A DNA stretch of 64,000 nt, taken from Volvox africanus (Eukaryota; Chlorophyta; Chlorophyceae; Chlamydomonadales; Volvocaceae). Under the pieces are notes generated by a model. It was not told where the DNA came from. It ran no database searches and worked only from the letters and a program-made list of their open reading frames with translations. The position numbers and the translations under genes were made by a program. Location: contig BSDZ01000101.1 of assembly GCA_030268105.1 (NCBI GenBank), forward strand, positions 1,798,001 through 1,862,000. The letters are read 5' to 3'. Position 1 is the stretch's first letter; each line of letters begins with the position of its first letter. Below are positions 1-64,000 of this stretch, piece after piece.

Positions 1-613
1 AATATGCAGGGATGATGATGGGCCTAGAAGAATCGAAAGAATGAAGGTTCAACTAATGATAGGGTCTGCCCGCCAGCACGCAAGCCACAATTCATATCAC
101 TGCTGGCGCCGGTCGCATACCTTTTCATTCCGTTCGTGGCCTTGGGTTCAGCTAGCTCGACAAGAATAGTAAATTTTTGTTATTGTATTGTCTTATTCCA
201 GGAAATTAATGCAGTCGAACTCCGTTTCACTTTGCTGGTTCTGGAGCACTTGCAGCTAGCCCGTGACTCACTAACAGTTCCGATAGGCTATCGATATATA
301 CCGAATATCTACACCCGAGTAGGGTCATGCATCTGTATAGTACCTCGTAATAAGGCAACTGGGTCCTGTGGCCAAAGCTGGGACAAAGGCGCCCGTCGCA
401 GATAGTTTCTGTCCATTCAACATGAAATTCTATCTTAGTGCGACAAAAATCTGAAATAATGCGTACATATATGATACATATAATCCTCTGAAAATTTAAG
501 CGTTTGTTGTTGTCTTGTGCACTCGACACCGTCACCCAGGAGGGGTTTTTTAACTTCAGGATACTAACGTACTAGGATAGATGATTGGGATTGCCATCTG
601 TCTCTGACGCATT
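1..613. other. Upstream non-coding stretch
   Basis: Only short open frames without family features are present. The stretch probably includes the promoter and 5' leader of gene A, but I can name no promoter element in it. Confidence 0.3.
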
Positions 614-1444
614 ATGGAGAGGAAGTGGGGAGTCAACGTTCTTGACGTGACCAGCGACATGAAAACGTTGCGTGGCGGCTCTATGCCGTTATTGCACTGG
701 CTTTGCCTGGCTGTGTACACCCATATTCTACTTAGTGCATCATTCAGCAACGCACGGAGCGAACCTTCGAAGCTGCGAATTTCCAAACCGCTGTTGCAGC
801 AGCTTCCTGACGACGGCTATGGAAATTTAGACGAAAACAGCTATGCAGAAAATAACGATTATCCTCTGCCGCAGGCGGAGGATCTGTCTATGCATTTGCG
901 CAGCGTGAACCCATCCGGTACAGGCGCTCCGCGCCCGCCTGTGGCGGAAACTACGGCAGATTACATTGCACGCCCCTGGTTGGACAGGGTCCCAGTCACA
1001 GGCGCTATCGCGGAATCTATGACTCATTTCGGACCCTACCGAAGCTCCCAACTCGCCGACCGACCATACCATACTGCTCAGGTTGGCAGCGGCGCCGCAA
1101 CCGGCGTCGACCCCTCATCGGGGACATTTGCCGCTATCGATCAGACGTCACATGCAGCCTCCTTCACTGACACAGCTGATGGAATTTCCGGGGTCAGCGA
1201 CGGTACAAAGCGCACCAAGCATCGAGATGCGGAGATGAAGCCGGGATCGGTGGTGGGAGTCCTCGGCCCTGCCATAGCTGCCGCTGGGGGATATTTGCCC
1301 CTGCCGTACCGTCGGCAGCGGAGGCTCGGGACTGACAGAACTTCGTATTGCATGACGGCGCCATCGGGGATGGACTGTTACCCTTGTCCAACTTATGACG
1401 ATCCCTGCCTGGTGCGTCGTCAGAGAAGTAAAGCAAAGCGCTGA
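614..1444 (+). CDS. Probable first exon of gene A, with signal peptide
   Basis: An open frame of 276 codons begins at ATG 614; a second in-frame ATG lies at 659. From the second Met the protein starts with a basic residue and then a hydrophobic run (LLHWLCLAVYTHILLSASF) ending in small residues, which fits a cleavable signal peptide. The rest is Ser/Gly/Pro-rich with a Cys-rich end (CMTAPSGMDCYPCPTYDDPC). I do not recognise a family. The frame stops at 1444, and a possible donor (GTAAAG) lies just before it, but its phase does not match the next exon I can read (1763). Either a small exon is missing from the model or this is a separate gene. Direction, secretion and closeness argue for the first exon of gene A. 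Confidence 0.45.
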   Translation: MERKWGVNVLDVTSDMKTLRGGSMPLLHWLCLAVYTHILLSASFSNARSEPSKLRISKPLLQQLPDDGYGNLDENSYAENNDYPLPQAEDLSMHLRSVNPSGTGAPRPPVAETTADYIARPWLDRVPVTGAIAESMTHFGPYRSSQLADRPYHTAQVGSGAATGVDPSSGTFAAIDQTSHAASFTDTADGISGVSDGTKRTKHRDAEMKPGSVVGVLGPAIAAAGGYLPLPYRRQRRLGTDRTSYCMTAPSGMDCYPCPTYDDPCLVRRQRSKAKR

Positions 1445-1762
1445 TCACAAGTGGCGAACCTAAGTACTATTGCATCACGTCCAAACTTATGACAAATAAC
1501 AGACATGTTAAAAAGTTTTGTGATGAATTACAGAAAATGTATGAAAGGTTCTGTGAGAAGCACAATTGCAAAAAAATTCAATCCTCATCACCGCCGTAAT
1601 TAGTAATAATTAGTAATAATAAGAAGCTTAATAAGCTCTTCATGCACATTTAATTAGGCAGCAGGACGAAATCGGAGAAATCAAATGCGGCACTTAGTAT
1701 GCCATTTTCATTAGCGCCAGAGGATGCTTTTGTGTGTTCACTTCCTCTTTCAGCTAACCCAG

Positions 1763-4700
1763 CTTCCCGTGTGAATCCTCAACGTCCTGCACCGCCGCGC
1801 TCTCGCTAACCGTTTTCCCGGCTCATATCTACGCACAGACCGATGACCTCTTCTACCTTGACGATACGAAGTGCTCCATGCCGTAAGTATACCACACGTC
1901 ATTTGGGACGCACGTCTTTGTTGAGGTGCTGCTGAAGGGACAACATGGGCCTGAGCCATGGGGGTGGCGAGGAAAGTAACGGCATTGGCGATAGGCGCAC
2001 GATGAGTGCATGGGTCAGAGAGCCAGGGGGCTGTGTTGGATATGGGACATGTCCAGGTGACAGGGACATGTGTTTTGGGGGTGGGAGCGATCGTGGCTCG
2101 ATCGTTGAGAGGATGGGGGAGGAGTAGGCTGCGGCGTTCAAGGAGGGGTCTTACAAGGGGATCAGGAACGGTTGAAAGGGACTGGACAGAGGCAATCGGA
2201 GATCTCGCGCTTCATCACCCCCTTCGCCACCGCCCAGCCCTGTCTCCGCGCCTCCGCTGCCGACTTGCGACTTACCCACCCTTCTCAGGTATTACTTCTT
2301 CCAAGGCAATGTGGATGATGAAAGCATTTGTGGCGACGAGGTGGGTGTGTGTTTTTGTATGTGTTTGCGGGACCTGGAGCGCGCAACTGGCACCATTTCA
2401 GTTAATCTTCCATCTTTCAAAAGGCATGTTCCATCAACAAAAAAATTCTATTGTAGTCTTTCGTTACTGTAATTGTAGTAGACTAGTCGTTAAATGAAGG
2501 AATTAATGATTATTAATTAATACATAAGCCGACCCAGTACTTTTCCGCATGGGGTGTTTTTCTATGGGAGTACGAAATTCACCAACCGCTTCTGGTTTAG
2601 AGGCTTTCACAAGTCCTCCAGGTCCCAGCTCCCAGGTCCAAAACGAGCACAAACGAGTAAACGATCTGCCCGGATTTCTAAACTAAAGTTAGCCAAAAAG
2701 TATGGTCTTTACATTGAGTTGAATCATTACATTACGTTGTACAGATCCGCCCTACGAATGTGGGCCAGATGGATCTGGACACGACCATCAACTACGGGCG
2801 CAATGGCAGTGTGGTATCCAATGTGGGCCAGATGCTGGTGTTCATGCAGGTACCGGCGGACACGAAGATAAGGTTGGGTTGGAATGGGTTTAGTTCCGTT
2901 CGGTTATAATCCGTTTGACTCGGTTAGATTCGCTTCACTTCGGTTGAGATGGGTTCGGTAGGTGGGAGGTAGCATCGGTTTCGTCAGTATCGGATACGAT
3001 AGGAGGGAAGGGTGAGAAGGCGGCATTGAGGGAATTTTTGTATTGCAAGGATTTGCACGGGATGCGGGGACTATTACCCCCAACCATTGAACCAAACCCC
3101 TCCTCCGCAGATCAACGGACTGCTAACGATGACTGTGAGGCTCAGTTGCCCCTGGCTGGCAGTGATTGACCCGTCGAGGCGGGGGGCGGCGCTGCAGATG
3201 TCTCTGACAGCGCCTAACGGCACAAAGTGGACTCGGTGGATCAATGTCACAGAGACGGGTACGGCATGCTGTGACGATGTACGGTGAAAGCATCAAAAGC
3301 ATAAATATGAAAAATTTGTGCATGTTATGTTTTGGTATGGCGCATGCATACAGAAAGGGAGAAGACGACCTGCTTCTAAAGTCCCCAATTTGAAAGAACG
3401 AACACTAGTACGCCTCATTTACCGTTTTCGTACCGCATGTTGCCGCCATACGCATGTCGTTCAGTTGCTGTGGTTTCTCATCGTAACCCCAACTCCCTTT
3501 CCCCATTGCCCCACCCCTCCCACGCGCGGCCGCGCAGGCTCCCAGTTCGTGAGCTGCGCGTCCTTTTCCGTACAAGTCAAGCAGCTGGACCCGAATATTC
3601 CCGGGGACAATGGCTGTGACGCAAGGCCGTACGTCGCAACCGTGGCGTTCCTTACAGAAACCTACATGGTGGGATGCAACCGTGGGGAGTGAGGGGCGGG
3701 GTTTTAGGTTTTCGGAGCTGATAGGAAACAAAGGACAGCCAGTTAGAGGAGCATCACGGATAGCAAAACGGCGCTTTTTAGACACAATGGACGAGGGGTT
3801 AAGATATATTCGGGTAAAAGTTGCCAGTCCCATGACGCGCACGGTGCTGCTCAGACTCGTTGATACAACTGCCGTACTCCAAGGACGGACGTCCCTCCTC
3901 AATTTTGGCTCATCGTCTTGGGCAACACCTGATAACCCGGGAGCATTCCACATGACCATATGGGATAGCGCGTCCATCCGTATGTCCTAGGTTTTTACTT
4001 GCCATATGTGCCGCCCGTCTAACTACCAACCTGCCTGTCGTACGACCGCAGGGGTATTCATCAGTTGGTGATGACCCTGCCACTTGCAGCGTCAACGACG
4101 TGGCCACGACGGGCACAGGGGTGAGGTCCTTGGGCAGACTGCAAGCGAAATGGGTTTCGGAGCCTGAGCAGCAAAAGCACAACCCCGGTCCGATCAGGGC
4201 CTTGGATTCGATGTTGAGCTTGCCGTAGGGATTACGACGTAATGAATTCCTGCTGACTCATTATACAGCGGCTTAGTTAATCGCAAAGGTTCAGTGAAGC
4301 AGATGTTTCGCAAACGCCACACGCCTGTTGTCTTCACATATACAAAACATCGTATGGTGCCGATTCATATATGAGATGGATGAGTTTCATTTGAGGATCC
4401 TAATCCAGGCGTCATGCCCAGCTACTCTTCTGAAGAACCCCACAAAATGCGGTTGACTGACTTATCTAGGTACTGGATAGCGTGATACAGGATACATGAT
4501 TGTTTCGGGGTGTGTCCTCTCCCTGAGCTGTCGCCGTCCAGGGGTGCAAGCAAGGGCTCTGGGGGCACCAATTTACCCTCGTGTTTGGGTCGAACCTCAT
4601 ATGGGCATTTCTTACGTTGATGCTCATGATGGTTGAAAAGAGCCTAACATGATTCACGAAGAAGGCTGCGAAAACATTGCCGGAAAACATTGTAATCAGC

Positions 4701-7700
4701 CAAACAGGCTAGGCAAGCAAAGTGGGTCACAGTGACGGCCGCAGTGCAAGCGGCGACGCGGACACGCTCATGCGCACTTGTCGCGATCCGCGCTGGCACC
4801 CTGCTCTGCCTTTTGGCTCCGTCCCGCTCCTGTCGATCCTGATGCCGTCGCTGCCGGGGTCGTGACCGTCGCAGGTTTTCTACAGCCTCGTGTATACGCC
4901 AATACAGTTCCGGCCGCCGTCGCCGCAGCCGTTTCCGCCGCTGCTGCCGCCGCCGCCGCCATCACCACCGCGGCCGTTTGTCCCCTTCGCACCTGATGTA
5001 CCTCCGGACCCTCCACCCGCGACGCCGCCGCAAAGTCCTCCGCCGCCGTCGCTGCCGCCGCCACCGTCGCCAGCGCCGCCGCTGCTGCCGCCAGCTCCAA
5101 GCCCTTCACCGCTGCTGCCACCACTGCCGCTAGTGCCACCTGCCTTCCCAGTGCCGCCGTCGCCGCCAAGTCCTCCGCCGCCGCCAATTCCCCCTTCACC
5201 GGCGCCATTGCCGCCTGCACCGCCGCCGCTGATGCCACCGCCACCAGCGCCGCCCTCGCCGCTACCACCCCGGCCATCACCGCCACTGCCGTCACCGCCG
5301 CCGCCATCACCAAAGCCGCCCGTGCCCCCTTCACTGCCGCCACCATCACCGCCACTGCCGCCGTCACCCGTTCCACCGTCACCGCTGCCGCCATCCTCCC
5401 CGCCGACACCGCCGTCACCACCCAGGCCTCCACGGCCGCCGCCGGGGCCGCCGCCTAGTCCGCAACCACCAACGCCGCCACTGCCGCCAGTGCCGTTGCC
5501 ACCTAGTCCACAGCCACCACCTTCACCGCCGCCGCCGTCACCACCGCCTCCGGCGTACCCGCCCATGGTCCCATTCCCGCCGTCACCGAGCCCGTTGCCG
5601 CCGAGCCCAGACCCATCACCGCCGCCACCGCCGCCGCCTTCACCGCCATCGCCTGCGCCGCCTTAGTAAGCTTGTTCCAGCTCATGCACATTCTAAACTC
5701 GCTGCATTATCATTACCGCAACGCTTACGTGTATCTTGGGCAAAGGGCGTGTTTCTGAAATTCAATGAATATGGCCGTAATTATTCTGTCATTGCTATCG
5801 ATTTGAGTTCCATTTATCTATGATATCCTATGCTCCCAACCCCACTCCCACCCTCCATCCCTCACCACCTTCGCAATCATGTTTCCATGATATTTGTCTC
5901 GGAAAAGACAAATTATATTGCTGTTGCCGCCTTTGCATCCCACACAGTCCATCGCCACCATCGCCGCCACCACCGCCGTCACCGTACCCGCCGTCGCCGC
6001 AGCCGCCATCGCCGTCGCCACCTCCGTCGCCGTTCCCGCCATCGCCGCAGCCGCCATCGCCGCCGCCCTCACCGCCCTCACCGCCCATGCCCCCGTCGCC
6101 ATATCCGCCCTCACCGTCGCCGCCGTTGCCGCCATGGCCGCCATCACCTGACCCGCCATCACCCCCCCCACCTGCACCACCACCGTCGCCGCCGAACCCG
6201 CGTCCACCTAAGCCACCAAGTCCGCGGCCGCCCAGACCGCCGCCGCCACCGCGGCCCCCTCCTCCGTCACCGCGGCCGCCACCGTCACCACCGCCATCAC
6301 CGCCATCACCGCCTCCAATTCCCCCTTCACCTGATCCCCCGAGCCCCGATCCGCCATTGCCGTTTCCTCCCAAGCCGCCGCTGCTGCCGTCACCGCCGCA
6401 GCCGCCATCACCGCTGCCCCCAACTCCGTTGCCGCCGTCGCCTCCGCCACCATCGCCGCCGTCGCCACCGCGGCCACCGGCCCCCCCACCGTCGCCATTC
6501 CCGCTGTTCCCGCCACGCAAACCACGCCGGCCGAACCTACCGCCGCGGCCGCCTCCTCCCCCACGGATTCGGTAAGTTCGTAGCTGCTCACCCACGGGTC
6601 GGCACCTACGTTGTTCCCACCGTTGCTATCCACCAGTATCTTTGGGATTTACGACATAAGGAACAGATCTGCTCCCAGTTCCCCTTACGGCTCTGATCGG
6701 ACCTGATTCGTCTGCGAGGCCAGACAGCTGACAACCTTGATCCTCAGGGCACAACCTTTCAGAGCCCTCTTTACCCTTTAGAAGCCGCGTTTGCGCATAC
6801 TGATCCCTATTTTCTTCGCATCCGTATCAGTGTGCCAATGCCGGTAAAATGGTACGTACCGCTGCTTCCGTTACCTGGCGCACGTAACGCATTACTTCAC
6901 ACGTCAGAACATGCGTCTTTGTAGATCTTGATTGGCGGCACTATCTGAATCATTGGTAACGTCTGCGCAGCTTTACTTATCCCCCAGTTGTTGTACCCGC
7001 TCTCTGCCGTGCCGCACAACAGATATCCTGACCCACCATCGCCGCCGCCAGGGCCGCCCAGCCCGCCGGCACCGCCGCCTGAGCCACCATCGCCGCCGCC
7101 GCGTGCGCCGTACATGCCACGTAAGGTTATTATTGCCGGGCGAGAAGGGCGAGAAGCCGCAAAGATGCCCCGAATATATTCCTCGATCAATCCAGTTCAT
7201 GCACTTGTCGCTGCCTTCTGAGTGCTGCACTTCAATCGCCCAAAGGAGCTCATGTCATGTTTGCGCGTGCGTAACAGACCGTGGCATACGACCGCAAATG
7301 GTTACGCCAGTGTCTGCCTCTTAACTGATTCTTTAAAAAAACCGACAAGCAACGGCCTACAACTGATAACTGCAGGACGACCCTGGCCGCCTCCTAGGCC
7401 CCCAAGGCCTCCGCCAAAGCCTCCGAGGCCGCCAGGTGGCGCGCCGTCCGCGCCGCCGCCGCCACCCCCCCCACCCCCGCCGCCCCTGGACGCCGAGCCG
7501 CGGGCGCCGATACAGTCACCCTCGCCGCCGCCAGCACCACTGTCACCGCCAGTGCCGCCACCGTCACCGCCGTCGCCGCCATTTCCTCTGCTCGTGCAGC
7601 CTGGCTGTTTGCACGTCTCGGCGGGAAATGGCAAGATGTACGGCGATGGTGTACTCCTGGATTACGGCAACCTGACGTTGGGGCAGTACGACTCCCACAC

Positions 7701-10700
7701 GCTGCGCTTGGACATCTCCCTCGACCGTTATTTCGCACCTGGCGATAGCACCATCGGACTGGACTTGTTGCTACAGCCTGCAGAGTTACCGTTGCCGAAG
7801 GGCTGCCCCGCGCCTTCCGATTTGGGATACCCTGGCGCCGGTGGTTTCCGTACGAGTACGGCATGTGACAGCCGTATGATACAGCTGCTGGTGGACGTGT
7901 CTGGCTTGTTTCCTTGCTTCCTAAGTAGCGGCAGCGTGCTGTCAGGTATGTAAAGCGTTTCTCTTCGGAATGATGTTAAGAGGCTTGCAGGGAACGGTGA
8001 AAGGTGAGTTGGAGACCGACGAGCTCTTCGTTATCCTCCGAAACCACATTTTGAGTACGGAGGGCTCCTTGATAAGTATCGAAAGAGCTGTAAATACCTG
8101 CTAACTAACTTATGGCTTGCGTTTACTCTTAAGCAACCCTTCGTGTGTCAATTACATCTGGATTCACATCTATCCAGTATTCATGCTCTACATGTAGTCC
8201 ATCCCCTCTCCATGCCAGGACTGCAATTTACAAATGGTTAGGAGTAACGTGGGAAATGCTCCTCAAATTCTCCCAAATGCTTCCAAATTACCTCTTCCCT
8301 CTCTTTCTTTCAACTCGTTGCTCTCGCAGAGAATTTCCTTATGTGGCTGGCTGTGAATACCAGCTCCAGGGTGAGAAGTGGGCCGTACAGTGCAGTACGT
8401 ACGAGATGGGGGGTGTTTAAACCAACCAACCAGGAATAACGATATAAATGAGTGAAAGGGATTTGAATAGTGAGGGGCCCCCCTCGGCCTCACGCTTATC
8501 AGTTCCTCGTTTCTGCGGGTCTCTCTTTTTGTTCCTCGGTTCCAATCTCTCAAGACCCCTACCACCTCATAGGGGGTATAAAGTTGCTTGTCAACATGGC
8601 ATAACAAGCTGGGGGTCAGAGGCAGGTAATTAGGGGGTGTTTGCCCACAATTGTGCCCATACCTCCTATAAGTTGATCGGGGATGCTGTCACGCTGAGCT
8701 GCTGCTGCCTCCTCTCAACCCGTCACGGCTGCACCGCTAACCCCAGCCTGCCAATCAGCTGAGGGCTTTGTATAGAGTACGGACTCACCTGGTCGTATTC
8801 ATCGTATCTGCCTGATCGGCCTGACACCTCCGCCCTGACCTTTGACCCCTGACGCCTGCAGGCCTGTTCCAACGAGACCAGTGACACGGCTACCGTCTGG
8901 GGTGGAACCACCTCCACCCGCCTGGTCTCTGCGGGCTGTGCCTACGTCCCCTTGACCCTCACGTGCGACAACTCCTGCGCCCTTCCGCCACCGCTGCAGC
9001 AAACACCCGATCCGGGCGATGTACAGATCAGCCAAGGGTCGCCGCCTCCGCCAGGCTTCCCGCCGCCCGCCGTACAGCCACCGCGGAACCTCCTTCCGGC
9101 GACAATCCCACCGCCGCCACCACCGGTACTGCGGCCACCACCTGCAACATCTCAGCCGGAGCCGCTGCCACCACCTGCATCCGGCGGCTTGCCGGTGCTT
9201 GTGGCGGAGGCGGTCGTGACGGGCGGGACGTTATCGACGAACAGCAGCTTGCCGAGTGTGGAGGGTGTGGTGATACAGTTGAACTACAACTACATCACTG
9301 CCACAGCGAGGTTTAAGGTGAGTGACAGCTGTAGGGGGTGTGTTTTCCGGGTTTCCGAGTTTTCTGGATTTACTAACTACTACTACTACTACCTCAGTTG
9401 GATGGGATGGCTGTGTGTTGTTTGTGATTCTAAGGACGTACGTACAGGAACGTGAGGGCCAGGGTCGGGGTGCGGGCGGGAGATGAAGTCAACGGCATAG
9501 AGATGATACATGAACCACCGGCTGGCGGGCGGAGAGCCACTAACCCCCATACCCGGAAAACCATGCCCAGAGCCGCCCGGACGATCCCATCTGTCAGCCT
9601 TGCTATGCACATAACCGGACGCCTACCCCCCGACCCCACCTCCACCACACTTTTTGCGTTCCGTTCCGAGATGGCTCACGACTGACCTCCGGCTTTGATT
9701 GCATGCATGCATGCATCCATATCGTGAGTCTCCGCCGCGCCTGCCGTACCGTCATGATCTGCCAGGGTGACTCGCCGTACGCCAGCTGTGACACCGGAGT
9801 GCAATCCTCTTTAACTTCAGTTTTATCGGGACTGCTAAACTTTCCGGCTGGGAACATTAGCACTGCATGTACGATGGAGAGCGGCAGCAGCAGCACTGCA
9901 GCGCGGCGGCGCCGTCATCTCAGCAGCCAGAGTAGCGCCGAGAGCAACACGGTACGACATGCTTGAATATTTGTTCCTGGTATCACAAGCCGCATACGGT
10001 TGCGGTTGCTATTTCTGGTACAGTCGCTAGGGCTAATAAGCGAAGTGGTCTTGTCGTTGCCCCGATCGCGTATTGCCGCAGTACCGTGTGGCCACTTCGT
10101 CCGGGCTTTGGATGTCTGATGTGATGGTTTCGCTGCGAGGAAATGTGCCAGCCGTTGCAGCTACACTGCCACTTTGCTTCACTCGCCTTAACTGCTGCTG
10201 TTGCTATTGCTGCTGTTGCTATTGGTGCAGACTGTTTGTACTTGGAAGGTCCGAACCGACATAACCTTTAAGGTAAGCGAGAATGAGGGGGGACGCCCGC
10301 CCGTAAACGGCAGTTACGGAGGGGAGAACAACAGAACAACCGAATAACGGAATAAAAAACCCGGACGAGACCTAAACTCCCGAGCTGGAACAGAGATCTC
10401 ACGTTTATCACATCCGAGATGCTCATCTGAGGGCAGCAGAATATCTTGCAGCACATGGATATCGTATATTTTCTGCGGGACGAGCGATTGTCGTACCCGC
10501 CTTTTAATCACATGCATGTGTATACGCACGAGACCTTAGCTGGCTTTTAGGTTTTCGTGCTCTCCTGGAGAATTCAACCTCCCCATCAGCACCCGTCAGC
10601 AGTCGATTTCTCCGTCACTAACTTTTCCAAGTTACCAATCAATAAGACCCGATGAGTAATCAAAAACGTTGCTCCACCAAGACGGCTCATCGATCGAGGA

Positions 10701-13700
10701 TGCGAACGCATTCGAATGCTCGTACTCAATTACACGCATAGGAAAACACACGCCGAACTGTGCGCTTCCCCTTGCTTCCTTCGGACAGATGGACCCCGCT
10801 ATTCCCGTGGAGGGCTTCCGTACGTCAGTTTACAGGGCCCTATCTAATGGGGGTGTCGATGGAATATGCCCGCTCGGGCTTCCGCAAGGCAGCTGGGTAG
10901 TGACCGGCACGGTGGTGAGATTGGGGAGGGGGGAGATGACGGACCGCGAGAGGGGGAATATGGGCCTGTGTATGAGGGCCCGTACTTACTAGCGGATGGC
11001 AGATAGAGAGTACTGGACGAGTTGAACGAGATCAGATTGAGTACGGGATGGATCGTGAACACGCGATGTTTGCGACGGGTTCTTTTGGCTTGTCAAAAAG
11101 ACTTGTGAAAGAGTCGCGAGGCGGCGTCAAAGGGTCACGACCCGACCACGACGGAACTTAGAACAGACGCATCACGGGCGAGTGTCCTTCCTCCCTCAGT
11201 GTCCCTCCCCGCTTGCGACGAAGCTCTAATCTCCATCGTTGTTAAACTCAGCAGAGCGCACATCACGAGATTTCCCAAACCGCTCCGGAACCGATTATAT
11301 GTATTCGGGCGTTACCTGGCTGATGGTCTTGCCTGGAAATTACTTCAATCTGTATTTTCAGCGATAATCAACCTCCCAGCTTAGAGCACGGGTTGCGCAC
11401 TTTCCATCCTCCTTCGCCGTCCTCGGCGAAATTGCCTTCCCGGGGGGGTTGATGATGCCTCGCTCGCAGGTTCGTGGTATCTCCTCGACAGGGGGCCCGT
11501 ATTCGGACTGCCGTTCCCTCTCCGGCGCGGTCACGTCGGCGTTGCAGGGCGCCGGAGCTAATGTCACCGTTACCGGTTGTACTGCTGGGCAGTATTACGG
11601 CGTGATCCCCGGGGGCGCTGCGCCGCCGCCGCCAGGTCGCGCCGCTGCAGCGGCAGCGGCCAAGGCCGGACCGCCAATGGCCATGGTTGCGGCTGCGGCA
11701 GGCGGTGCCGCAGCGCTTGGCGCGTTGGCGGCGGCAGCTATTTGGTACTACAGACGGACAAAGGTGAGGGGAACTGATCCATGGGTCGCGTGGGTCGGAA
11801 GGGGGGATTAATAGCGGATTATTTATGGATTCTGTGTGAGATGGCAATAGAAACCATCTCAACTCCATTATGCCTTTTCAATTCCACTTTTGGGGAAAGC
11901 CGAAGTGAAGGTTAGCAACGATCAACATATCCAGCAAAGCAAGCCGCGGTGTCTATGTTGTATCAACCGCGGTTCGATTAGAGGTACAACAGTGTACACG
12001 GGTGTGCCTCCCTCCCGCGTTGGTTACGAGCTTACGATACGGACGGAGGCGGGTGTAACCTTTTTCCGGTTGCTGGACAAAATCTGTTGAAGTATACGGG
12101 TTGTAATCATAAGCGCGTATTAACAGCGGGGACTGCGCTTCGTCCCCATATGCTGAGGCCGCAGCCTTTCCGTACCATGTGCGTGGGGATGTGCGTGGGA
12201 CGACTGCTACATGATCTTCGCGTGATGCCGATCTCCAAACTCCCCTTTGTCCCTTTGCAGCAAAAGATAAGCTTCGATGTCGCATCTGAGGCGGAGCCGG
12301 GAAAGGCTGACGATAATGCGGCGACCGCGATTGCCGCTGGCGCAAATGAGGGCACCGAAGGGGCTCGGTTGTGGGCCCAGACCATTACTTCGCCTCGGGA
12401 AGCTGGGGGCGACGCTGGGGCCGGCTCCGACGGAAGGCCCTCCCCGTCGGCCCTTTCCGGTGCCTCCACCGCCGCCACCGCGGCTGCTGGCGGCGGCATC
12501 GCTGGTAAGGCCATGTCGCAGGCTCGCGGCAAGACGGCCTCCGTCATCGCTCTCCCGGATCCGGATCCGGATTTCAGTGGAGATTCCATCGCCAGTCTCA
12601 CTCTCCCTGCTGGTGAAGAAAGAGAACTGGCTGCTGCTGCCGCGGCGGGGGCCGGCGGTGGTGGTGGTGCTGTTGCTCTGGCGGCGATGGCAGCGCACCC
12701 GCTGGCTAAGCCGCTGCCGCCGCTGCCGCCGATCCGTACGGCGATGGCGAAGCTGCCAGAATTGGATCCAGGAATAGCCCGCCGTAAGTCCTTTACTAAT
12801 AAGCCTCTGTCGTCAGTGACGGCGGCCCCTCATGCGCGCAAGTCAGCGCTGCCAGCTCTGGCCGTCCCCACCGCTGCCCTGGCCACTGCGGGGCCTAATC
12901 CGCTATCAAAACCGGTTCTGCCGACCCTCAAGGGTAGAGACGCTTCTTCGTCTGCGGACGCAGCGGCAGCAATCGCAGCCGCTGCACCGCTCCCTGGCGT
13001 GATGCCGTCGGCGACAGTAGGCATGGCGGCGATGACTGAATACGACAAGGAGCTCGCGGCGGCGCACAAGATGTCGGCTGAAAGTGCCGTTTTAGAGTCC
13101 AGTCCAGCGGTGAGTCGGGTGCACGAGTTGTCCTTCAAATGTACCTCAATTGTAACTTCAATAGAACAAAATTTCAAATCCGAGAAGTCAACCCGGGACG
13201 ATTTTGGTCAAGACTTGATAGAAGGCGGCCTCGTTGAAAATAATCGTTAAAAATAATCACGGGAGTCATCCAAGGAGAGTCAAAAGGCGCCATCGCGTGC
13301 AGTACATGGTCTCGGCTACTCTACATCAAACTCTTTGGGTTCGCGCACACATCGACGCGCGGGGTGACGTACGGCAAACAAAGTCTTCCTCTTGTGTCTA
13401 CGGCTTGAGCGCGCTAAGGTCTTCCCATTTACCCCTCCTGACATCGTTCACTTCCATGCATCCCTCGAAACCCCCCCCTCTCTCAGGAGGGGCTCTCCCC
13501 CGCAAGCGGTGCGAACCCGCCGTCGCAAGGTCGTGTCAGCAACACGGGATTGTACGTGCGAATGGGCTCAGCGGGAGCAGCCGCTGGCGCCGCGACGCTC
13601 AAGGTCCCTACCTTGCCGGTGCGACAGCGTGATACAGGGCGCATGTGTGTGTTTTAGTGGCCCTGCGTGTGTGCCGAGGCGCAGGAGGGAGCTCCTCCTC

Positions 13701-16700
13701 ATGCGTTGTATCGCTTTGCTACTACTCGCTTTCGTTTGAGGTCCGAATATGCTGATGGTGATATGGGGCTTCCCTAAACAGGACATGCCAGGTGAGGCAA
13801 TGGAGGCGGCGGGCGCTGCTGCCGCCGCGGGTGCTGGCACCAGCGCCATGGGTGCTGCGGTAGGTGCCGGCGGCGGCGGCAAACGCCGACGTGTCGTCAG
13901 CTGGGACGGCATCGGCGCCGGCGCCGGCGCTAGCTCCAAGAGTCTTTTCACCCGTTTCTTCGGCAGCATGTTTGGCGGCACAGCAGCCGGTGGCGGCGAC
14001 ATCCACCCGCAGCATGCGGTTCAGGAGCTACCGACGCTCTCGCAATTGGATGAAGAGGCAGCCACTGCATCAGCGGCGGCGGCCGCTGCTGCAGGTGGTG
14101 CCGTCACCGCACGCCGCGGCAGCCGCTTCAGCGGCAGCAACACCTCCCACTCTGGTTCCGGCTCCGGCGGCGCCCCTTTTTCCGCCACGCAAATCGGTAT
14201 CGTACTCAGCCCAGTTGCAGGCGGGGAGAGGACGAGTCACGGGCCCCGCGCCGACGCACTTCTCTCACAAACTGCTGGTTGGGATATGGCAACAGGTGCA
14301 ACAGGCACGGCGGCGACAATGGCGACCACCAGCGGTGGCGGCGGCGGCAAGGTCAGCAGCCTTCCGCCGTTGTTCTTGAAACAAAACCCCGCTTTTAAGT
14401 TGCCGCGAGATGACGACAGCCCTGTTGTCAGTGAGGGCGATGCCGACGGCACAGGCGGCAATGGCACCATTCGGTTTAAGAGACCTGGTGAGGGCATGCA
14501 TGGCGGGCTTGACGACGACGGCGCCGCTGCAGCAGCGGCCGACGGCGCCAGTCTTGCCGCCGCCGGCCACCGCACCGTGCATTTCAACCGACCCGGCGAT
14601 GCTTCGAATGGCGGGCTGCACGAAGATGCGGCTGCTGCTGCCGCTGCCGCAGCGGGCAGCGGCGCCCCCGGCGCGAATGGCAGCCGAACTGTGCGGTTCA
14701 GCCGCCCTGGGAACAATTTTAACGGTGGCCTGGATGACAACGGCGACGCAACAGCCGCTGGCGCAGCGGCAAAGCTTGCCAGCAGCGGCGGCGGGAGGAG
14801 TGTACCGCATTTCAGCCGTCCTGATGGAAGGGACACATCGGGTATGGACTCCCCGGCAGAGGCAGCTCAGGATATACCTCAACTTGATGACAAGAGGCGG
14901 CGATCAGATCTGCCGCCGAATCTTCGAGATTTCCAACGGTACGGCGCTTTGTTGCCAGGTCGCGTCTTCGTGCTCGATCTTTCCTTTACTTCATTTATCC
15001 TTATCCTCTTTTTCCGAAGTAGTTCCGAAGTTCGTTAGTTTTAGCTTGCATACTCCCATGCGGTTCTGGTGTCGTCATCAGTCCTTGTTTGTTTGTTAAT
15101 GCCCCGGTGTCATCATCCGACATATGACACTTCTTTATTCTTGAGAGCGTGTTTCGACGTGTCTAAAGATAAGAGGGAAATAAAGACCCCGTAACAAACA
15201 CCCACGTTTTCCTCCCCCCCCCCGGTTCACTAAGTCCAATCGATGGGTCCTGGGTAAGGTACGAGACAGTTAATTAAGTTGTTTGAAATATATTCTTGAT
15301 GTGTTAGTTGGGGTCACTCGGTTCCTCGGAACTCTTTACCTTAAACCCTTGCCTCATCACACAGACACACACACACAGACACACACACACAGACACACAC
15401 ACACACACACGTGTTCGCTACTCGTTACCCTCTGTCCCCCTGTCTCTCGCCGCATCTCCTACATTTCTTCCACCTCCCCACCAACCCTTCTCTACGCCAA
15501 CCTCCACCACTCCACCCCTCAAGTCCCCCCTTTACTTCCCCTTGCAACACAGACCGGACATGGGCGATCACAACGGCAGCATGGACCCCGAAGCAGCCGC
15601 AGCCGCAGCCGCTGGCCCCACCTCGGCGGCGGTGGCAACCGCAATGCACAGGCACTGGCAAATCAAGTTCGCCAAAAATGTGAGTTCACATTCGTATCGT
15701 GCAACAGGGTAGATACGACGACTAGACAGAGGACTAGACAGGGGACTAGACAGAAGACTAGATAGAGGACTAGATAGAGGGCGGCGTCACTTAGCGGCGG
15801 ATGCGCCTTTGGCATCTTTACGTTGTAAAGACGCGTATTTGGGCGTCTCATTCGGCAAGCTTTAAAACCCGCCTCAAACCCCAAGACGGGTGTGAAGTAT
15901 GTTCTGCAGCTGGCCATGCTTGAATCCAGCCAGCAGATCAGCATGCGTGTGCGTGTTGTGTGGATGTAAGGCCATGGGCATGCATACCCGCCCTGTATAT
16001 ATATGTATATATATATATATATATATGGTTTTACCATAACCCCAACCCATATACAGGGCGGGTATGCGTGTCTATGGCCTTATATAATATATATATATAT
16101 ATATACAGTAATTTCAAATAATAATAAATCTTAAAGATATTTGTATCTGGTTTTTTTCTGATCCTTTTTTGTAGGTAATTCTAATGTTCGTCCACGGTAT
16201 TTCTAATGTTCGTTCGTCATTGCATAGACATAACCAAAGAATCCTAATACCCATGATAGTAATATTACGCTAAAAGTTATAGCATCTAATCTCATTAAAA
16301 TATTTCCATAAAATATTTCTTTAATATTATATCAACTTTTGTCTTGAAATGTAACCTTCTAGTGAGGTTATAGGAAAATCATTTATCCCACAAGGGATAA
16401 ATTATCCCGGAATAATTATTAAGATTGTGCTGATGTTGACTGCTTTACCATGATAAGTAACCCATTTCCTTATTCTGATTCCTGTAGCACCAATTATGGA
16501 TTCTATATTCTATATTTCTGCCATTTTAAACCCAGATGCTACTTTCCCTTGAATTGTAAAAGCATGTGGACGTTAAGTTCTGCAAGAGTTAATATTATCC
16601 ATTTTCCAAGTTGTGTAACGTATAAATTTAAATCTTTGGCCTTATTTGTAGTGTATTATGGGATAAATGACTCTTTGCCCCGGACCATGATTAGTAAATT

Positions 16701-19104
16701 TTCCTCCTCGACCGGTATAAATACCTGGAAACAAATCAGGTTTTAGCAATTCCTCTATATTATGACTTGTTCCGGCGGTTTATACTTCCTTATGCTCAGC
16801 AGAAGATGGTATCGGGCTCAATAGAGTTAAAAACTCTAACCACCTGACCTTCCATTTTTTTTCCCATCTTGATAATTAACAAGACCAGGTAGGGTGATCC
16901 ATTTTATCTATGTTTTTCTTCCTGCCGAATAATTTTTCTATATATTTTTATATAACTTTTAGCTCAACATATGTTGGTCTGCCTTGGTTACGTTGAGCTG
17001 AAAAAGGTGTAGATATCATTAGTCTTAACAATTCACATATATAATTATAAATTATACATATGAATATGTACCAGTACGTTTTCGTAACAAAAACCATTTT
17101 AACGAAAACAAGTAACGAAAAAACATTTTCCGTTACGGTGGTTACAAACTTACAATGGCGAGAAAAGCCAGGGGGGCCTTTTGCAAATCGTTCGACAGGG
17201 TACGGCTCTCTGCTGCCGAACTCGCTCGTTGGTCGTTCGTTCGGGCCCTCACTCACTCCTCGCTCGCTTTACCCTGTCTGACTCTTGGCAGTTTATTTCT
17301 CATATCCTGCCTGACCCGTGAGATAACTACTTCGTATATATGGGAGTATTTATGGACGAATGAGAACTTAGAGTTGATGTATTTTTGGCGCGGACGTTTT
17401 TGTTTTCATTTTGCTCTCCAGGGGGGCCAGGTGTCCTCGCCCCGGTCCTCTCCGTCATTCTGACGTCGGCCCCAGGACCGACCCAACCTGTTATCTGTTT
17501 CCTCTCTCCTTCCTGAAACCAGGATGCCGGAAACGCGCCCGAGGGCGAGGAGGAGGACGTCCAAGGGTCCCTGCAGGAGGGCACGCAAGGCCAGTCGGCT
17601 GGCGGCTCGGTGAGTGGCAGCTGCCTGAATCGTACGTGTGAGACCTTCTCCAAATTTATCGTTCCTTTGTTGTAGCATGTGCCGGCCTTACCTCCTCGTC
17701 CCATTGGCATGGTCTCAGGTCTCATCAGTGTCCTCTTCCTAACCCTCCCTCCTTGACCCCATGTTTGACCCTCTCTGGCTCCAAACACGGACCCCCCCGG
17801 TGGCGAACCGCCGCGCAGCATCCCCACGATAATCGCAACGTACGACAATTTAAATTTGCGCACGACATGCGATCCCGATCCATGCCGCGGGACGAGTTTG
17901 ATGAAGACGTACTGCCAGATGAGGAGAAGAAAGAAGGATTGCCCGAGGGGGCTTCGGAGGAGGTGCGTATGCGTGTGTGTCTGTGTCTGTGTGTGTGTAT
18001 GCGTATGCGTGTCTGTGTGTGTGTCTGTGTGTGTGTGTTTGTCTGTCTGTATGTATGCGTATGCGTGTCTGTGTGTGTGTGTGTGTGTCTGTGTCTGTGA
18101 ATTCCTAAGAGGAAAAGGGAGCGGGTAGAGGTATACCATGCGTGTGCATCTATCGTTTTGTACTTACACACTGGAGGGCGTGTTATACATAGTTATATAT
18201 AAACATATATAATTGATGTGTATGGTTTAAAAAGTGTTATATTATATATCTATGATATAAGATGCTTTGCGGTGGGAAGGTTTGATTTCCTGAAGCAGGC
18301 ATATGTAATATTTAATATATATAATATAAAATATTACATAAGCCTGCTATATATATGTAATATGTAATATATATACATTAGAGTATCTGTGTTATATATT
18401 AAATATTACATAAGCCTGCTTCAGGAAATCAAACCTTCCCACCGCAAAGCACCTTATATTATAGATATATAATATAATATTTTTAAAACCATACACATCA
18501 ATTAAATATATATATATATATAATCAGCCGATATATATATAATATTATATATATATCGGCTGACAGAATCGATGACGACGGCGCTGTCGCCATCCAGTAA
18601 TGTATTTATAACTTTCGACAAATGCAGTCTGTAGTATCATAATAATTATTACGAATTCTAATTCTGACGTTAATTCTCGAGCTTTGAAGAAGGCGACATG
18701 TGTTTTCATATGTATATAGTGACTGGAAGAAAGGGCAAAAGCGGGGTGGTTCGCCGTGTGTGTATGTGGAGGTACAGGTGGTAAGCTTCGTTCCTGATGC
18801 CGTACTGTACCAATGTCGTTCTGTCGCAAAGACATGACCCGATGATGTGTGGTTCGAACCACAGGAGCGCCGCATGTATGCCATGCATCATGCGGCCAGG
18901 GGCCCGATGTACGGCGACGAGAAGATCGGGCCTGTGGATCAGATTGAACTGCAGCGGGAAATGCGGCGCAGGGCCCTTTTGGAGCAGATGAAGAACAGCG
19001 CCTGGACGGGCACTTTCGCACCAGACCCTTCGCCAGATGCGAGTGGGAATGGGAGCGGGATCGAGCGTGTCATCGGACCCAAATCTCCGCTGGGGCCTGT
19101 CTAG
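1763..19104 (+). CDS. Gene A: single-pass membrane HRGP-like receptor/matrix protein
   Basis: Exons read: 1763-1882, 2289-2340, 2745-2849, 3111-3258, 3538-~3688, gap, 4052-4120, 4875-5665, 5948-6571, 7023-7120, 7376-7945, 8330-8370, 8862-9317, 9766-9951, 10082-~10144, 10231-10272, 10789-10914, 11470-11763, 12261-13109, 13782-14938, 15553-15679, 17523-17609, 17819-17962, 18865-19104 (TGA). From 4052 onward the donor and acceptor phases fit and sum to exactly 1,988 codons. Order of parts: Cys-containing ectodomain, Pro-rich HRGP block, globular part with paired Cys, two membrane-near modules, one TM helix, long Ala/Gly-rich cytoplasmic tail, acidic/basic C-terminus. HRGP segments of this kind are extracellular-matrix components in volvocine algae; a matrix-sensing or matrix-anchoring role is inference. 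The junction between ~3688 and 4052 is unresolved. An open stretch at about 3786-3970 may be an exon, but its phase does not fit. Confidence 0.7.
4875..7600 (+). other. Proline-rich (SPP/PPSP) HRGP block of gene A
   Basis: Four exons (4875-5665, 5948-6571, 7023-7120 and the first part of 7376-7945) encode mainly Pro, Ser and short spacers such as SPPPPSP. Splice phases 2, 2 and 1 join these exons in the Pro-rich frame, including a codon split TA|T at the 5665/5948 junction. Such runs are normally hydroxylated and arabinosylated in chlorophycean cell-wall and pherophorin-type proteins, and form stiff rods. The antisense strand shows long Gly-rich open frames that are only the mirror of this composition. 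Confidence 0.85.
9200..11640 (+). other. Two similar membrane-proximal modules of gene A
   Basis: The exon 8862-9317 ends in YITATARFK and the exon 10231-10272 ends in KVRTDITFK. Both break in phase 0 directly after Phe-Lys. Each is followed by an exon that looks like a small folded domain (9766-9951 and 10789-10914), and after each comes another segment with single Cys residues. The first module carries a basic run (AARRRRHLS) followed by a Ser-rich stretch. This arrangement recalls the SEA-like, juxtamembrane repeat modules common in large algal surface proteins, but I cannot assign a named domain from the sequence alone. Confidence 0.45.
11677..11751 (+). other. Transmembrane helix of gene A
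   Basis: Within exon 11470-11763, a Pro/Ala linker leads to an uncharged stretch from Met ([18 protein letters not shown]) through AAAIWYY, and then RRTK as a stop-transfer signal. This is the only clear membrane segment after the signal peptide, so the HRGP part should lie outside the cell and the 12261-19104 exons inside. Confidence 0.8.
14460..14835 (+). repeat. R-F-x-R-P-G repeats in the cytoplasmic tail of gene A
   Basis: Four in-frame copies spaced 36-38 residues apart: TIRFKRPG (about 14465), TVHFNRPG (about 14576), TVRFSRPG (about 14690) and the degenerate [10 protein letters not shown] (about 14803). The first three are each followed by a 'GGL' plus two or three acidic/Asn residues (GGLDDDG, GGLHED, GGLDDNG), then an Ala run. 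The basic core and acidic follow-up are kept while the Ala linkers vary, which points to selection on the motif rather than plain microsatellite growth. Confidence 0.75.
15361..15412. repeat. (CA)n microsatellite
   Basis: ACAC runs broken by single G residues, in the gene A intron 14939-15552. Confidence 0.9.
15967..16086. repeat. Foldback element in an intron of gene A
   Basis: An inverted repeat with arms of about 35 bases (15967-16004 and 16050-16086). Both arms contain the shared core GCATACCCGCCCTGTATAT or its reverse complement, with a (TA)n-rich loop. It sits at the left edge of the AT-rich bacterial-like insert. It may be a MITE-like element or an insertion scar. Confidence 0.6.
16330..16900 (-). 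pseudogene. lipB: Decayed bacterial lipB (octanoyltransferase), Rickettsiales-like
   Basis: Read on the minus strand, broken frames give the LipB signatures in order: an N-terminal piece ([20 protein letters not shown]), [18 protein letters not shown], the family hallmark [18 protein letters not shown], then [18 protein letters not shown] and [15 protein letters not shown] with the catalytic Cys. Several stops and frameshifts interrupt it, and the usual catalytic Lys before the GxxGIRI motif reads as Ile, so it cannot be functional. LipB moves octanoyl groups from acyl carrier protein to lipoate-dependent enzymes. Strong AT bias against GC-richer algal exons, together with the residue pattern, points to an alpha-proteobacterial (rickettsial) source. 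It lies antisense inside the gene A intron 15680-17522. Confidence 0.8.
16960..17045 (-). pseudogene. Possible second bacterial gene remnant
   Basis: A short minus-strand reading, [20 protein letters not shown], lies upstream of the lipB relic and shares its AT-rich composition. The QRNxGRPT ending resembles C-termini of small S4-type RNA-binding proteins, but the fragment is too short to assign. Confidence 0.25.
17185..17340 (+). repeat. Dispersed repeat, copy 1 (partial)
   Basis: Starts near TGCAAATCGTTCGACAGGGT and ends near CCTGACCCGTGAGATAACT. The same sequence occurs in inverse orientation at 54430-54590. It lies directly at the right edge of the bacterial-like insert in the gene A intron. 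The family is not recognised. Confidence 0.7.
17966..18100. repeat. (TG)n / TGCGTA microsatellite
   Basis: Follows directly after the donor at 17962 in gene A, so the start of this intron is almost entirely GT-repeat. Confidence 0.9.
18210..18510. mobile_element. MITE-like foldback element (about 300 bp)
   Basis: Two arms of about 90-95 bases are near-perfect inverse copies (18213-18310 and 18405-18508). Both include GCTTTGCGGTGGGAAGGTTT / AAACCTTCCCACCGCAAAGC and GAAGCAGGC / GCCTGCTTC, with an AT-rich centre. There is no coding capacity. It sits in the gene A intron 17963-18864. A second, short perfect hairpin (GTCAGCCGATATATATA and its inverse) follows at 18523-18563. Confidence 0.75.
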
Positions 19105-20876
19105 GTGTACTAGATATCTAGCAACAACAGCTTGTAGTATGTATCCTGGATATCTACGAGTCTTAACTTCGCCATGATGACCAGTTGTTGTCCGTCCGGT
19201 GGATGTCTTCGTATCGATCAGGCCTTTGCTGTATCAGTAGGCGGATGTGTATGGACGACAGAGATACCCGACAGCGGCATGCAGCTCATGCATCCTTGCT
19301 TGTGGCAGATAAGAACGCATGAAATTTGGAATTGGGACATCGATAGACGTACACATTGTCCGGCCCGGGAAGGCCTGCCTGTTATTTGGCGGTGGCCATT
19401 CATCATCGACGTGGGGTGGTGGTCCTTTCGATGGGACGAAAGACGTATTGACCCATGGGTCGCAAGGTATATACATTGACCCATGGGTCGCAGACAGGTG
19501 ACCCATCGGGTCCCGTATGTGGTACAGAACCGGTAAACGGCGCTTTCGCTGGAAGCGGCAGCACGCAAACTACTCAAGCAAATTCGAGTTCTGCTGACCG
19601 CATTTTACCGAGTGTGTGCGTGCATGTGCGCGCTTATATGTGTGTGGATGGTGCATACGACTATGCCATGTGTGTGTTTCGTTCGCTGCTGCCTGTCTAC
19701 ATGCTTACGTACATATAAGGTTTCGGGATTTTGGTGGGCACCATGGGGCATTTCTGGATGGCTATACGCCCCAAGCAACGCCCCAGGACGCTGACATGAC
19801 TGAGTGGCTAAAGTGATGGGGAAGCTATCGACCATAGGGCCCTTACGGGAGCCAGCGCGCCGCCGGGGGAGAAAGATCGCAGATCTATCGCTGGGAATGG
19901 CGGCGGCGGCGAGGGGCGCTGGTGGAAATGTCGTTAGTTTTGCATCAGAAGACACTCGAGTCATGATGTACATTCTGTCCGTCGTACAGAATTCACATCA
20001 TGGCTGGAGTGTCGTTTGATGAATGGGTGTAGCATGATGTTTGCATTTATTTGCCACCACGCACACACCGGCACCTACGCTGCCTGGCCCAGGGCGCGTC
20101 CAAGCTTTTTGCTCTGTATCGCGCATGTGCGTGCCCTCGGGGGGGGGAAGGCACAGGATGGAGTGTACATATGTAGATTTTCGAGCATATCCAGCTCTGC
20201 TTTTGCAATTTTTGAAATCCATTCTCCCTGAATGAAGTTGACATGAAGATCGCTGCTGACGTGTGAGGGCAAATGAGATGGATGGACGGACGGACGGATG
20301 CACGGATGGATGGATGTGGTTATTACGTAATGAAGAGTTTGGATCCTTGTTTGCGTGCACGCTGATTGTTATCTGCGGACGACTAGGGCAGGTTTTGCGG
20401 TATACCTGCTGCCTTCGTGATTGCCTGCTGCTGCATGGTCCGCCCAGCAGCGTACGTACGTACGTAGGCAAACAAGTAGTTGTGTTAGTTGACGACATAT
20501 GTACATATCATCACGCACAGATACAGATACGTATATACATTGATACTCTTCACCACGTTACTATGCATGCATGTAGCTCTTTAGATACACACAATTAAGA
20601 GACGCACAGTCTTTCTTTTGTTGATGTCTGATGATTTCTACTTCTCGATCGGAGTGTGAGCTGCTTGGTCATGCCACTGCACGTGTCATGTTGGTACGTC
20701 GTACACGTGTGGTTTTGTATGGAGAGCTTTGTATGAAGCCAATTGAAAGCACATTGAGGGAGGGGAATATATACATATACTCTTATGTAGCCATTCTCGC
20801 ACATGCATGCAATGCCGATGGCACTATTGGTCGTTGATGGAGCCTAGCTGCTGTCTGTCTGGGATTGCATGACTGA

Positions 20877-20881
20877 TGTAA
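20877..20881 (+). terminator. Candidate polyadenylation signal of gene A (TGTAA)
   Basis: TGTAA is the standard polyadenylation signal of chlorophycean algae, and this is the first I find after the stop at 19104. It implies a long 3' UTR of about 1.8 kb, so it is only a candidate. Confidence 0.3.
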
Positions 20882-22330
20882 TGTCCTGCCGTACATATGC
20901 CCCGCCGTACGTACAAGCACCCATCAGACATGCGTCTGGCTTCATTTTTGTTGGTTGTTGCAGTTGGTTGTTGCAACCGCCCATTATCTACTTACTGTCG
21001 CGTCGCTAAGCGCCATTCGTTGAGGCGCTGGTAAAGCACGCGTCACACGCACGTCGTAAAAGGATGAAATGTATGCGGTTGTGAAAGATGGACGCACGGT
21101 TGCGGGTTAAGCAGGCGCGGGTTGCCCTCGGCGAACGGAAACCTATCCATACTTAAGCTTACGTTAAGGGTTCAGGGTGCCTCATCAATTGGGTCGTACC
21201 TGCCCATCAATATACCATAGCTAGCCTGCTGCGCCTGGCTGGATGGCCCCTGGCTGGCTGGTACATACGTGGTTCGATCGGTCCGCAATAATCATGACAA
21301 GGCGGCGGTGAGTCTGCATCACCGACCGACCTGCTTGCACCCTAGCTAGCTAGCTACGTTGCGCACGCAGTGTTTTTCGTACCTCTTTAAGCGAGCGAGC
21401 GAGCTGGCGAGTCGTTAATTTTTATCTACTTGACTACTGACTGCTGACATATATCGGTTGATTGTAGTGTTCTGGTGCGTGATTCTCTGCTCCAGATGAC
21501 CAATCTGCTGTCTCTTTTGCTTTCTAGCATCTATCTTTTGTTTGCGTCTGTGCGTGCATGTGCGTATGCTTAATGTGCTCAGTAGTGCTCATTCGGTCTC
21601 GCACGCGCGGTGCCTGTCCTTTCACTAACTAGCTAGCTTCTAACTAAATACTTAATTGTGGTGGGGCCCTAATGATCATGATCCATGCATGCTTGATATT
21701 GAGTTCTGGTTTAATTCATCCTTAATGCCGGTGTACGTTATTGGGGTAAGCCTCCACTGCTGCTGCAGCTGCACGTGCTGTGGCATCCCCTGCCACCCGC
21801 TGCCAATTGAAGCGAACATTTATTTCCTTGCGTGCAGTACATGGTGATACAGCCGCCGTTGCTGTTCGTGCTTGCAGCTGCTGCATCGACTACTCCCTGA
21901 CACCTGCTGCCGTGGTTCATATCGTGTTACTGAAATATGATGATGATGCCGCTGCCGCTGCCTCGACCGATACCACCTACAAACATATGCAATAGTCATC
22001 ATGCAGCCGCCGTCGCTGCCGGACTGCTTTGGCTTTTATGTTAGCTGGTGTCTCTACAGCTGCCTGCTCTATCTGTGGCAGATGCTGCTGGCGTTTTCTC
22101 AGCAATAACCGCGGTCACTACGATGGATGCATGCTGCGGCAAAGCAGTTGCTACTTATAGTAATAATATTCTTTCTGTTACACCGCCCCATAGCTAGGCT
22201 GGCGTGTGTTCTAAGGAGCCTCGGGGTTAATCATACACCATTAGGTACGCGCGCGTACCCAATTGTTGAGGCTGCTAGCTACCTAGGGTTCACTGGGTTG
22301 TTTGATATCACAGATTCTCTTGCTTTCAGC

Positions 22331-22420
22331 GGTCCCTATCCATGTGCCAGCCCCGATTGGACCACCTACTTAGCCTTTAGGTGGGGTTTTAAGCCACCCC
22401 GCACCACATGGCCCCCCTTA
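22331..22420. repeat. Diverged relic of the SINE-like family
   Basis: Shares CCCTATCCATGTGCCAGCCCC and the pattern TTTAGGTGGG...CCACCCCGCACCA with the copies at 53265-53665 and 56290-56725. The stem around GGTGG/CCACC is kept while its loop differs. Confidence 0.5.
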
Positions 22421-22433
22421 GCTAGGAGCCATG

Positions 22434-22718
22434 GGTCTGCACTTCCCGGGCAGACCATTCAACCGCTGATGAGTCCTGCCAGTGAGGGCAGACAGGGACA
22501 CGACTGACGAGCCGTGCTGTTGCTACTCTCACTGGGCTCCCCGCAGATAGATCCTTTACTACCCCGGTTCTTGATATGAATGGCTTGCTTCGGCAAGCCG
22601 TTCGGATCAAAGCAGCAATCTCTGATGATAAGCAATTATGGCACCCTGAATACCTCCATGATAGTACATGAGAGCCGCAGAGGCCTCTTGAGACGCTGAG
22701 AAGGTGCTTTTGCACCTT
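22434..22718. repeat. Second chain of perfect hairpins
   Basis: Stems GGTCTGC/GCAGACC (22434-22456), CTGCC/GGCAG (22476-22491), GGCTTGC-TTCG-GCAAGCC (22582-22599) and AAGGTGC-TTTT-GCACCTT (22701-22718). They lie directly after the SINE-like relic. There is no coding potential. Confidence 0.6.
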
Positions 22719-24525
22719 GATATCAGGTTGCTGTGTGCCGTACATGTACGACTACTACATCCATCCCCTGCTAACTGCCTACATATATACCCGCACTGAC
22801 AGTGTCCCCGCATCAGGAGAATGTTCGTACACACGCCATCGACAAGAACCTGCATTTTATATGACATCGCGTACTGGCAAACACATTATCTGAACCCTCC
22901 CATGCATCCTTCAAAGAAGTCGCGTGCTTACTCACATAATCCGTCAGGCTGCTGCGGGTTGACGAGCGAGAGAGCGAGGCAAACGTATTGCTTTGTGTTG
23001 TTTGTTAGTGTTCCTTCCGGGAAGTTGCTTCACCCGGACCATCCAGCCATTTGACACCTGTTGGTTAGTGAGCACTGAGGTACTACGTATTAATGATTGG
23101 CACGCCGTGCGGGACCTACCCCTGCGGTGGCCATTACTGGAGGGGTAACCTACTGGAGCAATCGATCTGGTCAAATCTTGCCTAACTTGCCCGAGGTTGC
23201 CTGCTGCCTTAGACCAGGAATAGTTCATATGCATATGCCTCCCAACTGCATTCCTTAGGAGGAACCAATATTCGCCCATCGGTCATGAGCGCGCTAGTGG
23301 GCATACGGACGTATTCGAAAATCACCTGAGATCATCACAACCATCCATGTCTATCCTTGTAGGCAGACCTGTACGAAACAAAACTGGCACCGCCTTTTCC
23401 AAGGTTCAGTATAACTGATATTCAGCTTGTTCACGCCCAATGTAATAGACCACGGTCCCAAATAAAGTTACCATCCATAGCTATGCATGCAAAATTACGG
23501 AATGAAATACGGCGCATCGTAAAACGTTAAAAGCTGCAATATTGTCTTAGCAATAGTTGTAACTTCTAGGTCCTAGTGGCAGCGGTGCACGTGGAATGGT
23601 ATGTCAATTGGTACGGTTGCCAATGTGGCATAGGGTTCACGTCACCCGTCCATGGGAGTCAGACACGGCTATGCAACTGCGCAAAGTCGGTCTTCTTTGC
23701 TTCTGACATCTTCTTCTGCATCATAAAATGCATGGGATGTTTTGGGAATTGTATGTAATATCCAAGGTAACTATCATTGCGTTGCTTGTCACGTAAATCG
23801 ACCCTGACCTGCTGATACCTTGACACTCGACAGTAGGTTAACTAGCTCGTAAGATATGTATTCTTACCTTTATGATGGAACTTTCTTAAGCGACTCCGTA
23901 ATGATTTACAACTGAATTAATTCCTTCGACTTTTGTACCTACTGCGAGGTCGAACAATTAATTTTTTCACTAACATTCCAAATTTCAACGATATGATGTG
24001 CCAGATGTATCCCGCCCTCTGATGGAGTGGCATACAGGTGAATGTTCTTGTTTCTCTACTCCGCAATGGAGTCGGTAGAGTTATACCATCCTAACGGTTA
24101 CACTATTAGAAAGAAATGTAAAGGTTCCTACAGTCTAAAGCTCTCAATCTTATGTTCGTGTGCGCTCGCCCTAAGCCGTACAGGAGCCGTTCAAGCTCCG
24201 CCCTAAAGCATACGTCTCTTCTACATGGCTTATGACCTGCCTCCTATATGCTGAAAGAATTCCGGTGTATGATATTCGCGAGGCAATGTGCAGATTTGGG
24301 AGTCCCTAGCTAGTTTCTTTTCTTCCTTTTGGCTATTTCGAAGTCCTGGGGCTCTTTTGGGCATACCATAGTGTTAGTTAATCGCCATTACATCCGCTAC
24401 ATAGGGTAACCCAGAACTATGCTCTGTTTGTCCCGTTGCCGGGTCCGAAGCCCCAGGCGCTTTCGGCCAGCGCTGGGAAGCCGGTCCCCTAGGTGAACCG
24501 TGAAAATGGTTCACTTTTACACATA

Positions 24526-27500
24526 ATGCTTTCCTTAACACCGGGCTTTCCATGTGGAGCCGGCTTGTGGGTCGTCAGCCTCTGCACCCTCCTCTCCCTA
24601 TGCTCAGCTCAACACATAGCATGCGGTGAATTACTTGTGCACAGCCTCACGAACAGGTTTGTACTTGTTGATAGCGGGCATTTTGTCAGCTATACCATAT
24701 TCCTACCTGCTATCGAATGGAGCAGAGCGTTGCGATAATGCAAATAATTTAGCTCTTTGTCCGTCGGAATATCGAGAGATGGATTAGGCTGACTGTTCGA
24801 CTTGGTATGTATATTTGGGCCTCTCCAACTTGCCTCCTCTTGGCGTCATAGCTGAACCATACGTCAAGCCTTCAGATCCAAGATTGATAGAACTTATCTA
24901 CGATTGTCACGTGGTTTTCCCTTAGAGACCGGGCTTTTCCTTAGAGACCGGGCTTTCCCCACATCAATTCTTGCAGCTGCGCAGCAGCTGTAAACAGCAG
25001 CCTTTATGGAGATGCTTTTCAGGAGTATGTGGACTGCATCCATGACCGGAATTCGACTCAGGTAAGTAAGTCGGCGGTCGATGTCGATGTCCATCTGGCC
25101 TTACCACTCCGGCGCCAAATTGCCATGGGGGTTGGGGACGGGCACTAATGGGCAACACACTTGACCTAAGATGGCCCGCTGCTGGTGACTAATTGCGGCC
25201 GAGGCAAGGCCTCCGACAACATCTCGATATGAGTTACACGGTACTGCACTATTTCATGAAGCCCCTTAGCCTGGGTATCTGGCCATCAGCCCCAAGGGGC
25301 CCTTGACTCATCCCCGCTATCTTCATGCCGATAGTCGCCCTGCTTAACCAATTAGCGACCCATTTGGGTCCCTCCGTTTATTTCCACGGTCGATGTGTTC
25401 CCGTAGGATGGCTGTCTGCACTCTTCATTCCTGACGACTGCCTGTACAAGCGAGTTTTGAATGAGCATCTATCCTGAGAGTGTCTTTCCTATTCATTGGC
25501 CAGGTTCTGGAGCTGGACCTCCTGCTTAGCTCCACGATACAGCTGCCAGCTGCTGTGCTGGAGCGTTTTCGAAGGGAGACCGGTCGGGCAGTCCGAGTGA
25601 CGACGTGGGCTACGTGAGTCAGGGGACTGGCGGGTTCAGGGCTGAATTCTTGCCTTTAACAGGGTCAGGGCCTGGGCACTGGTGGTACTATGGCGATGAT
25701 CGGTGAAGGATAGGCTGAAACGGGACTTTGGTGGGTATTATTATTGCGGTCAACAGAAAAGAAGGCAATGGAGACGGGAGATGGTATAAACTTTTCTTTT
25801 TGCAACAACACTGAGCCTCCAGATCGCCATACCGTACATCATACCGTACGCCATACCATAGCAGATTGTGGATGTCCCATGGGCTGCACAAAGATCTGGG
25901 CTTAATAAAGCATATAAACAATTACCGAATAAAAGCTCTACTTCCAAGTAACGATATAATTGTACACTGTCACATGGGATCCGTCTGCAAGTATTTAAAT
26001 CAACAGCCTGCAGTTGCTAGGGAGTAAGGGTTTCTGCTGAATTGCCCACGGTTCGTTAGTACGCCAGATGTTCCAACCCGCGGGCAACCGCTCGTGTACA
26101 TAACATGGAGCTCACTCAGCCTGCCTTTGTTGGATGTGTTGATGCTGACTTCGCCGACGTCGTGGTTGACGGAACTTATCAATAACAGAAATTTTTCAGA
26201 ATCCACTTCGAAAGTCGCGGACTGGCACCAGCAGCTCCTGCTCTCGTACGATGCGTGGATCTTGGATTCGGAGCTCCTGGCGGGTTTAGCGCTGCGCAGC
26301 GCTTTGGCAGCGCCGGCGCCGCTTCTGGACCCCACGACGTTCATAGAAATCCAAACCGCGGCGCAGCCGCAAGTACGGCATTATGGAATTTCATACCGGT
26401 ACTTAACGGCGGGTCTGCCAGTCGGGAGCAACACACTCTTGTTGTACGGCAATGGGGAAGCGCTTCGGCGGCTATATAATGATAAGTTCATGCGGCAGCG
26501 GCTGGGGATGCGCGCCACCGTGTCAACGGCCACTGCCGCGGTCAGCTCTGAAGGCAGCAGCGGGAGGCAAAACAGTAGCTACAACAATGGCAGCTACAGC
26601 CTTCCTGCAGAGGACAATGGTTTGCAGCTGCAGCTACCGCCTGTCTGGAGCTGGGAGCAATTGATTGATGCTGCAGCTGCGGTCAACGGTACAGATTTCA
26701 ATGGCGATGGTGTCGCAGAGTACGGCTTGTGCCTGGCAACGTCCCCAGGTAAGGTGGCGGTGCCCATTGCCGCCGCTGTTATAGGAGCGGACTTCGTCAA
26801 ATCTACAACCGGGTTATGGGCTCGAAGGGCTATGGGTTCTTGCGTGCTAACGCACCACATCTAATCTGACCTTCACTACGTCTACTATGATTGGCTGCTT
26901 ATTCAGTTGGCTGCTTATTCCTGCGCTGCTGGGAAATTCTATCCTGTAGCTCCATATTAACACACACAATTCCAGAAGCACTCTACTTTCTTAAGTACGC
27001 ACTTCCAGAAGCCGGCTCCACCTCTCCTCCTTGCAGGTTGCCTAGCGCCGGCGCTGCTGCAGGCAGTTGCCGCGTCTTACCTGCAGACCCATGGATCCAA
27101 TGACGGCGTACTGATTGACCCAGTTTCCATGGCCTGGCGCCTTAATAGCCCTGGGTTTCGGAACGCTCTGTGGACGGTGCAGCGGCTGCTATCTTATTCA
27201 GCGCCTCCTTCATCATCCTCAGAGCCTTCGTGCCGCCGGTTATCCGTACCCTTTGCGGAGGGACGATGTGCGTTCACTATACACTCGCTATCTCATCTGA
27301 AGGTCGGCGATCTGGGCCGGTTGGTGGGTGGATGAGCACAGTCAAGGAGGGCAGGCTGATGTTGAGCAGACGGCGGACATGGCTAAGGACTGGGCCGCAT
27401 GCGTCTACGATGTGCCTTTAATGCGATGCCTCACACTGGGTTCGCTGAGGTCTCCACTATGTGCCTTTGCGCTACCATGTCCGCTTTGTCGCTGGTGTCA

Positions 27501-29124
27501 CAAACTGTGGCAGAAGTAATTTATGTTCAGTAGTAATCTTGTCGCCTAAATGCATGCGCGTCCATTTTCCCTTGTGGATATGGAGGACCGTGGCGCATAC
27601 TGCTTGATAACCATACTGCCTGCTGCTGATGCTGTTGTTACCTGTTTCCATGTTTCCGCAGGCCTCATATGTTTGGCAGGGTCGGAACGCAGACGTCGTG
27701 AGAGGGACACGCGTCATGATGTTGCCCGGCAGCTCTCGGATAGACCGGGGCCTGTACGGTATCATGGAGGACTGTACGCCTTCGCTCTGCCCGTACTCAT
27801 TGCCCCTATATTACAGTAGTTCCACGGGCAACATCACATGGGCGCGGTCACTGTTGTCCGTCTTGTTACAGAGAGGCGACGGCGGCGGCAGTGCGAGCAA
27901 CGCCGGCTGCATAAACGTCGCGCCGCTGGTGTATGGCAACGTCGTTGGTGGTATTAATGCTGAGATACCGGCGTCGTCACGTGCCGCTGCCGCCAGGTTG
28001 CTGTCGCTATTGGCATCGGAGGATGTGCAAGCGATTCTAGCTGAGGACCCTGATTCTGGTGAGGGCCGAGGTTTAGGATGATGCTAGGGGCCAAAGACGA
28101 CGCTGATGTGGCGAGAGCGGATTCGGACAGAACAGTATCCTGGCCGCGCTGCTTTGCCTTAAACTCAATATGCGGAGCTCTGAGCTGTTTATTCGCTGAT
28201 GACATGTCTTAAACGAAGAACACCATTCAAGCAACTATCCATGCTGTCCGATCCACAGGTGTATGGCCTTTCCGTCGTATTCGTACGGATGGGAGCCGGG
28301 GCGCGCCTGCGGTGTTGACAGCAATGGCAGCGGCGGAGGCCGCACCGTCACTTTCAGAGCAGCAGCAGCAGCAGCAGCCGCTGGGGTTCCTGACTGCCCA
28401 GCAGCAGTTGGATCTTGTAGACTTGGAAGACAGACTATGGGGTCACCCGAATGCGGCACCAGCGCTCCGTGTGCCGGGAGTGGAGACGATGTGGTGGGTG
28501 TAAGGGCTGGCTGTCTGGGGGGCCAGGGGGCTGTCTGGGGGAGGATTCTTGGGTTTTTGGTTGCGCTGGGGGAAGCGGAGCTGGTGGGTTTAGGAAGTGA
28601 ACGTTACAAGGGGGCCAGCTCCCACACGGGTTGCCAGCCGTACAGTTTAGACGGACGGAACACGGGGGAGATAATTAGTACATACTGATACGACCTTCGA
28701 ATTATGTACGGATTGCTTGGACGATTGGAAATGCGAGGCGATGAGCTCATTCTCTCAGCACGCCTTTGAATACACAGCAGCCTCACTGCATCTTGAAAAA
28801 GTATTTAAGTTGTGTCGTTTGGAGCTGATTTCCATCTTCCTGACACAACGTCCTACGTCCAGGCCGCATTTCGACTCCGCCGTGGCCCAGCTGTCGCCGT
28901 TCGGCTCATCGCTGCCATCGCTCGCCCCGGCGGCAAATCTTCCATACGCCAATGATGAGCTGCCGGAGCAACCCACGCCGTCAGTAGAAGCGGTGGTCGC
29001 ACTCCTGTTGCGGGAGCTGCCCAAAGCGCTGGAGGCAGCTCTGCCGTCGGCGGCGCAGCGCCAGGCTGAAGTACGGGCGTCCCTTTTGTACAAGCAACCG
29101 GTGCTGGTGCAGCAGCGTGGTAGG
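24526..29124 (+). other. Bacterial-type solute-binding ectodomain of gene B
   Basis: Exons 1-8. After the signal peptide come VLELDLLLSSTIQLPAAVLE and RFRRETGRAVRV (the family-1 solute-binding start), LLLSYDAWILDSELLAGLA, the calcium-loop-like signature NGTDFNGDGVAEYGLCLA, GFRNALWTVQRLL, EGRCAFTIH, VMMLPGSSRIDRGLYG and GCINVAPLVYGNVVGGINAE, and finally LWGHPNAAPALRVPG. These match, in order, ABC-type extracellular solute-binding proteins as found fused to algal cyclases. The likely role is sensing a small ligand outside the cell. The ligand cannot be read from the sequence. Confidence 0.8.
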
Positions 29125-32100
29125 GTGAGTATGCTTCAAGGTCGCGCACCTGCTTAAGAACGTCAAACTGCGGCCTTTCCGCGTACCGAGCCTGTGTCCT
29201 TTACCATCACATCTAACCTCTAAAGTACCCCAAGCCTCAAAACCCTCTTAAGAATTTGTGAACCGGAACACCCAACACTTTTCTAGAACGCGCTTTTGCT
29301 CGGTGCCGGCATCACTAGGGCCAAGAGAAGCATGTTCGGCTGTATGTGCCTTTTGGAGTAACGTTACTCACATCACGGCGATCCCGTCGTATTGGTACGC
29401 GACATTACTCATGGACTGCTGTCACAAGAATACAAGGATCTCTTCAATCTCCTCTCTGCCTTCTCCACAGTTGGCGCCGCCGCCGCCGCCGCCGGCGTCC
29501 AAGTCCCAGGTCAGCCTTGTCGTGGGCCTTTCAGTGGGACTGGGCTTGGCCGCGTTGCTCCTGGTGGTACTCTTAGCGTTTCGGTCCCAACGTACGCTAC
29601 GGCGGCTGCGCGGGAACAGTAGCATCGGCGGCGACTCATCCAATCGTCGCAGTACTGCGACATACGTCGTACTAAATATCCAGGTATGCACAATGCATCG
29701 TATGTCGATAGGCCGCCTCCTTTCACATGGTCGGAGGCTGCTGCAATACCACAATTAGGGATTGCAGTGGGACGGAGTCACTGTGTGCGGTTACACAGCT
29801 ATAAAGTGTTTTGCACAGACGTTTCGTGGTGTAAGGGGCACACGGGTTTCCTCTCGTCCTGTTCATTAGTTTTTGGAGTTCAGAGATGTGCCTTCATCCT
29901 GCATGCAGGGCCTATCTGAACCAGGTATCCCTGAGGCTGTGCGGGAACAGGCACTCCGGCTATGTCACGACGTGGTCAAGCAGCTCGCGCGACGGTACAA
30001 CGGCACGCTGGTGCCATTGCCCCAGGACGAGTTGCCACCGTCACAAGAAGACGTTGAAGCACAGCGAAGCAGTGGTGGCGGCGGGACCGTCGATAGAATA
30101 CCAGGTTTGCGGGGAGCAGCGGCTGCGGCGCTGCAAGCGGCACTGGCGGCCGAGCTGGCGGCGTCCGCTGCGGCTCAGGCCGCTGCTGCCGCCGGCGGGA
30201 TTTACGGCGGCGGTGGCGGTGTTGATGGATACGAATGCAACGTGGACAGTAGCGCTGGAGCGCCCTTGAGACCCCCCTACTGGGCGTACGAGAGCAGCTA
30301 TCTGTCCTTAACATCACGCGACCTCGAAGCGCCGCAACCGCTGAGAGCAAGCACCGATATCGCAGCGGCGTTGGACTGTCCATTGGGGAGCACACAGCTG
30401 TATGGCAATGCAGGAGTGGCTGCTATGGCATCCTCAGTGGCTCCCAAACCCGCAGCTCCCACGCCATATGAGAGTCCCACCCTCCCTATAGTTTCACATC
30501 AAAGAAGTGGAGGTACAGCAGGGATGATCGACTACTCCGGACATTTGTCACCACTGATCGGTGTCCGCACGGCGGTGGCACCCCATGGTGGAGTCTTTCA
30601 TGCCATGAACTCGTGTCCAGTTCCACAGAGTGGAGCCACTAGTCCCATGCTGTTCGATACCGGTGCCGTGGTGTCAGTCGATGGCACGGCTCCACCGCAG
30701 CCTTCCGGAAGTGGATCCGCTCCGACCTCTGCCAGGGCTGGTGAGGTTCGTGGCTGTTTTAAGCACCCCATTGCCGCCACCAACGATGTTGGCAGGTCCC
30801 GTGTCAGCGGCGGCACCGCCAGTGCAAAAAGCCTGCGTATTGCTGGGGAAGTAGTGCGCAGAAGTATGGAAAGTGCGGCTGACTCTATAACGTCTCCCGT
30901 CTGTATGGGCGTGAACGCCACGGCCGCCGGGACAGCAGTAGCTGCTTCTCAGGTCGCACAGGTCAGCCGTGGTGAAGGCAGCGCTTTTGGCGGCAGCACC
31001 GCAGCTGCTATTGGTTCGCACTTCTATCGGGCGACACGACAGACTGCACCAGCCGTGACGCAGCCGCAGCGTTCCTCAATGCACCTACAGCATGCCGCAA
31101 CTGCTCAATCTGCGCTGTTCATTGGCACCTCGCGACCCAGCAGTGGCAAAGAACCCCTGTCAGCGGGCCACTTATCTGAAATATTGATGCCGTTGCCAGC
31201 CGCAGTAATGTCGCCCAGTGGTGGGGGAGGCATGACGCCGGGGCTGCAGCATGGCGGCGGCGCTTGCCCACTAGGGATGGCCTCAGAGCAGCAGCTGCCG
31301 CAGTCACCTTTCGCCATGTATAGGAGCTCAAGCAGTGAGATTCCAAGGCCGTCCTATGAGTCTGATGGCCACGCAGCTGCGCTGGGCTTACATAATTTCA
31401 CGGCTGTTCCAGCACCGCCGGTGCTGCCAACACTGCCGGAAGGCGTCGCAGATAACTACACTGGAGTCGACAGCTGCGTGGAAGAGCCCGACCCTGCCAA
31501 CGCTGCTGCCGTCGGGATTATTGCCACATCAAGCTCCCACGGTGGCCCACGCGGCTGTCGCAAGCTTGGATTGGGGCGTGGGCTGCCACACGCAAAATCG
31601 ACGCCAACGATGCCACTGCTCGGCCGGCAGCACGACCTGTCGTCGCCGCGGCTGCGGCCGATGCCGCACACCTCCCTCATGGGTTGTCATTCTCCAGCAC
31701 CGTCAAACATGAGCCCACCGCACGTGTCTCGAGCTGGTGGTGCGCTGGCGGCGGCGACGGCGGCCACTAAGGCTGCGGGGGGCCCTTCAGCAGCGCCGCC
31801 GCGTACGCTTCCCACGCGCCTAGCACTAGTTTTTTCTGGCGTACAAGACGCCGTCTGCTTTTGCGTGCATATGCAGGTACACCCAGCTTACATGCTTGGC
31901 GATGAGGTTACCTGGTTGCGTTGTCGTGGCGTTACTTAAGCCTAGGTTTTCGCACAAGGTTTCTGGATTAGCTATCAAATGCCCCTTTTGCAATCCACGG
32001 ACCAATACACGGGTCGAAGAGCGTTGTCAAGGAGGGGGTTTCTGACGCATTTCGTTATCTCCCCCGAAGGTTTCACCCCCAAAACAAGTGCCTCATTTCG

Positions 32101-35100
32101 TTTATCTCCATAATTTCTTTTTTTCGTTACACAGGCTATGCTGACAAACTGTCGGTGGTCACCGGAGGTTTTGGATCTGCCAGGATGCCAACCAATTGCA
32201 GTGCGGCCAAGAGCACTCGGGGCAGAGAACCAACCAGCTCGCGGTGGCACTGGCACCGTGGGAGACTGTGGTCGGGCAACCGGCGGTGGTGGCGGCGGCG
32301 ATTTTGGAAGGGGCGGCGCTGCCGATGCTGGTGGTGACAACTCTGGCGGCGGCGTGATGACGGCATCGACGCAATCGTCCTTCATTGTGTCCACCGCGCC
32401 GTCGCCATTCAGCCCATCGGGAGCCGTCGATAGGGTGAAGTCACTAATCTCCGGCGGTGTGAAGGGACGATCTGGCCGCTCACTGCGGCAGGCGCCTATA
32501 TCGCCCCGCTTTGCAATTCACAGCAGCGGCTTTCCGGCACCTGAGCGGTCTGCGCTGTCTGTCAGCCGCTTCGCCGCTGCGTCGGTTGGCCCTAGCTGCT
32601 CAAGTAATGCAGCCGCGCATTTCGCTTCGCGTAGCCTTATGCCTTACGCTGGTGGTGGCGTTGGCAGCGGTGTGCACACGGGGTATGACCCGTGGGCCGT
32701 GGGTGCTGCTTCTTCTGCGGGCTGCTCCGGGAGTGACAGTGCGGCTTTATGGGTCCCACCTCATTTCGCTAGCTCTTTTGTCAACAGCGGTGGCGGCGGC
32801 GCTCCAACGGGCCCCGTGCCAAGAAGCGGCGCCGCCCCCGCCATCAGCCTGCAGTGCGGAAGCTCTGCTAACCCAGGATCCTACATGCAACCGCGCTCGC
32901 CACTTGGAAGGCCCGTGCGCGGCGGCGTCGCCGGCCCAGCGCACCTTGGCCTCTTTGGTTGGCAACCCTCTTTCAATGCCCCCGCGTCTTTGCCACTGCC
33001 CAAACAGCTTTCTCCAATGCTTCAGACACAGCTTGGCACCCGCATCGCTGGTGGTGTTGCAGCTGCTGAAATCCCGCTGGCAATGCATTGTAGCCAGGCC
33101 ATTCCTGAACAGCCGAACAGTGCGGTGCCCGAAAGCACAGCATCCGGTCTTACGAGCGGCGGAAGCGGTAATGGCGGCGGCGCAAAACCTACCTGTGCGT
33201 TTGGGCGTGACGGTCATGGCATCGCCGGCACTGCCGCTGCTGCGGGGCTGGTGAGAGCTGGAACGGCGTCACTAGCGATCGGCGATTCGGGAGCTCCGGG
33301 ACGTGTCGAGGACTATTCTGATCGCGATACAATGAATATGGTGATCGGCGGTCTGGACTCTGAATCCGACACCGAAATGGCCGACAAGAACATTTCAGTG
33401 CACCGGCCGTCCCCGCACCTAGTCGCGGAAGCAGAGACTTTGCGCGGCAACGTCAAAGCCACTTGCAACGATAGCGACGGCCCTGACAACGGTTTGCACA
33501 ATCTATCAGCAAGGATGCAGCTCACTAACGAGTCACTAAATGTATCTGGTATCAGCGCCGGATATTCCTGCCAGACGGCACCGGCAACATCGGGAGCCTC
33601 GCCGTTGCCGCCGCCCCAAGAGATCGAGGGGAGACGTCGCTCCAGCAGCGAAGACCTTAACGTTTGGCAGCCGCCGACGGCGTCAATGTTCTGTATGGCA
33701 GCGCAAAAAACACAACACGCGGCGCTGAAGCCCGAACAGATCCCAACCGCGCATGTGATGCAGCAACACCTCCACACCACAGCACTGGAGTCTTCTTCTC
33801 CGGTCGGGAGCTCAGCCACGCCAGCGATGGGCAGCTTTGATAAGTCCCACTTGATGCCTGTGGTATCGGCGTTGCGCCATCTGCCAGTTGCCGAAGCCAA
33901 CCCACCGGCACCAGCGTCCTTCTCCCTCTTTGGTCCGCCATCGTCAACGGCAGTGGTTCGATTCGGTGGGGTTGGCGGCAGCAACACCGCCGCTGCCGGC
34001 GGAAGTGACTTGCCGGAGTTATCCCTACGGCTGGCGGCCGAGATAGGGGTTGAGCCCACCCTGGAGATGCCAGTGTTCTTGCCGGAAGTGGCTGATGTGG
34101 CATCAAGTTCTTGTGAGGCCTGGATCAACTTAGCGCTTCCATCAGGTGGCGGTCCAATGGCGGAAGCGACAGAGGATATCGCCTCTACCGCCGCAAGGTT
34201 GATCACCACCACCATCCCTGCCGGCGACATCAGTGTCGGCAGAAGGGATATTGCAGCATCGGTATCTACAGGAACGGATGCGGGGCTCGAGGCCGGCAGT
34301 ACAGCTGCTGCAGTGTCACTTGCTTCCCAAGGCCATTGCGTTGGGAGCGCCAGCAGCGGCTGGTTTCCTTACGGTATATCTCTGCCACAGCCCAATGGGT
34401 GTGCGACTGGCGCTCAGGATGCCGCTAATGCCGCTGTACCTTCCCCCTCATTTCCGTCGCTTGCGTGGGCGGGCGGTGGAAACCCGGAACCAAAATCAGT
34501 GGGGGCACATATGTTGCACACGGCCCCAAACCTGCAGTTGTCTCTGAACGGGTTGATGAACGGCGGTGATATCGACAGCTGCGACATTGGAACCCTAAAT
34601 CACCTGGCTTCGCCTTCAACCAGTGTGTCGCCAGTGCAGCTGCATATGGGCACAACGAGCCGAGCTGGTGGCATGCAGCCACGTGCAACCTCACCAGCGA
34701 CGCACGATACGTCGCACGCGTCCGTGCCACTTCCCAAAATCCAAATGGACGAGCAGTTAACGTCGCAGTATTCCGCCATTAGTACGAATCTTATGCGGCT
34801 GCGGCTACTGAAGATGCCCGCCGTCGCGCAGGGATCATTGTACGAAACCGCGCTGGGCGGCAGCAGTCTCGGCGGCGTCGCCACCCGTGGCATAAATGGC
34901 TTGGAAGGAAGCCGCAGCGCCGCTGGCGACGACATGCAGCGCAGTGGGTCACCAACTCTGGCGGGTTCGCCAGTCCCACCACGTTCGGGTGTTCGAAGCT
35001 TTGGAGAGCAGGTGCGGCGCAGGTTTCAAGTCCAAAAGGGACAGCATAAAGGCTAACCGGTAGCATTCGTGTGTTTCTATGTATGCGTGTTCGTCAAGGA

Positions 35101-38100
35101 AAGCCCAATCGTCAGAGACTCTCAATGTTTCGGCCCTGCCTAGAGTGTCATCCATAGTGAAAATACATTCCCCATCATGTCCCTAACGACCGCAGGTCTG
35201 CATGACCTTCGAGCCTCTGTTTGGTATGGAGCACAGCAGCACAGAGAAGGGTGTCACTGTCATCTTCCGAGGGCCCCGTGTCGTGTGTGGAATCAGCACG
35301 TGGCAATATGGGGATGAGGAATTCACGGATGCACATGTAGGGCGGCGCGCCGCTTTGGACGGTGGATACGACATGGCGGCAGGCATGGAGGACGAGAGGG
35401 ACATGTTCGACCCGATGGATGCCGTACTCAGCGGTGGGGTTGGGATGCTGCCGGAGATGCCGCACATGGTGGCCGGCGGCGTTCCCGATGGCCTATCGCC
35501 ACTTCCGGAGAATACTATGCTGAACCAAGGCGTTCCGCCGGCAATGACACTCGGAGGCGCCGAGGGCAGCGCTGGTGGTGGAGGCCATGGGGGTGTTGCC
35601 GCTGGCAATGCAGCGAATGTAATGGTGGACAATGACGGAGACCGTGGTGGAGCATTCGAGCGAGATCGTCTATCATATGCGGCGCATTCCAATCCTCTAT
35701 TTAACTCGGTAGGCGATACCATGCGTCGTGGATCTCCGTACGGCGATGTGGAAGACGTTGGAATTCTCGCCGCCTCCACAACCGTCGGGGCCACAGTCGG
35801 TGCCGATGAGGCCGTACAGCAGACTCTGGATGCGGCTGCCGCCGACGGTGAATTGCCCGAAGAGTTCCCGGCAACCCGTTTCGCCGGGGGCCGGAACAGA
35901 AGGGTGATATCACCTGAGGCGCTAAAAACGTGGCAGTGGCGACAAATGCCGGCACCCCTGCACCGTGCACTGGCGATCTGTGAAAGCGGTCAGGGCGGCT
36001 TTGTCCTTTTAGACGGTGCAACATACAGAGCGTCATCACAGGAGGCCCTCCAGGAGCAATGCATGGTATGGGCGGTGCACATGTATCGTACCTTATCTTT
36101 GCACTATGATGGAAAGTCAGTATGTTGCGGAGTCCAGACGAGCGGAGTCCAGAACGGTCCGCCATTCATTGAAAAAGGCAAAGTAAATAAATTTATGCTG
36201 AAAGCTGTATAGCTGTATCAGAACCAGTATTGCTCAGCAGCCCTGGAATATGTATCCATATGAAGCCCCCCTTTCAACTGCCGCAACAGATTCTACATAT
36301 GGGCGAGTACTTCCTCCGGGGCGTGACGGCTCCCCTGGACCTCTACCTGGCCCTGGACTTCGCCCACTTAGCCCGTCTCGCCCATCTTCGGCCTCTTGCC
36401 AGCGCCGAGCAGCTGAGCCTGGGTCTGCCCGCAGCGCCCGTCAACTCGGCATCCATTTGTTTTTCGCTTGTAGTAGGCATGCAGACTCTGCTGGCTTGGA
36501 ATGGCGAGGTGGCTAAGACGGCGCTAGGGGTGCTGCGAGACGCAGTATTACCAGCGTTGCTTAATTATGGGGGCTACCTGGTGGGTTTGGGGAAGCGTGG
36601 AGTGAGAGCGACATCAAGATGCTCATGTCGGGGACGACGGTGGGGAATAATCTACCCCCCTTGCTTTGCTCGTTTGAAACTGGATGAATTGAAGCGTTGA
36701 TATCCGCAGATACAAACCGTTGTATGTTGTTTGCTGTTGTTGTCTTAAGAGATGTCCTCTTTCGTTCATGTGGCACATTGTTTGTTCATTCTCTTCCGCT
36801 CCCCCTTAGTTTCTTTGCATTCACAGTGTTATATCCCCCTCTCCCTTTGGAACATCTGCCCAGGTTGAGGACGTGGATGGGCTTCTGTTGACGGCCTTCC
36901 CTAACAGCCGCTGCGCACTGGGTTGGGCCCTAGAATGCCAAGATGAGGCGAGGCGGCTCGACTGGTTAGTGTCCGGGCGTTGGGGAACGGTGGGCTGGTT
37001 AGCAGGCTTCGAATTGGGAGATTTCCGTTCTCATGATCGTTCTCCTTAAATTTTTTATTGACTCCTGGTACGGATGCTGAGGTTAATTTTAGTTTGTTTC
37101 TTACAATAGTTTACTGTATCTTTTAAGAATAGTGATTAGAGATAAATAAGCATAATGAAAAGAAGCCTAGAGCAAAGCAAAGAAGCTGTTGTGGTAGAAC
37201 CTGTAGCTACAATAGCAAAAGTGTCCCCTAGATTAGGAATATACTGTGGTGGCGGCTTTGAAAAATTAGTAACAGAAAGTAGTATCTTTGTTGATAAAAG
37301 CCTATATATTGAAGAAATAATAAATAGCAAAGATGAGGTAACCCTTATAACTATGCCAAGACGTTGGGGTAAATCGTCAAATCTTGAGATGCTTAAGAAG
37401 TTTCTTGAGCTTCAAGTTGACAAGAGTGGAAAAGTGGTTAAATATAATCTGCTACGAGTTACTTCTTTGTTCAATAAATATTGTTCGTATATTGCATTAA
37501 ACCTCGAAGCATCACCTTCTGCTTTAGCTATTACCTCTACTTTATACCCCTCCGATTCCTCAAGGATTTTAGCTGCTTCTCCCCTTGCTTTCGGTAAAAT
37601 ATTATTTCTGTAAGACTGAGCTTCATGTGCTATCGGTTGTGATGATTCAATAGCTAGTTTTACTGATGATTCCTTAAATTCCGTAGAATAGATTTTTTGC
37701 TTTTGTTCGGACATTTCGTTACTCTTTTTGGGTTCATATTCACTTACCTGTCCGGTTTATTGTAGCCATTATTAATTCCAGCAGCTACAAAAACATAAGA
37801 AGCACAAACTGCACAAAGGATGATTGGAACAATAGCTGTAAAAGTTGCCTGATTATTGCTTAATTTTTTACAAAAAAAATACCATTAAATATACCAGAAA
37901 TTAAAGGCAAAAAGATAATCAATTAGTTAGTCTCTTTGCCCTCCCTGAATAATCCAGATCACTCACACCAATAGCACCGCCTCCATCGAAGAAGTCGCGT
38001 GTCTATGCCTCCACTACTACCTCTTAGTATACATTACCATCTGGTGGTATATCCCGTTTCCCTCTCCAATACCACCATCGCTACCATCGTGACCTCTTGA

Positions 38101-41100
38101 ACCCCACTCGCAGGCCTGACGAGCTTCTGAGCCATGCTCTGGGTGAGCCAGTATATATAGACGATGAGTTGGGGCCAGACGCGGAAGATGAGGATGGCAC
38201 CGGTCAAGGCGACCATGGTGGTCACGCTTCGCGGTTGCAGAATACCGGCGGTAGAGGCGGAAGCGGCGACGCCTCTGGTGTTAACCCCCGGAGGCATCTT
38301 GTTTTCCGGTGAGATGTAACTAGGCTGTTCATGACTGTCTTCCCGGTTCTTGTCGCTTCTTTCCCACTTATGCCATGCTCTCGCGGTTCCCCTGGGGCCT
38401 GGGACATATTTTAAGCACGGCCCCGTGGCATTCCTTACCTTTTTAACATTAAACCATGAACATATGGACGCTAATACATGTGCCTCTCGTTCACAAGCAA
38501 TTCTTTTTGCAAGTGGGTGATCCCGCTATGTTCCGCTTTCATCCATGATCGGCATGCAGGGGGCTCCGAATAAAAAGCGGCTTGGACTGTGGGGACGTGT
38601 TGGCCCGAGTGCATGCTACTACCGGTCGTATGACTTACCGGGGACGCGTCATGAACCGTGCGGCGCGCATCGCGGGCATGGCGACGGCTGGACAGGCGAG
38701 TGGTTGCGTACAATCGCGCCAAGTGCTTCCTACAGCGGCCCTCATCGTCCAGCAGCTGGGTTCTCTATTGCCACTTTTGCCAGCCCTGCTTTTTTCCTTA
38801 ATCGGTTGATGTTTGAGTGCAACAATCTCATTCTCTGGGTGTAACCTGAAGCTGCACGAGGAGGCGCCCGGAAATACTATTAAGATCAGGGGATGCCGCT
38901 GTCTAAGTCCTCCAGTGTATCCTATGGCTTCGGATCGTTTCCTTTTATTTTCTGTTTTCCGCCATCTTTTGTTGTTTCTGTTTCTGTCCCCTACACTGCC
39001 TACACAGGTTCTATGCTCCCGTGGGTTATGGGATAACAGCGGCTTGGCAGTGGCGCCCGACCTTTGTCAACAGGCGCTCGCGGTGGGCGAGAGTCTGGGC
39101 GAGGTGCAGCTCAAGGGGCTATCTTCCAAGATGGAGGTCATCAACTGCATGTGAGTCCTTCCATAGTAGAGTCCAATATTGTTCTCCTACTTTGCTTCAC
39201 AAAGAAACAAACACAGTCCGCTCGCAATTATGCTGGTCTTCACGTCTTCACGTGTTTCCTAATCCCTGCCGCAATCCTTCCTGCTCCTCTTCCATCCCCC
39301 CCTCCATTGCCAATAGCCGCATTCTGCGGTCAGAAATGTACCCTGTGGCGCACGAGGCAGCCGTGGACCTTCCGCCGATGTACCCCTGTCAACCCGGCGG
39401 CCCGGATTACAACGACCAAGCGCTACACATCGACCCCGATGGCTATGTGGCGGAGAACACGTCCACGGACTCTGGGGCCGGTCACGACGGTGGCGACGGC
39501 GATGGCGTTACAGTTGGCGAAGGTGGAGCGCGCGGCTCTGCCATCGAAGCTTCTCCGACCGTCCGTATGCAGGCCGTACCACTGGTTTCAGATCATAAAT
39601 TGAGCTCCAGTTATGTTGACAGTGTAGCAACTGTCAGGGCAGCAGCAGCCGTGGTAGGTGCTGCTGCCGCCGGCGCCATCGGTGTCATGGAAAAGCCTGC
39701 TGTGCTCAGCTCCAATGACCCGGCTGCAGCTCCGGCTATCGCAGCCGCAGCTTCAGCGGGTGAGGTGAAGTTCCTTGGTCCGGGGGCTGCGCCGGTGGCA
39801 GCGGCGGCAGCTATTTTAGATCCCAGCGGTGCCGCTACCGACCGCACTAACCGCACCAGCCAAACGAGCTTTCCCAAAGCCCAGGAAGCCCCACGCGGCC
39901 AGACCTTGGCGACGTCCCGGCAGCTAAATGCAAAAAACAGCCCAACTGGTACGTCCGCCAGCTTGGCGGCTGCACTCGCTGCAGCTCGCATCCGGCGAGC
40001 GAGACAGATGCATAACAACCGCTTTATGAATTCCAGCGGCTTTGGCATTGCTCGGGGGAATGGCGTCGCGATGACTGCAGCACTACAGGCAGAGGACGAT
40101 GAAGACGACATAGCGGATCGGCTTGTGGCGGGCTATAGCTCTAACGGTAGTATGGGCGGAAGCGGCGATGGCAGCGACAGGGGCAGCGATGGCTGCAGGG
40201 GGTCGCCTGAGCGGCGCTCTGTCACAGTAAACGGAACGGCCGGTGTAGCAGCACTGCACGGTATGCTCCGCCGCCAGCGCCCAACGGGCGCTACGACCGC
40301 CGGCCAGTCCGGTCTCGCCAGTGCGGTTGGGTTTAGCAGCATCACACCGGCATTGGGAAGTACGGCCAGCACTGCCGCTGCCGGCGCTGTTACAGCTGGT
40401 GGCGTGCCCAAGGGACATCTGGCCACGACGGCAGCAGCTAATTTCAGAAAAGCACTTCGCGCCGTGAGGCGGTCGATCCTGGATGATTCTGGTAACGCCA
40501 GTGGCAGCGGCAGCTGCAGTGAAACCTCTGCCAGTGACGGCGATGGGCGTGCGGGCGGTGGGATGCTAGGATCTCCCTCCCTGGCATCCGTTGCTGGGGC
40601 CGATGGCTGTCCGAGGCTCCGTCGTCCACCGCCCCGGCGTCGGAGCGAGGTAGCTAAGACTTCTGCTTCTGCTGCAGCGACTGCAGTGGCTGGGGCAAGT
40701 GCTAGCGGCGTCCGCCTGTTCAATCGGTTACGCAGCCTCGCTGCTGGTCGCGAGGGTGTCGGCAGGGATCACGTTGTCGGGATTCTTGATGGTTTTCAGG
40801 ACGCCGACAGAGGGGAGGAAAACGACATAAGCTTCCAGCCTATGCCTTCCGCCAACTCAGAGTTCTTCCCATCGCGGAACGGCTCGCAGATGCTGTCGAA
40901 AGCGCGGTCACCCTTCCGGGGTGCTGGCAACGCACAAGCCAGATTGCCATCCTTGCAGCTAAGTGCACTTCCACCAAGCGCTGGCGGTGAGACCTCCAAT
41001 CAGACCTTCGCAAACAGCGCTGCCGCCAGCGGCGGGGACGGTGATCGTGTAACTGTCGGCAGAGGCGGCTTTGCCCGTTCCAGCAGCCGGCTTGGGGGCA

Positions 41101-44100
41101 ATGCGCTAGTTGCAGAAATGAGCCTTGCGTCAATGACCATGCGACGGAATAACCCTATCAGCTCAGCCGCTTCCACCACCATGCGGAGTTTCCGCCGCAC
41201 AGGTATCTCTGTAGACGTCACCGATGGCGGTGCGGCCGGCAGCACTCAAAGCTCCCGACTGAGTGGTCTTGCCATCGACGTCGGTGATGGTATCGGCGGT
41301 TATGGAACAGGTGCAGTTACAGTCACGTCAACCGCCATTTCGCCTTCAGGGTTGCCGACGTCGTCATCATCGTCAAGGCCGCCATCTCCGTCACAACAGC
41401 CTCAGCCGTCTGTTTGGGTCAAATCGCATTCGAGGGCCTCTCGCAAGATGGGGATCTGTGCCAACATGGAAACTATACCGTACGGCATTCAGGAGGCTGA
41501 CGGTGAGTGCCAGTTGGCCAATGGATTACTGTAATCGTTTCAGCTTCTTGACCACATGGCTAGGAATTCGTTCAGGCAATTCGTATGATAGGGAAAGAAC
41601 CTTGCTGAGACCGCCGCACCGTTCGGGCGACCTCCGGCCTTTTAACTATGCGCGTCCTGGGCCTGGTCATTGCGGGCCATCAAATGACCTATGAGCCCAT
41701 TCACCTTCGCTTTTACAGGATAACGTCCTAGGCATTGACTTGTTGACCATGCTGATTTTTTCAGGAACCTTCCAACCCCACCCCAAAGGCCAACACTTCC
41801 AAACGCGCCTTTCACCGCTAACTTAACATCCCGTCAGTGTTCGGCCACTTTTTTCACTTCTGTGTAGTTCCTGCGCGAATGGTTGCAGGTGAAGAGAACG
41901 AAGACGGGGGAAAAGCCGCGGACCAACTCATGAGCAGTGGCGGGGGCGAAATCCCAGAGGCGGCGCCCGCACTCGGCAGGCTGGCGTCCTTACGTCGTGG
42001 CTCCGAAACTCGGCCACGTCTCGCTGCTACATGCCGCGCCTCGCCGTCTAAGTTAAATACTGCACCTTCTCTGCCGTCACGCATTGCATCGTTCACCTCC
42101 TCATTCCTCCAACGAGCGATGTCTCGGAAGCACGGCTTTCCACCAGTGTCAGTTCAATTAGGGCGGCCACCCTCCGGGGAAACAGGCACAAGGCCGTACA
42201 GCGACACATCAGATTGGGGAGAGGTGCCGTGTCGTAGCGGGGAATGGCCCGCGCCCTTTGGCAACCCCAGCGGTCGCACGGCATCTAATGTTCGTAGCGG
42301 TGTCCACCGTAGAAGTGAGATATTTACTGATGAAAAGCCCGTAGGCGATGACGGTGGCAACGGCAGTGCACCATTACCACCGCCGCTCTCGTCACCACTG
42401 TCGCCAATTGAGCAGCAACAAATAATTGCCGCTGCTGACAAGGGCTGCAATAGGGACACAGCGGCGATGTCACAGCGGCCCGTTCCGCGGTTTCTGTCCC
42501 GCATTGAGCTGTTGCCCAAGAGGTTCGGTCTGGAGCATTCCGCTGCCGATTTGCGCAATCACAATGGACGGCGCCCCTCAGACAGCTTGTCCGGGTTCAG
42601 TTCTCGCAGCCCAATGGGAAGCGGGCGGCCGCTGACGGCAGCGTCGACACCACCGTTGCCACCGCCTTCCGGCTCGCCGCGACTGGGTCGCTCTTTAACG
42701 AGTATTGGCCCTAGGGCGCCGACGGAGGCCAACCCCCGGCCGCGGTCCTCCGAACAGCAAGACCAACCGCCAACCTCTGGCGCCAGCCGGCGCGTCAGCC
42801 AGTTGTCCTCCACGACAACCCCAGCAGCACTCCAAGCCTTCCCGTCTCGACGCAGCGCCTACAGTGGCGCCAGCGCCGGAATGTACAGCAGGACTGGCAG
42901 CGGCCGTGCGCAGGCGGGATGTGGGACCATTGCAGCGGCCGCAGCGACGGCACCAGCGGGGCCACATGCTTGCGACCCTTGCCAAGTGGTTGCGGGTAGC
43001 GCGAGCAGCAGGGGAGGTCTATTCTCTTCATTGCACAATTTCCTGGGACTGACCCCGCAGCAAGGGACAGCGATCGCTGCCACCGCTGGGCCCACCTCTC
43101 CAAGGGCCTCAATGATCCTCCCATCATCGATAGTCTTAAGCGCCAACGGAGTCGCTGGTCCTAGTGGTGGTGGCGGCAGCATTGTATCCGGTCTTCAGGA
43201 CCGACGGCGCTCGCTATTGCTCCACGCAGCATGTGAAACTCCTGACGGCGGTGGGAGCTGCATGGCGGGTTTAGCACCGAATGGGTCCCGGAACCAGCGG
43301 CGGCGGTCTGTAATTGAGGTTAGCGGCAACGTGCTTATCCTCAATGCCGGGACGTCGTATGCAGCCGGTGGATGGCCTGTGGAGGCGGAGTCAGAGGTAT
43401 ACGGTTACGTCGGCAGCAGCACCATGCTAGCAGACCAATCGTACGGAGGTATCAGCGGTGCCCCTGCCGCCGCAGAGGTGGACACCCTGTTTGATGGAAC
43501 ATACGATTTTCCTGGCCTTGTGAACCGCAATGCCTATAATGGACCACTTTCTGCTGCCTTTAGGCCTGTGGCAAGTTTGGCATGTGCGGCGCCGGCAGCT
43601 CCAAGTGACACGCATATCGCGCCCAGCTCCCCATTTCGCCGTCAGAGCCAACGCCGCATGCCAATCTGGAATGGTGGCAGGACCGGCAGCAGCAGTGGCG
43701 GGAGCAAGTCACGAACGGAGGCAAGCGAACGAACGTTCTCTTTACGGCAGCAGCCCTCCCGTAAGGACAGCAACACTCAGCAGCTGACTCCCTCCAAAGG
43801 CATGCAACCCGAGTCCTCCAACGTTGTTCGCGGCTTAGGGCGGCTTGTGAGGGGACTGAGCGGCATAGTCAGCAGGACAAGCAGGGCGACACGTAGCGGC
43901 CGTCAACTTCACATGGGAAGCTCCCGCCAGATCTCTTGCAAGCGCGCTCTTAGTACTACGACCGCTGCGATCGCGCACACTGGCGGCTCTCCCACCGTTG
44001 GTATGTTCGTCAGGTGCGGAAGGGAGGTTGGCGCGCAGGGGCCCTCCCACGTCTGCAGCGCCGCCGAGACGCCGCCTACGGCAAATCGCCGAATACGCAG

Positions 44101-44908
44101 CGGCCCCTGCGACATCAGCAATAACAACGATACATCCGAAAAGCCAAGTCGTGCCCGTACCGGTATGTCATCTTTAATCAGGCCGGTGAAAAGTGCGGGC
44201 GCCATAAGCCGTTATGGAAGCAACAGCGGTGAGATGGTGGAGCCGCCAATAGCGGTGGGAGGTCGTCGCCTGGTTCCGGAGCCGACTATGTCGGCTCTGC
44301 AATTCGTAAGCAGGGTTGTTAGCGTGCGCAGTATACGAAGTGCTAGTGCCAGTGCCAGTGCCAGTGCTAGTGCCGATGGCGCTGCTGTCGGGGTTGTCGT
44401 AGGGAGTTGCACTGAGCTTGTCAGTGGGGCCAACGAAGGTAGTATCAGTGATGGAGGTAGCAAGCCGGGGACACGGTTTCTAGATCGTGTTGCCGGGCCA
44501 CCACCTCACGATGCGGCAGCTCCATGCCAGCCGTTCTCGCCCTTCTTGGGCGAGGAGGGCTTTGATGTCGGCTTTGGGGTGGAGGACACAGTTCAGAGAT
44601 GGGGACAAAACCTGGCACCGTCGACGCAACAGCAGCAGCCAAATACTATCAACTGCTTTGCGCGGCGGCGGCGTAGTTCGTACCAACAGCCTATTGGGAA
44701 AGCTGTGCAGACTTTCGGCGTCCTGGAGGTTGGTGGCTGTGAGGGCAGCGAGGAACTTGGGGTTGATGATGGGATAGCTAAAGGTGTCGATGCGGGCCGG
44801 CACAGAAGCTTGGCGCGAGTTTCTGCAGGCGGTGACCAGCATGCGTTCAGGGAGTCGGAGGTGACACAGCGATTTGGTTTGGAGGAAGAAAACGTGTGCA
44901 GAGCCTGA
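24526..44908 (+). CDS. Gene B: giant receptor-type class III nucleotide cyclase
   Basis: Nineteen exons: 24526-24656, 24977-25061, 25504-25613, 26189-26748, 27037-27302, 27662-28058, 28259-28490, 28863-29124, 29471-29683, 29909-31876, 32135-35011, 35196-36065, 36290-36580, 36864-36964, 38114-38308, 38560-38695, 39008-39150, 39317-41502, 41868-44908. Every junction keeps phase, and the total is exactly 4,688 codons. Layout: signal peptide (residues 1-31, ...LCSA|Q), solute-binding ectodomain (to ~681), Pro run, TM helix (~695-718), cyclase half C1 (~744-2680) broken by large insertions, cyclase half C2 (~2720-2945), low-complexity tail (to 4687). Class III cyclases make cAMP or cGMP; large families with this ectodomain occur in volvocine algae. 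The Glu in GYLVEDVDG hints at GTP, but specificity is unproven. The intron after 38695 appears to start with GC rather than GT. The start ATG was chosen because it opens a clean signal peptide. Confidence 0.85.
29471..29683 (+). other. Transmembrane exon of gene B
   Basis: One phase-0 exon encodes LAPPPPPPASKSQ, then the hydrophobic helix VSLVVGLSVGLGLAALLLVV plus LLAF, a basic stop-transfer (RSQRTLRRLR), and the first strand of the cyclase fold (TYVVLNIQ). Confidence 0.85.
29650..36400 (+). other. Cyclase half C1 of gene B, split by insertions
   Basis: Core pieces appear in the normal order: YVVLNIQ|GLSEPGIPEAV and LRLCHDVVKQLARRYNG (29660-30010), RLALVFSGVQDAVCFCVHMQ|AMLTNCRWSPEVL (31815-32175), VIFRGPRVVCGISTWQ (about 35250-35310), SGQGGFVLLDGATY (about 35985-36030), ILHMGEYFLRGVTAPLDLY (36290-36346). 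Between them lie Ala/Gly/Ser/Pro-rich insertions of about 590, 930 and 200 residues. The first metal-binding Asp of the FTDI-type strand reads Asn (VLNI), and the EGD motif reads PQDE, so the metal site looks altered. Alignment to family motifs is from memory. Confidence 0.7.
37155..37448 (+). pseudogene. AAA-ATPase-like gene start, Rickettsiales-like
   Basis: From ATG 37155 the frame reads like the N-terminal part of the 'predicted AAA-ATPase' family (PF09820 type) that is amplified in Rickettsiales and other bacteria: GGGFEKLVTESSIFVDKSLY, then EEIINSKDEVTLIT and MPRRWGKSSNLEMLKKFLEL, where GKS is the Walker A end. Similarity stops near 37448, where the sequence becomes antisense hflK, so only about 98 residues remain. 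There is no intron and the composition is AT-rich, unlike the surrounding algal exons. Confidence 0.75.
37430..37626 (-). pseudogene. hflK: hflK fragment (C-terminal part), Rickettsiales-like
   Basis: The minus strand reads SYRNNILPKARGEAAKILEE, SEGYKVEVIAKAEGDASRF and YEQYLLNKEVTRSRLYL, the conserved C-terminal helix region of HflK, a band-7 membrane protein that regulates FtsH protease. The N-terminal two-thirds are missing. It joins the AAA-ATPase-like fragment tail-to-tail near 37440 with a few bases of overlap, suggesting end-joining or a rearranged bacterial donor. Confidence 0.75.
37627..37714 (-). pseudogene. IS3-type transposase N-terminus fused to the hflK fragment
   Basis: The minus strand starts MSEQKQKIYSTEFKESSVKL and continues AIESSQPIA, which resembles the first helix of the IS3/IS911 OrfA helix-turn-helix protein. 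It runs in frame into the hflK fragment after about 29 residues, so both proteins are truncated. Confidence 0.55.
37740..37960 (-). pseudogene. Possible further bacterial remnant
   Basis: An AT-rich stretch whose minus strand gives a hydrophobic segment (TAIVPIILCAVCASYVFVAA) followed by GINNGYNKPD. It looks like the end of a small membrane protein but cannot be assigned. Confidence 0.3.
39317..44908 (+). other. Low-complexity C-terminal tail of gene B
   Basis: Two exons encode about 1,740 residues rich in Ala, Gly, Ser, Arg and Pro with no recognisable fold after the cyclase. There are many basic-Ser clusters (RRSIL, RRRSVIEV, RKMGI) suitable for phosphorylation, and a short (AGTGCC)n-derived SASASASA run near 44341-44380. 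The function is unknown. Confidence 0.6.
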
Positions 44909-47900
44909 AGAGGCCGATGCCCCATACCACGGACTGCTTTGCTGGGTCCACAACGACCATGGCCATAGCCATTTCCCATATGTATGCCAGGACCGGTTTG
45001 GTGTCCAGATAAGAGGTGCAAAGCAGCCCTAGGGCCACTGACTCGCTGTTTTTATTGCACCGCACTAGTTCCACGCAACTTATCCTTTCACGGAATGTTT
45101 GTTGTTGATAAGTTCAGGTTTGTGATTCCTATGAGTAGCAAAGAGTATTAACTATGGATTGCATATATTATCACTGAGATCGTGTCAAATTACTGTCGGA
45201 TTTCATTACACCGTCCACACTTGCACCCGTACCATACTTTTGGCCTGCGTGTCTAGCTGTGTGCCCCACGATGCGGTTTCTGGTGAGACGGGAAGCACCA
45301 TGGACGGGAAGAGGGGAGTGTCCGTTAATTAACCATCGGTTGTGGAGGTCGTGCGTGGCAGGTGAGGGGCAAGATAGCGCGAGGATAGCCGAGACGTGCT
45401 TTGGCGCTGCACCTTTTGTTTTGGGGTTAACATTCATGTGGAAAAAGCGATGAAAACTGCATGCTTCTAGGGGCGAGGCAGGCTGTTGAGCTGACTCGAA
45501 GAGTCTTCAAGGTAAAGCAGGGCGAGGCAACTGAGGGGGCTGCCGATGCAGCAATGTGCATAGTTGGTTATCACACGTGAAGATCGTATATTTATAAATT
45601 CTGAGCTTGTCAAGCACATCTGGAACTTGTCGCGGACCTGACCCACCGCCAATATAGGTGAGCCTTGCGGGAACTCGGCTTTGTTAGTTTGTTTGTGTTT
45701 ATGTGTGTGTGCTCCTCAGGTAATGCTGTGTGCGTTCGCGAACGTTCACGCTCGATCGCTGTTGGAAAACGCGTGTTAAATGATTTTGTTCGCGCGGCTG
45801 TTCACCCTGGACCAATATTTCGGTAGTTCACCGAGTCCTTAGTCCGAACGGATAAGGAAGGGGGCTTAATGGGCTCCAATCCCTGAGCAAGGGATGAGCC
45901 CCCCCTTTCCTTTGTCTTGGCTCCCTAGGTATCGCTCTTCCTCCTCGCTTCATATGTGATGGCGGGCCCAGATGGCCTATTGTCGTTCGGGGCTGTACTA
46001 AGCATACTGGCAGCTGTACATGTGCCGTACTGTGCAAAAATATGTCGCGGCATGCGTGCTTCTTTGAGTGTCCTCATACATTGCGGCAGTAGGGACACGC
46101 AGGGGAGGTGGGTCCCTGGAAAAACTGGAGTTATTGGTGGGCTACCAAGTCTGAGTTTGAAGCAGCCAGACACAATGCGGCGCAATGCATGGGGAAGTTT
46201 TCCCGTTCCGTTTCATAAACCTCTCAGAAGCGGAGACGCTGGCACTGGCCTAGATGGGTAGTAATCCGGATATTCTGGGGAACTGCTAGACCATGAACTT
46301 GACGTTCGTTTAAGGGCTGAAATGGACACACCCTGTGGACTGTGACGTAGTTGTAGCGTAATTGTACCACTAGCACAGTGTGATCGGTGGCTGTATGATC
46401 CCGGACCATGATCACGCGGCGCAAGGGACAATGGCCTGGAGAGTGAGGGCCCTTACCGGCCACGGGTTCAGGCGAAACGTATGGATCATAACTAGGAAAC
46501 TTTTGTTGGCCTATTTGCCAAGCTCAGTGCGGGTTGCGGCCATATGTCGGCCCATGTACCCATACATAATATGCTGCGAATGGAAAATTGTCATACCCCC
46601 GGTCCAGCCGTACGTATTAATTAGCTTAGTTGCTGGATGCCGTACAGTTACCAAGGTGAACGCATACGCGGAGGGTTGGAGTTGGAAAGTGTTTATAGAT
46701 TGTTGAGAGGCCTCCATTTGCTTTTCTTCATGTTGAAGTGATTATGTCGTGGGGCATTTCAAGCATGTGATGGCAGCGATGGATACCTGCACAGCTGACG
46801 TGGACATAAGACGTAGGCTGTTCGTGGGCGTTATAATGTTCGTGGCGCTGTCGTAAGTGCATGTACATTTGCGTTCTGCAGCGATGAAAGATGTGCGGCT
46901 ATGTTGTGTACTGATTACTGCCTTCCGTGAGCATAAACGAAGGGTAGAAGAACAAAGCGACATCAATTATTAGAGGCAGTGGTGCGCCTTCCAAACACCA
47001 AGAGTGCCCCGCATCCTGATTCCTGCAGTACTGTTTGTTTGTAGGGCTGTATTTTACGGATTCATGCTGCATGTTTATGGATGCACATGTAATCATTGAA
47101 CAAAATCAAATTACCCTAAGTTCATACAGTTCAAGTACAGCAATCGTACTTCACTAAAACAGCTTCTAGGTATAAAGATTGCATATTGTGGGAACATCAT
47201 TTTATGGCTTCCGTTCTAACTCGGGCACCTGCTTACGGGTGAGGGTCCCCCAAGTGCGGACCGACCTGCAGTTACGGAGGCGAGTCTTTCCCCTAGTGCG
47301 GGGATACCCGGTACATCGCGTGGATGTGAAAATTCGTTAGTTTGAACACGCACTGCTCGCAGGTCTTTGGGCTTCTGCCCGTCGACATGATTATTAGGGC
47401 CGGATCCGATAGATGAAATAAGGCTGCCAAATAAAGTGTGTGCTCAAGAGCGTTCAAGGGACAGATCCATTTTGATGGACATGTGGTTGACAGGAAGAAA
47501 CACTGCTCATCACCAAGAAATTGCCGTAGCCTCGTGCCGACACAACTGCGCGAGAAGCTGACCTCTAAAAAACCCTATCAAGGCTTTGGATTAAAAATAA
47601 TTATGTCTACCGCAGCAGAAAACCAAGCTTAGCAATCATGACATCTTATTTCGCCCCATGCATGTCGTATTGGTATTTCCACACGTATAAATGGACAGCC
47701 AAAAAGAATGATCTATCATGTATAAGAGAACAAGTGAAGGACATCTCAAATTCCCGTTCGTGATGATTACTTTTTCAACGTCTGTACGGCGCCTCGCACG
47801 CGCCGCACGCATACTGTGGGCAAGCAACTGTTGAGCTTTGAAATGAATTGATTCGTCTTACTTACTCCTTTTGACGATTATCGGGGGTAACTGGTTGCAT

Positions 47901-49703
47901 TTTTTCTACATCGAATGTAACTTCTCAGGAAACGGGAGGTCGAGGTGGCGGATGGGGCGGGTGAGGACGGGTGGGGTAATCTTGTGACCCTCGCTACGTT
48001 GCCTTTAATGTAAGCACAATTGCACACTTTTGGAAGTTTACGGTACATATACTTTAAGAACTTCCTCGACGCATGTTTTTCGGTTATATCCGCAGATATG
48101 GCGATTACAAATTATAACATTAAGTAGCCAAACTTAGCAAAACCTAGCACCAATGACTCCCTGACTGGTGAAGAAACCCTACACAATACGCATAGCAACA
48201 CTACTAGGACTCGATTTGCGTCCAGCCTCTGTGCGTCGGGCATTATCCCCCCGGGCGCGAGCAACCAATAATTTTGGGCCGGAAGAAGCGGTTGGCGTCA
48301 TTGTTGGACGTCTTAAACAAATGAACATCATAGTAAGTTGGGAAAGGAAGAAGTGCCTTGGATTATCCCGAAGTACTGTTTCCGTCCGCTACACATTAAA
48401 TAGGCTGCGCGAGCGGCTCCACGTTTCGAGGGTAACGTGAGCAGGCCTAGCCTTTCATGTGAAAGTACTATAAATGAATAGTCCAATTTGTCCTCCCGAG
48501 TTGTTTAGCTTCTGTTCAATAGTTTCTCGACTTGTGTGGGTATCCATCCTATCCTGATGACAAAACAAGGTCAGCATTTGTGATACAAATAAAAATGGTT
48601 CAATCTTGGCTGATTCCAGTGAGGTAAAAGCTGCAAGATGAACGGACAATCTTTGCGGATCGGCTTTGGCTCTCTAGGTGGGTGCTTACAAAACCAACAG
48701 ACGTGACAGCAGATATCTTTCAGGTACTTTTTTTCCGACATCTTAAACTTCTAAGGTATTTGATTGCTGATAATCGGGGGATCTGGTCGATCGAATGTAT
48801 GCAACCAATCCGAAATCGAATTACATCCCGTATGCCTATAAATGTTCTTATTTTGATGAAAATAATCCAGGTGAACATAAGGTTATTGTTACTGCCAATA
48901 AGGGGCTAGAAATCTGCAGACAAATCTGCGTGAGTCATGCGTTTACCGGTACTGTCGTCCGTCGTCGGACCGTGCCTGACCAACAACCGACAACATAGGC
49001 CGGAGATCAATAACTTGAGACAGATGTTCACACGATGAAATATAGCTGTGTTAAAACGTCGATCGATTGAATCGCAGTAAATTGCATAAATTCATGTTGT
49101 TGGGAAAGTGCGGCGCAGGATACTCAAAATCTTGATAACTGAATAGCTACACAACTAAAGTCTAGAAAATAGGACCATGGTGTTAGTAGGTGAATAGTTT
49201 TCTAGACATGCATTGGCGCAGAAACTGCGCTCAAGTAGGAGCTGGGCACTGAAATAATGCTGAGCATCAGTCATCCACCCCTGCGGCGCCTATATATAAT
49301 AAGAGGGGAAAATATAATCTTAGCATGTTTTGCGATAAATTTCCAGGATTTATCAAAGAAGGCTTCGACACGAGCGAGGGCAACAAAGAGTCCTGGACAC
49401 ACGCCAGCACGCGCTAACCGCGCGCCTGACCTGAACCCAAAGCAGATACGCAAAAGAACAAAATAAATGCTCTCATCAAAACGTATTTATTGTCATATTG
49501 TTATGGCAATACAATTATAGCACTCACCTGTACGGAAATATATCGGCCATATCCTTCCTTGCCTTCCTAGCTATCCGTGCGTCGGGCAACGGTCGGTATC
49601 CGAAGTATCCCTACTATACTCATCATCGCCTGTCCTACCACGCCGCAGCCTCCAAGCGATTGACAACGATCAACCATCATTCACCTCACTTTATTGGTGC
49701 ACC
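44909..49703. other. Intergenic region between genes B and C
   Basis: Only short frames without family signs on either strand. The first TGTAA after the gene B stop is at 47088-47092, so part of this may be 3' UTR. Just upstream of gene C a 69-codon frame (49257-49466) has no recognisable features. I see no tRNA or other RNA gene. Confidence 0.5.
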
Positions 49704-50953
49704 ATGGCCACCCCATCGCGGTCAAGTGCCGCAGCCATGCACCGCTTTGCCTTACGTGCAGCCCATGCGACCCTGTTAATCATTATTGGAGCCGGTGCCA
49801 TCACCTTCGCCTTCTTCTACACAATTACTCCAACCCGATGGTACAATGTCCGTGCAACGGAACTGGTCACCTGGCGCAACACTTTGATTCTTCAGTACAA
49901 ATTTGCAAACGCCACCACCGGCAAGACTACGCCCCTGCTGTCTGGTGGCCTCAGCTTTATAGTGAGTTTGTTATTCGATAGTTTCCTTACTTGCTTTATC
50001 ACCTTGCTGCTGCCCTTGCTCGCTTCCGCTGTTCCTGTATGTATGTTGCGCCCGCCGCCGCATATACGCCAACCTGCATGCCCTGCTGCTGGCTGCTGGC
50101 TGCTGCTACTGCTGCTCCGTCTTTTCCATCCGCAGTTGATTTGGCAATGGTGCGGAACCCTGGCTGTAGCGTTGGGCACAGCAGGCATGTTATGGCTGTC
50201 GTCGTCCTCTGCTACTGGTACTGCTAATGCTACTGCAAACCCCCCACGGACGGCCTCACCACCAAAGATGTATCCTGAACGCCAAAATAACAGTTCCTGC
50301 GCCCGTTCTTGCTGGTCCTTTCCCGCCGCCCGGGCCGCCGCTATAAAGGTGGGTGAGCTCGAGCGAGCGATTGATTGCTTGATGGCGGAGGGTAGGCCGC
50401 AGGTGTCTACCTATCTGACTGTCTAATTGATTAGCTAGCTGTCAGAAACAGAGTACCAGCAGCTAGCAGCACGCGGCAATTATTGACAGAGATAGAGCCA
50501 AGCAAGGGCATGCGTGTGTGCAGCTTGGAAGCTTGATTGCTTGGAGCAGGAGACACTTCTGTATCCGCCCGTCTGCTTTCTGGTAGTATAGTATATATAG
50601 TATATGTATAGTATATATATAGGGTTTTATAGTAGTATATATACTATATATACTATATATATGTACATCACCATATATATATACTATATATATACTATAT
50701 ATATACCATATGTATGTACACCACCATCGTCATCTATCACCTTTAACGAGCAAACAATAATCCATTATTGCGTGATGCCTCCGAATGGCGGCGAATAGTA
50801 GTCGTACCGTGCGAGCGTGTGTATGAAAGATAAGTGAGGCAGGAGTCGTACGTACCCCGATAGGGTTGCGGAGCACAGCAGGTGACCCTGCCCGCTCTGC
50901 CTGTCATATTATATAGAGCTACTGCGTGCAAACACATATATACATACATGCAA

Positions 50954-50987
<34 letters not shown>

Positions 50988-51852
50988 GTAATATACTGCT
51001 TTCCAGCTAGTTGGTACGCAGTATAGCAAGCCTAGATAGCCTTAGTAAGCACGCACAATACATATAATAGTATACATATATATATATATACATATAACAG
51101 TAGCGGAGTTGACGCCTTAGTTGATTCGGCAGATTCCGCTGGATGCTGGTGGTGGGTGCTGAACCTGGGAAAACCACTGATTTCGGAGAAGTCGGCATGG
51201 GAGACTGGATGAGGGTGCCCCGAAACACCGGGGAAGGTAGGGACTGCCAGGTTAGTGGCCACGGGTGATGTACCCCCCTATCCTACACACAGATATAATA
51301 ATGTATGGCTGGTCGTCATACGCGTCCCCAAACTCATAGCTAGCGCTACCCCAGCTCGCTATTCCATGCTTGCTTGCTGTTTATTAGCTTGCGTTGTATA
51401 TGGTACCCACGAAGGGTGGTATCAAGAGATACCGGTTGTTGTGCCAGAGCCCGATTAAGTACAGCCGCCGACTAGGTCGTACTTGAGAGGCCATAAGGCC
51501 TCGAACCGGGCGTGACCTTCAGAAGTCACTCCGACAACCGGAGGATCAGTGAACCAGGAACCAGGTGTTTCACCTTTCACCATTCAGTCGGTAAATGGCC
51601 CACTCCATCCAGGTTATGGAGTAACCGACAGGTTCGGATGTTTCGGGAAGTCGGTTAGTATTTGTCGTCGACAGTTAATCTGATAACTAATTATATTATA
51701 TTATTAAATAATAAACAGATAATTATTATATCTTAATGATTTACCGAAATGCAATAAGGATATAACAGCTTGGTTGTCGTACATATATAGTCCTCTTTGT
51801 TGTACCTTTTATATGTACGTCTCTGATGATCCCACGCGGCTGGCGTGCTGAT

Positions 51853-51900
<48 letters not shown>

Positions 51901-54258
51901 GTATGTGTGTGTGGACAACAAGCGCCTGTATGTGCTTACGTATCTTTCGTATACTAGCAGGCCATCATGCGTGTACGGCGGCTGCTTCGATACCAGGTTC
52001 CTCCTCGCAGTCTGTGGCGCCGTCTTCTGGGACCGGGGGGCCTTACGCTGCTGGATTGGCTGTTGGTGTTGTTGTGGTTCGGATTGCACCTCATGTGGAT
52101 GCGCGAGATGACCATGCGGGTGCTGGACAGCCGGAGCACAACCCGGCCTCCTGCGAAAGGTCAGTGAGCACGCACGTATGCAATCATGTTATATATAACC
52201 ATAATATGTAAATGCAATCCTTATATGTTGACAGCCATGCATGCATGTAATAAGTGATGAGATGATTGATGTCAAGTTGTCAACGATTTTCTAATTTGGC
52301 ATACATTCTCCGTCCAGTAGTACGGGATCTGATATAATGTAGTCGCCTATATTATATATATATATATATATATGCATGTGTGTGTGTGTGTTCAGTAGTA
52401 ATTTTCGTTGATCCGTTACGGTATGTAACAGCTAACACCAGATGGTTTATTAACGACGGTGATGGACATCGATTATGGATACGTATCGCGCGTGCGGGCA
52501 TCCATACTAGGTATTGAAATCTACCTGCTGCCAGTTTGAAATAATCTTGGATATGGCTGTTTTATAGCGTGAGGAACACTCATATACGAATGAATGACGG
52601 AGCAAGTAATACGGCCCATGAGGGGCCGGGCGCTTTGCTGACTTCAACAATATCGTCAAAACATCGTATATAATAGGATGATCGATGCAGGCTTTCCCTA
52701 ACCGTCTCTCATCACAGCACTTCCAATGGCCGCGTTTCTGCGGTCGGGGGAAACCCTATTCCCACGTCGCATCTACGTCTTATTTTTATTAGGAACTGCA
52801 GTCGTGGTACGGAGCCCGCCACTCATCAAGGCACCGTCATCATCAGCAGTCACTAACCGCTCGTCCAACTCGTTCATAGCCCCACCACCAAAGTTCATGC
52901 TGCCTTCGCCGTCGGTGGCGTCCATCAACGCCAGCAGTAACGGTACGGCAAATGGAGGCGCTGTACGGCGATCGCTCCAGACAACCCCTTCAGCACCAGC
53001 AGCAGCTGGTGCTCCTGCTGGCGGCGCCGGCAATACGGTCACCGGCAGTCCAGGCGGCAATTTTTCCTCCTCACCCTCTGCTGCCAAGACGCCGTCCTCA
53101 CGGCCGCCACCCGCAAAGGCGGTGGCGCCGCCGCCGCCTGCGAAGAAGCTCAAACCGCTGCCTGCTGTCGTACAGGACAGGTAAACAAGCCCTTTCGTTG
53201 GTAGACCAACGAATACAGCATTTCTAAGGGCATCTATCGCTAATCCTGTCAGTCAGTCGTCTGTATTTATTATTATTATGGTTACTCCGCCCTTGCGGGC
53301 TGGCGTGTATTATGGAAATCTCCGGGATTTTAACCGAGTGGGCACGCGTACCTCAGCGCTAGAGATCGCCTGTTTTTTGGTTACGCAGGGTTTCCAACTC
53401 TCTACGGCCCCTATCCATGTGCCAGCCCCTTCGGACCTACTGGCATTTAGGTGGGTGTCAGACCACCCCGCACCATCAGCCCAGTTACGGGCCTCAGATG
53501 TGCACTTCACGGGCTCGGACCCTCTGAGGACTCGGACACAACTCCCCGATTCGGGCAAACCAAGCTGCATTCCCCCTACGCCATTTTGCCCCGACCCAAA
53601 TTCGAATTGGAGACTTTGTAGTCGCTAGCTCGGATTTTTTGGGAATGGCCTCGAGAGGCGGTTACTTTCTGTTTTATGTATATCTGTGGTAATAAATACA
53701 CTTCATCCTGCTGCTGCTGCTCTCCGTCGTCCACATTCATTGGCCTGCCGTTTGTCGCCGACATATCCTGCCTGCCTCCTCTGGATGGCCCCCTTGCCCC
53801 TTTCCCCTCCCCCTCCCCCTGCATCTTCCCTGCATGCCATCAACGCCAATGAATGAACGGACGACAGTGTCGCCAAGTACGCAGGTTGGGTTGGCCGACT
53901 GGACATCCTGCTGCTCTTCTTTCCCCTTCCCCGATGCAACTTCCTCCACTGGCTTCTGGGATCCGATTTCGCCACCCTCATCAAGTACCACAGGTAAGTG
54001 CGTCTTGTAGGTATGACGGACGGTTGGGCCTATCAGTCCGCTGCTCTTATCGCTCGTACGTATACACGTTTATTTGGTCGATATTATTTATTATCGATAG
54101 TGAGCGAGCGAGCAAGCTTTGCGATAACTAGGGCGGCGATTCAGCTGCTCTGCGGGTACATGCATGTCTACAGTTCATGTATCATGTCGCCGTTGCGACA
54201 GACCCAACCCTTGCTGCGTGCATGCCTGGTAAGCTTGGTAAGTTGTATCGCTGCGGTG

Positions 54259-54298
<40 letters not shown>

Positions 54299-54345
54299 AG
54301 CAAGTGGTGGTCGGCGGCCTCAGCACGCGGGCACGGCTTTGAGTT

Positions 54346-54421
<76 letters not shown>

Positions 54422-55449
54422 TGTGTGCATATATGATATAGTTATCTCACGGGTCAGGCAGGCGAGAAATATACTGCCAAGAGTCAGACAGGGTAAAGCG
54501 AGCGAGGAGTGAGGGCCGAAAGCCCGAATGAAGGACGAGCGAGTTCATTTAGCAGCAGAGAGCCGTACCCTGTCGAACGATTTGCAGGATATCTCGAATA
54601 GACGACTGAACCGTGAGATAGCGGGTTTATTCCAATGGCAAGCGCCAAGGGTACCAGTGCAATATTGCTGCATAGGGCATATATATTAAAGTGCATCTCA
54701 CTCTCATTCATTACACGTCTCACACTGATTGATATGCGATAGAGTTATACCGAATATCCCGGTACTGAGGCGCTGACAGTGGAATACATGAATAAATAAT
54801 CAGAGCCGTGCAGGATTCAAACCCTATCTCTTTAAGTATACGGTTAAAACCCTGTATATATAAATAATATATATAATATTATATATATATATATTATATA
54901 GGGTATATATGCACAGGGCACATATGTATATATATATGTATATATATATATATATCGTGTTCAGGCACGATTGTTATGGCACGACTAATATGCCCCTGGA
55001 GTTCCAGGTTCTACCCCGACCGAGAGCGGGCCAAAGACCCAAAGGTAAGGGCAGGGTGCCCCCATGCCGATGGACGGTGACGACCCCAATTAAAGTGACC
55101 TGCGAGCTGACCAGTAGCGGAGTTGACGCCTTAGTTGATTCGGCAGATTCCGCTGGATGCTGGTGGTGGGTGCTGAACCTGGGAAAACCACTGATTTCGG
55201 AGAAGTCAGCATGGGAGACTGGGTGAGGGTGCCCCGAAACACCGGGGAAGGTAGGGACTGCCAGGTTAGTGGCCACGGGTGATGTACCCCCCTATCCTAC
55301 ACATACATATATATATATACTTCTAGCTGGCTGGCTTGTCGGGATGGACAACGCCGTTGGGACCGCTTGCTACTCGTCCGTGTTGGTGGGGCGTGGCGGG
55401 CCGTTAAAGCCTCCATCCTGCCAGGCTTTTCTTTTCTTCCCGCCCTTCA

Positions 55450-55529
<80 letters not shown>

Positions 55530-57129
55530 ATGATGAAGATGAAGATGATGATGATGATGATGATGATCATAAACTTCGTGTATGTCCGTCTGACGAGGTG
55601 TGTGTAAGAGAGTGTGTGTGTGTAAATGCAAGCTGACCTCCCCGCCCCTCGCCCTCGCAATGCACCCCTCCCTGGCATTGCTTTTCGACTACGTATGAGC
55701 TGCGCAGGTGGCTTGGAGTCGGCACCTTGCTGGTATACTCCCTGCATGGAATTACCTACATGGGCATCTGGACGCGCGACGGCATGTGAGAGGTCACTGT
55801 GTGCGGATTGATCGGTCTTACTGTAGTATTACTGGCTGATCTGATCTATCTTCACGCGGTGCCTAACTGTCAATTGCCAGCAAGTAACTCGAAGATCCAT
55901 ATGTTGTTTTGATTTTCCATCGCTCATCGCGATGCATTACTTCGGGACATTTGCGACCTGCTGCGACCTGCTGCCTTTTCCTTGAAACATAATATATAAT
56001 CAGGGAATTAGGAAATGTTATACGCTATATTGTAAAACATCAGTACACTTAACAAACCATACATACATATACATGTATATATGTTGTTTTCTATGCCGAT
56101 GGCGGCGCCTCAGTACCGGGATGCAAAGTTATCGCTTACCAATCAGTGTGAAACGTGTAATGAATGAGAGTGAGATGCACTTAACTATATCTGCACTGTG
56201 CAGCAATATTGCACTGGTAGGTACTTCGGCGCCTGCTGCCATTGGAATGAACCCGCTATGTGATGGTTGAGTCGTCTACTTCAGACATCCCGCAAATGGT
56301 CCGCCTCTCGAGGCCATACCCCAGGGATCCGGGCTTGCGACCACAAAGTCGCCGGTTCGAATCTGGGTCAAGGCACTATGACGTCGGGGGATTGTGTCTT
56401 AAGAGCCCGATTCTACGTTATTGGGTCCCTATCCGCCCCCGGCGTTCGAGAGGGTTAAATGCAAAGCCCGTGAAGTGCGCATCTGAGGCCCGTAACTGGG
56501 CTGATGGTGCGGGGTGGTCTGACACCCACCTAAATACCAGTAGGGGGGCTGGCACATGGATAGGGGCCGTAGAGAGCAAGGAAACTCTGCGTAACTAAAA
56601 AACAGGTGATCTCTAGCGGCCTCAGATGAAGACGCTGAGGTACGCGTGCCCACTCGGTTAAAATCCCGGAGATCCCCATAATACACGCCAGCCCGCAAGG
56701 GCGGAGTAACCATAATTATATAATAATCATGCAAATTGCAAGACATACATCTCCCCGGTGGCCACTGCAGGCGTCTTCCTGTACTTGTTGGACGTCGTCC
56801 TCCGCACCATCCAGCAAAACTTCAACTGCGTGCGACTCGTAGGCCGTACGGCAGCTGATGAACATTGTAATAATCAGTTCTGCCGTAATGAGGGTGCTGC
56901 TATAGCCCGGGTATCATCTGAAGCCGTACTGCTGTCCCTCAGCATCCCTTGCCACCAGGTGCGCCCCATACGTGTCTGTCTCCTGTCTCCAGAGTGTGTC
57001 TGCGTGTGTGTGTGTGTGTGTGTGTGTGCGTGCGTGCGTGCGTGTGTGTGTATGCGTGCGTGCGTGTGTGTGTGTGTGTGCGTGCCTGTGTGTGTGTGTG
57101 CGTGCGTGCGTGTGTGTGTGCGTGCGTGC

Positions 57130-57161
<32 letters not shown>

Positions 57162-60100
57162 GTGTGTGTGTGTGTGAGTGCGTGTGTGTGTGTGTGTGTG
57201 TGTGTGTCTGTGTGTATGCGTATACGTGTGTGTATGTGTCTGTATGTATGCGTGCGTGTTTGTGTGTGTGTGTGTGTGCCTGTCCCCGGCAGCACCACTG
57301 CCGTATCCTGCAGTTTTTAGCTGTTGCCCGATTGCTGCCCCCAACCACCTTTATAGCTTATGTGTGTCTATATGACGTCATCGATCGTTCCCCCTTCGTG
57401 CCTCCTTTCCTGCGTGACTCCATTCGGTTCGTGCCCTGTGATAGCGCCTCGTGCATTGCTACTGCTGCAACTGTTACCGCAGTCCCTCCGCTGGGTTGGC
57501 GCGGACATGGTCTTTCTCAACGTGCCCGCAATCAGCTGGTGGCAGTGGCACCCCTTCACCATCACATCGGCACCCGGTGAAGGCCCGGGATCCGAAAACC
57601 AAATGGAAATCCGGATTAAGTCGTACAACCGCTGGACAAAGGTACGGCATCCAGACATTCAGACACTCGTAAATGAAGCAGAAGAAGATTGCCGTGAGCG
57701 AATCTACTGCACTGCCTTACCTAGTAATACCTGTAGCTGTACAAAGTATTTGCATAAATCTGATCACAGACGACTCGACTACGTAGTTCACACATGATGG
57801 GATGCCACACATGGTTTCTCTGCATTAACCTCCGCCTGCCCTTTGGGGATGAAAAAACCTGCCCTTAGTCACCTTTTGTACGGCTAATACTGTGATGACC
57901 TTAGTGTGTTTTTCGTGCCCTGAACACCCGCGCAATTGGACTGCACGAACCGTAAACACACACACACACATATACACACATTCCGACGTACTCCCCCTTC
58001 CCCTCCCCCTCCCCCGCGCCACTCCGACAGGCCCTCATCTCACAGGTGTCCAGCAACCCACGCTTTTCCCTCACGTTGTACGTCAGTGGACCGTACGACA
58101 GCGGGAACCGGAAGTGGATCACGGATTTCGATACACACGTGTTCGTGGCTGACGATATCGGGGTGAGAGCATTGATTTCGTAAGAGCAACTAGTTTTATT
58201 GCTGCATCTGACGTACAGTTGATAAGGATATACGAATCCATTTTTTGCAACTACCGTGGATCTCTTGATTAGCCTTTGAGCTCTCAAAGCATTTCTCCTC
58301 GCTCATGCCGTATACTCGTAGATCACCCCGGTTCTGGGTATGCTTGCGGAGCTCCTCGCCTTCCGCCGCCGCCAATTCGCCGCCGCCGCCGCGGCTGCCA
58401 CTGCAAATGACGCCAATGCTGACAATCGCTCGGTTGGGATGCGCCGTGCCATACTTATCTGGGTCAGTCGTACAATGGACGAGCTACGGGCCCTACCGGA
58501 AGACATTCTCCAAGAGGCCTCGATGAAAGAGCCCTGGCTCGACCTCCGCCTCTACCTGTCTGCACCCTCCGTCGCCAGCGCCGTCAAAGTACCGGACATC
58601 ATTACCACCGACAAAGCATACGGCGAAAATAAGGGCGTGCAGCTACAGCCGTCCGGCGTGAGCCGCAGCAACAGCGGCAGTAGCAGCCCTTCTCCCAAGG
58701 CCGACCCGATTGCCTCACCTGCCTCCGTTGTCTCAAGCCCTTCTGACGGGGTCGTCTTCGCCGGCTCCTCACCTCCTGTTGCTGCTACTGCCACTGCTAG
58801 TGCTGTGACGACAGCGGCATCACTTGGCTTGGAGGCCTTGCACGGAGTCGCCTCCCGGTAGGCGATGAGAGCCGAACTCTGGATTACTGAGCCCTCTGGA
58901 CCCACGAAGATCTCTCGGGACCAGATTGCGTCGCAGATGCATCCAGATGCTACATCCGCCCTCATGATTCAAACGTTCAACAACGACATTCGTAATGACT
59001 CGGCTGCGTGTAAATTGGTTTGTGTATGTGCTCTCCTTTGGCTTGGGTTTGTGATTTCATCTCTTTTTATCTAATTATCTGATATTCCTTCCTTTAACAT
59101 TAGTGGAGAACCCCCGGTGTATTGCTAAGTTAAATATAAATTAGGTAAATCCTCGGTCCACAAGTCAAGAATCCGTGTCTTCCGGCCGTTTGGGATCCCG
59201 ATGCAGGCCCCTTTCACATCCCTACATGTTCAACCCGCTGATCTGGATGGTGGCAGTACTTCTGGGTTTCGGAGGCGGCTTCGCCGGGCTGATATGCGCC
59301 CAGGCGTACGACGCGCACAAGTCCCGTACGGTGGCCTTACGGCAGGACTTCTCGTACATGGGCATGTTGCAGTTCTCGGCGCTGGGCCTTGGTGCGACTC
59401 TGCCACCTGCCGTACTGATGCTGGGACTACATCTATACCGGTAGGTACGAAGTAGTACTATCAGTTGTACGTGTTTTCAGTCCGTACACAACTACTTATC
59501 GGAGCGAAAGCAGCATCGTCGTCCATTTTTTTGTGTACATCCGGTTAGCCAGGTTAAGACAGCTCATGGCCCCCGTTTCGTACATTTCATACATTTCGTA
59601 CATTTTGTACATCGTGATGTACGCGTGACAATAATTGCTTTCTTGTTGGATTGAACACGTTCTCCAGTGTACGGAGATATACGGAATGTGCGGTGCGAGC
59701 CCCACCGTACATTCCGCACATTCCGTACATTCCATATACTTGGATACCTGTGGCAAACCTGAAGCGCCTTGCATATTATTGTATTTGCTGCCTTGACATA
59801 TAATGCCGTGATACGACAGCATAATTGGGGGCTACAGATTATCAGATATTGCGATTCGGTCTGAAGGAGCGAATTGATCGTAACGCCTTGCCTTGTTGTG
59901 TCCCCTGTAGGCGGCTCGCGCGATCCTCCTCTTGGCCGAGATCCGGATCCGGATCCAAGACCTCCATTTCGCTCTTTGAAAGAGGCTCCTTCAACTGCAA
60001 GGAGGTCCCTGCCATGGTGCCCTTTGGCAACGGTCCTTCAACTACTGGCACCCAGTTGCTGCCCGCCCCCACCCTGACGTCGTACATTGCGGAAGGCAGG

Positions 60101-60385
60101 CCTAATTTGGCAGCGCTGCTTCACCAGATTGCCATAACAGGCAGCACCTGCAGCACCTGCAACATTTCGGCTTCGTTAAGTCGTTCGGAATCGAATTCGA
60201 GCTCCCAGTCTGGTGAGGATGGCTGTAAGGAGGCTGGCGTGGAGGCCGCGCGTGTGGCGGTGTATGCCGGGGGTCCAAAACCTCTGGTTGGCAGTGTGGA
60301 GGAGACCTGTGCCTCTCACAACGGACTTTGGGGCCGCAAGGACCGGGCTTACCTGCACTTCACATTCATCACACATGAGCTGTGA
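49704..60385 (+). CDS. Gene C: ferric reductase / NADPH-oxidase-type flavocytochrome (FRE/FRO-like)
   Basis: Exons: 49704-49961, 50136-50348, 51997-52159, 52718-53180, 53868-53993, 55708-55785, [missing], 56771-56958, 57483-57641, 58031-58162, 58322-58857, 59207-59440, 59911-60385 (TGA); about 1,008 residues as read. The ATG at 49704 opens a membrane helix. Heme region: [20 protein letters not shown] and [22 protein letters not shown]. Membrane exit: [19 protein letters not shown] motif: [15 protein letters not shown](P)H side: [43 protein letters not shown], and C-terminal GRPNLAALL ... [13 protein letters not shown]. Two extra TM helices (59207-59440) split the NAD(P) domain, as in plant FRO-type reductases. 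The enzyme moves electrons from NADPH across the membrane to ferric chelates or oxygen. All phases fit except 55785 to 56771. Confidence 0.8.
51104..51294 (+). repeat. 190-bp direct repeat, copy 1
   Basis: Starts AGTAGCGGAGTTGACGCCTT and ends near GATGTACCCCCCTATCCTAC. Almost identical (about two differences seen by eye) to 55111-55303, in another intron of the same gene. The second copy extends further upstream (from about 55005), so this copy looks 5'-truncated, as in non-LTR elements. Confidence 0.85.
51469..51622. repeat. Chain of perfect small hairpins in a gene C intron
   Basis: Six back-to-back stems: CGAC-TAG-GTCG (51469-51479), GAGGCC-ATAA-GGCCTC (51487-51502), GTGAC...GTCAC (51512-51529), CTCCG-ACAAC-CGGAG (51529-51543), GGTG-TTT-CACC (51564-51574), ACTCCAT-N7-ATGGAGT (51602-51622). 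The pattern resembles the palindromic repeats of volvocine organelle DNA. Confidence 0.65.
53265..53665 (-). mobile_element. SINE-like element, minus orientation
   Basis: In the intron of gene C between 53180 and 53868. Read on the minus strand it has a head with a diverged B-box-like stretch (CCAATTCGAATTTGGGTC), a body, and a short A/T repeat tail (CATAATAATAATAA, at 53264-53279 in the window). The body is about 90% alike to 56440-56715. No open frame. SINEs depend on LINE machinery. Confidence 0.75.
54261..54424. repeat. (CA)n, (TA)n and (TG)n microsatellites
   Basis: A CA run (54261-54297), a TA run (about 54345-54370) and a TG run (54371-54417), in a gene C intron. Confidence 0.9.
54430..54790 (-). 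repeat. Dispersed repeat, copy 2 (longest)
   Basis: On the minus strand it begins GCGCCTCAGTACCGGGAT and runs through GAATGAGAGTGAGATGCACT to the segment shared with 17185-17340. Its first part is shared with 56095-56290, where it runs straight into the SINE. This shows that two families share a 5' section or are nested. Confidence 0.7.
55005..55303 (+). repeat. 190-bp direct repeat, copy 2 (longer)
   Basis: Matches 51104-51294 from 55111 onward, with about 105 further upstream bases that are absent from copy 1. Near-identity suggests recent movement or gene conversion inside gene C. Confidence 0.8.
55449..55567. repeat. (CTA)n then (GAT)n microsatellite
   Basis: About 27 CTA units (55449-55530) followed by GAT units, in the gene C intron 53994-55707. 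The poly-Leu, Tyr or Ser frames here are not genes. Confidence 0.95.
56095..56290 (+). repeat. Dispersed repeat, copy 3 (5' part)
   Basis: Shares GCGCCTCAGTACCGGGAT and TGAATGAGAGTGAGATGCAC with the minus-strand repeat at 54430-54790, then passes into the SINE-like element at about 56290. Confidence 0.65.
56290..56725 (+). mobile_element. SINE-like element, plus orientation
   Basis: Carries a good Pol III B box (GGTTCGAATC, 56354-56363) after GCGACCACAAAGTCGCC, then the same body as the minus copy, ending GGGCGGAGTAACCATAATTA and an AT-rich tail. I see no clear A box. It sits in the gene C intron exactly where the missing heme exon would be expected. Confidence 0.75.
57003..57270. repeat. 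Long (TG)n/(CGTG)n microsatellite
   Basis: A mixed GTGTGT and GCGTGC tract of about 270 bases in the gene C intron 56959-57482. Able to form Z-DNA. Open frames on both strands are artefacts. Confidence 0.95.
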
Positions 60386-61031
60386 AGAGTAGATGTTGGA
60401 AGGCCGCAGGGGCTAGCTGGCCACAGGGTATGCAACTTTAGAGATTTTTGGGAGCTGGTAGTTGGGTTTTTGGGATTTAAAGCTTGTCTTTCTAACGGTT
60501 TCGTTGATATCCGTTAATCCGTTGATAATCAATAAACGTTTACTGATATTGTACGGCATTCTACTGGGGATTTGAAGGGTTTATAATGGAGATATCACGA
60601 AGAAGAAGAAAATGAATTTTGGTTGGCTAACGCTATAACCGCGTTGATGATGCACACGCAAGATGAAAAAGAGGTGCCCTAGGAGGGCGCCAGCTGGGGG
60701 TAGTGGCGGGTGGACATTGCGTGGTTGATAGATTCGTGGTCGAATCTATGAACAAATCTTTTCTGCCCATGCACCAAATGTCGTACCTATTTCACGGATT
60801 TCCGAATAATTTCCGAGTTATGTGCGAGTGCAAGGTAGAACGAGGAACTCCTGGGGCGGTGTCGACTACTACATACGTATCCATGAACAATAATAATGTT
60901 TATGGCGGTTGGGGAAAGGGGGAATCAGGGGGATTATGTGTTCGACGGTTTGAAGGAATGGGATGTGCGGCGCGCGTACGGGTATATATGCTGCAAGTTT
61001 TAGCATGCACATCGTAAGGAACTGCAATATA

Positions 61032-61036
61032 TGTAA
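61032..61036 (+). terminator. Candidate polyadenylation signal of gene C (TGTAA)
   Basis: First TGTAA after the stop at 60385, giving a 3' UTR of about 650 bases, an ordinary length for such algae. Confidence 0.45.
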
Positions 61037-61510
61037 GGAACTGTCGTATTTATATCGAGTGCCGGTAATCTTTTGTAGGGCCGCTTATTACTATTGCTGT
61101 CACGATCACTGGTCAGCTGTGCTGTTCCTTTTTCATGTATTTGAGGCTTTTCCTCTCAGGGCTGGCACGTGATTTTGGAGGTTAAGGCGGCCTTCCCCTC
61201 ACTGAAGCTATCGAATGTTTCGCTCACCAATTATTACCTGGATATCGTGCCACGTACTGTTGCAGCAGTCGGGGGCAACCATACGACTATACACTGGCTG
61301 GGCAAGGCCATCCTAATAGCTGTTACGAGGTCCAGGCAGTGATGCATGGTGTATTGTGAAGCACCCGCTTCATGCTGTTTGTCTCCTCTTCTTGTCAAAT
61401 TTCTATCTATCTACTACTCTTCCCATCAGGGATGTATGCATGTCTTGTATTCAGCATGGTTGTCCGGGGATCATGTCTTGGGAGCCGGGCACTGCAGCTC
61501 TTTAACGGAT

Positions 61511-61760
<250 letters not shown>

Positions 61761-61761
61761 G

Positions 61762-63289
61762 CACATCCATTTGCTAGGCTATTGCCACGGCCACCATATC
61801 TGATGGGTGATCCAAAACACGATTAAAAAACCATATCAGATAAGTTGGTATGGTACAATTCCGTAGTAGAGTACATGAAACTTGCCGGCATGATTCATGT
61901 AAGTAATTTTAAAATCTGCCTGCAAGGAGTCACTAGCAAGTGGTTTGACAGCCTGCGCGGTACTACCTGATATAAGGTGCTACCTTATGTTGTATTACGG
62001 CTCGATTATCGTCGATGCGTCAATCGCTGCGACTGACAAGACGATCGCTGACCCATAATTGAACGCATTGTGACCATTAATGTATCTGTATATAATTCAT
62101 AATCCTGCATTGATAAATATGCAAGATCGATATTATACATGTGGCACTGCCAACATAACCAATATTATGATAACTGATGGATGTGCAGATTAAGCCGGCA
62201 TATGTAGCTGTTTAGCAAAAATTGAAATAATTCATTAAGTAAATAATATTTGCTATAGTATTACTTAAATGTTTGCATGATCGATGCATAAGTGTGAGAA
62301 GTGTGACTTCAGGTGCGGTTATCACGATAAGACGCATCACAGAATAATCATATAGAGGCGCGCTTAGACTCACACTAATTAATACTGATATCTACACCAT
62401 GGTTACGAAGGTATAAGCGTAATGGTGTAAGATATGAATATAGCGACGACCATGACGGTTAAGCTACACAACTGAATATTGATATTCGGTCATTCGCACT
62501 GCATAAATGCCGGGAAGGCTTCATATTGATAACATACAGTGTGCAAATATCGGTGATACGTTTGCTGGGTTTTACCACACTTGCGGATCTGGGATCTGGT
62601 GTGATATGTACCACGTACCGCCGATATCACGACCATTATATCGTACCGATATCGTATCAGACATGCGAGGATGGCTGGACAACGTAAGCTTTTCACGAGC
62701 TCTAATCGGACAATCATCAATATTATTGTGTGAGCTTAACTATTCGTGGAGTTTATGTTCGTCAGCGCGAGGGATACAATAGCCAACACAGTGGCGTGAG
62801 TGCAACCAGCACAACCAGCACAAGCACTAGGAGGTTGTGCAGCGTGATGGTTCGGACGGAGACTCCGCTGCGTCCGAAATGGACTTGAGGGCCAGAGAGC
62901 ACAGTGTTACCTCGGAGCACGCAATTTTTAGCCGAGCAGAATTCCTCCGTATCCAGGCTATGACTGAACGGGAATTCACATTAAATGCGGCAGGTAAAGC
63001 TGATAGCTCCAATTCTCATCACTCCATCTATGCATCACCACATACATCATTCTTTAATCACAAGATTATGGCAAACAGCCCATTTGATACTAGTGCTGTA
63101 TTTGTCCTGCCTAAAACAAACAATTTTGAAAAGATTACAATAAGGTATGACCTTGCTCTGTGAGTATCCAAAAGGAACTCAACTATTCACTATTCCTACT
63201 GAGGAAGGTGGTAGAAAATATAATAATACAAACACAACGATTCAAGTGTGGTATGACCACCAAAACAACCTCGTCTCCGGGTGGCTGAA
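61762..63289. other. Intergenic, AT-rich
   Basis: No recognised gene. A 108-codon frame at 62837-63163 has an acidic start and Ser/His-rich middle. It precedes the copia-like protease fragment and could be a gag remnant, but it has no zinc knuckle. Confidence 0.35.
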
Positions 63290-63475
63290 CCAGATAACTC
63301 TATAATCTTCAAGTGTAAAATAGGAGCCTTTGATGCTATTTCACTTGTGGATACTGGTGCTAGCCATACCATGAATGACACATCAGTAATTAATACAGGC
63401 AACTTAATCAATTGACCTGCCTTAGGTGTTGAAATATCCAATGGGAATAAAGTTCCTATCAAGGGTCCACTATAA
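63290..63475 (+). pseudogene. Ty1/copia-like retrotransposon protease fragment
   Basis: The plus frame gives FDAISLVDTGASHTMND, the aspartic-protease active site (D-T-G-A-S-H), then VEISNGNKVPIKG, which matches the spacing in copia-type proteases (DSGAS..HM ... ANG...I.G). A TGA lies between them, and no integrase or reverse transcriptase follows inside the window. It is a broken remnant. Confidence 0.55.
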
Positions 63476-64000
63476 CAAGGAATTCGTGCGTTAGCTCGCG
63501 TTAGGCTCGCGTCAGGGACCCCTAACGCAAGCCTAACGCAAGCTTAACGCGAACTAACGCGAGCTAACGCAAAGCCTAACGCAAATCAAACGCATTGCGT
63601 TATTGCTTGCGTATCGCTAACGCAATCCTAACGCACCTAACGCAATCGCAAATAAACTTTTTTGGGAGGGAACGAAAATGTTTGCGTTTACTTTGCGTTA
63701 GCTAACGCAACCTAACGCGAACTTACGCAATGTCAAACGCACCCACATAGATTCTAAGGTGTGCGTTAGGCCTAACGCAACGCAAGCGTTAGAGACCCAT
63801 ATGCAAGCAAAAATACATAGCGTGCATGGAAGTTAAAGTTCTCTAACGCACAATATACGCACGCCTAACGCGCATTAACGCGCATTAACGCATGCTTGCG
63901 TATGCTGCGAATAATGTGTACACAGGTAGCAGTTGTGGGTTGCGTAAAAGTTTTAAACGCATGTAACTAACATATTCGCACGCTTTCGCAAGGTCTTACG
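63476..64000. repeat. Dense CTAACGC / GCGTTAG array
   Basis: The heptamer CTAACGC and near forms (TTAACGC, CTAACGA), with their reverse complements, recur every 8-20 bases in both orientations up to the right edge. The spacing is irregular, so this is not an ordinary tandem satellite. It is not the TTTTAGGG algal telomere repeat. Confidence 0.8.

Follow-up and report, generated by a model that had tools for sequence, protein, structure and literature searches.

How did fragments of several rickettsial genes come to lie directly against one another inside an intron of a nuclear gene? The initial annotation of the window (the whole 64,000-nucleotide stretch analysed) described three such fragments: an AAA-ATPase-like start, an hflK end and an IS3 transposase start. 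It left two explanations side by side, a donor genome already rearranged by mobile elements and several fragments ligated during repair. The donors and junctions of the fragments were compared with rickettsial genomes and with the rest of the host genome.

Composition of the block in the host intron

The host intron occupies positions 36965-38113 on the plus strand. As read from the sequence, it starts with GTTAGT, ends with CGCAG and rejoins a tryptophan codon split as TG and G, the split codon already mentioned in the initial annotation. A bacterial block of approximately 885 bp of AT-rich DNA lies inside it and consists of at least five abutting pieces. The G+C content was 57% (measured from position 36968) and 50% in the two outer parts of the intron and 34% in the inner block. 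The gene bearing the intron is a probable class III nucleotide cyclase; the name is given as probable because the spliced stretch around the intron scored 14.4 bits against PF00211, under the Pfam cut-off of 21.9. Seven long frames of the window gave no Pfam match, and the window gave no Rfam match. A 341-aa frame of the window, compared with 8,000 scored candidates, had no match among them. The contig carrying the window in the host assembly is 3.06 Mb long.

Piece 1 (~37039-37085, no strand assigned) is a plasmid stretch of about 47 bp with approximate ends. It matched Megaera polyxenophila pPCS148 (AP017966.1) at 89.6% identity (E 4e-6), in an intergenic part with no annotated plasmid gene under the match. 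Piece 2 (~37086-37438, plus strand) contains the upstream stretch and the first ~94 codons of an AAA-ATPase_like gene, with its ATG at 37158, and its match to PF09820 (E 4.7e-11) exceeded the Pfam cut-off. Positions 37086-37157 have no donor match of their own and were assigned to piece 2 by assumption. Ten of 58 relatives of Megaira NIES-296 matched this piece, the best through a 660-aa frame with 77% identity over 95 residues. Plasmid genes of Ca. Bandiella (72.8% nucleotide identity) and Megaera are more distant relatives of piece 2 than this frame. No donor was found in six Megaira or rickettsial genomes in a search run without a positive control; 15 plasmid records matched, all below 60% identity, phages gave no match, and viral contigs gave one relative at 51%.

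Piece 3 (37439-37626, minus strand) is an internal part of hflK, 89.9% identical over 188 bases to positions 1177728-1177915 of Megaira NIES-296, where the donor frame was named hflK by NCBIfam. Piece 5 (37769-~37924, minus strand) is the start of nuoL, with a right end somewhere within 37924-37929. It showed 91.9% identity over 161 aligned bases to Megaira 1378521-1378679, in a frame named NADH-quinone oxidoreductase subunit L by NCBIfam. On the chromosome of 'Candidatus Megaira' NIES-296, these two donor places, both at 90-92% identity, are separated by ~200 kb. Chance is excluded for the hflK and nuoL matches, which had E values of 5e-63 and 2e-53, respectively. Across 15 block shuffles of three host stretches, a total of one match appeared, with an E value of 0.007.

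Piece 4 (37625-37768, minus strand) covers the left end of an IS3-type element together with the beginning of its transposase. It was 97-98% identical to five host places, three of which are near-identical copies on one contig, and 73% identical to an IS copy of Megaira. The frame of the Megaira copy was recognised as an IS3 family transposase at 56.6 bits, below the model's cut-off for the whole protein. The AAA-ATPase-like and transposase starts of the initial annotation were recovered on the strands given, and so was hflK, but not as a gene end, since the piece stops 35 codons before the end of the 359-codon frame. The count of three was too low, as the nuoL and plasmid pieces had been overlooked. 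The matches to the Megaira chromosome and plasmid place sequence of a specific bacterial lineage within a host chromosome.

A second insertion, the lipB relic proposed earlier at about 20 kb from the block, also proved real. It is unbroken (16223-17035, minus strand), 84.7% identical to Megaira 554515-555331, and includes the whole lipB frame, named by NCBIfam, and the end of the neighbouring frame. It fits a separate insertion because its donor place is far from those of the other pieces. Two further patches of the window, at 18001-18500 and 61501-62500, are AT-rich (32-37% G+C) and had no match to the Megaira chromosome, the former also none among plasmids. Positions 2395-2521 were 72.7% identical over 128 bases to Megaira 719726-719852, a match that may reflect either an old insertion or a conserved gene of the host.

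Junctions and mosaics at other host loci

At their junction, pieces 3 and 4 have two bases (AT) in common, and pieces 4 and 5 have none. The in-frame run from transposase into hflK, to which the initial annotation drew attention, exists, but it is a chance outcome of a junction with two common bases. Piece 4 ends 5 bp before the element's own end and is cut on its other side within the transposase, so that neither junction lies at an intact IS end, the position expected of transposition. Host copies of the IS in three distinct contexts outside the window extend by CATCA past the window's junction and then diverge. Because the IS piece is truncated at both ends, transposition made neither of its junctions. 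Among 15 host matches to the block, the window alone matched over its full length.

Stretches of 10 kb around other partial host matches were compared with the whole NIES-296 chromosome. The best example of a mosaic was at locus L072 (C77:1541001-1551000), where 23 matches of 41-145 bp, scattered over the Megaira chromosome, were listed within positions 3733-6707 (2,975 bp). Many of them abut or overlap by a few bases. Identities were 85-95% in 19 of the 23 listed matches and below 80% in the other four, and two of these four have an overlap of over 40 bases with another match. Some 20 pieces with donor places scattered around the whole Megaira chromosome are thus packed into 3 kb, and their source genes include tuf, glyA, atpA, ftsH and secD. 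A second Megaira-like genome gave 31 matches distributed over 22 contigs, including alternative matches to one stretch. The two genomes together covered 1,912 of the 2,975 bp, and the remaining 1,063 bp had no donor in either. Megaera plasmids added IS256 pieces at ~95-98%; most of 1,899 plasmid records matched the locus weakly, and those listed did so through a recombinase gene.

Mosaic structure is a feature of some loci and not of every locus. Six pieces were found at L075, four at L067 and three at L068, while L069 and L070 had two or three each, some of them weak, and the three pieces of L073 were spread over 5 kb. A single match was found at each of L065, L066 and L074, and none to the NIES-296 chromosome at L071. 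Four pieces lie at C13:3742828-3745554 and three at C75:4786689-4787587, both given here by coordinates only, and at each place two pieces meet to the base. Abutment of at least two non-contiguous donor fragments, the arrangement that defines a complex insert, was found for pieces 3-5 of the window and at L072, L075 and L067. Pieces of hflK also occur at L067, and pieces of nuoL at L068, with other neighbours than in the window. At L068 (G000:C27:1248001-1258000), three bacterial pieces including nuoL lie at 4735-4889 between exon-like stretches, perhaps as a second mosaic intron.

To describe the joins, 15 inner junctions were read from a set that drew on 20 fragments, leaving out weak or non-adjacent ones and the L068 and L069 pairs. 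Three had 1-6 unmatched bases, two were unplaceable, and 10 were placed. At least two common bases were present in seven of the 10 placed junctions, with a mean of 2.2. When Megaira DNA is joined bluntly at random, the mean is 0.79, and 19.5% of the joins have two or more common bases. The excess had a binomial probability of 0.0007 in this small, hand-picked sample. With 2 bp and 0 bp in the window, the junctions are of the blunt or short-microhomology type found at numts and nupts.

Origin of the block

We put at roughly 85% the probability that fragments of a degraded Megaira-like endosymbiont were joined together, and into a break in the intron, by host end joining. Endosymbionts breaking down in the cell would supply the DNA fragments. 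At least five short non-contiguous fragments, from chromosome, plasmid and insertion sequence, would be ligated together by host end joining, and the ligated block would enter the break. Each mosaic would have formed in one repair event. The intron may be older than its insert, which would be tolerated because the intron is spliced out. The pieces themselves are relics and probably have no function. Of the two explanations in the initial annotation, ligation during repair is the one supported by the cuts in the IS, by the same donor genes elsewhere with other neighbours, and by mosaics across the genome.

The other of these explanations, in which a donor bacterium already had the genes side by side through mobile-element rearrangement and passed them on in one contiguous transfer, is unlikely. 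In its favour, IS elements abound in the plasmids and genomes of Rickettsiales, as seen among annotated neighbours, and piece 4 is itself an IS. However, at the junctions of that piece the IS lacks both its end and the interior of its transposase. None of the window junctions was seen in the Megaira genomes searched, and the pieces matched separately in five of the six genomes. Furthermore, mosaics of ~20 pieces of housekeeping genes within 3 kb, such as that of L072, are no viable donor arrangement.

Slightly less probable still is a stepwise history, in which the pieces were inserted successively at one place, or deletions afterwards fragmented what had been a longer insert. The pieces do differ in identity to Megaira, from ~77% in protein to 92% in DNA, and repeated insertion at one place has been discussed for organelle inserts in the sections of PMC6215612 used here. 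However, no host DNA separates the abutting pieces, which lie in both orientations and derive from donor places far apart, and deletion by itself cannot reorder pieces.

It is very improbable that the block reflects a misassembly or contaminating DNA of a living symbiont: related algae can carry such bacteria, according to the part of PMC4324946 drawn on, but the five Megaira stretches compared with the host (88 kb) matched inside large host contigs with no symbiont chromosome seen, the largest match in these 88 kb was ~1.2 kb apart from two full 23S rRNA copies, identities ranged widely from 71 to 100%, some pieces sit in host tandem arrays, and, should the host be V. africanus TH, the assembly was built on ~197-fold long reads and screened for bacterial contigs, as stated in the available portion of PMC10291315. 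Transfer as mRNA is also unlikely, as the block contains an IS end and intergenic plasmid DNA.

Known systems and extent in the host genome

In Chlamydomonas insertional mutants, junk fragments originate from lysed cells. These 'junk fragments' lie beside the cassettes, as reported in the excerpt of PMC10760936 available, and resemble the present case in that green-algal repair adds stray short DNA beside an insertion. They differ in belonging to experimental transformation, whereas here bacterial DNA was acquired in nature.

Close models for the end-joining reading are plant, yeast and human complex numts, nupts and numins, which in the sections of Portugez et al. 2018 (PMC6215612) consulted also combine fragments from different places and orientations in one nuclear locus. 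Their junctions are blunt or have 1-7 common bases, which was taken there as end joining. The donor in those cases is an organelle of the cell, whereas the present donor is a bacterium, a facultative endosymbiont carrying plasmids and IS elements. The present mosaics are further set apart by pieces of mostly ~40-190 bp, up to ~20 of them in 3 kb.

Rickettsial sequences are held by the nuclear genome of Volvox carteri as well (Kawafune et al. 2015, PMC4324946). According to the parts of that report available, this is likewise Megaira-like (hydra group) DNA in a volvocine nuclear genome, in an alga without a living symbiont, and a 16S piece adjoins a murB piece there although the two are apart in the bacterium. 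The region described there spans 9 kb, contains four gene pieces and came from a screen with a threshold of E <= 1e-50, whereas here many far shorter pieces come from sources across the whole bacterial genome. The 768-bp murB piece of the V. carteri EVE locus was not found in the host, as none of the 19 host matches to Megaira 360001-368000 fell within murB, and this speaks against V. carteri EVE as the host. The literature on Volvox africanus and Rickettsia includes PMC5882469. No report of bacterial mosaics of many short pieces was found in the literature searched, a scope outside which most subscription journals and preprints fell. Rickettsial inserts in V. carteri and mosaic organelle inserts are thus already known, and the fine-grained bacterial form looks new.

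The number of such pieces was estimated by querying five Megaira stretches (88 kb) against the host assembly (140,993,249 bp in 126 contigs). Three stretches (48 kb) were used, and two (40 kb), dominated by a multi-copy mobile region or by rRNA and repeats, were excluded. A tandem array with 16 copies entered the count as a single place, and seven of the 19 host hits of one stretch, which lie in one multi-copy gene, were kept. The 48 kb gave 64 host places with a median length of 107 bp and a range of 40-795 bp (63 measured). Scaling to 1,448 kb yields ~1,900 scraps, a figure inflated by multi-copy genes and deflated by the scoring of 40 of 95 candidates for one stretch. This suggests, very roughly, that the host genome carries one to two thousand Megaira scraps. 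Among the 64 places, six non-collinear pairs lay within 3 kb, whereas uniform placement would give 0.09. A single multi-copy gene is involved in two of these pairs and a tRNA in a third.

As controls, 10.2 kb of a Rickettsia-labelled MAG gave three host matches (69-80%), and an 8.4-kb stretch of an alphaproteobacterial MAG produced 13, with identities of 88-98% for some of them. Every one of these falls in the 16S rRNA gene of the stretch, one beginning 9 bases before it, and none elsewhere. Matches to rRNA are therefore not specific to Megaira, because this control matched through its 16S rRNA.

A wider reading is offered tentatively, at somewhat less than even odds. The whole genome of a dying endosymbiont may shower the nucleus as fragments of ~40-190 bp, from which end joining would build chromothripsis-like mosaics in single events. 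The alga would so carry its one to two thousand scraps, some in introns, and a lost facultative symbiont would, in bursts, have contributed notably to new DNA in introns and between genes. Transfer from symbiont to nucleus is usually pictured as that of genes or long stretches, whereas much of what was found here is sub-gene pieces joined by the dozen. The effects of symbiont death, fragment size and repair pathway on gene transfer thereby become testable. Strict match thresholds in screens would miss most such DNA. The scraps also preserve a record of a symbiont that was not seen in the assembly, including its chromosome, plasmids and insertion sequences.

Several longer or repeated Megaira-like stretches were observed in the same searches. 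At G000:C14:175311-178556 and G000:C25:424949-427978, the host is 97-98% identical to Megaira over 3.0-3.2 kb, spanning the whole 23S rRNA gene, and both matches are far longer and closer than most scraps. A rickettsial IS stretch occurs three times at G000:C3:6976172-7024994, with spacings of ~22 and 24 kb, and its copies are nearly identical, at 99.9-100% over 3.1 kb. A 94-bp Megaira-like piece recurs 16 times, ~3 kb apart, at G000:C109:1428690-1473495, where bacterial DNA has been amplified within a host tandem array. Another Megaira-like piece of 170-214 bp (77-81%) occupies 13 places at G000:C36:69752-202648, often ~11 kb apart, and occurs twice on C69.
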